Shown: positions 1 to 64,000 of the stretch, piece by piece
Layout of the letters: each line of letters starts with the position of its first letter
Position numbering within the stretch: position 1 is the first letter of the stretch
Made by a program: the position numbers and the translations under genes
The notes under the pieces: model-generated
Seen by the model: only the letters and a program-made list of their open reading frames with translations
Told to the model about the DNA's origin: nothing
Database searches by the model: none
Origin: Mytilus galloprovincialis
Taxonomy: Eukaryota > Mollusca > Bivalvia > Mytilida > Mytilidae
Direction: 5' to 3'
Assembly (NCBI RefSeq): GCF_965363235.1
Contig: NC_134842.1
Location: forward strand, 2,445,112 to 2,509,111
Length of the DNA: 64,000 nt

Positions 1-262
1 AGTTACGTTCTTTTCTTCATTTTATTGAGTTACACCGCCTTTCTTCTTCTTATTGAATTACGTCCCTTTTCTTCTTATCATTCTTCTCTTTTTATTGAGT
101 TACATTCCCTTTTAATTTTTTTTAAAATGAGAGACATCCATTGAGTTACACCCTCTTTCTTCTTCCGTTTGAGTTACATTCCCTTTCTTCTTCTCGGAGA
201 GTTACACACCTTTTTCTTCTCCTCACAGAGTTTCACACTTTTTTCTTCTAATTGAGTTACAG
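1..262. repeat. Pyrimidine-rich minisatellite
   Basis: About eight imperfect copies of a unit built on TTGAGTTACA followed by a C/T-rich tail ending in CTTTCTTCTTC; spacing is irregular at roughly 25-45 bp. It lies upstream of the first visible exon of the Met-rich gene and is probably inside one of its introns. The strand asymmetry (pyrimidines on +) is marked. Confidence 0.75.
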
Positions 263-469
263 TGTGTAAAAAGTGTAAAAATGGTACAAAAGTACCAAAA
301 CAAATATTGTCAACTTACAAAAATCTTTTCGAATCTTTTCGAACTTTTCATTGTTGCGTTGAATGCACCTTATAAGCAAGGATGATAAATCTAGAAAATG
401 ACTCGGTTGGGATGTACTATAGATAAATAGATATAGTGGGTCAATATATTTGATTCTATTTTATTTTAG

Positions 470-3400
470 GAATCTCTGAAGATCAAATAAACGAAGCCGT
501 CAAAAGCCTTCCAGAAGATTTAACTCCTCTTGTTGAACAAATGAAAGAAAAACTAGGTAATACATTATAGATAAGAGTCTAGAGAAAAGTCGTTCGTATC
601 ATGCAGGATAACAAAATCATAATGCAAATGAAATATAACTAATAAATAAACCTATAAAATTACAAAAAAAACGCACTAACATACAAAGAAAGAAAAAGAA
701 AACAATACATTGCACAAACAAAATAGCAAGAAAGTAATTAAAGGAATCAATAAGAAATAAAAAATAATCCAACAAACCAACAAAGAGTGAAAAAGTGTTA
801 GTAGGTTTAAAATTGAGAACTATTGCATTACATATGATTTTTTTAAACTTTAAAAAGAACTTAAAATAGTTGGCATGCTAAAATCTGTGTTGAGAAAGAA
901 AGTGTGTGCCGGCTTCTTTCAGATTTTGTACTAAAACAGATTTTAAAAACTATATATCATAGTTGTTCAAGATTACCATGTGGAGTATGATTTTTGTTTC
1001 AGAAAATCACCCAGAGGAAGTAGAAAAAGTCATGGCCAAAGTTGAACGTACGTATCTCGTCAAGAGCTACAGGAATTACTAAAAGTGACAAGTCACGTGA
1101 TTTCAAAGCATAATAAAACTCTTATATTTCTAATTTTTATGTTTTTATTTTCGCAATTCAATATTGTTTAAACAGATAAGAAGGATTTAAAATAGAAAAG
1201 AAATCGCGTATCATACACATAAAAATAACATTGTCGACGCTCAAGTTCAAACTCAGTTTGTTGAATAAGAAAAAAAATTACTCTTCAGACAACACAACTC
1301 TGTGTCCACACTTGTTGAATAAGAACAAGAAAGAAATAACGATGAATTAGTATACAAATACATGACAAATTAACACTATTGAGTCGGTTAAAGAACTCAT
1401 CATTGCTGTATATTGATAAATAATCTGATGAGAAACCTATATTACAGTTCCAAGAGAAATGCAAGGAGACATGAAAGAATCTGCTATCGATATTCTCAAG
1501 GGACAAATGCAAGAGATGGGCATGGACATCAAAGGTTAATATACTAGTATATTATATTAGTTAGTGTTCTCGTTTGAATTGTTTTTCATTTTCATTTCGG
1601 GACATTTTATAGCTGACTATGCGGTATGGGTTTTGCTCATTGTTGAAGGCCGTACGGTGACGTCTAGTTGTTAATTTCTGTGTCATTTTGGTCTCTTGTG
1701 GAGAGTTGTCTCATTGGCAAGCATACTACGTCTTCTTCTTTTTATATTATAAGTATTTGGTAATGGTTTACTTTTACAAATTGTGACTTCAATGGAGAGT
1801 TTTTTTCATTTGTACTCATACCACAACTTCGTATATCTATTTGGATCATTTATAAGTACTCGGTTAATAATGAATTACTTCTTGAGAAATTTTTTGTTAA
1901 GGTATTAGTATTGCATTATAAGGGTTCGATGAATTAGCTGTTGATTTAAGGCACTCCCCCTAGTCTTTTCAATATTTCCCCTTTTTAGCTTTGTTTGATC
2001 AACATATATATATATATATGTGCAAAATAAACTATGAACCCTGCCAAGTAGAAATCGTTATTTCTTCACATCAACGCTGACAACACCCATATATGTTACA
2101 TATTAAAATAAAAAAAGATTAACTGAAAATGGCTACCGTATTTGCCCTATAATGGTTTACTATTATTTTTTTTTACTTGAATGGAGATTTGTCTTATTGG
2201 CACTCACACCACATCTTTTTATATCTATCTGTATGCTTGGTCATGATTTAATTATTAAAAAAACCTTAGGTTCTAACTTCCTCAGACAAAGATGAATTAA
2301 CTTAGGTGGATTTGGTTATTATTGGTTTCCCCTTTGGGGATATAGCTCTTCAGATTTTTCGGTACTTATACATCCCTAGTTTTCAAATATTTGGTTTTGA
2401 GCGGACCGATGAAGGTTGTCCAGAAAAGTGCTCCTGATGCGTTTAAGTTTTATTTAAAGTTTTAATGTATGAATACAATTTCCTGTCATAACACAGGAAA
2501 ACAAATAAGAAACGTATACACCCCCAGTACAATATGGGGATATGTACATACACTGTCATTCATAATATTACTTTATTATTGGTTGATAATGTTCAGTGGC
2601 AAATATTTCATTTATATTACACAGAAGACGAAGATATGTCCTCTGTCATGGACAAAGCAAGGACTGCCATCTCAAAAAAATTGAAAGAGGAGGGATTCGA
2701 TATCGGTAAGTAATAGAGAAAGCTACTATAAAATATAAAACTGTCGTGTATATTAAAAGTATATTGGTACGATTGCCAATGAGACAACTCTCCACAAGAG
2801 ACAGAATAACACAAAAAGTAACAGCTGTGTGTCTGTCATCTTAATCAACTAAATGCTGGGGGTGGGAATGGAAGGATTGATTTTGATAAGTAAACAAGAA
2901 AGTTAAGTATGCCATTCTAAAACAATTAAAGGACCACGTTTTAGGTAAGAAATGGAGAAAGAAAAATATGAAACCTTAAATTAATACTGTTCCTTTTTCT
3001 ATTCTAACAATTGTTTAAATTTCGTTTTGTTCTTTTCCAGATGACCCAGAAGGTATGCAAGCCAAGATGATGGCTGAGATGAGAAAAATCACCAACGCAA
3101 AACGTGAGTCTTAGTCTCGCTTTGAATAAGCAGGAAATATTTGACGGTGTTCACGATGTTAAAGAAAATCAATCTTATCAAATCATCTTGTTTATCAACA
3201 TAATTTATATTTTGCAACTTAAAAAATCATGATTATTTCATTGACTTACTAGTATTTCGTTTTCATTATGCCACATTAAACATTTTTCGGTTATAAGCCT
3301 GCCTCCTCGTTGTGTTAATTGCTATATGATTACTTGGCTGTTTTTATAGTGATCATTTGATTACCATACCAAATATTTCATGATTATTTGATTATGTGAT

Positions 3401-6400
3401 AATCTAGGACTGCAGTTTTGATAATTTAATTGTCTTGTTAAAAAATAAATTAAAGAGTATGTGATTATATTGGAAAGAAAATTGTGATTATGTGATTACT
3501 TGGACACCTCTTGCGAGGCCTCATAAGTATTTAATGTCTTCTTTCTTCCTTTCGCTAGCTGATGAGAGTGACGAGGAAGTTAAGATCAAAGTCGCCAAGG
3601 ATCTCCTCAAACAAATGAAAGAAGATGGACATGATGTCGACCCAGGTAAGATTTATATAACTATTTACTAATTGATTTTACCTTATTTTGTTAGGATGCT
3701 GTCTGTATGACGTTTAACCACTATTTATTGTTTTTTTTACTTTAAATAATCATATCCGTTTTTAGATTAAAATGAATTATAAAGTAACTTACGTCCTTAC
3801 AAAGCTTGATGCAAACTATCGAACATTTCCCTTAGCCATATTCTACTAGTACTGTAAATGAAGATTTTTTTTTTATTTTATTCAGAAAAACCACAAGAAT
3901 CAATGGAGAAATTGAAAACAGAATTGAAAAGCCAACTGAAAGCCATGGACATTGATGTTGATGAGGGTGAATTATATTTAGAAGATAATTCCGCTTCTAA
4001 TAGTTAATAATAAATGTTGATTGATTGTTGATTGCTTAACGTCCCGTGGCAAATATTTCATGCAGGTTCAGGACGACAAAGATGTGTAGTTTTGGAGTAC
4101 AGTCGTGTCCGATAATTCCGCCCCTCTGGTAACTCCGCCCACAGGGAAGATGAGCTCAATACAGATATAGATGCACGCTATAGCAGAGAGCATCAAAGAG
4201 ATACGACTATACAATGTCCAAAATACTTTTTTTTACCTCTCTACAATAGAATGAATAATGTCAGCGATCCTCACTTTTCCTCCTGCTTTTAAACCTTGTA
4301 AATCATACCTTTTCCGTATATTATTTACATAGCTTGCCTTCTGTAAGTTTAAAGGAATACATTTTTTCATTGATTTAAATGCATTTTAGAGTAGAGAATA
4401 TTTAGATAATTAAAATGCGCGTTAAACCAGCTGCCTAATTTTTCATATTTGACTTTCAGAGGACCTTAAAGCCAATGATTTCAAAGCCATTTTACAGAAA
4501 CTTGTCGCCAGTGGCAAAGTCGGTAAGTTGTTTTTAAAATTGTTGAATAAGCTACCTCTTACTCTATAAGTAAAAAAGAAAGAAAAAAAGAACAGAACAG
4601 AACAGCGAAATGCACAATTTTCTATAAAAAGATTGATAAATTTGTAAAACCTATTTATCACATATTATATCAATGATATTATGTTATAGTTATTGACCAA
4701 GCAAGTCGGTAAAGGGGATTTAATCTGCACGGCTCGTGTGACCGAAGGAGTTCGGGTTAAAGGGTCACACGAGCCGTGCAAACTAATATGTTTGGCAGAA
4801 CAGGTTGTAACTGGTTGAAACGTAGTACATCTTTCAGTAACTGCGAGTTCCCTTAGATCAGTGCAAATGTGTCTTTTGTTTTCATTTATTGTTTTGTTAT
4901 ATATCAGGCTGTTTTTTCTAGTTTGAATTGTTTCCAATTTGTCATGACGTTGCTATTGTAGCTGACTATACGATATTGAATTTGCTAATTGCAGAAGGCC
5001 GTGCTATGACCTATATAGCTGCTAATGTCCCAATCAATTGAATTATAAGGGATATTCTCGATGGATATCATATCGACACGAAAGAAATAAATAAAAAAAA
5101 AACACACACAAACACATGGTTACACTGTTTGTTTTCTTTTTAAGGAAACCCAATGCATTTAATGATGTCTGCCATGGCTACTTTCAGCAGTAAGTATTAA
5201 TAGTAAATTGTTCTATCTTATTTGGTCTAGTTTGTAAGTCTGGAGGAGGGTGAAAGATTGCTGATACACGTCCAGTGGCAACTATAACAAGCATATTACA
5301 TACATGACGTACATAAATCACCAATCAATCGACTGTACTAGAACGCCGCCATGATCACAATGTTGACTGTGCTGGTTCACAAATACCATTAGATAAATAA
5401 CAAAAACTCCAGAGAAATGAGGAAAAGGAAAAAAAATCATAACGCTTTTTTCTCAATTATGAATAAATAGATTGATGATTATTTAAAAATCTGTTGACTA
5501 TTTCCCGCACATCTCAACAGTCAACATGTAATAACTTTTAATGATTGAATAGCTTGAGAACACACGGTTTAGTTATCTGCTATCATTGTCTAAAACTATA
5601 TGTAATTGTTTTAATCACACATTTTTTCAGGCGGAGAAATCCCACATGGAGGTCCAATGCCACCACCAATGATGATGCCACAAGAAATGCTACACCCAGG
5701 TAGATATTAGTTTATTTACATTTAAATAAATGTTATTTTCTTTCTATCAATATTCTAAAACTCTATATTATAATGAATACAGACTTTTTATTTTTGAGTC
5801 CTGCTGAAAAATGTATTTGGTAATTTTTCTCAAACTTATACTGTCAAATTATACAAGATACAAATTCAGCACGAATAATTAAATGCAGGGTAAATATCCC
5901 CCTCTATAATTTTCATCTTTTCACATGCCCAGATGCACGTTTGATGATTTCAATTTTATTTTTCAGTATACAGAAGGCAGCCACTTAACTCATACGTTGA
6001 AGGTACGATAATCAGCACGAAGTTTTCTATTGATCACTTACAAATATTAGAGAGCAGCTCAAGAAAGTCGAAAAGATTACATATGTATATCGTTGACCTA
6101 AAATATATTTACTGTTTAATAGACCGGTTTAAATACGGTAATGCCTTTGTCGTGTTTTACAGTTAATATGCGGATCCAGCCCCCCCCCCCCTTTCGTAGG
6201 GAAAAATGGTTGATTATATAGGGAGTCACTAAAGCAAGACTGTAGCGGGTCCCCTCCCTTATACAAAGTTCTTTGCAGTCTTAAGTTCTGAGTATTCACT
6301 GGACGTCTAATTGGTGGACACTCTCTAAATGCGCTTGTAGCGCAATCATTTGTATGAAAACCATTCATTTATAGTGAAAATCCGGAATACATCCCCATCT

Positions 6401-7178
6401 TCCATTAATATGTATAAAAACTTACATTCAGGGACTTTTTTTAAATGTATATGGTTACTACTGTAATATGTATTACCTGTGAAATCTCAATAACAAAATA
6501 TGTATTCTCACTTTGATAAGGTGCCGAGGATGCTTTGGTTCATGTGTTCGGAGATGATGATGATGTTATCCAGAATCTGTTGGAGATTAAAGCCGGAGCA
6601 ATGAGAGGTGTCCTCCCAGAACAAGCACTCTTCAGACTGATGAAGGACCTGATGCACTAGTATGTAGATTTATCATAAGATGAAAATCATTATATTCTTA
6701 GTATGAAACAATTTGATAATATACGTGTTTAAAAGGAAATACTCTGGATTGCATGTTGTCTGAAATGTATGTGCCAATGTCTGTGACGGGACTCTACTGC
6801 AGTAAATGTCAAGAACAACAAAAAACAAAAGCTTTACAAAACAAACATGTAGGTTTAAGATTTAAGTATTATGAGCTTTCATCAATAAGGAACTACTCAA
6901 CATTAATCCTATTTTTTTTTGCATATTGCCAAAACAAGTAACAGAATGCATGGAAGTCACTATCCATTGAATTACAAATTGCTAATTTTGTTTTGGAAAC
7001 ATTGAAACCTCTATTAATATAAACACTATTATATTTCAGCCGTCTAGAGGCCCGTGTTCTCATTGCCCAGAACAGAATCCTTGAAGAGAAAGTAGCTGCA
7101 TCCCAATTCCACGCCATGCCACCATTTGCCAGAAGCCCATTCGGTCTGAGAGTTCTTGGATGTAGACACCACCATTAA
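470..7178 (+). CDS. Met-rich acidic secreted-type protein, paralogue A (5' end outside window)
   Basis: Thirteen exons joined in one open frame: 470-556, 1003-1047, 1448-1534, 2625-2705, 3041-3103, 3559-3645, 3886-3966, 4460-4522, 5145-5189, 5631-5699, 5967-6002, 6521-6659 and 7040-7178 (stop TAA). Introns are GT..AG. All but the last are phase 1; the last is phase 2. The visible part encodes about 340 residues. It starts inside the segment GISEDQINEAV, which matches exon 4 of paralogue B, so the signal peptide and first exons must lie left of the window. Short charged helical segments rich in E, D, K and M come first, then a Pro/Met stretch (GGPMPPPMMMPQEM), then a conserved domain AEDALVHVFGDDDDV...LMKDLMHYRLEARVLIAQN. 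The tail ends CRHHH and holds the only cysteine in the visible part. Function and family are not recognised. Secretion is inferred from paralogue B. Confidence 0.85.
1563..1745 (+). repeat. Dispersed mussel repeat, family 1 copy
   Basis: Starts with TCTCGTTTGAATTGTTTT, contains GCTGACTATGCGGTATGGG and GTTGAAGGCCGTACGGTGAC, and ends with GTTGTCTCATTGGCA plus a T-rich tail. Other copies lie at 4915, 35946 (-), 43764, 46336 and 63913. It is short and non-coding; whether it is a SINE or a MITE is not resolved. It sits in an intron of paralogue A. Confidence 0.75.
1750..2240 (+). repeat. Two tails of dispersed repeat family 2 in an intron
   Basis: Two partial copies (about 1755-1845 and 2145-2235) of the 3' part of a repeat. 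Each has TAATGGTTTACT, a short A/T run, TTGAATGGAGA or a variant, then CTCATACCACA or CTCACACCACA. The full family is seen at 22317 and 23386. Confidence 0.5.
2758..2830 (-). repeat. Fragment of dispersed repeat family 1
   Basis: Contains TTGCCAATGAGACAACTCTC and CACAAGAGACAGAATAACAC, the reverse complement of the family 1 tail. It lies just downstream of the exon ending at 2705. Confidence 0.6.
2885..2945 (+). pseudogene. Decayed duplicate of the paralogue A exon at 2625-2705
   Basis: The segment with AAAGTTAAGTATGCCATTCT, a short K/L-rich codon run and a GTAAG donor followed by AAATGGAGAAAG matches, with substitutions, the 3' half of the exon at 2625-2705 and the start of its intron (GTAAGTAATAGAGAAAG). 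Its local frame contains stops, and I see no matching acceptor, so it is unlikely to be spliced in. It suggests the helical segments of this protein grew by exon duplication. Confidence 0.45.
4018..4082 (+). repeat. Dispersed repeat family 4 copy
   Basis: Contains TTGATTGTTGATTGCTTAAC, then GTGGCAAATATTTCATGCAG and a CAGGACGAC end. Related copies lie at 53425 and 55140, with a short piece near 2595. Confidence 0.55.
4726..4780. repeat. GC-rich perfect hairpin in an intron
   Basis: The left arm TGCACGGCTCGTGTGACC (4726-4743) and right arm GGTCACACGAGCCGTGCA (4763-4780) are exact reverse complements over 18 bp, with a 19-base loop. It is far more GC-rich than the intron around it. It could be a core of a small foldback element or a structured RNA element in the pre-mRNA of paralogue A. 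Confidence 0.8.
4915..5036 (+). repeat. Diverged dispersed repeat family 1 copy
   Basis: TTCTAGTTTGAATTGTTT, then TAGCTGACTATACGATAT and GCAGAAGGCCGTGCTATGAC. It is more diverged than the copies at 1563 and 46336, so probably older. Intronic. Confidence 0.6.
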
Positions 7179-7242
7179 ACGGGCGATACAAACTGCTGCT
7201 GCTCTAGAATCTGTGTTCCACTCTATGCTTTGTTGTGATACC

Positions 7243-7363
7243 AATAAACATCAGGTTTCAAAATCTTACTGTCAAACATTACAGTTGTCTTTCCTTTTCT
7301 TTTAATTGATGTTATGTATTAATTATCTTTGTTTGTGTGCCACATTACTGTAGACTCAATAAA
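7243..7363 (+). promoter_or_regulatory. Poly(A) signals of paralogue A
   Basis: AATAAA at 7243-7248, 65 bases after the stop codon, and a second AATAAA at 7358-7363. The first is the likelier signal because of the short 3' UTR it gives. Confidence 0.6.
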
Positions 7364-9595
7364 AAACGAGTGGATTCACTGATGTTAGACTGTTAATTAT
7401 TCTATACAGGATACGTTTATTTTCAAACAGAGCGCCATAAGAATCACTGCATGTGGACTAAAAAAAGAGCTCACTAAAAATACAACCTTTAAGTTCTAAA
7501 CGTAAAAACCTTTGGAAACATAAAAGCTAAAACACAACAAAGTGGCAACCAATTGGTTTTTTTTAAACCCAAAACAGCCCTCGATCAAATGAGAAGATGA
7601 CTGGCGAAGAATTGTTCATCAACCAACCAATTTTCATATATTTGAACCTTGTATTATCCAACATTGCGAAGAAAGGTTTTAATAAGGATCTTTGATCTGA
7701 ATTTAATTAATTACGCGTTTAGGTCGAATAAAAAGAAGACAATCAATTAGCCTTCAGCCTCCCCCAACCGCCCCCATCCCCCAAAAAACAAAACAAAAAA
7801 GATTAACAAAAACATTAACAAAAAAAAAAACACACACAAAAAACACAAAGATGTCAAAGTCTATAACTCGAACTGAAGTTTAGTTACTTGAATATTCGAT
7901 CACCTCACCCGATGACGTATTTATATAAGATGAGAGCACAGTATTTATCATATCTCAAATGGAGCATTTGATTTAAAAACATAATCAGAAACAGTACGAT
8001 TCTTGATTCGTACAAAAATAAGGAAATGTGATATATTTGCCAATGAGACCACCATTCATTTTATTTCAAATGGTGTGGATTATATATAGTGAATATCATT
8101 TTGACGTTAAGGTGGCGAGTTCTTATAATTGCGCTTGAATAAAAAAAAACCAATTGTATCAAGAGCTCTACTTTTCAATCTCATGTGTTTAGATTATAAG
8201 CATGCATTTAACCCTGTAATCATGCTGACTGAACTAATTGCCAATAACGCATCTATTCTGCAAATCTCTAGGTGGGTTTCAAATCTGACACAAAATGGAG
8301 AAAAGGGATAGTGAGTATATGAATACATCACGCAAGATCAATGCGCAAACATGCTTTTCATTTCAAAATCCCATATGATGTCCAAAATATAGGTTGCAAT
8401 TTAAAGCGTAGCAGTTAATGACAACTCGACTTACTGATAATATTAAGAAGATATATAGCGCATAACACAATGTAGAATTCTGACTATACAAAGAACCCAC
8501 GTGACCCTTACCGTACAGACAAAAACAATATCGTTGAAATGAAATAGAATAACACGAGCCTCTTAAAACCCTCGGGATGAATGCAGGTGCAACGGATGGG
8601 AAAGCAATTCCTGCTCCATCAATGACACGTGGTCGTATTAGGTGATGAACAAGGAAAACTGACCGATGGACGGGATTTATGGTACGACAAATCAAGCATG
8701 TCCGTGGTCAACTGTGAAGAATAATCCCGTAATCTTCGATGATTCTTCGTAAAGCTGTCACGAAACCCATAAATTACAAAATTAATATTCAATATATATT
8801 TAATTTGGAGGTCGTGTTGTTTCTCAGAAATTATTTAACATTCTTATTCACAAAGATATGCCGTCTTCTTAAATATAACAATATATTTGAAAAATTTGTA
8901 GAATGCTTGAAATAGAATTCATACTAAATCTTAAAATAAGCTAACATGGCTATGGTACAGAAACTTCAGTCATGAAAGTATTTCGATAGTACTTATATAA
9001 CCTAAGACACATAAATATAAGGTAATTATTTAAGGAAGTTTAGATTAAGACATTACATGTGAAGGAAGTAAACTTATAGCTTAAGGCAACTTTATAAAAA
9101 CCATGCATTAATCGATTAACAGTTAGAAATCTTAAACTTGTCGTAAACATGTAAACGGAAGAAACTAACCTCATTGACAGTACTATTTTAACAAGTATCG
9201 AATAAGTTAAAAAAAATCTTGTTTTATGCTTTGAAATTTTTCCATCTGTATTTACTGTGAAGGGCAAGATTATTTCAGTATTACAACCATTGAACAAATC
9301 AAAATTATTCTGATTTAAAAAATAAATTAAATTGATAGCGATTTATTTTTAAACACGCAATTTATATGATGTAGATTCCGTGTTCACGCTTAGCTTCCTT
9401 CAAATGCCTTTCAGGAGAAGCGTTGACACAAGATCTATTTCAATCGGATTTTCAGTTTGCAGTTTAAAAAACCCAAACTAAATAAAAGTTTGAAAAAGAG
9501 AAATGCAAACAAACGTAAATCTGATTCGCATGTGCACAAATAAAAATCCATTTACAGTCTTACACATGCACATTATTGCACACCTGACAGATCTC
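7364..9595. other. Intergenic stretch without supported gene
   Basis: AT-rich spacer between the two paralogues. It holds a short family 1 tail fragment near 8028-8070 and an A-rich stretch at 7785-7850. An open frame of 110 codons at 8363-8695 (-) has no recognised domain and looks like repeat-derived sequence. Confidence 0.5.
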
Positions 9596-10098
9596 TTCAC
9601 ACACATCATCTGTTAATCAAGTCAATTTCTATCTGCCCTGAAATTTTCAGATGAATCGGACAATGTTGGGTTTCTACCCCTTTTTGGTAATTTTAAGGAA
9701 ATTTTGCCGGTTTTGGGTATTATCTTAAATATTATTATAGATAGAGATAAACTGTAAACAGCAATAATGTTCAGCAAAGTAAGATCTCCAAATAAGTCAA
9801 CATGACCAAAATGGTCAGTTGATCCCTTAAGGAGTTATTGCGCTTTATAGTTATTTTGTAACAATTTTCATTAATTTGGTAAATGTTTGTAATTTTTACA
9901 AAAAATTTTCCTGTGTAACTGAAGGGCCAAGTTTATTATAGATAGAGAAAATTGTAAGTAGCAAGAATGTTTAGTAAAGTAAGATCTACAAACACATCAT
10001 CATCACCAAAACACAATTTTGTAATGAATTCATCTGTGTTCTTTGTTTCATATGCACATAGACCAAGGTGAGCGACAAAGGCTCTCAAGAGCCTCTAG
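9596..10098 (+). repeat. Dispersed bivalve-type repeat
   Basis: Ends with the sharp motif GGTGAGCGACAAAGGCTCTC followed by AAGAGCCTCTAGTTTTC. It contains two partial direct copies of TATTATAGATAGAGA...GTAAGATCT...AAATA (near 9735 and 9938). I recognise this ending as a frequent dispersed repeat in bivalve sequence; the transposon class is unknown. Confidence 0.55.
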
Positions 10099-10195
10099 TT
10101 TTCACTCCTTATGCTTCAGATATCCATTTAGAAAAATATTACTTTTACTCTGCAAGGTCAAACCTGCCTGTCCCAAGCCCGTATAAAAGAGAAAG

Positions 10196-10325
10196 TCGGT
10201 CATAAAAAACAAATATTGCAAAAGGCGCAAATGTCTTTTCTTAAAAAGCGCAAATGTCCAATGATTTGAAGCGGAAGTGTCCAAAATAAAAAGCGGAAAT
10301 GTCATATAAAAAAGCGCAAACGTCC
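10196..10325 (+). repeat. Short tandem repeat of an AAAGCGCAAATGTC-like unit
   Basis: Four imperfect copies: GGCGCAAATGTC, AAGCGCAAATGTCC, AGCGGAAATGTC and AAGCGCAAACGTCC, spaced about 20-45 bp apart. Confidence 0.5.
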
Positions 10326-11660
10326 CGTGTCGTCATCTTTGTACCTATAAAAGAAGAAAGTAAAGGGTTTAAACATTTCAGTTACCAAACATCCCTGACT
10401 TTTCCTTTATAACCATACTTTCCAATATGGATATAAAAAGTCTTAAATCACTTAGATCACTATGCAAGAGACAATCAAAAATAAAAATAGATAAAATAAA
10501 CATTATGTATAAAGTATTAAGAAGATGGTACATTATTTAGGCATGGTCTAATACTTTGAAAACCATAAAAAATAAAGACATGTAATGGACAAAAAATGGG
10601 TTAGATCAACCTTTTGTCATTTAAACAAAAAATGTTAGCCAACTCCTTCTGGCCCAACAGGAGATTTTGTCCTAAATGGCATTTTTTTTCAATTTTGTTT
10701 CTGTTTTCTATTATCTTGGAACTATAAGAGATATGGATAATAGAGCCAATCAGGACAAGGTCTATAAACAAAATTGTCATTGGAGTTATTGCGCTTTTAG
10801 AATGATTTTTAAGCATTTACGGAATTTTAGAAGAAAACTATTATAATAATAATAGGAAATAAAAAAGGATGAATAAAGCAAAAATGATTACCGAGGCAAT
10901 ATCTACAAATCAGTCAGTCAATTCGTTTAAGGTGTTTTTTCTTACTTACTGTTTTATGGAATATACACCAAGTCTCATTTTATGCCTGTTTCACACATAT
11001 CATATTATTATAATACTTATCAGATCTTATCAAAGCATCGCCATTTAGGTCCAAAATATTAAGGTACATAATTCCTATACAAAGAATTTTTTTATTCGCG
11101 TTAGATCGCCAGTTTTCACAGTGCATATATGTGAATTTCAAGTAAATGTTCTAAATAAACATGTGATACGGACTGTAAAATTGCAGACATGAACAGCATG
11201 TGAAATGCTTTATTTTCTTAAGAATTTACTAAACATTGGGGAAAAAATCAAACGAAAAGAAAACTCCTTTTATATACAGCATACCTCAAAACTGCATATG
11301 TATAGACATACATACCAAGAAAGAATATTCCCTCAAAATGTTTAATTCGATTATGTTCTTATTTATAAAATTCTATTAAATCCGAATAAAGTCTGCTCAT
11401 ATCGTTATGTCTCATAAATTAAAATGCATTAAGAAACATATTTTACAAAACATATGTAAAAAAAAAAATGAATAAAATCAAATGAAAAATGAATGAGAAA
11501 ATGTCTCTTTCAAAAAAAAAAAAAAAAAAAATATATATGACGGTGCATATCTGATTAAATTACCGTCAAAAACAACACTTGTAAAATGTGCAGTTCCGAC
11601 GGCTATGTTATATAACACAATGTAATACGCGGACGTTGTAAAAATGACATGATATCTACC
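10326..11660. other. Upstream spacer of paralogue B
   Basis: AT-rich, with no supported gene. It includes a poly(A) run at 11511-11530 just before the promoter region. I see no coding frame with recognisable content. Confidence 0.4.
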
Positions 11661-11668
11661 GAGGGTAG

Positions 11669-11676
11669 TATATAAG
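11669..11676 (+). promoter_or_regulatory. TATA box of paralogue B
   Basis: TATATAAG lies about 25-35 bp upstream of a short exon ending in a strong donor (GTAAGT at 11723). Spacing and consensus fit a TATA-driven promoter, as often found for highly expressed tissue-specific secreted proteins. Confidence 0.6.
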
Positions 11677-11699
11677 GTCTGATATGTATCAATGTCGTC

Positions 11700-11722
11700 A
11701 CATAAAGTCAAAAACAACACAA
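11700..11722 (+). other. Non-coding first exon (5' UTR) of paralogue B
   Basis: The transcription start is inferred about 30 bp after the TATA box, near 11700. The exon ends at 11722 before GTAAGTAG. It would splice to the acceptor TCTTTACAG ending at 12140, one base before the start codon. The exact start is inferred, not seen. Confidence 0.45.
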
Positions 11723-11926
11723 GTAAGTAGTTGTCGTTTAATTCTATCTATATATATTCTTTTATATCTTTTAATTTAGGTATCATTAATTTTCAACATT
11801 CTTATATATAAATATTTTCATAAATGTATAGTTGAATAATCAGTATATGATAAAAATGATAAATATATAAATTATTCCATTCGAGAAAAAAAGTTAAAAT
11901 TATGACAAAAATGTGAAAACGATAAA

Positions 11927-12070
11927 TATAAAATGTGAAAACGATATATAAAATGTGAAAACGATATATAAAATTTATTTTTCATATTGAAAGTACTGAT
12001 AAAAGGAAAAATGAAATCTACTCGGTAAACTAAATTAAAATGGAATCTACTCGGTAAACTAAATTAAAAA
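11927..12070 (+). repeat. Small tandem repeats in the first intron of paralogue B
   Basis: Three copies of AAATGTGAAAACGATATAT-like units (about 11930-11980), then two copies of a 30-bp unit containing CTACTCGGTAAACTAAATTA (12018-12070). Confidence 0.65.
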
Positions 12071-12141
12071 TAATAAAAATACAAAAAACAAAATACAGTT
12101 CACATGCATGTATTAGTAAAATCTGAATTTGTCTTTACAGA

Positions 12142-15100
12142 ATGATGATTAAATTAGTAGTCCTAGGCATGTTGGCCGCATGCGCCATGGCACAATGTAA
12201 GTAAACACAGTCTTAAGTTTTCCCTGTACTATAGATTTATTTTTTTAAATTGTCATTTTCAGTCCTTAAGTCTTTTCTTGTGTGACTAAGTTTTTTGTTA
12301 CGTTGTTGTTGCATTGTTTTTTTAACATTTTGGCAGCCAAAACAAATTAAGTATACATTTCAAGAGTTAAAATATGTTATAAAATAGCAAGTTTATACAT
12401 TTGCAAAAATGAACATTTTTATTTTATTCTGACATCAGTAAAGATACCCTCTGTTCATTTCATGTAAATGAGTTTATTTTCTGTTTACAGTCCTAATGAT
12501 GGGTTTTATTCGTGTAGATAATGATTTCTCCTTTTCTGTTTACAGTCCCAATGATGGGTTTTATTCATGTAGATAATGATTTCTCCTTTTCTGTTTACAG
12601 TCCCAATGATGGGTTTTATTCATGTAGATAATGATTTCTCCCTTTCTGTTTACAGTCCCAATGATGGGTTTTATTCATGTAGATAATGATTTCTCCTTTT
12701 CTGTTTACAGTCCCAATGATGGGTTTTATTCATGTAGATAATGATTTCTCCCTTTCTGTTTACAGTCCCAATGATGGGTTTTATTCATGTAGATAATGAT
12801 TTCTCCTTTTCTGTTTACAGTCCCAATGATGGGTATGGGAGGATTCGGTGGCATGGACCTGAAAAACATTGAGAGCATGATCCCAGAAGGTACATTCGAT
12901 ATGATAAAAAACATGAAACCAGAGGATATCAAAGAAGCCATCAAAAATATGCCACCAGGAATGGGTGACATGCTCAAGGGAATGGGTAAGTCATCATCAT
13001 CATATTCACGGGTCACATGATACGGGCACATGATACGGGGATTGCTGATATGATAAATTGCGCCAAATGGACGATTCACTCAAACAATTATATAAAAAAT
13101 TAGAACTATATATTCACAGTTTTATACTCACTCGCTCTAATTTTAATTATTCAAAATCGCAATTTCTCATCTCATTAGATACTTTATAATTCATATAAAC
13201 CAAGATTACCATTATTGTTGGTTTTTTAAGGTACCGTAACTTTCTAACAGCCGAACAGTTGAACTACTGATTTCACTCTGAAGTCCGTCTGTTTCTATCC
13301 CCTTTATATGTATTCATACCCCTGACTTATGATATTTTGTGTGATCTTGATTAGTGTAGATTCTCCAAACTATATCACCGTATATAATTGTTTTAGGAAT
13401 CTCTGAAGATCAGATTAAAGAAGCCGTCAACAACATGCCAGAAGATATGGACATGGCCGCCATGTTCGACCAGGCTAAAGACAAAATGGGTAAGAATTAA
13501 TCTAAAATCTGCCTTTTTGCAAATCTAATCTATGTATTCAATTGCTGTTTGGATTTCCTCCGCTTAATTAATACCAAAGAAAAGGGGTTCCAACCTAATT
13601 TACATTCTTTACTTAATTGAAATTCTATTCTTCCATTCAAATGACTCAGACACCTTAAAAAGTAGAAAAAGATATACCAAGGAATAAAAAAAAAGCAGTA
13701 AACAAAGAAAAAAATATTATACCAAGGTAAAAAGACAAACGTCCGAAAAAACAAACAACAAAGTAACACACAAAATAAGATTGGGCTCTCGATACAAACG
13801 ACGGCTTAATGAAGTTAGTCAATTATTGTAAAAATAAAGAAATCAAGAGGGAAAGATCTTACTGGGATTCCCCTCCGAATTTTGAGATCGTGGTAACTTC
13901 GGTTACCATCATTTGCTTGTCAACAGGTCAACAGTGCGATAAAAAAATCCATTCTTTTTTGTTAGATTTCGAAGTTTTATTATTTTCGTTTAATTTTTTC
14001 TCAGGAGATCTCGTTGACAAAAGCAAAGACGAAATGAAAAGCCAGCTGTCAAACGAACTTAGCGAAATAAAGGAAGAAAAAAGGAAAGAACTTGAAGAAG
14101 CAGGTATTGACTTGTCCGGTGGCGTCAGCGGTCTCATGTCTCAGATGATACCAGAAATCACAGAAATGTTCGGAGAAAAACTTAGGGCCGAAGGAATCGA
14201 CACTGGTGAGTACCAGCTATAGAAAATAATTAAATCACGTGATGTCAACTTTTAAATCTATCTACTGAGGTTGTATCTACGAAACTTTTTTGTATAAAAG
14301 CAAAGAGAAAACAAATATCATCCTTATCATATTCTGAAATGTGTATATCTGATTGACATTTCAAAATGTAAACAAATATTTAAAAAAAATGATTCTGTCT
14401 GAGGTAAAATATTTATGTAAACCTAACCCGAATCTTTTTCAGATGATCGTGAAAAATTGAACGAAGAAGTACGTAAACAGATGCGTGAGTTCGCCGGAGC
14501 TGATGAAGATGATACTGATGAACAAGTCAAGGAAAAGTTCATGAAGGGATTCCTTGAAGAAATGAAACAAAATGGCTTCGAGATCAAATCGGATGATATG
14601 GCTGAAGGATTCCAGGAACTCAAGAAACAAATCGTTGATGAGCTTAAAGATATGGGATTCGAGATTGAAGATGGTAATATATATATATATTTTATGCACT
14701 TTAAGCACTTAAGTCAAAATGGGAAAGGAGGGTTAATGGCAAACAACACACAATAAGCTATTTCGGGAATAGAAAATACAAAACCATTCCTCAAAAAAAT
14801 CAAGACATTCACTTGTATGTTTTAATATTTTTAAAAAAAGAAAGAAAGAAAAAAAAAACATTAAAAAATTGTCTCATTTCTTAAAAAATACACTTAAGCC
14901 TGATTCATAAAGAAGCACAAGACCATTGTCAATTCGGCTTATTATTCTATATTTTCAAAACATCAAATATTGTATTTAATAAGTAACAGAAATATATATA
15001 TATATGTTTTCATAGAATTACTTTTACTTTGCAGAAGATGTGTCCAACCTCCCAGAAATGATGAAGAAAATGATGAAGAGTGGAAAGTTCAACCCCCAAA

Positions 15101-16824
15101 TGATGATGGGAATGGTCGCCCCAATGATGCAAGGTATTTAGTCAGATCTTTATATCGGCAGCAATATCGGATTTTTTTTCGTGGCTCCATATTTTTATTT
15201 TGTTTATACCCTTTAATCTTTCACTATGTCAAGTTTCATGCTTTTACCATAAAGTGATCAATTATTAGTGTATCTGTATCTAAATAATCTATTCATATAA
15301 AATTATTTGCAAATTCTGGAAAAAAAATAAATGGTTCTGATGTGTAAAATGTATGTATACTGTAGTTCTTGTTTGAAGGAAAACGTAAATTTTTAGAAGA
15401 GAATTAATATAAATCAAGACATTTAAGACATTTTAGACATAGCAATAACAAAGCCGAGGATTTCACGTTAACAAAGTATATATACTATCGTCCAATCATA
15501 ATCATCGTTACAAACGAGTTACATAAGAATCTTTCATTGGTTGATTTGATTTTACAGGTCCACCAATGATGGGACCAATGGGACCAATGGGACCACCAAT
15601 GATGCAAGGTCCACCTATGGGAATGAGACCACCTATGGAAGGTCCAATGAGGCCACCAATGGGAATGAGAGGAATGAACCTGAATCTTGACATCGATATC
15701 AATCAGAGACCACAGACTCCAGTCGTAACCCCAGGCTACGTTCAAGGTAATTCACAATTTTTCATTCTTTAAACGTTTTCTTAACCAGATTACAGAGAAC
15801 TGTCAGTGTAAATGTTTTAGAGTACAATCTATAGAATTACTTTTGGGAAACCATATGTCTAATCACATTTCTGACTTTTTCTAAGCATATGTGGTATTAT
15901 GCACGAAAGCGCTGTAAATAAAAGCAAAAAGTCGAAGATAAAAGTTTGTTCTCAAATGACAAAAGTTTAAAATAAAGTTGGCATCACTATCATTAACTTG
16001 ATTAAAGTCATATTTGTGATATTACAATGTGCTTCTGTTTGTCAATATCTTACCATTATGCATGGTTGTAACTCATGTTATGTTTGTTATACTTTCAGGA
16101 GCCGAAGATGCTCTTTTGCACGCTCTTGGTGATGACTCTGACGTTGTTAGACACGTGATGGCAGTCAAGTACGGAGCTGAAACCGGAACTGTCATGGAAA
16201 GTGATCTCCACGAAATTCTCAGAGATCTCATGCACTAGTAAGAAATTTTTTTTATTAGTTCTTTGTATAATATATTTATATGATTGACTCGAATATAAAT
16301 TCCCAAGAAATTAACTTCGTTAAGAAACTTTGTTTATCTATTCTTGCTTAGTACACAAGTTGTGTAAATAACTGAAATGGTTTCCTTTTTTCTCCTTCAA
16401 ATTAATCAAAATATAAAACTATCTAGACATTTTGATTTCTATCATTAAAATAAGTATTTTTGAAATTATAATTAGTTACTAAAGATCTTAAAAGCAGCAA
16501 TCCATGTTTTCAGTATGATATTGTCTTCATTGAAAACTGCACAAGTAATTCGTGGTTAGTCTGACTCTTTGTGCAATCGAAGACCACCTAGCTAACAATG
16601 TTATTTGGTACTACTATGTATTACACGAAGACCACCGAGCTAACAATGTTATTTGGTACTACTATGTATTACAATTCCTTGTATAAACCAATGAAGAATG
16701 CAGGGTAAATTGTGCTATGATTAACACATTCATTTTTTTCTCTTTTTCCAGTCGTCTTGAAGCCCGTGTTCTGATGGCCAAGAACCAGATGCTCAGAAAC
16801 AGACTTTACGATGTTATGTTGTAA
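12142..16824 (+). CDS. Met-rich acidic secreted protein, paralogue B (complete)
   Basis: Nine coding exons: 12142-12196, 12821-12985, 13397-13489, 14005-14205, 14443-14673, 15035-15133, 15558-15746, 16099-16237 and 16752-16824. They total 1245 nt, or 414 residues plus TAA. Introns are GT..AG, phase 1 except the last (phase 2). Residues 1-17 (MMIKLVVLGMLAACAMA) form a clear signal peptide, with cleavage expected before Gln18. The mature chain has no cysteine. Layout: an MGMGGFGGMD start; acidic amphipathic helices containing KPEDIKEAIKNMPPG and GISEDQIKEAV; long E/K/D/M-rich helical exons; a low-complexity Pro-Gly-Met exon at 15558-15746 (GPMGPMGPPMMQ and similar); then a conserved C-terminal domain AEDALLHALGDDSDVV...LRDLMHYRLEARVLMAKNQM. 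The ATG at 12142 sits one base after a splice acceptor and begins the signal peptide. An extracellular matrix or secreted gland product is plausible. The family is not recognised, and no enzymatic motif is visible. Confidence 0.9.
12491..12820 (+). repeat. Tandem array of a 55-bp unit carrying a splice acceptor
   Basis: Six 55-bp units run directly into exon 2 of the coding sequence. Each ends in TTTTCTGTTTACAG or TTTCTGTTTACAG and begins with TCCCAATGATGGGT, the first bases of the exon at 12821. AG acceptors therefore fall at 12490, 12545, 12600, 12655, 12710, 12765 and 12820. Units 3-4 and 5-6 are identical pairs, which points to a recent 110-bp duplication step. Only the last acceptor gives a long open frame. 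Confidence 0.92.
16578..16673 (+). repeat. 48-bp tandem duplication in the last intron of paralogue B
   Basis: Two near-identical 48-bp copies beginning CGAAGACCACC and ending ACTACTATGTATTACA. They differ by one base (CTAGC versus CGAGC). Confidence 0.85.
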
Positions 16825-18326
16825 AGAAATAGACGTTGCCGTAACCATGGTGATTGGGGGAAAAGACTACTTCTACAAAACCCACGAACTTTACATAAAA
16901 CAAAAGTGTTGCATTGATATGTGTGCTCTTTGAAACTTATAGATTGGTGTAATTTTGATATTACAAGAACTTAATTCATATTTATAATGTTGTTAAAATT
17001 ATAATAGGTTGCAAACTTCAAACACTCTCTCTTTCAATAATGTTTTTGGGATGCAGCTGACCATTTGAACTAAAGCAAAATAATAAAAAAAAAAATCAAT
17101 TGGAAAATGAACAAACTTTTAAGATGCTTCCAATTTTAAAAGCTGCTAAATTCAAAGATATAAGAGTTTATTGTGAAAATGTGATAATATTTCTTTAAAC
17201 CTCTGGCGTTAGATGAAGAATGGGTAATTTAACTTTCAGCATACATGCATATATAATTGTTAAAATTTGAAATACAGATATCTTTAAAATACACGTCCTC
17301 GCATGGCTTCCAAAATGTCGCATATGAATTTTTATTTGCTTAAATTACCTTTTCACATAAATGGGTTTGGTGCTGGGCGGGAGGAAACTATAATACTCCA
17401 AAATGTCATAACCATTAAAACATTTAAAAAAAAAGACGTTACAAAATTTCTATAATCCCAATTGTTTGTTGAGCTTGCTTAAAAAATATTGTTCATTTCT
17501 TTTTTTCTTTATTTCCTTATTTCTGTAAAAATATTAACAGAAATAACCAAGTTTTTATGTCACATCCATTTACAAAAATATGAAGTTCACATACAATTTG
17601 GTAACAAGCATTTCAACCAAATCTGCAAAGCCTGTTCGTGAGATTTTAATGTTGTTATAAAAAAATAGTAATAAGTTCATCGACGATACATATAACCGAT
17701 TTTATAAACTCTGAGACGATTTAATCTGGTAAATATAGATCACTGTAAAGCAAGCGAAACATCATGTATCTTGTATGATAGATTCTAAGCATTCTAGATG
17801 ATATTATCAACTATGCTTGCATTAAACTCAGTGATAAGTTAGGAACGAGCAATATTATATAAGTTATTTTATAATGGTTAAAAGATGGCAACTACTTTTA
17901 TTTGGTGCATAAACAATGATTTTCGACATTTTGGTGCATACATAATGGGTTTCAGCAGAAAATTGATAGTTGAACCCATAGAGCCAAATTTATTTGTACA
18001 TCTATCAAGGGTTATGCCTATAAAACCTTTAATGAAAAAGAACTGTTTGCTTTTGTCTGTCATGATTACTTACATGTATATATATTGTGTGATATTAACA
18101 ATAGTACAATAAAAGTGTTCCAAAAATTACTTGTTTTGAATAATAATACACACGCCATCCCAGTTCATCAGAGTGTCACTTTTTGTATGAAAATTAAATG
18201 GTTGGTACAAGCGGGATTCTAATCCAAAAAAAACAAAAACGAATTCTCTAAAAGCAGCAACCAAACCGAAAATGTCAGTAAAATGTAATCGTTATGACCA
18301 TTTGATACCTCATGAACATGTCTACT
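16825..18326. other. 3' flank of paralogue B, then spacer
   Basis: A possible AATAAA lies at 17082-17087 within an A-rich run; no better poly(A) signal is nearer. The rest is AT-rich with no supported gene. Confidence 0.4.
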
Positions 18327-18384
18327 TTACTGTATGGAACGCCATCACTGCCTTATAAGAAGAAACTACTATGACATGATGCAA

Positions 18385-18720
18385 ATGTTGCTCACATGAT
18401 GTGAATTCTCCTTTATATGATGTGAATTCTTCTTTACATGATGTGAATTCTTCTTTACATGATGTGAATTCTTCTTTACCTGATGTGAATTCTTCATTAC
18501 ATGATGTGAATTCTTCTTTACATGATGTAAAATCTTCTTTACATGATGTGAAAACTTAATTACATGATGTGGTTTCCTCTTTACATGATGTGAAAACTTC
18601 ATTACATGATGTGAAAACTTCTTTAAATGATGTGAACACTTCATTACGTGATGTGGTTTCCTCTTAATATGATGTGAAAGTTTTATTACATGATGCGAAA
18701 ATTTCTTTACGTTATGTTAA
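18385..18720 (-). repeat. Left arm: about thirteen 21-bp repeats
   Basis: The unit is ACATGATGTGAATTCTTCATT with substitutions. Copies are regular near the outer end and decay inward (TGATGTGGTTTCC, ATGATGCGAAAATTTC), fading by about 18720. Because the unit is a multiple of three, both strands stay open and give spurious SHHVKKN-type peptides. Confidence 0.9.
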
Positions 18721-20290
18721 AAAATCTTTTATGTCGTATTTCTATTACAATATGCCAAAATATATACATCGTAATGTCAAATTGGTATTACGAGGTAAGA
18801 AACACATATGACGTTATGTGAACACTTCATTATGTCAAAACATCTTTATAAGAACACGGGACCTCTCGGACGTTATTATTGTTATTCAGACTCCTTTGAT
18901 TTTTTCCAAAGCTTTAGGGTAAAATATTTTGCCCCATAACACCTATTTTTATTTTCATAAAAATCTTCAATAGCTAATTTTGAGATCCAATTAATACCAA
19001 TGCAAATGCAAGGTAAAAGTCCAATTCATCCTTTTCCCGCCATTTTTTAAAACTGAAATATCTCAAGAAGGAGCTCCATGACCTATCAATATCTTTTAGC
19101 TTATTTTTTTCCTTCGCTGATGCTCTTTCGACTTATACATGTAGTATCAATTTTAATTTCTGAATTTTTTTTTAATTTCAACTAAGTACATACTTAAATG
19201 CATTTAAAGGGAGCTGAATATAAAATATCTGTAAATTATGAGTGATGCTATACATTTAAAGCTTATAAGCATGGCCATGTCATATTTAAAAATTTTTTTT
19301 TTAAGTATAAGTCATTTTTTTTTATATGTTTATATAAATTTAGGAACCTAATTCAAATGAAATTTATATGAAAATATTACTTTTTAGAGGCAATTTTGGC
19401 AAACCCCTTCCAAAAAATATTCGAAAATACTTCTCCTATATCATGTATATTCAGAAGCTATACGGTACATGTACAATTGTTTCACTTACGTTACTTTGTT
19501 ACATATCTCACTTTGAAATAAATAAATCTATTAACTTATCTAAACTTAAAAAAATAAATCCATACAAAAATAGCTAAGAAGTGATACACAAGCATAAAAA
19601 GTGTGGACAAAGAAGACCAGTATGGGTAGTATCCAGCATTCTGAAAGTATTGCATGGCAAAACATAGTCCCCTACCAGTTAAAATTCATTATTCTCAAAC
19701 AGAAAATTTGAAATTGATGTGTAAATTGTAATGTTAAAAGTAGATACCAAATATCAAATCAATATAACGGTAGTTAGACAAGCATGACTAAAACATGTGC
19801 AGAACATTGTTTGATTTTTCTAGGTCTAAGGATCATTTGAATTTGCAAAATATCATCAAATCAAAACTAAATTTAAACTTGATCTGTAACTTGTAATGGT
19901 AAAACTATAAAACAGATTTCAAATCTAAATCTGTAAGTTAATGACAAAAAAAATAGTGGAAAATTTATTTCTTGCATTATTTTTCTAAGTTCGATGACCA
20001 TAAAATTGCAAACACAATTCGCACTTGATCTGTAACTTGTCATGGTTTTACTAATAATTTCTATGTCAAATTTTAAGTCAATGTCTTTAAAAAACATAAA
20101 AGTGAATTTTCTAAGTCCAAGGGCAATAACTCTGCAAAAAATCCTCAAACCGTTACAAAACTTGAACTTGATTTGTAACTTGTCATGCGTATATTATATA
20201 CTAAATATCAAATCAATATCTTCAAGCATGGCCAACAACAGTGACATATCTCTTGCACGTAAAAGACATTCTTGTAGATTTCGAAACCGA
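18721..20290. repeat. Element interior with diverged ~150-bp tandem units
   Basis: Between 19690 and 20240 a unit recurs about four times. Landmarks are TTGATCTGTAACTTGTAATG or TTGATTTGTAACTTGTCATG, then ATATCAAATCAATAT, then TTTTCTAAGTCCAAGGGCAA-like sequence. The stretch at 18900-19090 is also of a dispersed bivalve-repeat type. No gene is seen. Confidence 0.55.
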
Positions 20291-20533
20291 GTAGGCTAAT
20301 GCCGCTACAAGGCAGCACTCGCATTTGCAAAGTGGAAAGGGATTTATATAAGTTGCAAAACGTGTTACCGAATCCACTATAAATAAATACGTTTTAAACT
20401 AAAAAATGCGGAAAGCTAATTTTCTAGACGGACAAAGTGCAAACCTAAAGTCCCCTTCAACTTCGTTGGTAAGGGACCCATAAACGTTTAGTATATAATA
20501 CTGAGGTTTCCTAAAATATAAACCTTATAATAG

Positions 20534-21214
20534 TGTAATAAATGTGCCTAGTTAATTCCCCTTACTTTTGGATAGATTAATTATTTGATGATTAAATGTT
20601 TATTTTAAGTTTTATTTGATTTAAACTCCACAGTGAGATAAAAGTAAGGATTGTTAATTTAACTGTTTTAGTATTTAACTTTTGATGTTTCTGTAATATT
20701 TTATGAATATTAGTTTATTCAATTTGTCTTCAGTACCTTTAATGTAAAAGTTAACCGGTTTAATGACAATATAAGGATTTTAATTGGGTTTTTTCAGTCG
20801 GAGTCGGCCTTGTACAGGCCTCCAAATACTCACCGGACTGTATCAGTCCACTTCAGTTTCAAGTTAGTCACCACTTCGGTGCAGTTTGATAGAGTTAGTC
20901 ACCTCTTCTTGTTGCAATTTACTACTTAAAACACAACGCGAAGCCAATTTAATTTACTAAAGACTAACTCTTGGGAACACTTTATTTTTCATTTTACATT
21001 TGAAATTACTCTATTTTTGAACTTCATTTAAGAAAGTTTTTTGATTCTTGTTTGTCGGCAATTATTGTACATTTGTGACTAAACATAGTTTCATTTGATT
21101 AATTGTCTGTTGTTCCGCCATAATCTGACGTCAGGTGTCCCGATGGTCGAATAGGGACACAATACTGGCAACTACACGTCCCGGGAGGTGTCGTCACCGA
21201 CCCTCTCCGTTACA
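20534..21214 (+). mobile_element. Candidate solo LTR (fossil)
   Basis: About 680 bp bounded by TGTAA at the left and TTACA at the right. The 3' part is distinctly GC-richer than its surroundings (CGTCCCGGGAGGTGTCGTCA near the end), like an LTR R-U5 region. No internal coding region and no clear target-site duplication are seen, so the call is tentative and the family is not assigned. Confidence 0.3.
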
Positions 21215-21479
21215 ATAACACTACCATAAAAATACACCACCAAGAACGTTTCTATAAAGTTTTGAACCCTTGAATGACCTTAAATCCTATATATCCTTAA
21301 CAAGCCTATGGACTGTGCAACAAAACGTTTATAGTGAAAATATATAGGGCACAGATTTTGGGTTAAGGAGTTATGGAGCACAATAATACTGTAAACGGCC
21401 AAACCTAATAATAAAAAAGACAAAGCACGCTTCTATCAAGTTTTGAACCCTTTACATGACATAAAATTATCAGGTGACG

Positions 21480-22016
21480 TTCACATCAGGTAATGCAGTT
21501 CTAGCATTACGTACTGCAATATACACATCATACACTAAAGTATTTGCATCATATACAAGCGTTTTTATTTTAACAGCACATAAGGAAAGTTTCGCATCAT
21601 GTAATGAAACAACCACATCACGTAAAGACGTTTTTACATCATGCAATGAAGTTTTCACATAATGTAATGAAGTTTTCACATCATGTAATGTAATGAAGTT
21701 TTCACATCATGTAATGAAGAGTTCACATCATGTAATGAAGAATTCACATCATGTAATGAAGAATTCACATCATGTAATGAAGTATTCACATCATGTAATG
21801 AATTATTCACATCATGTAATGAAGAATTCACATCATGTAATGAAGAGTTCACATCATGGAAAGAAGAGTTCACATCATGTAAAGAAGAATTCACATCATG
21901 TAATGAAGAATTCACATCATGTAAAGAAGAGTTTACATCATGTAAAGAAGAATTCACATCATGTAATGAAGAATTCACATCATATAAAGGAGAATTCACA
22001 TCATGTAAGCAACATT
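21480..22016 (+). repeat. Right arm: about seventeen or more 21-bp repeats
   Basis: Reverse complement of the left arm. Copies based on AATGAAGAATTCACATCATGT are regular from about 21690 to 22016; decayed copies extend inward to about 21480. The count differs from the left arm, so the arms have expanded or contracted independently. Confidence 0.9.
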
Positions 22017-22316
22017 TGCATCATGTCATAGTAGTTTCTTCTTATAAGGCAGTGATGGCGTTCCATATTACTGTCATAAACAATAATTATTACAGACCAG
22101 AGTCCGTACCAGTAGTTTCTTGAAACACCATTGAGGTAAAACATCCATTGATGGTATCAGCCGGATTTGAACATGAAATCCCAACATCTTAACAGAATTA
22201 GAATAGAAAGATATTCTCTTACGTTTACGAGTTAGACTCCCTTTACCAGTATATTTACAATTTTACATAATTTTGTATGTCAAAATAACCAATGGGATGC
22301 ATTGTAAAGTTTAAAT

Positions 22317-22492
22317 AGGTTTTCCCGTTTGAATGGTTTTACACTAGTTTTGGGGCCCTTTATATAGCTTGTTGTTCGGTGTGAGCCAAGGCTCCGTGTT
22401 GAAGACAGTACCTTGACCTATAATGGTTTACTTTTATAAATTGTGACTTGAATGGCATTCATACCAAATCTTCCTATATCTAGTAACTGATA
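22317..22492 (+). repeat. Dispersed mussel repeat, family 2 copy
   Basis: Begins GGTTTTCCCGTTTGAATGG, then GCTTGTTGTTCGGTGTGAGC and CCAAGGCTCCGTGTTGAAG, then TATAATGGTTTACTTTTATA and an ACCAAATCTTCCTATATCT end. A second copy starts about 1.07 kb further on (23386). Confidence 0.75.
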
Positions 22493-23385
22493 TACAGGTC
22501 AAAACCTTTCATCTTCTAATACAAAGATGTCTATATATATATATATATATATTATTAATTCGTATATTTTAACAAATTTGATTCGTTAAGGGTTAGTCAC
22601 ATTTAAACTATATTTTCGAAGGTAGAGAGAAAACGGCGGATAGCAAAACGCATATTGACCTGCAAAAAGCATATTGCACGGTTATTTTTAGAATATCTAA
22701 AAACCAATATACTTTGTGACGTCATGTAATGAATTTTAGGATATTGTTTAACGTTTTGAAACACATGATATCTGTGATCGATTATTTGACGAAAAAAATA
22801 TTCAAATACATATAAGATTTGTATTTTCTTGTTAATTCGACCTGTTGATACTGTTTATAATGCTTTTTTGTTATTTTTTATTTATATGGATCTTGTCTGT
22901 ACACCAGCTTTGATTATTTGTAATATCTTCAATTTTTCACTTATTCTTACAACATTTGTATAAACTTCAAGATTATAAAAAAAAAACGTTTTTTTTCTAA
23001 AGTTAACATTGATTGGTTAAATATTTCTCAGTCATGTCCTGCGTTTGAATTTGTTTGTTAGCTTTTTGGTCATGAATGTTTGTCTCTAATATTTAATTAA
23101 CTGTGCATTTGTATTCAGATATCGCAGATCAAATTTATTCGTTCATTGTTTAATCATACGTTTTTTGATTGAGTTAAGTCTGCCAATTGATATTTTATCG
23201 TATGTTTTTCTTTGTTGTGATGTTATGCTATTGTTTCAGAAAAAGGGAGAAGGTTTGGATCCATTAAAACGTTTAATCCCGCTGCAAATGTTTGCACCTG
23301 TCCTAAGTCAGGAATCTGATGTACAGTAGTTGTCGTTTGTTTATGTAATATATACGTGTTTCTCGTTTTGTTTATATAGATTAGA

Positions 23386-23575
23386 CCGTTGGTTTTCCCG
23401 TTTGAATGGTTTTACACTAGTAATTTTGGGGCCCTTTATAGCTTGTTGTTCGGTGTGAGCCAAGGCTCCGTGTTGAAGGCCGTACTTTAACCTATAATGG
23501 TTTACTTTTTAAATTGTTATTTGTATGGAGAGTTGTCTCATTGGCACTCACACCACATCTTCCTATATCTATTTT
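23386..23575 (+). repeat. Dispersed mussel repeat, family 2 copy
   Basis: Same landmarks as the copy at 22317: GGTTTTCCCGTTTGAATGG, GGCTCCGTGTTGAAGGCCGT and GAGTTGTCTCATTGGCACTC. The tail is shared with family 1, so the two families are related or composite. Confidence 0.75.
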
Positions 23576-23720
23576 AAGATGTCAAAAAATAAAAGTAAAT
23601 GAAATAACATCTAATATTTTGTTATTGTCAAGGAGACAATGTCATATCTTTAAAATTCCAACAAACCTAAATGACGATTTTGATACATTTTTGTACAAAT
23701 ATGGTCAGAAATTAATAATA

Positions 23721-23864
23721 TAACAAATATAGCCTTTGTATGAGGTCAATACAGGATATATCGACCCAAAGAAGTATATCGACCTCGGACTTCGTCCTCA
23801 GTCAATATACTTCTTTCAGGTAATATATCCTTGTATCGACCTCATACAAAGGCTATATTTGTAT
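23721..23864. mobile_element. Short foldback MITE
   Basis: A 25-bp perfect outer stem pairs 23723-23747 (ACAAATATAGCCTTTGTATG...) with 23838-23862. Inner arms around GACCTCGGACTTCGTCC pair with a few mismatches. The whole ~144 bp is close to one long hairpin with AT-rich flanks. Confidence 0.75.
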
Positions 23865-25360
23865 AATATCAATTTGCTATGTACTAGTATGTTAACGTTT
23901 GTTTTTTTGTTGCATTTCAATGTTTCTGTTGTTCAGTTGTTTTCCTCTAAATGTTGAGGTGTTTCCCTCAGTTCTAGTAACCCGAATGAATTACGCTTAA
24001 TTGATTTAAGATTATTGAACAGCGGTAAATACTAGTCATACTGTTGACTTCATTTCATTTGAACTATCGGATAGTATCGTTTTTGAATTATAATAAAATA
24101 GTTAATATTTATAAAATTTGAAAATAATTTCGTTTATCCGTCTCAGAGTTCAAACCAAACAGATAATTGCCCTGATATTATATTTATTTACTGTTATCTT
24201 TTCCAGAAAATCAAAAGTCTTTACTTTAATCTACAATTGATAGGATATGCCTGTTGCTATCTGCCATATTTGTTTTTTTGTTAATAAGAAATGTTGTAGG
24301 ATATTTTTTTTTCTCATTTGTCATGTCGGGGCCTTTTAACACGAATATAAGTACCTGCATGCTAAACAATAATGGACACGGAAAGATTAACCTGCATGCT
24401 AAATTAAAGAAAACAAAAAGAAGAAACTGCATAGTCAGTCGTTAGAATCGAAATAAATTTAAAAAAAACCAACAAAATAAGATTATTTACCTGTATCAAA
24501 AATAAGTGTGAATTGACAGAAAAATAAAACCACAAAGTTAACTAACATTCAGGTTCACGTGTTGCGTTTCTTTATTTAAAGCTTGTTTTCATACGGAGTA
24601 TAACCTTTTTCTATCCGTACTTGTTTATGAATTACTTTCAATGTTGTTTTAAATCTATTAATAGTTTTGGTTAATACTTCAGCTGGCATCTAGGCAGTGG
24701 ATTCCTATATACTTTACGGCACCAAAGGTATTTTTACACCAATAATCTTATATATTCTTTCTTGATGTGACCAATATCCCAAATATTTAAATATGGTTTC
24801 TTATATTATTTACACAACTGTAGAACTGTGTACTGCATACCTAATATCTATTTTTAAACATTACTGTAAACAGGTAAACAGGTAAATACCAAAATGTTCA
24901 TTATGGTTTCTAGTGGTGGGGATCGTGTTGCTCTGTCATTATAATTGTTTGCTTTTTGGTCTTTTTCTGTCTTTCAGTTAATCTGAAGACTTATAACTGG
25001 TCTCAGTCTTTTGAGACAACGTCTGGTATTGCTTGTATTGGACTGTTGGATTGTACAAATACACATTTTTTTTGTACATACTCAGACCGTTCGCCGTTCT
25101 TTCGTTTGTGTGAATTGACTAATTGTTATAGTTCTGATATAACCCATGAAATATTTGTGACTGGACGTCGAACAAACAACAATCATTCAATTTAACATTT
25201 TGCCAAAGTTTAAAGCCATCTGCAATCACAATCTAGCTTTTTGTGTTGTTTACATATTCCAGACAGAAATCTACTAATTTCATCTCGATATACTGAACAA
25301 ATCGTATTTGTTAAAGTCTCGTAAAATTCTTCACTCCAATCGTATAAAGATAATTTCAGA
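23865..25360. other. Spacer without supported gene
   Basis: AT-rich, short open frames only, no recognisable domain. If the ankyrin gene at 25428 has a 5' non-coding exon, it would lie here, but I cannot place it. Confidence 0.4.
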
Positions 25361-25427
25361 CACTATTATTCTAACATTTCACATAAGAAAGTGAACTTTC
25401 TCCTAATTTATTTTGTTGTTGTAGATA

Positions 25428-26093
25428 ATGGCGAACTATCCCATCAACGTTTATACAACCGTCTTCAAGGACGATATTGTTCAACAACATCAGCAGATAG
25501 ACGATTTAGGAAAAGCTGGACAGTGGTCAGAACTTGTAGAATTGTTGGAAAGTAGCGGCGAGCTTGTAAATTCAAGCAGACTTCCAGTGAAGGGAGATAA
25601 TAAAGGTCCTGCCTGGTATACGCCTCTTCATTACGCAGCTGACTTAGGTGCACCGGAACACATATTTAAAGATTTAATACGACTGGGTGCATCGAAAAGT
25701 ATGAAGAATGCTGAAGGTCAAACCGCTTATGACATTGCAAAAAGTAAAGGTCTTGATAAAGTTATATTGGACCAATTAGTGATTCCAAAGAAAATAAAAC
25801 AAAACGCCGCTGCAATTGAGAAAATGGAAAAAGGCTTACACGAGGTCATCAATAGTAGAGTTAAAGACTTGATAAAGGGAAACGGACAAGCTTTACCTCA
25901 ACTTTCTCTATTATTTGAACATGGAAGTTTTTATTATCCTGTACCCGGAATGTATGGTGGTTTTAGTGTTAGTGAACACGACGATGGCATCCAAGCAGAT
26001 AGCTGGATTCGTGTTTGTGGCGGAAGTGAACAAAATCACGTGGTTAATAAGGAAGGCAAAGTTACTTTATTACCAAATGACAATCCTCTTTAA
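25428..26093 (+). CDS. Ankyrin-repeat protein, single coding exon
   Basis: 221 residues in one open frame ending TAA. A splice-acceptor-like TTGTTGTTGTAG ends three bases before the ATG, so an upstream non-coding exon is likely. Residues about 60-115 form two ankyrin repeats: TPLHYAADLGAPEHI, then LIRLGASKSMKNAEGQTAYD followed by IAKSKG. A charged linker (KKIKQNAAAIEKMEKG) comes next, then a C-terminal region with FEHGSFYYPVPGMYGGF and SVSEHDDG. Ankyrin repeats are protein-protein interaction modules; no catalytic motif is visible. The C-terminal region is not recognised. This copy lies in the left arm of a large inverted duplication; a broken paralogue lies in the right arm at 35258-35767. 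Confidence 0.85.
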   Translation: MANYPINVYTTVFKDDIVQQHQQIDDLGKAGQWSELVELLESSGELVNSSRLPVKGDNKGPAWYTPLHYAADLGAPEHIFKDLIRLGASKSMKNAEGQTAYDIAKSKGLDKVILDQLVIPKKIKQNAAAIEKMEKGLHEVINSRVKDLIKGNGQALPQLSLLFEHGSFYYPVPGMYGGFSVSEHDDGIQADSWIRVCGGSEQNHVVNKEGKVTLLPNDNPL

Positions 26094-26107
26094 TTACTAG
26101 CACATGA

Positions 26108-26113
26108 AATAAA
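26108..26113 (+). promoter_or_regulatory. Poly(A) signal of the ankyrin gene
   Basis: AATAAA, 15 bases after the stop codon. If used, the 3' UTR is very short. Confidence 0.55.
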
Positions 26114-26184
26114 ATACCTACCTCTTTAATTGTAGTAGTCAATATATATACATATTTAAGACGCATGCAAGTTTTGTGATGCAA

Positions 26185-26480
26185 CTCATTTAAAAAAGAT
26201 GGAAGATACTAAAGGTACATTAAAACAATCTAACATGCAACACAATATGACAAACAAGAAAAACTCAAGACTAATCAACATGAACCAAATAAAACCAACA
26301 AACCAAAGGTTACCTCATATGCTTCAGTAGAAGGGTAGATATTTCCTGTTACAAATATGGTACCCGTCATGTAACACATTGTTAGTTCAATTTAGATTAT
26401 GTCACAATCTAGGAAGAGAGGAAGAAGGTGTTACAGCTTAAAAATTATGACATATCTGTGTTCATCGGTGACACAGATAT
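26185..26480 (+). repeat. Diverged family 5 repeat downstream of the ankyrin gene
   Basis: Contains ACCTCATATGCTTCAGTAGAAGGG, matching in diverged form GATCTCAGGTGCTCCTGAAGGG of the family 5 element at 33740, followed by GTACCCGTCATGTAACACA. This part is missing from the right duplication arm. Confidence 0.45.
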
Positions 26481-26761
26481 TCAATAGCGGTCAACCAACT
26501 GATGATGACGTTAGATATAACGTATCAATTGATAAAAGCGTTTACGGGAAGAGAAACGAGCATTATTTCCCCTTAACTGCCTTTGAACTACATATATCTG
26601 GCAGGCATGATAGATTCTATAGGATAGTATAGGAGTTTCCTCCTTCGACAGTACTGTGATAATGCATTCTTGAGAATATATTGACTGTCCCTATGGTATC
26701 TTTCACCCCTCTTTTTCACGCATGGCTATTACATCCCTTCATATAGTGCAAAATGTCAACA

Positions 26762-27140
26762 AGCACGGCTACTTATGACCTTCGGGTCGTGAAAGATTTC
26801 AAGAACCTTGGCTACTTATGCCCTTTGGGTCGTGCACTATGTCAGCAACCTTAGCTTATTATCACATCCGGGTCGTGCACGATGAAATAACAGGGCTACT
26901 AATTTTCCCTTGGGTCGAACACGGTTTCAGTAAACATGTCTTCTAACCTAGTTCTGGTCGTGCACGATGTTAAATCCTTTGCTATTCATTTCCTTCCGGT
27001 CAACAAACTTGGCTGTTAGTTCTTTTTGTGTCGTACACGATGTCAAAAACCTTGGTTAATAACCCCCTTCGGTTCTTGTGTGATGTCAATAATTTTGGTA
27101 TTGTCAACAGCATGGCTACCTATTCCATTCGGTTCGTATA
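26762..27140 (+). repeat. ~43-bp tandem repeat, left arm copy
   Basis: About nine imperfect units with GGCTACTTATG, TTCGGGTCGTGCACGATGTC and AACCTT as landmarks. The inverted counterpart lies at 34640-34925, so the array predates the duplication. Confidence 0.75.
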
Positions 27141-27667
27141 CGAATGAAGATTGTTTCAAAATTCGAAATCAGTGACAACCGTTGTATGCATTAATGATTC
27201 TGCAGTCGACATTTCTACTATACGAATAAATGGAAGCGATACGCGTGTAGTGCACTGGTAGTTATAGTCTCGTGATATCCTGCTTCTGTTGCAAGCGCAT
27301 GAACAGTTATATTCAAATCAATGTTTACATAACAGATCAATTTGGGGTCCTTATTACGGTCTGCGTTTTAGTGTTGTCAGTTTCATTCAAATGAACATAT
27401 AAGAGATAATGATAGCATTTAAAAAAAATCATCACTTTCAAACACTGTCAAAAATTTTGCATAAACAGTTAACTAAAATTTTCATAATACTATTCAGAAA
27501 TGAATTTGAATATGTATCATGACCGTTTATTTTTGTTTCTATCTTTTAAAGACCTAAGGCAACTAGTGCTTTTACGTCTTTTATTATGCAGTAAATACAA
27601 AATTTAAAAAAAATTAAATTTTCACATGTATATAAAATTATTAAATATTTTTCTACACCTAATTTAT

Positions 27668-27844
27668 GAGAGGGGATAGGAGGGGTCCCGATCCCGAAAT
27701 CCCAGGTTTAAAAACACCAAATTCCGAAATCCCGAGTTCCCGAAATTCGAAAGAAGAATTCCCGGATCCCGAAAGGGTCAATCCCGAAATCCCGACTTAA
27801 AAACACCCGATCCCGGAGTCCCGATAAAGGTCCTATCCCCCCTC
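27668..27844. mobile_element. 177-bp MITE present only in the left arm
   Basis: Terminal inverted repeats GAGAGGGGATAGGA and TCCTATCCCCCCTC. The interior is full of ATCCCGAAATCCCG motifs. It is flanked by the direct repeat ATTTAT (27662-27667 and 27845-27850). The matching place in the right arm (near 33640) has no insertion. A related fragment lies at about 47850-47960. Confidence 0.85.
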
Positions 27845-28055
27845 ATTTATCCCTCAGTTTGGAAAAGTATGTTCCATTGACACAATATTTTTTGTCCAAT
27901 CACATTGTTCAGATACACTGACGTCAGTAGGGTATACAAAAGAGCAACCTAAATACTGGAATGAAAATACTACCGTGCAGCTGCTACCTTTAATGATTTG
28001 AAAGGGGGGGACTATACGTTAAAGATCAATGTTAAATTGCATGATAAAAGCAACA

Positions 28056-28215
28056 GAATGTAAAATGTTGCTCTGTACTTTAAATATACAAAACAAAATA
28101 TCACTCTGTACTATCGATATACAAAACAAACTTTTGCTCTGTACTTTCGATATACAAAACAAAATATCGCTCTGTATTATCGATATACAAAATAAAATGT
28201 TGCTCGGTACTTTCG
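28056..28215 (+). repeat. ~33-bp tandem repeat
   Basis: Five copies of CTCTGTACTTTCGATATACAAAACAAAAT-type units. The right arm has only about two (33410-33465), so copy number changed after duplication. Confidence 0.8.
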
Positions 28216-28499
28216 ATAAATAGAAACACAATCCTGGAATTACCAGTTTTACGTGTTCATCATTAACCCTTGGATTCATTTGAGCACTACATGTCAAGTC
28301 TGACAATTTATATTTCTCTAGAGAAATGTCTTTACAGAACTTGTTAACATTCTTAAATTACAATTGTCAGATACCAAATAACTATTTGATTTGTTGTTTA
28401 TTAGCTCAACAAATACATGATTGAAAGTTCGTCTCTGAAATGTCAAAGATAAGAATATATACTTCTGATCCGGAAACATCGAATCAACTCTGACAACAA

Positions 28500-29125
28500 A
28501 CATTGATGTTTAATACTAACAACCCTGTGAAGAGTAATTAACATCTATACAAAGCCTATTGGTACTAACAGCACTGTGAAGAGTAATTAAGACCTATACA
28601 GAGCCTAATGGTAATTGTGTCTCATTGTTGTCAACATAAAATTCTTTACAATCATTATAACTTGTCAGATGACATGCGTGAGCTGTAACTGTTTTACAAA
28701 TAATACAATATAACGGTTTGGGTTGATGTTATACACTCCCAACAGCACGTTAAAGCTGAACTTTGAAGATGAACATATATTTAGAATAATAATTGTTAAG
28801 GGTTGGTGTTATAATCATATGTTTCTATATTGAGGAGATAAAAAAGAAATAATTTAGATTGTGTTACCGCCCTTACATCAACACACAAGATATATTGAGG
28901 CGGCGCACATGAAATAATACAATGTAATTGTTTAGGTTGATGTTATACGCCCTTACACAAGCACACAAGCTATACAGAGGCGGTAAACATGACACAGTAC
29001 AAAGTAAATGTTTTAGATTGATGTTTTACGTACCAGAATTATATATTTCTATACCGAGGTGATTGGAATGAACTATTTCAATGTAATTGTCTAGGTTGAC
29101 CGTTATGTGCCCTTACAGCATACCA
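28500..29125 (+). repeat. Tandem repeats of ~57 and ~90 bp
   Basis: First, two ~57-bp copies with TGTGAAGAGTAATTAA and CCTAT(A)CA(A/G)AGCCTA. Then, from about 28700, four or five diverged units of ~85-95 bp sharing AATACAATGTAATTGTTTAGG, TTGATGTTATAC, CGCCCTTACA and GAGGCGG. No gene. Confidence 0.6.
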
Positions 29126-29192
29126 CAAAGAATAATTTTTATACGACCGCAAAATTTGAAAAATGTTTCGTCGTATATTGCTATCACGTTGG

Positions 29193-29222
29193 CGTCGGCG
29201 TCGTCGTCGTCGTCGTCGTCGT
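29193..29222 (+). repeat. GTC trinucleotide microsatellite
   Basis: GGCGTCGGCGTCGTCGTCGT followed by further GTC units, near the left end of the TIR element. Confidence 0.85.
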
Positions 29223-30347
29223 CCGGCGTCCGAATACTTTTAGTTTTCGCACTCTAACTTTAGTAAAAGTGAATGGAAATCTATGAAATTTTAACACAAG
29301 GTTTATGACCACAAAAGGAAGGTTGGTATTGATTTTGGGAGTTTTGGTCCCAACATTTTAGGAATTAGGGGCCAAAAAGGGCCCAAATAAGCATTTTCTT
29401 GGTTTTAGCACTATAACTTTAGTTTAAGTTAATAGAAATCTATGAAATCTTGACACAAGGTTTATGACCACAAAAGAACGGTTGGGATTGATTTTGGGAG
29501 TTTAGGTTTCAATAGTTTAGGAATTAGGGGCCAAAAAAGGGCCCAAATAAGCATTATTCTTGGTTTTCGCACAATAACTTTAGTTTAAGTAAATAGAAAT
29601 CAATGAAATTTATACACAATGTTAATGACTACAAAAGGAAGGTTGGTATTGATTTTGGGAATTAAGGTCCTAACAGTTTCGGAATTAGGGGCCAAAAAGG
29701 GACCCAAATAAGCATTTTTCTTGGTTTTCGCACCATAACGTTAGTATAAGTAAATAGAAATCTATGAAATTTAAACAAAAGGTTTATGACCATAAAAGGA
29801 AGGTTGGTATTGATTTTGGGAGTTTTGGTCCCAACAGAATAAGGGGCCCAAAGGGTCCAAAATTAAACTTTGTTTGATTTCATCAAAATTGAATAATTGG
29901 GGTTCTTTGATATGCCGAATCTAACTGTCATGACTGTGTATGTAGATTCTTAACTTTTGGTCCCGTTTTCAAATTGGTCTACATTAAGGTCCAAAGGGTC
30001 CAAAATTAAACTTAGTTTGATTTTGACAAAAAATGAATCAGTTAGGTTCTTTGATATGCTGAATCTAAAAATGTACTTAGATTCTTGATTATTGGCCCAG
30101 TTTTCAAGTTGGTCCAAATCGGGGTCCAAAATTAAACTTTGTTTGATTTCATCAAAAATTGAATAAATGGGGTTCTTTGATATACCAAATCTAACTGTGT
30201 ATGTAGATTCTTCATTTTTGGTCCTGTTTTCAAATTGGTCTACACTAAAGTCCAAAGGGTCCAAAATTAAACTTAGTCTGATTTCAACAAAAATTGAAAT
30301 CTTGGGGTTCTTTGATATGCTGAATCCAAAAATGTACTTAGATTTTT

Positions 30348-32190
30348 GGGATACGATTGCTTTTAAGCAATCTGTAGACTTTTACCGTTGACTCAGGGCT
30401 CATTCCCTCACGTCAACCGTTTTATTCTAAACATTCAGCAACATCTCATATTCTGATGATTGTCTTGCTTTAAAAGGTAAAAACAAGCAAAAGGATTGAA
30501 CATAAACAACTTTCCTGTAATGTTCTTCTCATAATCTTCATGTTTGATTTTTCCCTTGACTTATATGCGTGTTTTTAACAACACGGAAAATCAGAATTAA
30601 GCAGTATTTATATTTAGTGTTTTTATAAATTTAGACACACGTCAGAGGGAATTCCCCAGTTTTGATAAATCCGAGAGTTCTTTGAATTCCGATAATTCTA
30701 TTTCTGTCATATAAGAACTGAAGTGGAGTTTTTTTTATATTTTACCGTTATGAAACTGATACTGTACTCTCATAAAGAAATTGAGACTCATTCATCATAT
30801 CATAAATTAAATAAACGTTCTCGTCGCGGGTTTGTTTATGTATTAATGCGCATGCGTATAGTTTTGATTTCAAGGGGTATCAGATTGAGTGGTTGTTCTG
30901 GATTCCCCGCTTATTAATTAATTTGAAACTCATTGGATTTTTTCTATGTCTGCCTGCTATTGAGGGTTTAATATTGTTGATGCATAATTTAAAATCATAT
31001 GCACCATTTAAATTAAAATCAATGAAGTTTTACCTATAACACCCCTTTAGCCGAAATGGAGTCTTCCATATTATCGTTTCGAGTTGTCTCCCTTTCAGAA
31101 GTATTTCCCGTCAAAATCGTCAAGAAAAATTAACTCGTTAGATGTCGACAGAAGAAAAGAAAGGTAATCCTCGACCATGGACAGCTGTTGATACCATAAT
31201 GGAGGAGATATCTGTTGCAGTTTCAATCCACACTGAAGATGAAAAGGATCATCCAATTATGACACATCTCTGGTCGAGTTTGTACGTTCTGAGGAAATTT
31301 CTATTACATCAGAAGAAGTCAAAGGAGACCTCTTGTTATATGAACATTCAGACCACACTTATGCAGCAAAAGAACAGCCATTTGAGAATGAAAAAATATG
31401 TACGCTTGAATTTGATTGCCATGCTGATTTTTTTCTTGCACCACTGGAAGGCACAGAGCAACTGATTACACAATACATTTGTAATTGAGATATTTGCAGT
31501 GAATGAGACACACAATGAACATGAAGAACCTTGCCTTTCTCCCATTCTCCCTTTCAGACTTTATGCAATTTATTACAAGTTAGCATCAATGATACATGTA
31601 CATATATCCTTAGCTGTACAGATACCGAAATTTGCATACAGTTGAACTGTACCAGATCAGTTGCAGGGAAATTAGCACGAAGCTCTCAGTTATCAGTGAC
31701 TGCTGTGGAAAGTAAACTTGGAATTGATAGCACACAAATAAAACACAATAAGTACATTGCTCGTACACTTGTATCCAGGATTAGCTATTTTTAAAGTTGA
31801 GTGACTATTCAGATTTATATTACCTTTGCATGTGCAGTTGAATTAGTTTTGAAAGTAATACTATCCAGCTGTACCTTGCGGTCATAAAACTTTCGAGTCA
31901 GTTTTTTTGTACTCATACTCGAAAATCAACCAATGAAATTGCTTGATTTCTTGTTTCGAGCATGATTTTTGTGCTCCAAGCACTGAGCAAAGTTTTATGC
32001 CTTCAAGGCCAGGGCTGCCAAAAATGCGTGAGACTCGCGCATGTTCATGCTTTTTTGCAGCAGTATCCTTGGATCAATTTTTTCCCATTTGATCTTTTCT
32101 ATTTTGGCCAAATCTCACGAATTTGCTTAATGAAAAGTTGGCAGAACTGCTATACATGTGTCAATGAAAACTATATGGCAATCGTATCCC
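30348..32190. mobile_element. Insertion inside the TIR element
   Basis: Sequence foreign to the host repeat, with GGGATACGATTGC at 30348-30360 and its reverse complement GCAATCGTATCCC at 32178-32190. The host repeat stops at CTTAGATTTTT and resumes at TTTGATTTATTATGGGCCCA near 32207. About 16 bp (with GAGCATTCTGCTC, itself a hairpin) separate the right motif from resumed host sequence, so the exact right border is uncertain. The class is not assigned. Confidence 0.6.
31142..31500 (+). pseudogene. Possible broken gene fragment inside the insertion
   Basis: A 107-codon frame begins MSTEEKKGNPRPWTAVDTIM and stays charged. From about 31267 the adjoining frame reads smoothly (SEEVKGDLLLYEHSDHTYAA, then KEQPFENEKICTLEFDCHAD) and ends about 31485. 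Two overlapping protein-like frames suggest an old coding sequence with a frameshift. I do not recognise the family. It may be a captured host gene piece or part of the element's own gene. Confidence 0.3.
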
Positions 32191-32764
32191 TCAGAGCATT
32201 CTGCTCTTTGATTTATTATGGGCCCAGTTTTCAAGTTGGTCCAAATCAGGATCTAAAATTATTATATTAAGTGTTGTGCAATAGCAAGTCTTTTCAATTG
32301 CACAGTATTGCGCAATGGCAAGAAATATCTAATTGCACAATATTGTGAAATAGCAAATTTTTTTTAATTAGAGTTATCTTTCTTTGTCCAGAATAGTAAG
32401 CAAGAAATATCTAATTGCAAAATATTGTGCAATAGCAAGATTTTTTTATTAATTGGAGTTATCTTTCTTTGTCCAGAATCAACTTAAATCTTTGTTATAT
32501 GCAATATACAATGTATATTCACTTTTTACTACCAACTGATAAATTATAATAAATAACATTTAGTGATAACAAGCAGTTTTTTTTTACATCTTAATATTTT
32601 ATGATGTATTTAAATGAGTAGTTATTGTTGCAAACTCCATTAGAAATTTTAATTTAGATTAGTTTTGGAATAAGGGAAAGGGGGATGTGATTAAAAAAAT
32701 TGGGTTCAATTTTTCTCATTTGAAATTTCATAAATAAAAAAGAAAATTTCTTCAAACATTTTTA

Positions 32765-33075
32765 TGCCCCACCTACGATAGTAGAGGGGCATTATGTTTT
32801 CTGGTCTGTGCGTCTGTCCGTCCGTCTGTCCGTTCGTTCGTCCGTCCGTTCGTCCGTCCGTCTGTCCCGCTTCAGGTTAAAGTTTTTGGTCAAGGTAGTT
32901 TTTGATGAAGTTTAAGTCCAATCGACTTCAAACTTAGTACACATGTCCCCTATGATATGATCTTTCTAATTTTAATGCCAAATTAGAGTTTTTACCCCAA
33001 TTTCACGGTCTACTGAACATGGAAAATGATAGTGCGAGTGGGGCATTCGTGTACTGAGGACACATTCTTGTTTTG
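32765..33075 (+). mobile_element. ATGCCCCACCTACGATAG-type repeat inserted in the TIR element
   Basis: Starts ATGCCCCACCTACGATAGTA and GAGGGGCATTATG, continues with a (GTCC/GTTC)n run, and ends GAGTGGGGCATTCGTGTACTG. The host repeat is broken at CATTTTT and resumes at TTTTGAGAGGATTAATATTC. It is a frequent bivalve repeat by recall. The outer GGGGCAT/ATGCCCC motifs are inverted, suggesting a MITE. Confidence 0.65.
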
Positions 33076-33739
33076 AGAGGATTAATATTCAACAGCATAG
33101 TGAATTGCTCTAAGAGAAAACAAAAATTTTAAGTTCATTAGAACACATTCATTCTGTGTCAGAAACCTATGCTGTGTCAACTATTTAATCACAATCCAAA
33201 TTTAGAGCTGAATCCAGCTTGAATGTTGTGTCCATACTTGCCCCAACCGTTCAGGGTTCAACCTCTGCGGTCGTATAAAGCTACGCCCTGCGGAGCATCT
33301 GGTTACACCAAAACTCAAAACAATTTCTTCAAAACATTTAGAAGTACCTGTCTATGAATATCACAAGCTTGGCGGAACATAATACATGAAATAATTCTGT
33401 TTTGTATATCGTAGAACAGAGCAACATTTTGTTTGTATATCGACAGTACAGAGCGATATTTGGTTTGATCATGCAATTTAACATTGAACTTTAACGTATA
33501 TTTTTCCAAATTCAAATCATTTAAGTTAGCACGGTAGTATTTGAATTCCAGTATTTAGGTTGCTCTTTTGTGTACCATACTGAAGTCAGTGAATTTAAAC
33601 AGTGAAATTGGACGATACATACTGTATCAACTGAACAGACTTTTTCTAACTGGTGAAAAATATGAAACAATTTTACATACAAGTGAAAATGATGTTTTGC
33701 GAATTTTAGTGAATTTTATATTCACTGCATGATAAAAGA

Positions 33740-34142
33740 GGGACGAAAAATACCAGACGGACAGTCAAACTCATAAATCGAAAATAAACTGACAACGCCA
33801 TGGCTAAAAAATGAAAAAGACAAACAATAGTACACATAACACAACATAGAAAACTAGAGAATAAACAACACGAACCCCACCAAAAACTAGAGGTGATCTC
33901 AGGTGCTCCTGAAGGGTAAGTAGATCCTGCTCCACATGTGGCACCCGTCGTGTTGCTTATCTGGTAACAAATCCGGTGAATAGTATAATTCGGTCGATCA
34001 CATTCATGAAAAAGAAGGGGATTGTAGTTACGACGTAAGGAACATATCCGATATCATTTGTGAAACGGTTATTCCATAATGGTCAACCAACTCGTGATGG
34101 CGTCCGTAAAATTGACGAAGGGATGATTTCAACTTCACCATT
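33740..34142 (-). mobile_element. 403-bp dispersed element, family 5, with target-site duplication
   Basis: Flanked by TAAAAGA on both sides (33733-33739 and 34143-34149); the left duplication arm has the uninterrupted site near 27583. Landmarks: GGACAGTCAAACTCATAAAT, ACAACGCCATGGCTAAAAAA, GGTGCTCCTGAAGGGTAAGT, ATCCGATATCATTTGTGAAA. Fragments recur at 37440-37610, 49565-49660 and in the minisatellite at 60310. No coding region, so it depends on enzymes encoded elsewhere. Confidence 0.85.
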
Positions 34143-34639
34143 TAAAAGACATAAAAGCACTAGTGATCGTAGGTTTTTTAAAGATAGAAAAAAAAAGTGA
34201 ACGGTCATGATACATATTCACATTCATTTCTGAATAATATAATAAAAGTACTTCTGTTAACTGTTTATGTAGAATTTTTGGCAGTGTTAGAAAGTGGAGA
34301 AAATTTTAAAAAGGCTATCATTATCATTAAAGGGCCAGAAAATACTACTGTCCCCGTTCAATTGAATTTGAATGAAATTGACAACATTAAAACGCAGACC
34401 GTAATGAGGCCCCAAATATATTTGTTATTTAAACATTGATTTGCAAATAACCATACACTCGCTCGCCACACAGCAGATACCACAAGACTATAAATACCAG
34501 GGCACTACAAGCGTATCGCTTCCATTTATTTGAATAGTAGAAATGTCGATTGCAGAATAAAGAACCATTAATGCATACAGCAGTTGTCACTGATTTCTGA
34601 TCTTTAAACAATCTTAATGCATATACGAACCGAATATAA

Positions 34640-34925
34640 TAGGTAGCCATGCTGTTAAAATCGTCAACGACCCGAATGGTATGAAAAGCCAATGTTGTTG
34701 AAAGCACACAACACCCGAAAGGGATTATTAGCCAATGTTGTTGACATGGTGCACGACACGAAAGAATTAATAACCAAGGTTGTCAATCGGAAGGGAATGG
34801 ATAACAAAGGATTTAACATCGCGCACGACCAAAACTATATTAGAAGACATGCTTATTGATACCGTGTTCTATCAGAAGGGAACGGATTAGTAGCCATGGT
34901 TATTGAAATCATGAACGATCCGGAC
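34640..34925 (-). repeat. ~43-bp tandem repeat, right arm copy
   Basis: Inverted counterpart of the array at 26762-27140, with landmarks such as TGCACGACACGAAAG and AACCAAGGTTGTC. It is diverged from the left array throughout, which shows the duplication is not very recent. Confidence 0.7.
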
Positions 34926-34939
34926 GGCTTAAGTAGTCA

Positions 34940-35025
34940 CCTGTTGGTGACCTTCTGCTGTTGTCTGTTTTATGTTCGGGTTGTTGTCTCTTTGACACAT
35001 TCTCCATTTCTATTCTCAATTTTAT
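34940..35025 (+). mobile_element. Dispersed repeat family 3 copy in the right arm
   Basis: CCTGTTGGTGACCTTCTGCT, then GGTTGTTGTCTCTTTGACAC and ATTCTCAATTTTAT. The same stretch is absent at the matching left-arm position (near 26765), which is uninterrupted. Other copies: 46138 (-), 53506 and 57105. Confidence 0.7.
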
Positions 35026-35257
35026 TGTTGACATTTTGCACGACCTGAAGTGATTGAATAGCCATGTGTGAAAAAGAGGGGCGAAAGATACGAGAGGGAC
35101 AGACGATGTATTCTCTAGAATGCATTATCAACGTACTATGGAAGGAGAAAACTCCTATAATATCCTATGGAATCTATTAAAATATGCATGCTAGTTATCT
35201 GTAACCCAAAAGGCAGCCATTGGAAAATATAACTCGTTACTCATTCTGTAAACGCAT

Positions 35258-35767
35258 TTATCTGTCATATATGACACCATCGTTAGTAAGGTGACCGTTT
35301 TCAAATGGTCTATTTCCCTTGATCAAGTCTTTAAATCTACTATTGATAACCTCGTGTAAACCTTTTTCCATTTTCTTAATTGCAGCATCGTTTTCTTTTA
35401 TTGTCCTTGGAATCATTAATTGGTCCAATATAACTTTATCAAGACCTTTACTTTTTGCAATGTCATAAGCGGTTTGACCTTCAGAATTCTTCATACATTT
35501 TGACGCACCAAGTCGTATTAAATCGTTAAATTTGTTTTCCGTTGCACCTTAGTCAGCTGCGTAATGAAGAGGCGTATACCAGGTAGGACCTTTATGATCT
35601 CCCTTCACTGGAAGTCTGCTTGAATTTACAAGGTCGTCACTACTTTCAATCAATTTTATAAGATCTGACCATTGTCCAGTTTTTTCTAAATCGTCTATCT
35701 GTTGATGTAGTTTTATAACATCCTCTCTGAAGACATTTGTATATACGTTGTTCGGATAATACGCCAT
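35258..35767 (-). pseudogene. Broken copy of the ankyrin-repeat gene
   Basis: Inverted paralogue of 25428-26093. It starts MAYYPNNVYTNVFREDVIKL and matches along NSSRLPVKGDHKGPTWYTPL, MKNSEGQTAYDIAKSKGLDK and KKMEKGLHEVINSRFKDLIK. A TAA replaces a leucine codon in the ankyrin repeat (near 35550; HYAAD then stop). After LIKGN the reading departs from the intact gene because about 600 bp with the C-terminal third is missing. The acceptor-like TTGTTGTTGCAG before the ATG is kept. A transcribed pseudogene cannot be ruled out. Confidence 0.85.
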
Positions 35768-35945
35768 TATCTGCAACAACAAAACAAAATAAAAGCAAAG
35801 AGACTTTCTTATGTGAAATATCAGAATAATATTGATGCCGGCATACAAGGATGGTAGGGAGATATTTTTAAAGGATTAAAACAATATTTTACCTAATTTT
35901 TCATATCTTTTAAATGAGGTAAAATTTGATTAGTAGACTAACAAG

Positions 35946-36086
35946 ATATAAAAAAGAAGATGTGATATGATTGCCAATGAGACAACTATCCACAAAAGAC
36001 CAAAATGACGCAGACATTAACAACTATAGGTCACCGTACGGCCTTCAACAATGAGCAAAACCCATACCGCATAGTCAGCTATAATA
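35946..36086 (-). repeat. Dispersed mussel repeat, family 1 copy
   Basis: Contains GATTGCCAATGAGACAACTA, CACCGTACGGCCTTCAACAA and CATACCGCATAGTCAGCTAT, reverse complements of the family 1 landmarks at 1563. It lies just outside the right arm of the duplication. Confidence 0.75.
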
Positions 36087-36689
36087 GGCACCGATAAGAA
36101 AATGTATGTTTCATCATTTTACGTTATTTTGAACAGCAATTTCGTGTCATTCTTCATTTCAAAATGAATTGCATGAACTGTAACAAACATGATGACACAC
36201 GTTTTCGTAGGGGTGTTAAAGCGTTCACCTTGCGTATTAATTAAGGATGAGGCACTTCCGCACTTCATACAAAATGTATTTCGGTCAACGCTTTTACAAC
36301 CCAATGAAAAGAAACATTAAATTCTTAAATTAAAATTTAGACGAAATTTAAATTATAAATGTACGAAATAACAATGATGATTGTAATGATTTTATGGTCC
36401 TGGTCCTGCCAAGAATTAAATTGATAAGATTTATTTGGGGAATGGAGATGATATCACCTGTCTGAACTTTTGATGTTTCATTTCAATATTTATAAAATGT
36501 TTTTTTCTGTTACAATCATGATGTTTTGTTTTATGTGTACATGTACATGTCTTGCTGCCAATCAATGCCCCTTGATTGGAAAGATAAATATTCTTATTCT
36601 TATTGTTAATCTATTGTGGTTCAAACAGTCTAAAAAACCTAGCATTTAAGAATGAGCGAGTGCGGAGATCTAGTTTTAATTAGATTGAA

Positions 36690-36815
36690 ATTTGTAAAGT
36701 AAACCATTATAGGCCAAGTACAAGCACGGAGCTTTGGCTCACACCACAGAGCAAGCTATGAAGGTCCCCCAAAACACTAGTGTAAAACCATTCAAACGGG
36801 AAAACCAACTGTATA
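36690..36815 (-). repeat. Dispersed mussel repeat, family 2 copy
   Basis: TAAACCATTATAGGCCAAGT, ACGGAGCTTTGGCTCACACC, then ACCATTCAAACGGGAAAACC, reverse complement of the family at 22317. Confidence 0.75.
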
Positions 36816-36882
36816 ATATATATATATAAAAAACGAGAAACACTTATGAACCACATCAAAATTAAACTAAAACTACTGAACA

Positions 36883-37335
36883 TCAATTCATGTCTACCTG
36901 TGCGAATTTCAAACGCGCATTTTTACACCAGTACTCAAAACCCTCCTTCCTTGATAGGTGCATTTTACATAGACAAATAAAATCGTATAATATAATCAAA
37001 ATGAGGATGTTAATTTGATGTATGCCTTTTTGTGCTTCTTCGTTACATTTGCTGTTTTTACAGTGATAAAGATGATAACACAATGTTGACTGCAGTACCC
37101 CTATTTTTGACATTTTTAACTATTGTGTCTGTTTGTTTTGTTCACGCATCGGTGACAATATAAAGGAATGTGATACGACTGTCATACAAGTGAGAGGTTT
37201 AGCTAGCTATAAAACCAGGATCAATCCACCATTTACTACATAAGAAAATGCCTGTACCAAGTCAGGAATATGACAGTTGTTATCGATTCGTTTGATGTGT
37301 TTGAGCTTTTGATTTTGCCATTTGATTATGACTTA
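36883..37335 (-). repeat. Dispersed repeat family 6 copy with conserved short frame
   Basis: A 76-codon frame (36883-37113) with SKIGVLQSTLCYHL, QINILILIILYDFICLCKMH and GFEYWCKNARLKFA is nearly the same as a 101-codon frame at 54705-55010. The right part holds AAGTGAGAGGTTTAGCTAGC and CAAGTCAGGAATATGACAGT. The shared peptide may be coding in the parent element, or simply reflect a young repeat. Confidence 0.6.
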
Positions 37336-37425
37336 TATCTAGAAATTGACTATGAGGGTCGGTTGAAAACAAAACTTTACGACAAAAGAGATGATTTCAG
37401 CTTCCTAATTGTGTGAATTTTCATT
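37334..37425 (+). mobile_element. Fragment of a Penelope-like reverse transcriptase (fossil)
   Basis: A short frame reads LEIDYEGRLKTKLYDKRDDF, which I recognise from the C-terminal part of mussel Penelope-like reverse transcriptases. Only this piece remains here, between two family 6 fragments. Old and incomplete. Confidence 0.5.
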
Positions 37426-37439
37426 TTTAATCCAAGAGT

Positions 37440-37930
37440 TCCAAATGGTGAAGTTGAAATCATCACTTTGTAAATTTTACGGACGCCATCACGAGTTGTT
37501 TGGCCGTTATGGAATATCCGTTTCACAGATGATATCGGATATGTTCCTTATGTCGTAACTACAATCCCGTTCCCTTTTCACGAATGTGACCTACCAAATT
37601 AGACTATTTACCCCTATTTGTGACATTTTTACCTATTGTTTTTTTCACACATCGTTGTCAATATAATGGAATTTGATGCGACTGTCATAGAAGTGAGAGG
37701 TTTAGCTAGCTTTTAAACCAGGTTCAATCTACCATTTTCTACATTTGAAAATGGCTGTACCAAGTCCGGAATATGACAGTTCTTGTCCATTCGTTTTTGA
37801 TGCGTTTTGTTATTTGATTTTGCCATGTTATTATGGACTTTCCGAATTGATGTTCCTCTGAGTTCAGTATTTTTGTGATTTTACTTTTTCCTCGCTGTGT
37901 TTTATTGTTTTTTTTCCTTTTTATTACCAA
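37440..37930 (-). repeat. Family 5 fragment followed by second family 6 fragment
   Basis: 37440-37610 matches the inner half of the 33740 element in reverse (TTACGGACGCCATCACGAGT, GATATCGGATATGTTCCTTA). 37610-37930 matches the family 6 tail (AAGTGAGAGGTTTAGCTAGC, AATATGACAGTTCTTGTCCA), also found reversed at 54500-54780. Confidence 0.6.
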
Positions 37931-38548
37931 GAATAGAAGAAGATTACTTTTTAATTTGACAGTGTTGCTGCAGTGCTGTATCTTTGAAGCATACCAACAT
38001 CTTGTATGTTAAGATAATTCAGTGAAATAAAACAGCATTTATAATTTAATTTTATTAATATAACGAAACAGTATATATAAGTAAATTTTATTAATAAAAC
38101 AAAACAATAAAACAACTTGACAAATACCAACGATAATTGTTAATTTAATTATTGCTTTGACACGATTAAGGCATATAGAGCCCTTGAGATCATTATACAA
38201 CAAATCATTCTATATCAAGCTTGTACACTACTCACTACTAATTAAACATTTTCTGGTTTTATGCAGCTAAGTATCATTATGTATACTTGTGTAGATGGTT
38301 ACGGTGGTTTTACTATTTCTAGATCTAATTTTACTATTTGAACTATTCTAAATAACTATAGTTGATAAGCTCATCAGCAGTAATTTATACGGAATTCTAT
38401 GTGAATGACTTCTCAATTTTTCATACACATTTATACCCTCTAGTAGAGCTTACATCCATTTCAACATCTTCAAGGTTAGTTATTTGGAGTTCGGTTGTCT
38501 TTTGTTTTATGCTTTAGTCTTTCCTAATAACGCCCGAGAGTATATCGA

Positions 38549-41500
38549 TTACGGCATTATGTCGCGACTTTTCATGTCTGTAAATCGTGAAAGAACTGGA
38601 CAAAACATGGCTAGGCACGTCCCTGTTACAGCGAGTACAAAACTCCAGCCTATAGAGCAATCGTAGGCCTGATACATGACGGACTTAGATCCACAGTATT
38701 GTCTTATAAACGATGACCCAAACCCTAGTGGGTAAATAAATAACCCTGCAATCATTACTAGGACTGAAATAGAGAAAACATTAGCACATTATCAATATGG
38801 AATAGGACAGGATAATGGACAATACAAAATATAAATTTGATCACAGACATAAGCATTAAGTTAACATGTTTCCTTGTCTGTTTTAAATTTTCGTTGTTTC
38901 TAGACTTATTTTATTCATTTCTCAATAGGTTTTATTGGCTTTCTTTTAGTTGTTGTACAATTGTAGTTTTCCTGCTTTTGTTTTTTCTTTCTTTTATTTG
39001 TATGTTGAGTTGATTTGGGATTTAATATGGTGTCTTTTTTTTCTGTGTGTGCGTTAATATGAAGACAAGCAAATCTTAAATCCAGAAACAAAAACACAAA
39101 CATAAAAGTGAACACTCGAGGACTCCAATCTTGGTTATTTGGTTTCTTGTCACTGGAGCTTATTTAACTTCAGTTAAATTCGAATCAAGAGCAGAACGTT
39201 TGTTCTAATTCATTAACAATCTGAGATCCTGTCATTTTTATATATGTGTTTTATTGCTTGTTTTGACTTCATTTGAATTTCCTTCCAAATTTTGGAAATG
39301 AATAATTTTACACAAGATAGAATTTCTCATATCCGGTTGTGAAGCAATGCAGCATCTACCGTTTCTGTTTTATTGATTAGAATAATTGATAGTGCCCGGA
39401 TGTGTATGTTTCTGTTCATTTGTTGTATTGTTATTAAATTAGCAAAATTTTAAGCCCTTTTGTTCAACCAATTCAAAACACACATTTCCTACACCACCAC
39501 CCTTCCAACCGACACCCAAATTTAAATGACTTTAAAGCTATTTTATCGGCTCAATGTGTTTTAATCCAAATGTTAGAGACAAGGTGCAAGTCGCCAATAT
39601 ATGAATCAAACTTTGCTGCATGTATCTGGGGTATACTTTATTTAGAGTTCTATTGGATAGATGCGTTCAACAAAGTCACATGTATCTGAGGTATCCTTTA
39701 TTTAGAGTTCTTTTGAATAGATGCGTTCAACAAATTCACATGTATCTGGGGTATCCTTTATTTCAAGTTCTATTGCGATAGATGCGTTAAAAAAGTCACA
39801 TGTATCTGGGGAATCCTTTATTTCAAGTTCTATTGCGATATATGCGTTTAACAAAGTTACATGTAGATGGGGTATCCTTTATTTCGAGTTCTATTGGATA
39901 AATGCGTTCAACAAAGTCACATGTATCTAGGTTATCCTTTATTTCGAGTTCTATTGAATAGAAGCGTTCAATAAAGTCACAAAGTCTGAGTCATCATCTA
40001 TATAGCAGATAGTAAAGATCAAGATAATGCTATTGTCAAATTTATTTTCTCTACTATTTGATGTTCATACAATCATGAAAACTATAGTCTGATAACGTGT
40101 AACAAGCATTGCCAGTAAAACGTTATCTGTGTGATACATGATATATGAACTATAAGATATGTTTTACATAAAACTAAATATCTTGTAAATACTGACACGG
40201 GTTACACCATTCAAACGTTATAAATCAGCGATCGTAAGAGGGTTAATGATGAGAGTGAAAAAACTGTCACTGAGTGATGCAGTATGTATGTTTTTTTTTA
40301 TATTCACATAACTGCCATTCTCTGTTGCAAGGTTTTGCATGTCAAGTTGTATTTGTTTTTTAATGTTGGTTTTTTTTAACAAATAATCTGTAGTAGCCCA
40401 GACACTATGTTCTGTTTGAGCCATTTTGATCTTTCTGACAAGCGATAAATTTTAACTATCTGAAAAACACTTTGTCGAGATGGATAGCAGAACAAGTATG
40501 AATTACTGTTGACGCAGGGTATGCATGTCTGCCATGAGCTTCTGAATAGGTATTGTCTTATTTGCATTAAATCAAACTTAAAGAGGCGGGAATACCAATG
40601 GGACAATGAACTTTCAAATGTCAATGTTCTTTTTTCGCGAGTAAATGTAAAAACGATTCTCAATATTAAGTAAGATGTAACTGTGGTGTTACTATCTATG
40701 TAAATATTGCATGTTATATAATACCAATCTATAATCATTTTCTTATAATGTAACACTCAAACAAACAAGTAAACATCAATCATAGAAGACATGCAATATT
40801 ACAATATGAAAAATATACCTTATTATAGAAATCTAGATTACATAATACTGAGAGTAATCACCGTTCCAAGTGTTGTTTACCGACTAAAAAATCATTTATC
40901 AAAGACTCAACTTAAAGGCTTATATTGTGGCTTTACTTGTTCTTCGGTTCCTTACTCTATGTTTTAAACATTTCTGAGGTGAGAAAAACAAATCAAATGT
41001 TGTGGTTAAAATATTGAATGTATTTTTTCTTTATGCATGAGAGATTTAAGTGTGTTTGTCACATATTTGTCATAAATCATTATTAATTTTAGAATATTTT
41101 TTTTTATATATACTGTAACAGATTGCCAAAAACTAAACGGTTGATTTGCTTGACGTGTGTCGGATGTATAAATGCGCAGCCACGTGTAGTCGGAATTGGG
41201 ACTCAAAATCGATGCCGTTTGGGATGGATTCAATAATCTTTATGAAAATAAGGTGATGCGTTGTGAGACAACAGAGTTCATCTGAAGTGATTATAAGCAA
41301 TTATGGGTCACTGTGCGGCCTTCAACCATGATAAACACGCAGGCCGTAAAGTTGGCTATAAAATGTCACGACGTGAAAACTATGAAATATGTCAAACGAG
41401 ACAGGAGCTTGTATTCTTCCGGTTGATTTAATTAATTGGCGATAAATCAAACTTTAATCCTTTTGCTGACTATAACCTAACTTTATGAACTGTGTAACAA

Positions 41501-44500
41501 CGTTATTTTATATCTTTACGTGCTTGAAATTCAATTGCTAATTACTATTGATAGAGCTCTTTTATATTTCAAAGGACTCCAATTATTAAAACTCCTTTAT
41601 CAAACAGTTCAGTCCATTGTAAAACAAATAAATAGATTATTGTAAAAACGCTGTAATGACATTGATTAACTAATAGATTTAGGTCGTAATAACGGAAAAT
41701 GGAGCAGGATATAAAGAATTCATAAGCAAAACAAAACAATGCAACGTTCACTTGTATTCTGACATCTCATTTGTGATCAAAGTATTTAATCATTCCATTA
41801 AAACTCAGCGAACTGTTACACACACACGTTGGGTTTTAAATGGAGAAGAGAGAGACCCCCAAAAGATTATCCCCTCCAAATGTCCTCCTCCAAACTCAAA
41901 TTGTAGGAAATTCTCATTTCTAAGCATAAGACAAAAAATCTGAAATAAAAAAGGTTCATTCTGTTTACTGAAGTTAAGGTTGCACACCAACTAACCTCAC
42001 ATACTCAATCAGCGCCTTATTTTCAAACACAACACTATTGAGTGTAAAACAAACAGATGATAAGACAATAACCATTTTTCATTTAAATTAAGTGCTATTT
42101 TCACCGTGAAAAAGGTATAATTATAGTTCATCTTTGTTTTTTTATCATATTATTTTTTCTTAAGTTTCAAAAATCCCAAATTCAAGACATTGTTAATCTA
42201 TTTATCATAAATCTACCGCACGTGTTATTGTGTTATTAAGCACATACCTCGTGTGCCATATTGTTGTCAGTAAATATCATGACTACCTCACGTGTGTCAG
42301 TGAGTATCTACCTCACGTGTAAATTGTGTCAGTGAGTATCTACTTCAAGTATAAATTGTTCCGTGAACATCTACCTCACTTGCAAAAAGTGTCAGTTAGT
42401 TTCTACCTCACGCGTAAAATGTGTCAGTAAATATCTACCACACGAACCAATTGTGTCAGTAAGTATCAACCTCACACGAAAAGTGTGTCAGTAAGTATAA
42501 ATTTAACGTGTAAATAATGTCAGTAATTATTAACCTTACGTGTAAATTTTGTCAGTGAGTATCTGCTTTATGTGTAAATTGTGTCAGTAAAGTCCAAGTG
42601 TAATTCGTGTCAGTAAATATCTACCACACGTGTAAATTAATTATTATTCAGGACAGTATCTATCTCACGCACAAGGTGTTTCCTTATATACGAATGAACT
42701 GTGTATGTAAGTATCGTCTTAACATAGAATGTTAGAACATAAAACTCCTCTCCATTAATTGTGTTTATTTCAAAACCATTAAATTTGATTATTTTCATAT
42801 GAAAATCGTTAATCTACACGAGACTCTACAATATTGTCAAATCTTAATAAGATACCGGTAATGTTTTTGCATTTCCAATTTAACAAATGGTACAATTTTA
42901 CAACACTTTGCCACGAAAACCTTCCCTTGGCAATGATTACAGAAACATATCATAATGCTGATGTTAACAGCTAGTTAAGTAATTGCTGTTACAATTGAAT
43001 GACAAAAACGTAGACAATTCGCTGTAGCAAATTGTTGTGTTAACGATATTGTGAAAAAAATATATTACATTAATAAAATTGTTATCTCATGCGTTGTGTA
43101 ACATCTTCTAGATATTATTTGTTTTTCTTGCAATCCGATAAACTAGATACATATTGACATGTATATACAATATCAAATGGCAGTTATTTGATCTTATTAA
43201 GGTCAACCGATGTTTCTATGACTTTCTCTCCAATTTTCCTTTAAAGCAGTGGTAATATCATGAGTAATTGTTTTGGGTTATGTTTACTCCATCCACAAGA
43301 TTACATTATTTGTCTGGGTGTTTACAACGTTAATGTGTAACTGGTACCATGTGAATTGTCTAACAGACCTGTTTTACTTTAATGTAACATTCAATTGAAA
43401 AATTGATGCCTAGGCTTCGAATAGGACTTTGGATCTAGACTGAGTGATTACTCAGTGAAAAGTAATTTGAATGATTACTTATAACGTATTTTCGAGAATG
43501 TGATGTTCTTTAGTTAGTCTGATTGTAGAGTATTGTGCTGCTTATGGGTACAAAGAAAATGCATGTGTATTAAATATGTTTAGCACAAATCACATATAGG
43601 TTTCTACACATTCAATAATTCGGTAATTAGCTGTGACCATTGTAGCAATATATAAACCATAACAGTAACGGTTTTGCAACCTTTCTGATACAAACAGGCC
43701 ATTGTTGTTTGTTTTTGGGTTACAAATTTGGTTTTCGTTTATTATTTTTTTTACATACATAAGGCCGTTAGTTTTTCTAGTTTGAGGTTTTTTCATTTGT
43801 CATTTTGGGGAATTTCATAGCTAACAGCGCGGTATGGGCTTTGCTCATTGTTGAAGGTCATACTGTCATATGTTTGTTAACTACTGTGTCATTTGGTTGT
43901 TTGATTAGCAATAATGCCATATTAATTTTGTTTATATATATCCTGCCATATCTGTAACCATTCTGACAACCTTCAGCTAGGACATATGACTATAAACGTT
44001 ACTGAGAACTAACCTGCTACAAATTGTACATAACCTGCTATAACTGTAACAGCCCTTATAACTTACCTGCTACAAACTGTACATATCCTGCCATAACTGT
44101 AACAGTCCTAGCAACTTACCTGGTACAATAAAATTAACGGTACCAATTTTCTTGCACCAGATGCGCATTTCGACAATACATGTCTCTTCAGACTGTACAT
44201 CACCTGCCATAACTGTAACAGCCCTAACAACTTACCTGCTACAAACTGTACATATCCCGCCATAACTGTAACCGTCCTAACAACATCACATGGTATACAC
44301 GATGTACATACAGCTAAGAATGCTCCACATGAAAGTAGTACACATCCTGCTCCATATAAAACACACGCCGCCTGCCAAGCTCCAGACGGTAAGTTTCCCA
44401 AATTGAAATATCCACCATAAAACTCACATTCCTGTTTTAAGTTTCCTCCGGGAAATACTGTTCGTGATAAACACAAACTTATCATTCCAAACGTATCTAA

Positions 44501-44605
44501 CAGATTGGAACCAACAAGCCACACAGGCTGAACGAATGCATACGTAGTTAAACCGGAAACCAGAACTGACAGAAAAGCCCAGATTATTAGAACGGGTGAT
44601 ATCAT
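38549..44605 (-). CDS. LHFPL: LHFPL-family tetraspan membrane protein, two coding exons
   Basis: Coding exon 1 runs 44605 to 44236 and coding exon 2 runs 38763 to 38549, joined by a 5.47-kb GT..AG phase 1 intron (donor GTAAGTTG; acceptor TCTATTTCAG). The product is 194 residues. The first ATG is preceded by an in-frame TAA ten codons upstream. Four hydrophobic segments: residues about 4-25 (IIWAFLSVLVSGLTTYAFVQ), about 78-100 (ACVLYGAGCVLLSCGAFLAV), about 112-135 (GYVQF...MIAGLFIYPLGFGS) and the last near IGWSFVLAVTGTCLAMFC. Family marks: QPVWLV, ECEFYGGYFNLGNLPSGAWQ, YPLGFGSSFI, and cysteines before the last helix. LHFPL proteins are claudin-superfamily tetraspans; some vertebrate members assist mechanotransduction or GABA-A receptor complexes. 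Which subfamily this is cannot be told. Confidence 0.88.
39617..39990 (+). repeat. 60-bp minisatellite in the LHFPL intron
   Basis: Six or more copies with landmarks TCACATGTATCTGGGGTATC, TTTATTTCAAGTTCTATTG and GATAGATGCGTTCAACAAAG. The period of 60 keeps some frames open. Confidence 0.85.
42256..42690 (+). repeat. ~36-bp minisatellite in the LHFPL intron
   Basis: About twelve imperfect units of the type TGTGTCAGTAAGTATCTACC plus TCACGTGTAAAT. Spacing varies by a few bases. Confidence 0.85.
43764..43930 (+). repeat. Dispersed mussel repeat, family 1 copy
   Basis: GGCCGTTAGTTTTTCTAGTT, GCGGTATGGGCTTTGCTCAT, GTTGAAGGTCATACTGTCAT. Its tail is diverged from the family consensus. It lies in the LHFPL intron. 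Confidence 0.7.
43936..44285 (-). repeat. Tandem array repeating the LHFPL exon end and splice donor
   Basis: A ~53-bp unit, in gene orientation GTTACAGTTATGGCAGGATA then TGTACAGTTTGTAGCAG, then a donor GTAAGTT, recurs about five times. The exon 1 end (donor at 44235) is the outermost copy; further donor-bearing copies lie at about 44118, 44065 and 44012. One copy is interrupted (about 44130-44185) by a fragment of a dispersed repeat with TTGCACCAGATGCGCATTTC. Confidence 0.8.
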
Positions 44606-44639
44606 GTCCTTAGTAAGATCATCGTTGGCTTGTTACATC

Positions 44640-46130
44640 ATCGAACAATTATTCCATATTCTAGAAAGTAAATTGAGCAATTATTACATCACTAACAAAG
44701 TATAATGAGCAATTAGTATATAGTCTATAAAGTGTATGTATTAAGAATGCATCTTTCTGAATACACGAATCAAATGTTGTATGTACAATATTATAATGTT
44801 AATATGCCATATTTGTACAATAAAAAAAGTACGTCATTGTTAAATCAAACAAAGCAAAGTGACGATTCCCCAACCATCCCACGTGCTTATTCCCCAATCA
44901 TACTACAGATCAATACAATTGTTACATTTTCCCCAGTAATCCTGAGCCTAGCTGTTGATTCACATTATATGTAGTCTGTGTTCGATTATCAACGAGGAAT
45001 AGATGATAGCATTAATGGAATCTAAAGTAAAGATCGCTATTTCAGCCTCATGTTTTCTACTTTAAATACAGAGACATTGTATAGAGTACGGATTATTAAA
45101 GAATGATAAATGTTTTACGTTTGCATAAGAATGTTATATCTTGTTTGGTAATTCAGCAATCTGATAGACAGATTGAGTTATAATGGAGATATATGGTTTG
45201 ATATGCTTTAAAATACAATTATTCTGGGAAAAACGAAGTCTGTGTAATCAGGCAATCTTAAATTAAAAGTTCGATAAAGTCTCCAAGCGATTGTATAGAC
45301 GGCATGATTCTGTAAATAGAGGTCGCGGGCTTTCTAGCGACTAATGTCTAGCAACGAAAAGTTTTGTTCACATATTCTTCATACGTAATCAAACAAAATG
45401 GCATTTTTAAACAGAGGGGTCCATGAACTCGTTTTCAAGTTAGATAAGTGTGAATGATAAAAATCATTCGAAAGCTGCATCTTTTCCCGATAAGTCATAG
45501 TTTGACGTCGCTAAAATAACAATTTACATTAGCAACGTCATTACCTCCCCTGTAACTGTATTGTATGCCCTTAATGTTCATATTGCGTTAATATATTCTC
45601 GTCCTGAATATGCATTTGATTTGCCGCCGGACACAAACATTTATCGATCGCCTCTAATTGGCAATACCATATTAAATATCGTTGGCGTTTTCTTCAATTC
45701 TAAGATTTCATTTGATATATTGGGCTTTATCCCTACAATTTGATTTGACTCTAGGACTTTTTTACATTTAAGCCTTTTCATTATGTGTTAATTTGATTTA
45801 AATTGCTAGTCCTTCACATATGGTATTGTAAATTAGAGTTAGTTTTCACATAACAGTGCTAAGTAAATTGACTTTGATAATTTCCAGCTATATTAAGAAG
45901 AATAATTATACGTCCCTGGGAGAATGCAATAACTACCTATAAACAGTAATTGCATTTACGTGAATAACAGTAAAACAGTCAACAAGTTTCCCAGAGGTCG
46001 TCTATCTACAAGTGATTCTTTATCAGTATTGATTGGCGCATTGATAAAGTTTCTTATTGGCATCTTGAGAAGAAATTTGATTTGTCTAGAGATCTGTAAA
46101 TCTTCAATCATATTAAATCAACTATATAAA
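44640..46130. other. Upstream flank of the LHFPL gene
   Basis: AT-rich with no supported exon. A promoter or 5' exon for the - strand LHFPL gene should lie here or further right, but no TATA box and exon pair is convincing. Confidence 0.35.
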
Positions 46131-46137
46131 TAAAATT

Positions 46138-46260
46138 GAGAATGGAAATGGGAAATGTGTCAAAGAGACAACAACCCGACTATAGAGTAGACAACAGCAG
46201 AAAGTCACCAACAGGTCTTCAATGCAGCGAGAAATTCCCGCACCCGGATGCGTTCTTCAG
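46138..46260 (-). repeat. Dispersed repeat family 3 copy
   Basis: AAATTGAGAATGGAAATGGG, TGTCAAAGAGACAACAACCC, AGAAAGTCACCAACAGGTCT, then GCGAGAAATTCCCGCACCCG, a longer 5' part than other copies. Confidence 0.7.
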
Positions 46261-46335
46261 CTTGCTCATAAACAAATATATATAAGACTAAAAAAGGCCA
46301 GAGGCTCCTGACTTGGGAAAGGCGCAAAAATGCAA

Positions 46336-46525
46336 TACGTTAGTTTTCTCGTTTGAATTGTTTTACATTGTCTTATCGGGGCCTTTTATAGCTGACTATG
46401 CGGTATGGGCTTTGCTCATAGTTGAAGGCCGTACGGTGACCTATAGTTGTTAGTGTCTGTGTCATTTTGGTCTTTTGTGGATAGTTGTCTCATTAGCAAT
46501 CATACCACATCTTCTTTTTTATATA
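46336..46525 (+). repeat. Dispersed mussel repeat, family 1 copy (well preserved)
   Basis: TACGTTAGTTTTCTCGTTTG, GCTGACTATGCGGTATGGGC, GAAGGCCGTACGGTGACCTA, TGGATAGTTGTCTCATTAGC and a T-rich end. It directly abuts the right-hand end of the Penelope-like fossil. Confidence 0.8.
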
Positions 46526-46998
46526 CCACTATGTTCATATATTTTATTACAATAGTTTATGATAAGCTCTTTAATAGTAGTTAATGAACTAGTTAAGATC
46601 ATTGAAAGATTAGTTGTAAAACACTTACTAGAGGCCGAGATGAAACGATATTTAAATGGTTTCTTATGTAGTTTAGGTAGCCAATACATAGTAGGGACCT
46701 TCAAATGTCCAGAAGAAGCCTTAAGCTTTGATGTGGTTGTGATATGCTTGTTTCTATATGACTCTTTGTGGAGCGGATGGACTTGAATGTAGATGAATTT
46801 AAAATTTCATTTTTAAGAACGTCCGTGTAGTATTTACGCCATACTACCACCACATTGTTGGCTGCTTTGTCGGCCGGTACAAACACAAAAAGCTTTGAAA
46901 GTATTTGAAGTTTATTTCTTATTCTTGAAATTGGTCTATTATGTACTCTATTATTTACTTCTAAATTATTTTCAAAATGTGATATTCTCTTATCTACC

Positions 46999-48522
46999 CA
47001 AGGCCGTAACTGGGCATCTTATTTTAGTGAGGCAAAATAATTGAGCCGAGCGAAGCGAGGCGAAAATTTTTTCTGGAGGGTATGAAATGAATGGTGCAAA
47101 ATCCTGCATTCTAGGCATTTTTAGAGAGTTTGATAATGTTTTGAATTTGGACACTTTTTATATAAATTTTTCATATTTTAAGACTTTTAATTACTAACAC
47201 CTAATTTTTAACAACTTTATTTAAATTTATATGTAAGATAATCATCCAAATATCACTGATTTGAGTCTGCTGCTAGAACATAGAACAAACATCGATTCAG
47301 TAGAGTTTGCCAAATTTTTCTATGGCCGGTTCAGTCAAATCGTTTCAGAATCATAATTTGGTCTACTGATATCCTTATCGCGATGAACATGGAGCATGGC
47401 AAGACCGCACAATCTCTCGCCACTCATGCATGCTCTTTTCCAAGTTTTCAGTCGTTTCAGGGCAGTCTGTGTTTCTAAAGGTAGCACATTATCATCAACA
47501 CAATGATCAATGTCTTCTTCCAATTCCTTCTCCATCAGCAATTCGGTAGCAGCATCGGTAGTAACAGTTCTGTTTGCAAAAGGGAATTAAGCTTTCCTGT
47601 AAGCACCATCATACAGTCGCAGTTACTAAATATTAAACTCGCTTTTATGCTGACAAGGGGTAGACAAAGTAGGAATAGAATGAGATAAGATAAATGTATA
47701 TGATTCTATCTATAGAGTAAGTATATATGATATGGGTACAGGGGAATTGGAATGGAGTTTTTTACGTTTACATGTAGTTCCGTAATTTCAAATTATTTCT
47801 GGAAATAGTTGGTGGTATTTTAGTTCCAGAATCTATAAATTTAGGGGTTAGGGGTTGGGGGTGTCCGATTCCGAAACCCCGAATATAAAGAAACGAAATT
47901 CCGTAGTCCCGAATAAGTAAAGACAAAATCCTGTGTTAAAGGTTCTACCATTCCTCAATAATATCAAATTGGAATATGGAATATTCTTTCAATTTTTAAG
48001 GTTAAAGAAACATCATCATGGATAAAAGCTAATCCATGCATTCATGTTTCATATTATTTATATTTCATTTATCTGTAAAGAGAAAGATTAAAGTTCGTGA
48101 AATGAATACGCAGACAGGATTGCCCCCTTCCGAAGACCAGTACTTGATTTGTCAGTCTACTTATCCTAATGAAGTTATATGCAATACTCAGACTCTGTTC
48201 ACAAAAAACTAGTTTACTAGAATTATTCCTTCTTTACCTTCAGTGTCGCTTTTCCTTTTTCTGCAAGAGCCTATTTTTAACTAGAGATCCAGGATGATTA
48301 TCGTTACTAGGTTAATGTAATCGAGAAACATCACCCGTTGAGATGCTGAGTTATATCCAGGAAGAATAGTTTAAAAGGAAGGATGACAAGTTATAGAAAT
48401 TAAGGTTGAGACAGAACAACTAATGACTATTATATTTATATATATATATGTATAAAAAAAAACAGTGTCGAAATTTTAGTGAGGCAATTGCCTCACTTGC
48501 CTCAAGGGTAGTTACGGCCTTG
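46999..48522 (-). mobile_element. hAT-type DNA transposon inserted in the Penelope-like fossil
   Basis: Terminal inverted repeats CAAGGCCGTAACT (46999-47011) and AGTTACGGCCTTG (48510-48522), 1524 bp. Just inside lie further inverted bits, TTAGTGAGGCAA and TTGCCTCAC. Flanking direct repeat CTACC (46994-46998 and 48523-48527). Removing the insert restores the host frame VDKRISHFENN. A C-terminal transposase remnant is kept on the - strand (47335-47541). A 5-bp duplication differs from the usual 8 bp of hAT but fits some animal hAT subgroups. Confidence 0.8.
47335..47541 (-). pseudogene. hAT transposase C-terminal dimerisation region, remnant
   Basis: Reads LPLETQTALKRLKTWKRACM, then SGERLCGLAMLHVHRDKDI, which fits the hAT C-terminal pattern (RLKTW..., ERL.GLA.LH.HRD). 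The AERSFS-like part normally between LP.T and RLKTW is missing, so the copy is internally deleted. No catalytic core was recognised in the rest of the element. Confidence 0.7.
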
Positions 48523-49564
48523 CTACCACATTTATACATTTATTTAAATAAGAATCAAGATATTATCTATCAGATTTTTCCCGTTTACACCATATTTTAC
48601 AAAACGAGGAAAGAGCATCTTTGGTGACTTGACGACACTCTTTCCAATCTATTTTAGATGGAGGACGATATTTTGGTCCTTTTAAAAAAAAGAAGCTTTT
48701 AACCTCTCTGTCCTGGACGATATTGAGGTCCCCTGTAATAACATGGCCATAGGGAACATATCTAAACATCGACGATTCACAGTTTCAAGTTAAGGGAGTA
48801 TTACTATCTATAGTCACGTCTGCTGTAACCGACGTATAATTAAAAATTAAACTTCTGCTGGGTCTTTTGTATGTGTATGAAATAATAGGTGGTTCTATAT
48901 TATCAAAATAGTTAGGTATAAAGTTGTGAACGGTAGAGTCATTAAATATATTAGATAAGTTGATAAAATCAATACCTTTGCTAATATATTTAATTTAAAA
49001 AAAATGACGTTTATGATCTTCAGGTTTGTCGATACGCGGGAACAGCCTATGATGGCAAAAAGCTGTAATTATACGAGAATATTTATACAGTGGGATGAAG
49101 AGTGAGATGGTGTCACACTCTTTGAAAATATCGTGTAATTTACTAATGGGTATTTGACCCAGTTTACATAATAATTGATGCCTACCATTATTTTTAAATA
49201 TAGATAGGAGATTATCAAGTGTATAATTTATATGATGTTTAACTCGTTGATTTCGATTGATACGTTTCCCATGAGACCTATTATTTCGTTGTTTTGTTTA
49301 TCAATAATATTCATGATATCAATAGAGGAAGTAGTAGATATGTTCCCTTGTCCAAGTATATTGTCATTTAGACCCAGGCGATAAGCTGTTTGAAGTCGTA
49401 TAATCCAAGACAGTTCGATAATTTTACGGGAATCTTCAAATAGTCCCTGTTTAATTAAATGATTAAAGATTTGTACTTCTGACTATTGGTCACTGTTCAG
49501 TATTTTTTTGATGTTTCGGCTTTTTAACTGTTTTTTATTTGAGAAAGATTGAGTGCTTCTATAA

Positions 49565-49660
49565 AAGAAGGAAGATAGATACCAGAGTTACAGTCAAACT
49601 CATATATCAACAATAAACTGACAACGCCATGGCTAAACATAAAAAGGACGCACAGAAATA
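49565..49660 (+). repeat. Family 5 fragment
   Basis: AGATACCAGAGTTACAGTCA, AACTCATATATC and AATAAACTGACAACGCCATG match the left end of the element at 33740. Confidence 0.65.
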
Positions 49661-51335
49661 AAAATAAGCTGCCCGGAAACAGGAGCACTTACTATTATAG
49701 TTTTCCGATTATTATATTATCCAGAAAAGACATATGTAAACGGATGATTATTCATAACCGTTGTATGATATTGGGATATAGTATATCATTGATACTGTAT
49801 TCACTACAGATCAAGTTTAAATACAATTGTAGCCATGGCTCTTTATCATCTGAAAAATTCTCTTAAATGCTAAGGAGTGAACTTTTAATATTTCTGGAGG
49901 AAATGGGGATATAGTCAAAAGAAAAAAGAGATAGCAAATCATACTATGTATGTTTAACTCCCTCAAGAGGAATATTTCGTGATATGTCAATTGAATGTAA
50001 AGATCTAGAAAAATTATGCAGTCTGTGTTCTAGTTCCTGACACTTTAGAATGTTATTTTCTCGAAAAGCGAAAGAAATGTCCTTATCACTCAACTATAGA
50101 ATACTATAATTGTTTTATGCAATTAGCAATATCTACTTTTAATTGTCTTCGTGTAAACATTCCGAACGTAGTTAAAAAGTCTATCTTACTCTAAATGATT
50201 AGAGTACAAGAAAAAGCAATTAAAATGGTTTTGAGTAAGTAAGTTGTTGATGGAAAGCCAATATATAATATGTTAACATTAACAAATGTATGTGGTATAA
50301 AGATATGATGTAATTTAATAAGTATAAATGTTACTTTTGCTATCGACTATATGTTGTTTGTTTTCTATGTTTCGAGCCCGAACGTTCGCTTCAACGCTTT
50401 GATTTCCTTTACACGAATTACCATACTGAAAGAAAAACTACATCATAAAAATGAAATTCGATACATGTATGTATCCTACACGGATAATAATACTAACATG
50501 TGAACGATACCAGACTAAAAATGTACTTTAGAAACGCTTATAGTCTACACAACACCCATCAGAGTCCCCTCTGATCAAAACAATGGAAAGGTAAGTTTAA
50601 ATACGACAGCAAAGAGCAATGAAATCCATTTCTTAAAAGTTAAATTTAATCAAGAGATAGAAAAATCTGAAAGTTTCGAATAATTCAAATTATAACCTTA
50701 AAGTTTTCTTGAATTGGTCGTTATAATTATATTCCATGTCATCAAATAAGAGTTACATATTGAGCTAGTAATACCCTATATGGTTTCCCTAGCCTCTATT
50801 GAGAAGAAGTGACTAAATCATCTTCCTGTAATAAACTGTTTCTTTTATATCAAACACAATTAACAGAAATTTTTGGTATTGTATTTGCCTTTATTTTTTC
50901 TTTCTTCTAAAGAATAAATCAACGGCCGAAAAGTATAAGGGAAAGGAAATGATAAATGTATAACAGAATTAGATTTGATATATTTTATTAATTTTTGATT
51001 GATATAGGAAATTGATTTACAACAATTATTAATTTATAAACGGATATATTTGGAATAAACATAAAGGAGAAACAATTTGTACTGTTAAAGTCGAGGTGAC
51101 TCCAGCCAAATAATTTACAATTACAAGGTTCACAGAAAAACAAACTTGTGCACTTGAGCTTAAGCATGTTATTTTATATTAGTAAACAGCTAACGTTTTT
51201 CACAACTCTTGAAAGAAGAAAGACATACGTGTTTTATCTGTTAGAAATATCCTACCTTGTATAGACAGATATACAGATCCATTGATGCTGTGAACAAAAC
51301 CTTCAATATGTTGTACCAAATAATCATTATATCCT
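49661..51335. other. Stretch without supported gene
   Basis: AT-rich, only short open frames, no repeat family that I can name. Confidence 0.4.
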
Positions 51336-51340
51336 GAAAG

Positions 51341-51475
51341 CGACAGAATCGACTTTGAATGTTGCTAACATGTTTTTCGAGCCTTTTATATCCAGTAATA
51401 AGTTTTAAATGACAGAAGCGACTTTGAATGTAACTAACATGTTTTAGAGCCTTTAATATCCAGTAATAAGTTTTA
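51341..51475 (+). repeat. ~68-bp tandem duplication
   Basis: Two copies with CGACTTTGAATGT(T/A)(G/A)CTAACATG and ATCCAGTAATAAGTTTTA. Confidence 0.8.
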
Positions 51476-51721
51476 CAGGAGAATTGTAGCTAAGGACAAA
51501 TCAATAAATCCGCGGGAAAACCATTTGTAGCAACATTTAGAAGTAAAGGTTTCAATCATAGCCTTTTAAATGCTGAAAGATTTTCAATTAAATTTGATAA
51601 ATTGATAATAAACGTGTAAAATTTGCATTTGAAACTTCTTGATCGACTTCTTTATTGAGATGCAGGAAATAGTTGAATCAAAAGGTGAAGAAATACAACG
51701 TTCATTGACATATGCTCAATC

Positions 51722-51817
51722 ATACAAGATGTAAAAACAGTTAACATTCAAATCGTTCAATAGAAACACGTTACGTACAAGATGTAAAAACAGATAACAT
51801 TTAAATAGTTCAATAGT
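51722..51817 (+). repeat. ~50-bp tandem duplication
   Basis: Two copies with ACAAGATGTAAAAACAG, TAACATT and GTTCAATAG. Confidence 0.75.
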
Positions 51818-52294
51818 TACTCTTTACTTAATACTATCAGCAATCAAATTTTTATCTAATTCAGACATTGCTGTCTTTTATTTCATACAAACCATAAACT
51901 AAACATGAAAACTATTATTATTTCTATACAGACACTCGTTTATAAGATAATTTACTTCGAATACAAAATACGATTTTCCAATTTAACATGAACATATAAC
52001 TGACCATGCTAATTTAATGTCTCTATTAGGAATATCGGAAATAAGAAAGAGAGTCACTTAAAAATACTATGGATCGTTTTTGGATAGTTTAAAAGTTTTT
52101 TGTATCAAGAAAAAATCGTGTAATCTATAATACTAAATGAATAAAGTTGAAATTAAGTGTTTCGTTTTCTTCTTTCACATAAAATCCACGAATATTATTT
52201 GATACAACAAAAGGGGTAATGCCTTTGTAGTTTATTATGTGTTCATTCCAAGATCTTTTGGTGGGTATTTGGAGGTTAAAATCGAAAAGGTCAG

Positions 52295-52400
52295 TTCGGA
52301 TTGGTCGTCCTTCATAACGTTCGGATGGGCCGTCCTTCACAACGTTAGGAATGGCCGTCCTTCAAAACGTTCGGATTGGCCGTCCTTCACAACATTCGGA
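52295..52400 (+). repeat. 25-bp minisatellite, four copies
   Basis: Units of the type GTTCGGATTGGCCGTCCTTCACAAC. It is noticeably GC-richer than its surroundings. Confidence 0.85.
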
Positions 52401-53420
52401 CTCCGTTATTGCATGTCTGCCTGGCAAAATTAAATTTTATTTCGTAGAAAATATGGTAAATATACGACCTTACACTGAAAAACTTTGTGATACAAATTCT
52501 TTTGACGCGCTCAGCAATATAACAACAGGTCAAGAGCTTTTCCTTTCAGGGACCCGCATCAACTTAACACGATAAGGTGGACGAATTAATACATCCAGGG
52601 TATAACAATGACAAATTATATGATTAGATCACAAACGCCAATAGTTTCTCTCGGGAAGACTATTCTTTTGGGTGTCATATGGAGTGGTGATATTTCGTCT
52701 GTGACACGCTTCAAAAAGATTTAATCTCTCAATATCGCCTTTTACCAAAACTATATATCTTCAAATTATGAACCAAAGTATATTTCGTGAGTATTTTCTG
52801 GTGCTGTAGAAACCAATAATAATTTCTTAACATGTAAATGCTATATGCAACTGCAATGACACAGAAGTTAAAGTGAATGAGATGAATATTAAGAACATAA
52901 AGAAGATGTTTTTGCAAAAATCTCCGCTCCAGCTGGTGCTTAGTCGTCTTTAACTTGCAGTGAGGTAGTAGTTTTTTGCTCCGTGTTGAAGCCCTCCATT
53001 TTACTTTTAGATGAAGAACAGCCATCAAAATGCTGTTCATTTGCAGTGTATGTACTGATTTTATGTCATGGATCACGAATACCCCATATCCTTTGTTTTT
53101 CTATTGTTATTATTACAACAAAAAAAGAACAAATTTCCCTGAGGTAAGGGCCTAATTTTAAAACATAACCCCGTTTTGAGAATTTTTTTGTCGCTCAGTC
53201 TTGAGTTTTCTATATAGAGTATTGCTGATAGTTGTTTGTCATTTCGTCGTTTCGAGTTTTTTGTCATTACGGTGTTGTCGGTTATTTCGAGTTTTTCTCT
53301 CTCTGAAACCTCTATTCTCTTTTCTAGCATTATAGAGATACAACATTACTGTGATAGCGTCGATGACTTTTCATGCTGATGAGGGTTTTCTAGTTTTAAG
53401 TTTTAAAAGTTTTATATTGA
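52401..53420. other. Stretch without supported gene
   Basis: An open frame of 115 codons at 52729-53076 (-) has a charged first half and a hydrophobic second half but no domain I know and no supporting splice sites. I do not call it a gene. Confidence 0.35.
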
Positions 53421-53424
53421 TTAA

Positions 53425-53595
53425 TTGATTGATTGATTTTTAACACCCAGTGGTAAATATTTCATGCATGTTCCGGACGATTTAAGATTTACATGTAGGG
53501 ACCTGTTGGTGACCTTCTGCTGTTGTTTTTTTCTATGATCGGGTTGTTGTCTCTTTGGCACATTCCCCATTTCCATTCTCAATTTTATTATATAT
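53425..53595 (+). repeat. Dispersed repeats family 4 then family 3
   Basis: TTGATTGATTTTTAACACCC and GTGGTAAATATTTCATGCAT (family 4), followed at 53506 by ACCTGTTGGTGACCTTCTGC and CCATTTCCATTCTCAATTTT (family 3). Confidence 0.7.
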
Positions 53596-54415
53596 TGTTG
53601 CTATCATGTGCACTATGTGACATCAGATGAGATCGGACCTTGCATTTTCATATAACCAAATGTCTCCCTTTCTATTCTATTAACCACCTGTATTCAATTT
53701 CTGTTTTGTCCATATCTTTATTCATAAAATTGCTCTATATTGTCTAATATTTCGTGATATATTTTTAGAATAAGATAAATTGAGATATGATATATTCCCT
53801 GTTGTTATCTGATTTAATGGTTGAAGAAATGTCTCGTGACATTTACATGTGTGATCATCATATTACACTGTTAACACGTATAAGATTCAAAAACTGATTA
53901 CATTTGGAATCAAAGGGAATGGTTCCGAATGCATTAAACATGTTCCTGCCGCCTTTTATTCTCAGTAGGAAGTTTAACATGAGAATTAAATGATATCGGA
54001 AGGAGGATCAATAAATCCGCGGGAAAACCATTTGTTGAAATATCTGGACGATAAAAGATTCAATCAAAGTCAACTTCGAAAGGATTTTCACTTCATTTGA
54101 CAAGTAAGCACTTTTCAAGTGAAACTTTGTAAAACATTATCACTTTTTAGTTGCATTAACACATGGATAAATGATGTTATCAAAGATAAATAAATGTCCA
54201 GTCTGAAAACACCATATAAATGATAACGATACAACTTATAAAACGGACATGCACACATAATTCTGATGATGTTTTTATATTTACGGTCGTGTTTGGTTTT
54301 CACATGAACAAAAATAATTGATCTAACTTTTATTAACAAAATCGTTGTAGTGTTTTAACAGTTCCTTCAAACAGTTCTTCATTTCGTTAACATCGGATCA
54401 CTGGAATTGATTTTA

Positions 54416-54497
54416 AGTTTTAAACAATTTAATATACAGAATTTGTAAGATTTTAAGTTTTAAATAATTTAATATACAGAATTTGTAAGATTTTATG
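54416..54497 (+). repeat. 42-bp tandem duplication
   Basis: Two copies of TTTTAAGTTTTAAA(C/T)AATTT with AATATACAGAATTTGTAAGA. They differ by one base. Confidence 0.85.
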
Positions 54498-54499
54498 AA

Positions 54500-55010
54500 A
54501 AGATGGAAAAAAGAAAAATCACAAGAATACTGAACGTAGAGGAAAAACAATTCGGAAAGTCCATAATCACATGGCAAAATCAAATAACAAAACGCATCAA
54601 AAACGAATGGACAAGAACTGTCATATTCCTGACTTGGTACAGGCATTTTCAAATGTAGAAAATGGTGGATTGAACCTGGTTTTATAGCTAGATTAACCTC
54701 TCACTTGTATGACAGTCGCATCAAATTCCATTATATTGTCAACGATGCGAGAACAAAACAAGCAGACACAATAGGTAAAATGTCAAAAATAGGGGTACAG
54801 CAGTCAACATTGTGTTATCATCTTAATCACTATAAAAACAACAAATGTAACGAAGTAGCACACACAGGTATACACCAAATTAACATCCTCATTTTGCTTA
54901 TATTATACGATTTTATTTGTCTATGTAAAATGCACCCATCTAGGATGGCGGGTTTTGAGTACTGGTGTAAAATTGCGCGTTTGAAATTCGCACAGGCAGA
55001 CATGAAATAA
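54500..55010 (+). repeat. Dispersed repeat family 6, fullest copy
   Basis: Left part CATTCGTTTTTGATGCG in reverse, GTACAGGCATTTTCAAATGT, ATAGCTAGATTAACCTCTCA. Right part is an open frame (54705-55010, 101 codons) with SKIGVQQSTLCYHLNHYK and GFEYWCKIARLKFAQADMK. The same layout is seen inverted and split at 36883-37930. Confidence 0.6.
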
Positions 55011-55139
55011 TTTTGTCGTTCAAAGTATGACGGGATAAATAAATACAGACACGTAAAATAGATATAACAAAAACTGACTTAACAGTTAAAGTAATGGAAA
55101 AGATACCAAAGTGAGAACCAATAGTAATATCTAGATTGA

Positions 55140-55205
55140 TTGATTAGTCGATTGTTGGTTGCTTAACGTTTATTGCAAATGCTTTTGTCCATTTTCAAGA
55201 CGAAC
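55140..55205 (+). repeat. Dispersed repeat family 4 copy
   Basis: GATTAGTCGATTGTTGGTTG, CTTAACG, GCAAATGCTTTTGTCCATTT, CAAGACGA. Confidence 0.5.
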
Positions 55206-55511
55206 AAATCTTGTCAACAAATACAATAGGTATGTTCTGTAATAGAGATCGTATGGGGGATGACGGTCTTGTAAAATTCGACTGCCACTGGGAAATTTTT
55301 TAAAACGAGGGTTTATTGGATAACGATAAAAATGTTTGCGATTTTAAAGCAACGTACGGACAAGGGTTTGTAACGCACATAAATCGTGAAACTCTCTTTA
55401 AGGATGTTCGGTTGTCATGTATTGGAATTTTGTCAGATTTTCAAATTCCTCTGGTTTATCCATTTGAATGTCTTAAAAACAATTGCCCATTGACCCCGAA
55501 TTTTCTTTCTA

Positions 55512-55790
55512 TAAGTCTTTTACATGTATAATGATAAGCCATCTGGAATAGTATCAAATCTACCCAGACGTGGCTGCGTACTTAAACATCCATTGCAACC
55601 ACTTTGACAAAAGATTTACAACTGGTTGAAAGAAGATCAAAATGACCACATTTATCTTTTACATGTATAATGATGAGTCATCTGTAAAAGTCTCAATTCC
55701 CAGACCCAGACGTGGCAACGTACACCAATCGCAACCACTTTGACAAAATATTTACTACTGATCGAAAGAAGAACAAAATGGCCACATTTT
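55512..55790 (+). repeat. ~140-bp tandem duplication
   Basis: Two diverged copies (55512-55650 and 55653-55790) sharing TCTTTTACATGTATAATGAT, CCCAGACGTGGC, GCAACCACTTTGACAAAA and GAAAGAAGA(T/A)CAAAATG. Confidence 0.8.
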
Positions 55791-55799
55791 TCGGAGATA

Positions 55800-57085
55800 C
55801 AGTCATTATTCAAAAGTGAGTTCGCTCTCAAAAAGTGTCCTATCATTTCAACTAAAATTAATAATTTCAAAACAATATTACCAAATAACTGCATGACTGA
55901 TTTATATCAAGTAAATGCCATAAGTTGCAGAAATGCTCAAAGTTGTATTATGCATTTGTTCATGATATTATTCATGCTAAATTTAATTTTCTGACGTGGT
56001 GAATATTTCTTGAAAAGTTTTCTATGTATTCTAAGCAAATTAAAATCATTAAAATTTGCACTTATGTTAAATCCATCAGGAAACGGAAAAGACCCACACG
56101 AAAGTTATGGCCAAATAAAAAACTTAAGACATTTCTACATCGTATGGTGTCTACTTTATAAAGATTACCGTTTTAAGTTTACATGATATGACATTTTCGA
56201 GTGAAAACTCACTTTTGTCCAAAGAATGATATACTCCAATAAACAGGGTCTGCAAGAAAGCATCTATAGAGAAATTGAAATTCAACATTAGGATATTCAA
56301 ATCATTTATTTTGTCGTAAGATTAATATCGCAAACAATCCGAATTGTCAATATGTTTTTTATTTAATGCGGGATGTAACTTAAGTATTTATTTAGTCAAT
56401 GAGACAGTACTATCCTTCATCTTTAGTTTAAGGGGATACTAACTTACTTTGAAATAATCCACAGTCCGAATAACAGCTGCAAATGAAGTAGCCTTTCATT
56501 TTGTATGCTAGACTCGCGTTTCATATACGTAAACTAATATCATGGAAATAAAAGTTGGAAGGCCACAAATAAGTGATGGCCATGGTCCAAACCTTGCCTC
56601 ACAAATCTGGCCGGTATTCAATTTTTTACTGAAAGCTTCTCCATAAAAAACTTAAAAGAACGAATGATTTGTATTTGTTTACTTTTCTCTTTTAATAGTC
56701 CTTGTAAGACAAATAATCATTAACGTGCATTTGATTTAATTGGAACTTAATATTTTATTCCATAGGGGATATCGAAACTTGACAGTTCTATTAAAAGGCC
56801 GCCATTTCTCAGAATTGTAATCAATTTCATCAAATAACACCTCATCCATATTATGAGACGAAAATAAACTATTTTTCTATATTAAAACACCATATAATTG
56901 GTTGAATAGTAAAGATGTGGCTTCTATTAGAATGATAAATCTCTACTCATCGCCCCAGTAAAAACTGCTCAGTAGAAATACATTAACGCTCGATTATTAA
57001 ACACACATTTTCGTACGACTTGATATTGAAATACAATAAATGAATAATAAAACAACTCTTATTGGATAAGAATAAAATGTCCGTG
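55800..57085. other. Stretch without supported gene
   Basis: AT-rich with no domain-bearing frame and no repeat I can name. Confidence 0.4.
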
Positions 57086-57104
57086 TTTGGAGAAATACTA
57101 AGAA

Positions 57105-57600
57105 AATTTGTTGTCTGCTCTTTGGTCGGGTTGTTGTGTCTTTGATATAGTCCCCATTGAAATTCTCAATATTATTTATCTACATAAGAAGGCGCAACAC
57201 CAGTTAAGTTAATACCATTACTAAAAATAAAGCGCTAACTTAATTAAAATATAAAAACAATTGTGTTATTAATGGATCCATTTTCCTTGATTAAGACTCC
57301 GACACCCCATGTATGTAAATAACATCTAAGAACTACTAAATTGTGCTATAAATATAAACTTATTTGTATATGTTTTTTTCCCTAAATTATTGGTATTAAG
57401 TGGACAGTTTTATAAACAACATATCTAAGTATTGAATAGAACAAAGGTTTTATCAGATGGAAGCATGGTATGATTAACAATGAGAGTACTATCCTAAGAC
57501 AACTTCTAAACAACTACAGGTCAACGCTCGACCTTCAACATTTAGCCATACCAGTAGCGTAATATAATATATACAAAGCCCCTGGATACAAATGTGAAAC
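57105..57600. repeat. Degraded family 3 and family 1 fragments
   Basis: 57119-57175 has TTTGGTCGGGTTGTTGTGTC and GAAATTCTCAATATTATT (family 3, +). 57465-57590 has ATGATTAACAATGAGAGTAC, ACTACAGGTCAACGCTCGAC and CTTCAACATTTAGCCATA (family 1, -). Confidence 0.5.
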
Positions 57601-59160
57601 TATTCAAAAGGAAAAGTAACGACCTGATTTAAGGTACAAGTGTACTAGTAATAGCAATATACAGCTAACAACAATAGGGAAGATATGAATCGATAATACA
57701 CACTTTGTTTGGAATAGATATATGGGTAAAGAATTAAAAAGGGTTAAACGTGATTATGAACGATCAATCCTCCTATTATTTGTGCAGATGTTTTGGTCTA
57801 GCGTAGACTTCACTCAACTTTCGGTATAATTTTGTCTAAAATATTCAATGTTGATTTTACTCCGTCTTCGACCAATGAATGTGTTTGACCTAATTGCAAT
57901 GCACCCCTTGAAAAAACTGCTTAGGAAAATTTGTTAGATCACTGTTTGCTGTCTAAAATTTTATTGTTTTGTGATTTTTTTTTGAAACATCGTTTGCCTT
58001 TTAAATCTGAATGGTTCTTATGTTGATTTGTTCATATTATAATTCGTATATGAAACTGTGGTTTAAATACACGGAATATTGAAAGCTAATATTCGTTGAC
58101 TTATGAGGAATACAATGGATATCGTCTTTGGATTTGATCAGGAAACTTTATTTGACTGATATCAATACTACTGCTGAGGTTCAAGGAATTGATTTTAAAA
58201 TTAAAAATGGTTAAACCGAATGTAGTTTATTGAATTGAAATCTTAAACGCAATAACGACGTCGTCATGATTTTTTTCTTGATTGAAACAAATCAGATAAA
58301 AACAGGGTAATTAGGGGATATTGTATGAATTTCAAACTATAACTTTTTTTACATAGTATGCACTCTTTCCAATGGTTCCCTGTTCTAGCAGAACAATTAC
58401 AAATTTTGTAGACTAAATAAACTTGATGATAGAAAAGACAGAATTGTATAAATAATGAAAAGTCGTGCCATGATTTAAGGTCAGTAAATGTAAATCATTC
58501 CTGAAATGCCTGTCATCGAGATAAAATAACACAAAAACTGTCGCAAGTGTATGATTTTCGGAGATCATGCTGTCATTATGTTATTCAATGTTTTGAAGAA
58601 TCTAAGCGTGTTCAAACAACTGTATCGGCTATATAAATACATAGCTGTGAATTAAAAGCCATGATTTTTTTGATTTTTTCTGATTGACTGCAAATATAAT
58701 TTCTGAGATTATTGATCTCGTTTAGAAAAATAAAAAATAGTACCACACCTTCAGTTCATTTGCCCTTCATGTAAGGAACTACGTCATTTAACTAGTTTGT
58801 CAATTTGATGAATTTATTGTCTTTGTTAATTTTGTCTTTATCAGAATTTTTTCCAATTGACATATATGTTACTTTTCATTCTCCTTGTCAAAAGGATTTA
58901 GGTTGCTTTTCTGTATAGTTTTGCGTCAGATAATCGTGATATGAAATTATTTATCTTTTAAGTTTTATGTTAACAAACACAGTTTTAAATATCATTAAAT
59001 GTTTGTTGGATAGTTTAAAGACGAACTTAATTATTTGTCATTTGATTTAGTACAGTAAGCCCCATATGCCTTTTCATTCATACTCTTTTAGTATTTTTAT
59101 ACAAATATTTTTACAATTATCGACTGGAAAATATATTTTCTCTGTCATTTCATTCCAAAA
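57600..59160. other. Stretch without supported gene
   Basis: AT-rich; nothing coding or structured was found by eye. Confidence 0.35.
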
Positions 59161-59213
59161 TCTAGATTGTGTAAATTAAACTATCTACGACCTCTATCAG
59201 GAAGCATAGCATA

Positions 59214-59359
59214 TATTGGAAATTCATCTGCATTCTGTCGACAGTTTAAGGGAATTCTTATTGGAACTTCATCTGCATTCTTTCGACAATTAAAGGGAAT
59301 TCATATTAGAACTTCATATGCATTCTGTCGACAATTAAAGGGAATTCATATTAGAACTT
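59214..59359 (+). repeat. 45-bp minisatellite, three copies plus a part
   Basis: Unit TATTGGAACTTCATCTGCAT followed by TCTGTCGACAATTAAAGGGAATTC-like sequence, exactly 45 bp, starting at 59214, 59259 and 59304. Confidence 0.9.
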
Positions 59360-59689
59360 TTGTTTCATGTGATTTAATAAGCTACTTCTAATCTAATCAT
59401 GCGTTAGAGGAATTTTAGGTCTTTTTAGCTAACAAGCCATCAGCGATTTGCATTAACTAATTGTGACACAGAAAGTGACTTAAGAAACTTGTATGCGATG
59501 ATACAAACAGGTTAGCGCAGATTGAGAAAGTATTATGTGATATAAATAAGTAAAAATACCAAAAACAACAAATATAAAAAAAAAATGGAAGAAAATATAT
59601 AATTCAAAGCAGAGGACATTAAAAACAATAGACTTGCAAGCAATGTTTACGTTTACTGTTTGTAATTTTGAATCATCGGTGCTCCTCGG

Positions 59690-59815
59690 CTTTGTTCTTG
59701 TTTGGCTTTCTAACTATTTTGATTTGAGCGTCACTGGTGGGCATTGTGTTGACGGGGCGCACGTTTTGTGTATTACATTATAAGCTTTGTACCTTTGATA
59801 ACAATTAGCATATCG
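59690..59815 (+). repeat. Dispersed repeat family 7, diverged copy
   Basis: TTTTGATTTGAGCGTCACTG, then GACGGGGCGCACGTTTTGTG, then TTGTACCTTTGATAACAATT. A better copy lies at 61745. Confidence 0.6.
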
Positions 59816-59924
59816 AAATGTATTATTGTATTGTTGATTTATATTGAATCTGTCCTAAATGTTCTTGCATTTTTTTGTAGCCTTGTCATGTTATGATATC
59901 GTTTTAGTGTTAAATTTAACATTA

Positions 59925-60065
59925 CCATAAAAGTGCGAGGTTTTGGATAGCCACAAAACCAGGTTAAAGCCATTTTTTTCTTCTTATAATATCTCATACC
60001 AAGTCAGGCAAATGACAGTTGCTATGTTTTAGTTCGTTTCTGTGCGTGTTACATTGTCGTTTGTT
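59925..60065 (+). repeat. Family 6 tail fragment
   Basis: AAAAGTGCGAGGTTTTGGATA, CAAAACCAGGTTAAAGCCAT, ACCAAGTCAGGCAAATGACA. Confidence 0.55.
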
Positions 60066-60309
60066 TTGTGTTGCACTTCCGTGTTTCTGTTGTTTAGTTG
60101 TTTTCCTCTTAAAGTTAGTGTGTTTCACTCGTTTTAAGTTTAATTTGTAACCGTGATTTGTTTTCTCTGAATCGATTTATGACTTTCGACCAGCGGTATA
60201 CTACTGTTGCTTTTATTTACATAGGTATCATTTTTATTTATTGGTTTGTCACTACGTTATACAACAATTTATTTTACAAAGCGGTAGCTAACCTGTTCGT
60301 TGTGCCAAT

Positions 60310-60985
60310 TTGTACCCGTTTATCCCCTTCAAGAGCACATACATATGAAGCCAAGCAGTATTAGTTTAACTATCCGGAGCACCTAAATATGATATCAAGC
60401 GGTATCAGAGCATTTACAGTATATGATACATAACCTAATAACCTTCCTCTGCTGTCAGTCGTCTCATGTCATCCACCGAATCTAATGTCTGGTGGTATAA
60501 GCTTATCCTTCTTTATGACAAGCATTTGAAGTTGAGCAGTGTCGACTTACTGTTCCAAAGTACCTGTAGCTGATGCAAAGCAGTTGCAGCTTACAATTCG
60601 GAGCACCAGTATCTGCCCCTGAGCGAGATAAGCTTAACCCACGGAGCACCTACATTTGATGATAAGCAGTATCAGCTTAATCTTCCGGAGCACCTGTATT
60701 TAATGACAAGCAGTATCAACTTTACCTTCCGGAGCAACAGTATCTGAAGCAAAAACTGCATTAGCTTACCCCTCCAGAGCAGCAGCATCTGATTGCCAGC
60801 TGGATCACCTCGACATTCCGAAGCACCTGAATTTCATGACAAGCTGAATCAGCTAACCTTTCCGGGCAACCGGTATTCAAATACAAGCCGTATCAACTAA
60901 ACCTTCCGGAGCACCAGTATCTAAAACAAAAAATGTATCATCCTACCCTTCCGGAATACTGATATCACTCCCCGTTTTTTTAAAG
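60310..60985 (+). repeat. ~45-bp minisatellite derived from a family 5 motif
   Basis: About thirteen diverged units with CTTCCGGAGCACCTGTATCT, TGA, then CAAGCAGTATCAGCTTA. The array ends with CTGATATCACTCCCCGTTTT, the sequence that follows the same TTCCGGAGCACC motif in dispersed family 5 repeats by recall. So the array probably grew from inside such an element. Confidence 0.8.
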
Positions 60986-60999
60986 AATCTATATGTTTT

Positions 61000-61735
61000 C
61001 GTTCTTTTTTTAGGAGGTATATATTGTCGTTTTTGACATTCTATAGTTTTCCTTTATTTATGTCTTGTTTCCGATCACCCTTAAAAATGATCTGTGTTAA
61101 AAAATGTACTGTGACTACTCTTTCAGAAAAAACCAAATTATGTATTTTTTTAGACGGTCTTCTTTCAATTAATTAATTTAACCCAACCTCGGAAAAAGGA
61201 CAATACATATATGAGAATATGATTTAAAACAAAATCTCTATCAATCAACCTGATCTAAGAGGATAGAAAGTAGTGACTTGAAATGGGACAGTCTATAGAG
61301 AATTATGGAGTCTACATGTTATACATGGATTAAATAACAAAAACAAGAAATGCAAATATCAAAGTATACGATTGTATCAATTATTTGTATGTCTAGAATA
61401 GATAATATTCATGAATTTCAAGACTATAAAACTGAAACGACAGCATGATAAGGGCAATGTCGAGACGATCCCTGTTCAGTAGTTATAAGACACCAACATT
61501 TAGGAATTACAAGCATCTATCGTATATTTGTTTCCGTGGCAATCAATCAACAACTCCTTATAATGGCCCGCCATTGGTATTTAAGACATTAAGTGTTACC
61601 ATGTCCGTTCGTCTTTTTTAGTATGGCCGCCCTTCCGTCAATAAAAACTTTGAATTTTTCGAAAAACTAAGGATTTTCTTACCCCAGGAGTAGATTACCT
61701 TAGCCGTATTTGGCACAACTTTTTGGAATTTTGGG
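61000..61735. other. Stretch without supported gene
   Basis: No coding frame or repeat that I can support. Confidence 0.35.
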
Positions 61736-61744
61736 TCCTCAATG

Positions 61745-61870
61745 CTCTTCAACTTTGTATTTATTTGGCTTTTTAACTATTTTGATCTGAGCGTCACTGA
61801 TGAGTCTTATGCAGACGAAACGCGCGTCTGGCGTATAAAATTATAATCCTGGTACTTTTGATAACTATTT
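61745..61870 (+). repeat. Dispersed repeat family 7 copy
   Basis: TTTTGATCTGAGCGTCACTG, GACGAAACGCGCGTCTGGCG, TATAATCCTGGTACTTTTGA. A fragment of a similar repeat sits in the LHFPL donor array. Confidence 0.75.
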
Positions 61871-62403
61871 CCGTCTGTCTGTTCTTCCTCTATTCCTTTC
61901 CGGAAATTAACTACAGTTTGTCGCAACCAATTATACGCAATGCTATAAACATAAACACACAGTCAGTTCGATTTTTGCAGAGATTCATATTGATCATTCT
62001 AGATCTAGAGTTATGACCCTTTGCAAATTGAGAACCTTGAACGAGGACATTCGTTTCCTTAGACACATTATTCTTTTCAATTATGCATAATATATTATTT
62101 CGACTCTGATGTTGTTTTTTTTATAATTTCTTCATGTTTAATGGTTATCAATAAAAAAATGTTCGTGAAAATACATCATTTGTTTTTCAAGTCAAAATGT
62201 TTTTAAACTCTTTTGATTAATGGTTATCAATTGTTGACGTTCATTTGATAGGAAGATTTAAACATATCAGATACAAACATGTTTTTATGGTTTGTTATTT
62301 AAACTTTTCCTCTAGCGGCGATAATGCAAATGATTGAACCCGATTAATTGAAATAACTGTTTAGGTTGTACTTGTGCATAAGATTTGAAACAAAGAAGTT
62401 AAA

Positions 62404-63317
62404 GACGGCGTGCACAAAGTTGACGGCAACTGTAAAATGCGCCTTTTAAATAGTTTTATACAACCGTGTTTAAAATATTTTTGAATAAGAATAGGAATAA
62501 GAATTTTTTTATGATAAAATGATGAATGCATGCCATTAAAATCCACATTACTAGTAAGGTAAATTAAAATTTAACCTATAAAGCATGAAACGGGCATATA
62601 GAAAACGGCAAAAATACGGTGTAACTTGTAACATTAAATAAGCATAAATTAGAGTTTTTGACCTAAAACTTATACAAATTCAACATATTTTCCTGCTTTT
62701 TCATATAATAGAATTGTTCGGATTCGGACTCGGACATCACACGAAATTCATCGCAAAAAAAATCAAAAACGATCATGGTAGATAAGTTTGGAATGGTCTT
62801 CGTTATGTGTAAGAAGTAGTAATTTGGAAGGACTAATAATCGAAATGGAAGAATCGACAAGAAAAATATGTAATTACAATCTTTTTATTTTCAAAATAAC
62901 TTGGTATTCCAAATGTGCATAACCAGAGGTTTAAAATAATCTGCAAAATATGAATGATTCGATAGTCCAGACTGAACACCTGAATTTTTTCAATGTCCAG
63001 CTAGTATGTTACAATCTTAAGAAATGACGTTTTAACGCTATTTTTTGAAAAGGGTCCACGACATAATCGCTAATCATTTCCATTTCACTGCTCTTAGCAT
63101 ATATCTATTTATATTTCCAGAATGTGCATTTGCTGCACTTTTTTGTTCGAAAGAAAAAAAAAAATATGTTGAACGTAAATATTTAAAGTTATATGATAAA
63201 CTAAGTGTCCAGTTTTTTTGTTACGCGCTTGTTTTCTGGAGGAAAATGCCGACGTCGTAAATGGTTTTAGTAATTTGAAAACGTTACGTTTGTGGACTCA
63301 GCTTTGTGCACGCCGTC
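62404..63317. mobile_element. Non-autonomous DNA transposon, 914 bp
   Basis: Exact 16-bp terminal inverted repeats GACGGCGTGCACAAAG (62404-62419) and CTTTGTGCACGCCGTC (63302-63317). Both ends are flanked by AAA, a possible 3-bp target-site duplication. The interior is AT-rich, with no transposase frame. The superfamily is not assigned; a 3-bp duplication would fit several DNA transposon groups. Confidence 0.75.
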
Positions 63318-63912
63318 AAAGTAAGCTGCATTCTTTGTCAAATATTGGTTGATCATTATAGCTGATGGGCTGGATTAATTCTGGTTTTTAATGATATTTG
63401 AAAGGAAACCTCATGCGTTTTCTTGAATGCATATTTCATAATATTACATGTTGTACGATTTGATGTAAATTCGGTTGAAGGTGAAAATAAAATGATTCTG
63501 TTAAAAGCAATATTCTTATAAATTTTAGCCTGAAAAATATACGCTTGCTATTACGTAATACGTTGATAGCTTTTATATCACTTTACAACTGAAAAGTATT
63601 AAAAACAAGTAATTGTTGTTTTAAGTGGATCGAGAATTTTTAGGATTCGGATTACCGAGTTTTTCTCTTGGACTTAAATAAACAGTTCACTGATTGAAAA
63701 ATTCAAATTCATTTTAAAGAGTATACAACGATAAAAATGTTTTTTTCTCGAAATTGTATTCTTATTGTCTTAAAAGACGTTTGTTTAACAGAATTTGGAA
63801 TGTCGAATTTCTAAGGAATTACAATTAAACACAAAAAAAACCCCCACAATGGTCGCCGTCAGCTGACATTCGTAGAACATATTTGTTTTTCGTTCATTTG
63901 ATGCACATAAGT

Positions 63913-64000
63913 TAGGCCGTTAGTTTTCTCGTTTGAATTGTTTTAAATAGTTATTTCGGGAACTTTTGAAACTGACTATGCACTATGGGCTTTGCTTACT
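63913..64000 (+). repeat. Dispersed mussel repeat, family 1 copy cut by the window end
   Basis: AGGCCGTTAGTTTTCTCGTT, TTTCGGGAACTTTTGAAACT, GACTATGCACTATGGGCTTT. Confidence 0.75.

Follow-up and report, generated by a model that had tools for sequence, protein, structure and literature searches.

A foldback element with arms of 21-bp units in the Mytilus genome and its likeness to IS3EU-type transposons

Foldback elements are among the reported hotspots of chromosome rearrangement; for some of them, Tetris for example, no source of transposase is known. Most seem to belong to the Mutator superfamily, although there are exceptions, and the structure may arise independently (PMC4079207, excerpts). 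FB, Tm1 and Tetris have inverted arms made up of tandem units in variable number; they are of the Mutator type (a proposal in the case of Tetris), the units of Tetris are about 220 bp long, and the target-site duplications (TSDs) are of 8-10 bp, as is described for Tetris and Tm1 (PMC4079207 and PMC3169594, excerpts). The repetitive ends of Galileo hold several THAP-binding sites (PMC3688188, excerpts). IS3EU elements are characterized by TA..TA termini and by duplications that are usually of 6 bp, and GingerRoot elements are alike in this (PMC10045372, excerpts); a set of fungal families has the termini TAYGG..CCRTA (PMC12730594, excerpts). In bivalves, two oyster satellites, with units of 690 and 129 bp, are annotated as DNA/IS3EU (PMC8268682, excerpts).

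The window analyzed here is a stretch of 64,000 nucleotides (C5:2445112-2509111) from a Mytilus assembly of 1,384,861,812 bases in 331 contigs, which was also the genome searched. A 770-aa open frame in this assembly matches the decapeptide repeat of a Mytilus foot protein at 99% identity, in agreement with a mussel host. It contains a complete element of 3,735 bp at window positions 18333-22067, which begins with TATGGAACGCC at 18333, ends with GGCGTTCCATA at 22067, and is flanked on either side by the 6-bp sequence TTACTG (18327-18332 and 22068-22073, identical to each other). The initial annotation had described a complete unit with inverted ends and an exact 6-bp target duplication, and both descriptions are borne out. 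The longest inverted repeat is of 382 nt (18333-18714 versus 21686-22067), with a complementarity of 90%. At its outer edge, each arm has a conserved 50-bp terminus, located at 18333-18382 on the plus strand for the A end (TATGGAACGCCATCACTGCC...) and at 22018-22067 on the minus strand for the B end (...GGCAGTGATGGCGTTCCATA as read on the plus strand). The arrays of 21-bp units follow inward. In the A arm (18394-18717, plus strand, unit ACATGATGTGAATTCTTCTTT) there are 15.4 copies according to TRF, and in the B arm (21591-22008, minus strand, TTCACATCATGTAATGAAGAA as read on the plus strand) there are 19.7; a looser count of unit cores gives 17 units on the left and 24 on the right. The copy number is thus unequal on the two sides, as had been noticed at the outset. 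It had also been noticed that the arms are regular at the outside and decayed toward the inside, and this is correct: the units decay inward, and in the right arm the 21-bp register, regular at the outside, is broken toward the inside as well. In the left arm, the register is regular throughout.

Inward of the arrays are two flanking segments, the A-arm inner flank (18731-18878, plus strand), whose 148 bp are 94.6% identical to the transposase-bearing 16-kb member discussed below, and the B-arm inner flank (21448-21587, minus strand), which is present in 17 of 17 two-ended elements of the same family. The middle of the element (18879-21447) has no stop-to-stop frame of at least 110 aa in the list of open reading frames. 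No transposase remnants were detected by tblastn there or in the rest of the window.

The element belongs to a family, called family 1 here. The 50-bp terminus has 50 matches in the genome at three or fewer mismatches (27 and 23 on the two strands), and its reversed control has none; the possibility that no second copy exists, raised in the initial annotation, did not come true. Family-1 elements were taken where a plus end is followed by a minus end within approximately 21 kb. There are 17 such cases, which account for 34 of the 50 terminus matches and comprise the window element and 16 relatives (the set consists of L039-L052, the 21-kb member L053-L055 and the 16-kb member L056-L057). The TSD scoring did not include the remaining 16 ends, which lack a partner or are surplus. 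Markers for the inner parts of the A and B arms are found at opposite ends in all 17 two-ended elements, with L050 carrying the A marker twice, and the copy number of the arm units differs among elements. The 21-kb member contains a nested Gypsy-like LTR retrotransposon.

Several loci of this family have unusual surroundings. Judging from its flanks, L039 sits inserted in a family-2 end. In L050 (C7:18339746-18345201), the left end is present twice together with its flank, at a distance of 1.9 kb, and the right TSD still matches. A series of four left ends, all oriented alike, spaced 6-8 kb apart and with flanks that are nearly identical where seen, is located at C1:65307378-65351335 (L058, L059). 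This is a tandem amplification that has taken in the element end along with neighboring DNA.

The initial annotation spoke of satellite arms, a term that is apt for the 21-bp arrays and not for the idea of a free satellite. A pattern of two array units has 309 matches in the genome, and 90 of the 100 matches listed adjoin a known terminus, as judged by eye; a stand-alone satellite is rejected on these grounds. The other 10 of the 100 fall at the loci C14:49351242, C11:7602147 and C5:2109761, near which there is no terminus among the termini listed. No long free satellite was seen among the 100 listed of the 309 matches.

TSDs were scored in 21 two-ended elements (17 from family 1, three from family 2 and one from family 3), which represent 19 independent sites because L048 and L049, and likewise L051 and L052, share flanks. 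Exact 6-bp TSDs are present in 16 of the 21 elements, and the number rises to 20 if one mismatched base is allowed; shuffling of the flank partners yields a mean of 0.78 exact 6-bp TSDs, so that the duplications are not due to chance. The exception is L046, with a TSD of only 5 bp, and the 16-kb member has one mismatch (A[G/T]AAAA). TSD lengths of 7-10 bp occur in none of the 21 elements, either exactly or within one base. TATGG is present at both ends of every one of the 21.

Empty sites were sought in a single search with 15 joined-flank queries, L049 and L052 being omitted as duplicates. The scoring covered 40 of 11,513 candidates, and the repeat that hosts L048 accounts for 37 of these 40 full-length rows. 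Among these 40 there are full-length empty sites for four of the 15 queries (L048, L045, L041 and L043). These sites are paralogous, and in a base-by-base alignment of five of them (two for L048 and one each for L045, L041 and L043) each has a single target copy. The empty copies for L048 read AAGAAT, as does the right TSD of that element, and the empty copy for L043 has a 15-bp indel beside the site. The empty sites envisaged in the initial annotation are thus found for four other members of the family, but not for the window's own locus, whose flanks, when searched alone, matched only at the element itself.

An autonomous-type partner sharing the terminus, which the initial annotation had proposed looking for, is found in the 16-kb member (C11:30801235-30817583). 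Both family-1 arms are present in it, and its minus strand encodes a DDE integrase core (PF24764, E=7.2e-68) at element positions 13547-14296. A further frame on the minus strand, at element positions 15174-15659, has weak matches to SAM and HTH domains below the Pfam cut-offs; it is likely that introns separate this frame from the integrase core. The transposase frames begin just inside the B arm. A second integrase core, on C1, is broken; it is located behind a terminus with array units and is 88% identical over 116 aa. The 16-kb member also contains a second gene (element positions 548-817 and 6726-8543), which starts just inside the A arm and encodes a SAM domain (PF00536, 3.2e-8), a weak match to a C2HC zinc finger and a long Asn-rich repeat linker. 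A HECT domain had been considered for this gene on the basis of a motif and was rejected, since it found no support in searches of Pfam and PDB. In the transposase-bearing members, genes start approximately 25-225 bp inside the arrays (with start codons chosen by eye). Given this placement, their promoters are probably located in the arms.

Two further families are present in the genome. The 22-base terminus pattern TATGGAACGCCANCACTGNCTT has 812 genome matches at one mismatch or fewer (420 and 392 on the two strands, 100 of them listed; control 0). Family 2, a sister family, is represented by three elements of about 7.1 kb with arms of TTATATGATGTGCAAATATCC units and exact 6-bp TSDs. Just inside a family-2 arm, at L067, there is a 57-aa match (30%, E=1.3e-5), which could reflect either a transposase remnant or the repeats. 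Family 3 starts with TATGGAACGCC, as family 1 does, and its terminus has 87 genome matches (control 0). The family-3 element at L065:3955-7390 is 3,436 bp long and is flanked by exact CATATA duplications. Each of its arms contains a 21-bp array (14.0 and 12.2 copies, respectively), and the identity between the arms is 99.7% over 310 bp, a length in which a few flank bases are counted. Between the arms is an intact 473-aa frame that matches PF24764 at 2.5e-72 and, weakly, SAM_2 and HTH domains. Of 155 integrase-core matches, 11 have a family-3 terminus no more than 5 kb away as judged by eye, including those at L065 and L066. The integrase cores of families 1 and 3 are approximately 51% identical. 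D207, D264 and E297 are invariant in all four of the core sequences aligned and are assigned here as the putative catalytic triad. No HHCC motif was seen by eye upstream of the DDE core in the L065 protein.

At C7:71333319-71337911, two family-3 elements are found side by side, and according to the terminus coordinates there are 4 bases between them, less than one 6-bp duplication. A family-3 copy (L066) contains a 3.4-kb insert (L066:849-4236), whose positions 532-2833 match window positions 29133-30347 and 32212-33304 at 98% identity, which points to another mobile element at 29133-33304; relative to the insert, about 1.9 kb of extra sequence is present in the middle of the window copy. Also in the window are a coding frame for a lipoma HMGIC fusion partner-like protein at 44108-44632 on the minus strand (PF10242, 3.8e-13) and one with a weak ankyrin match at 25425-26093 on the plus strand.

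The mussel elements resemble IS3EU and GingerRoot in their TA..TA termini, here TATGG..CCATA, in their 6-bp TSDs and in having a DDE core without an upstream HHCC motif. They differ in their long foldback arms of 21-bp arrays, which go unmentioned in the excerpts of PMC10045372 and PMC12730594. The combination of TATGG..CCATA ends and 6-bp TSDs fits IS3EU/GingerRoot and does not fit the Mutator lineage, to which most foldback elements seem to belong. This placement was made from the ends, the TSD length and the PF24764 core; PF24764 presumably holds IS3EU transposases. Galileo belongs to the P superfamily and has a THAP domain, whereas in the mussel elements the core is integrase-like and accompanied by weak matches to SAM and HTH domains, and Pfam scans of the frames from the 16-kb member and L065 revealed no THAP domain. 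The oyster satellites annotated as DNA/IS3EU have unit lengths different from that of the mussel arms (PMC8268682, excerpts). Pearl/MgE and Cg_HINE are also bivalve mobile elements with tandem repeats; however, their arrays are central (with units of about 160 bp in pearl) and they are related to Helentrons, whereas the mussel arrays are terminal and accompanied by 6-bp TSDs (PMC7492417, excerpts). A Helitron-like element of the pearl/MgE kind is rejected because the arrays of those elements are central. No description of foldback-armed IS3EU elements was recognized in the literature searched, which consisted of listings and excerpts of papers, Repbase apart.

Units were collected in a strict 21-bp register, which gave 440 units from family 1 (162 distinct, from 15 elements) and 143 from family 2 (81 distinct, from three elements). 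The units of both families have a conserved TTAYATGATGTG core. The least conserved positions are 1 and 16-18 in family 1, and 1, 16, 18 and 21 in family 2. The two conservation profiles correlate at r=0.80 (0 of 20,000 permutations were as high, the best of 21 circular shifts being taken), although the permutations treat unit positions as independent. The profile is also biased toward the core by the rule that units were admitted only with a core match (mismatches at no more than 4 of 10 positions); because this rule demands a partial core match, the correlation is support rather than proof. The consensus units of families 1 and 2 are also more alike than 1978 of 2000 shuffles. The family-3 unit, with a spacing of 20 or 21 bp, has no significant similarity to those of families 1 and 2 (602 and 170 of 2000 shuffles, respectively, were as good).

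We consider it probable, at roughly 0.8, that the window element is a non-autonomous cut-and-paste transposon of the IS3EU type, moved in trans, and that its arms consist of putative transposase-binding sites arrayed at intervals of about two helical turns. We infer that a DDE transposase encoded elsewhere in the genome would recognize the common terminus and arms, excise the element and insert it at a 6-bp staggered cut, and fill-in would then leave TTACTG on both sides. Since 21 bp corresponds to about two turns of B-DNA, the units would place many putative binding sites for the transposase along one face of the helix, and an array of this kind could give a short motif enough specificity, as has been proposed for Galileo. 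From the sequence, a role as binding-site arrays appears the most likely one for the arms, which in transposase-bearing members would probably serve as promoters as well.

Tandem units are common in transposons, and their copy number varies among the elements described here, as would be expected if the arrays were functionless by-products of slippage or unequal exchange. We regard this as unlikely: a 20-21-bp period is found in three families (although the family-3 unit is not demonstrably related to the others), core and spacer are conserved in parallel in families 1 and 2, and the transposase-bearing members carry arrays too. It is somewhat less likely again that the pairing of the arms, as a hairpin or cruciform, is itself selected and drives movement or rearrangement. 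The arms of the window element are predicted to pair strongly, with a dG of -343.7 where 20 shuffled versions of one arm average -22.3 (the parameter set may not be that for DNA), and the near-identity of the family-3 arms and the rearranged loci, with their duplicated left end and flank in L050 and four left ends on C1, could be read in the same way. However, over the outer 165 bp of family-1 arms, the two arms of one element have a similarity of 0.926 (15 elements), compared to 0.922 between elements (420 pairs). An element's own arms are hardly more alike than those of others, and all 17 elements retain the A/B polarity; pairing thus does not visibly homogenize the family-1 arms, and homogenization by this route is unsupported. 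Finally, the initial annotation compared the locus to Drosophila FB elements, and it is indeed FB-like in architecture, with long inverted arms, short tandem units and unequal unit numbers per side, but a true FB or Mutator foldback element in mussel is very improbable and is rejected, since the TSDs are of 6 bp, with 0 of 21 at 7-10 bp, and the core of the partner is of the integrase-like PF24764 type rather than a MULE transposase, so that the lineage is not that of FB.

The reading of the window element as an IS3EU-type transposon with binding-site arms may be extended, more tentatively and at somewhat less than even odds, to a whole lineage. It may be that IS3EU-type elements of this lineage, autonomous members included, have foldback ends that are arrays of binding units two helical turns apart, and that the 20-21-bp spacing outlasted both the replacement of most of the unit sequence and the divergence of the transposases to about half identity. 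The foldback structure would then have arisen outside both Mutator and P, with spacing as the conserved property. If the arms are indeed phased binding-site arrays in an integrase-like transposon, they would represent an independent route to the end structure proposed for Galileo in the P superfamily. Because one genome contains a foldback family together with its sister family and members that bear a transposase, the origin and use of repetitive arms are directly testable here. With 812 and 87 matches to their terminus patterns, it is also likely that these families give rise to structural variation in mussels.
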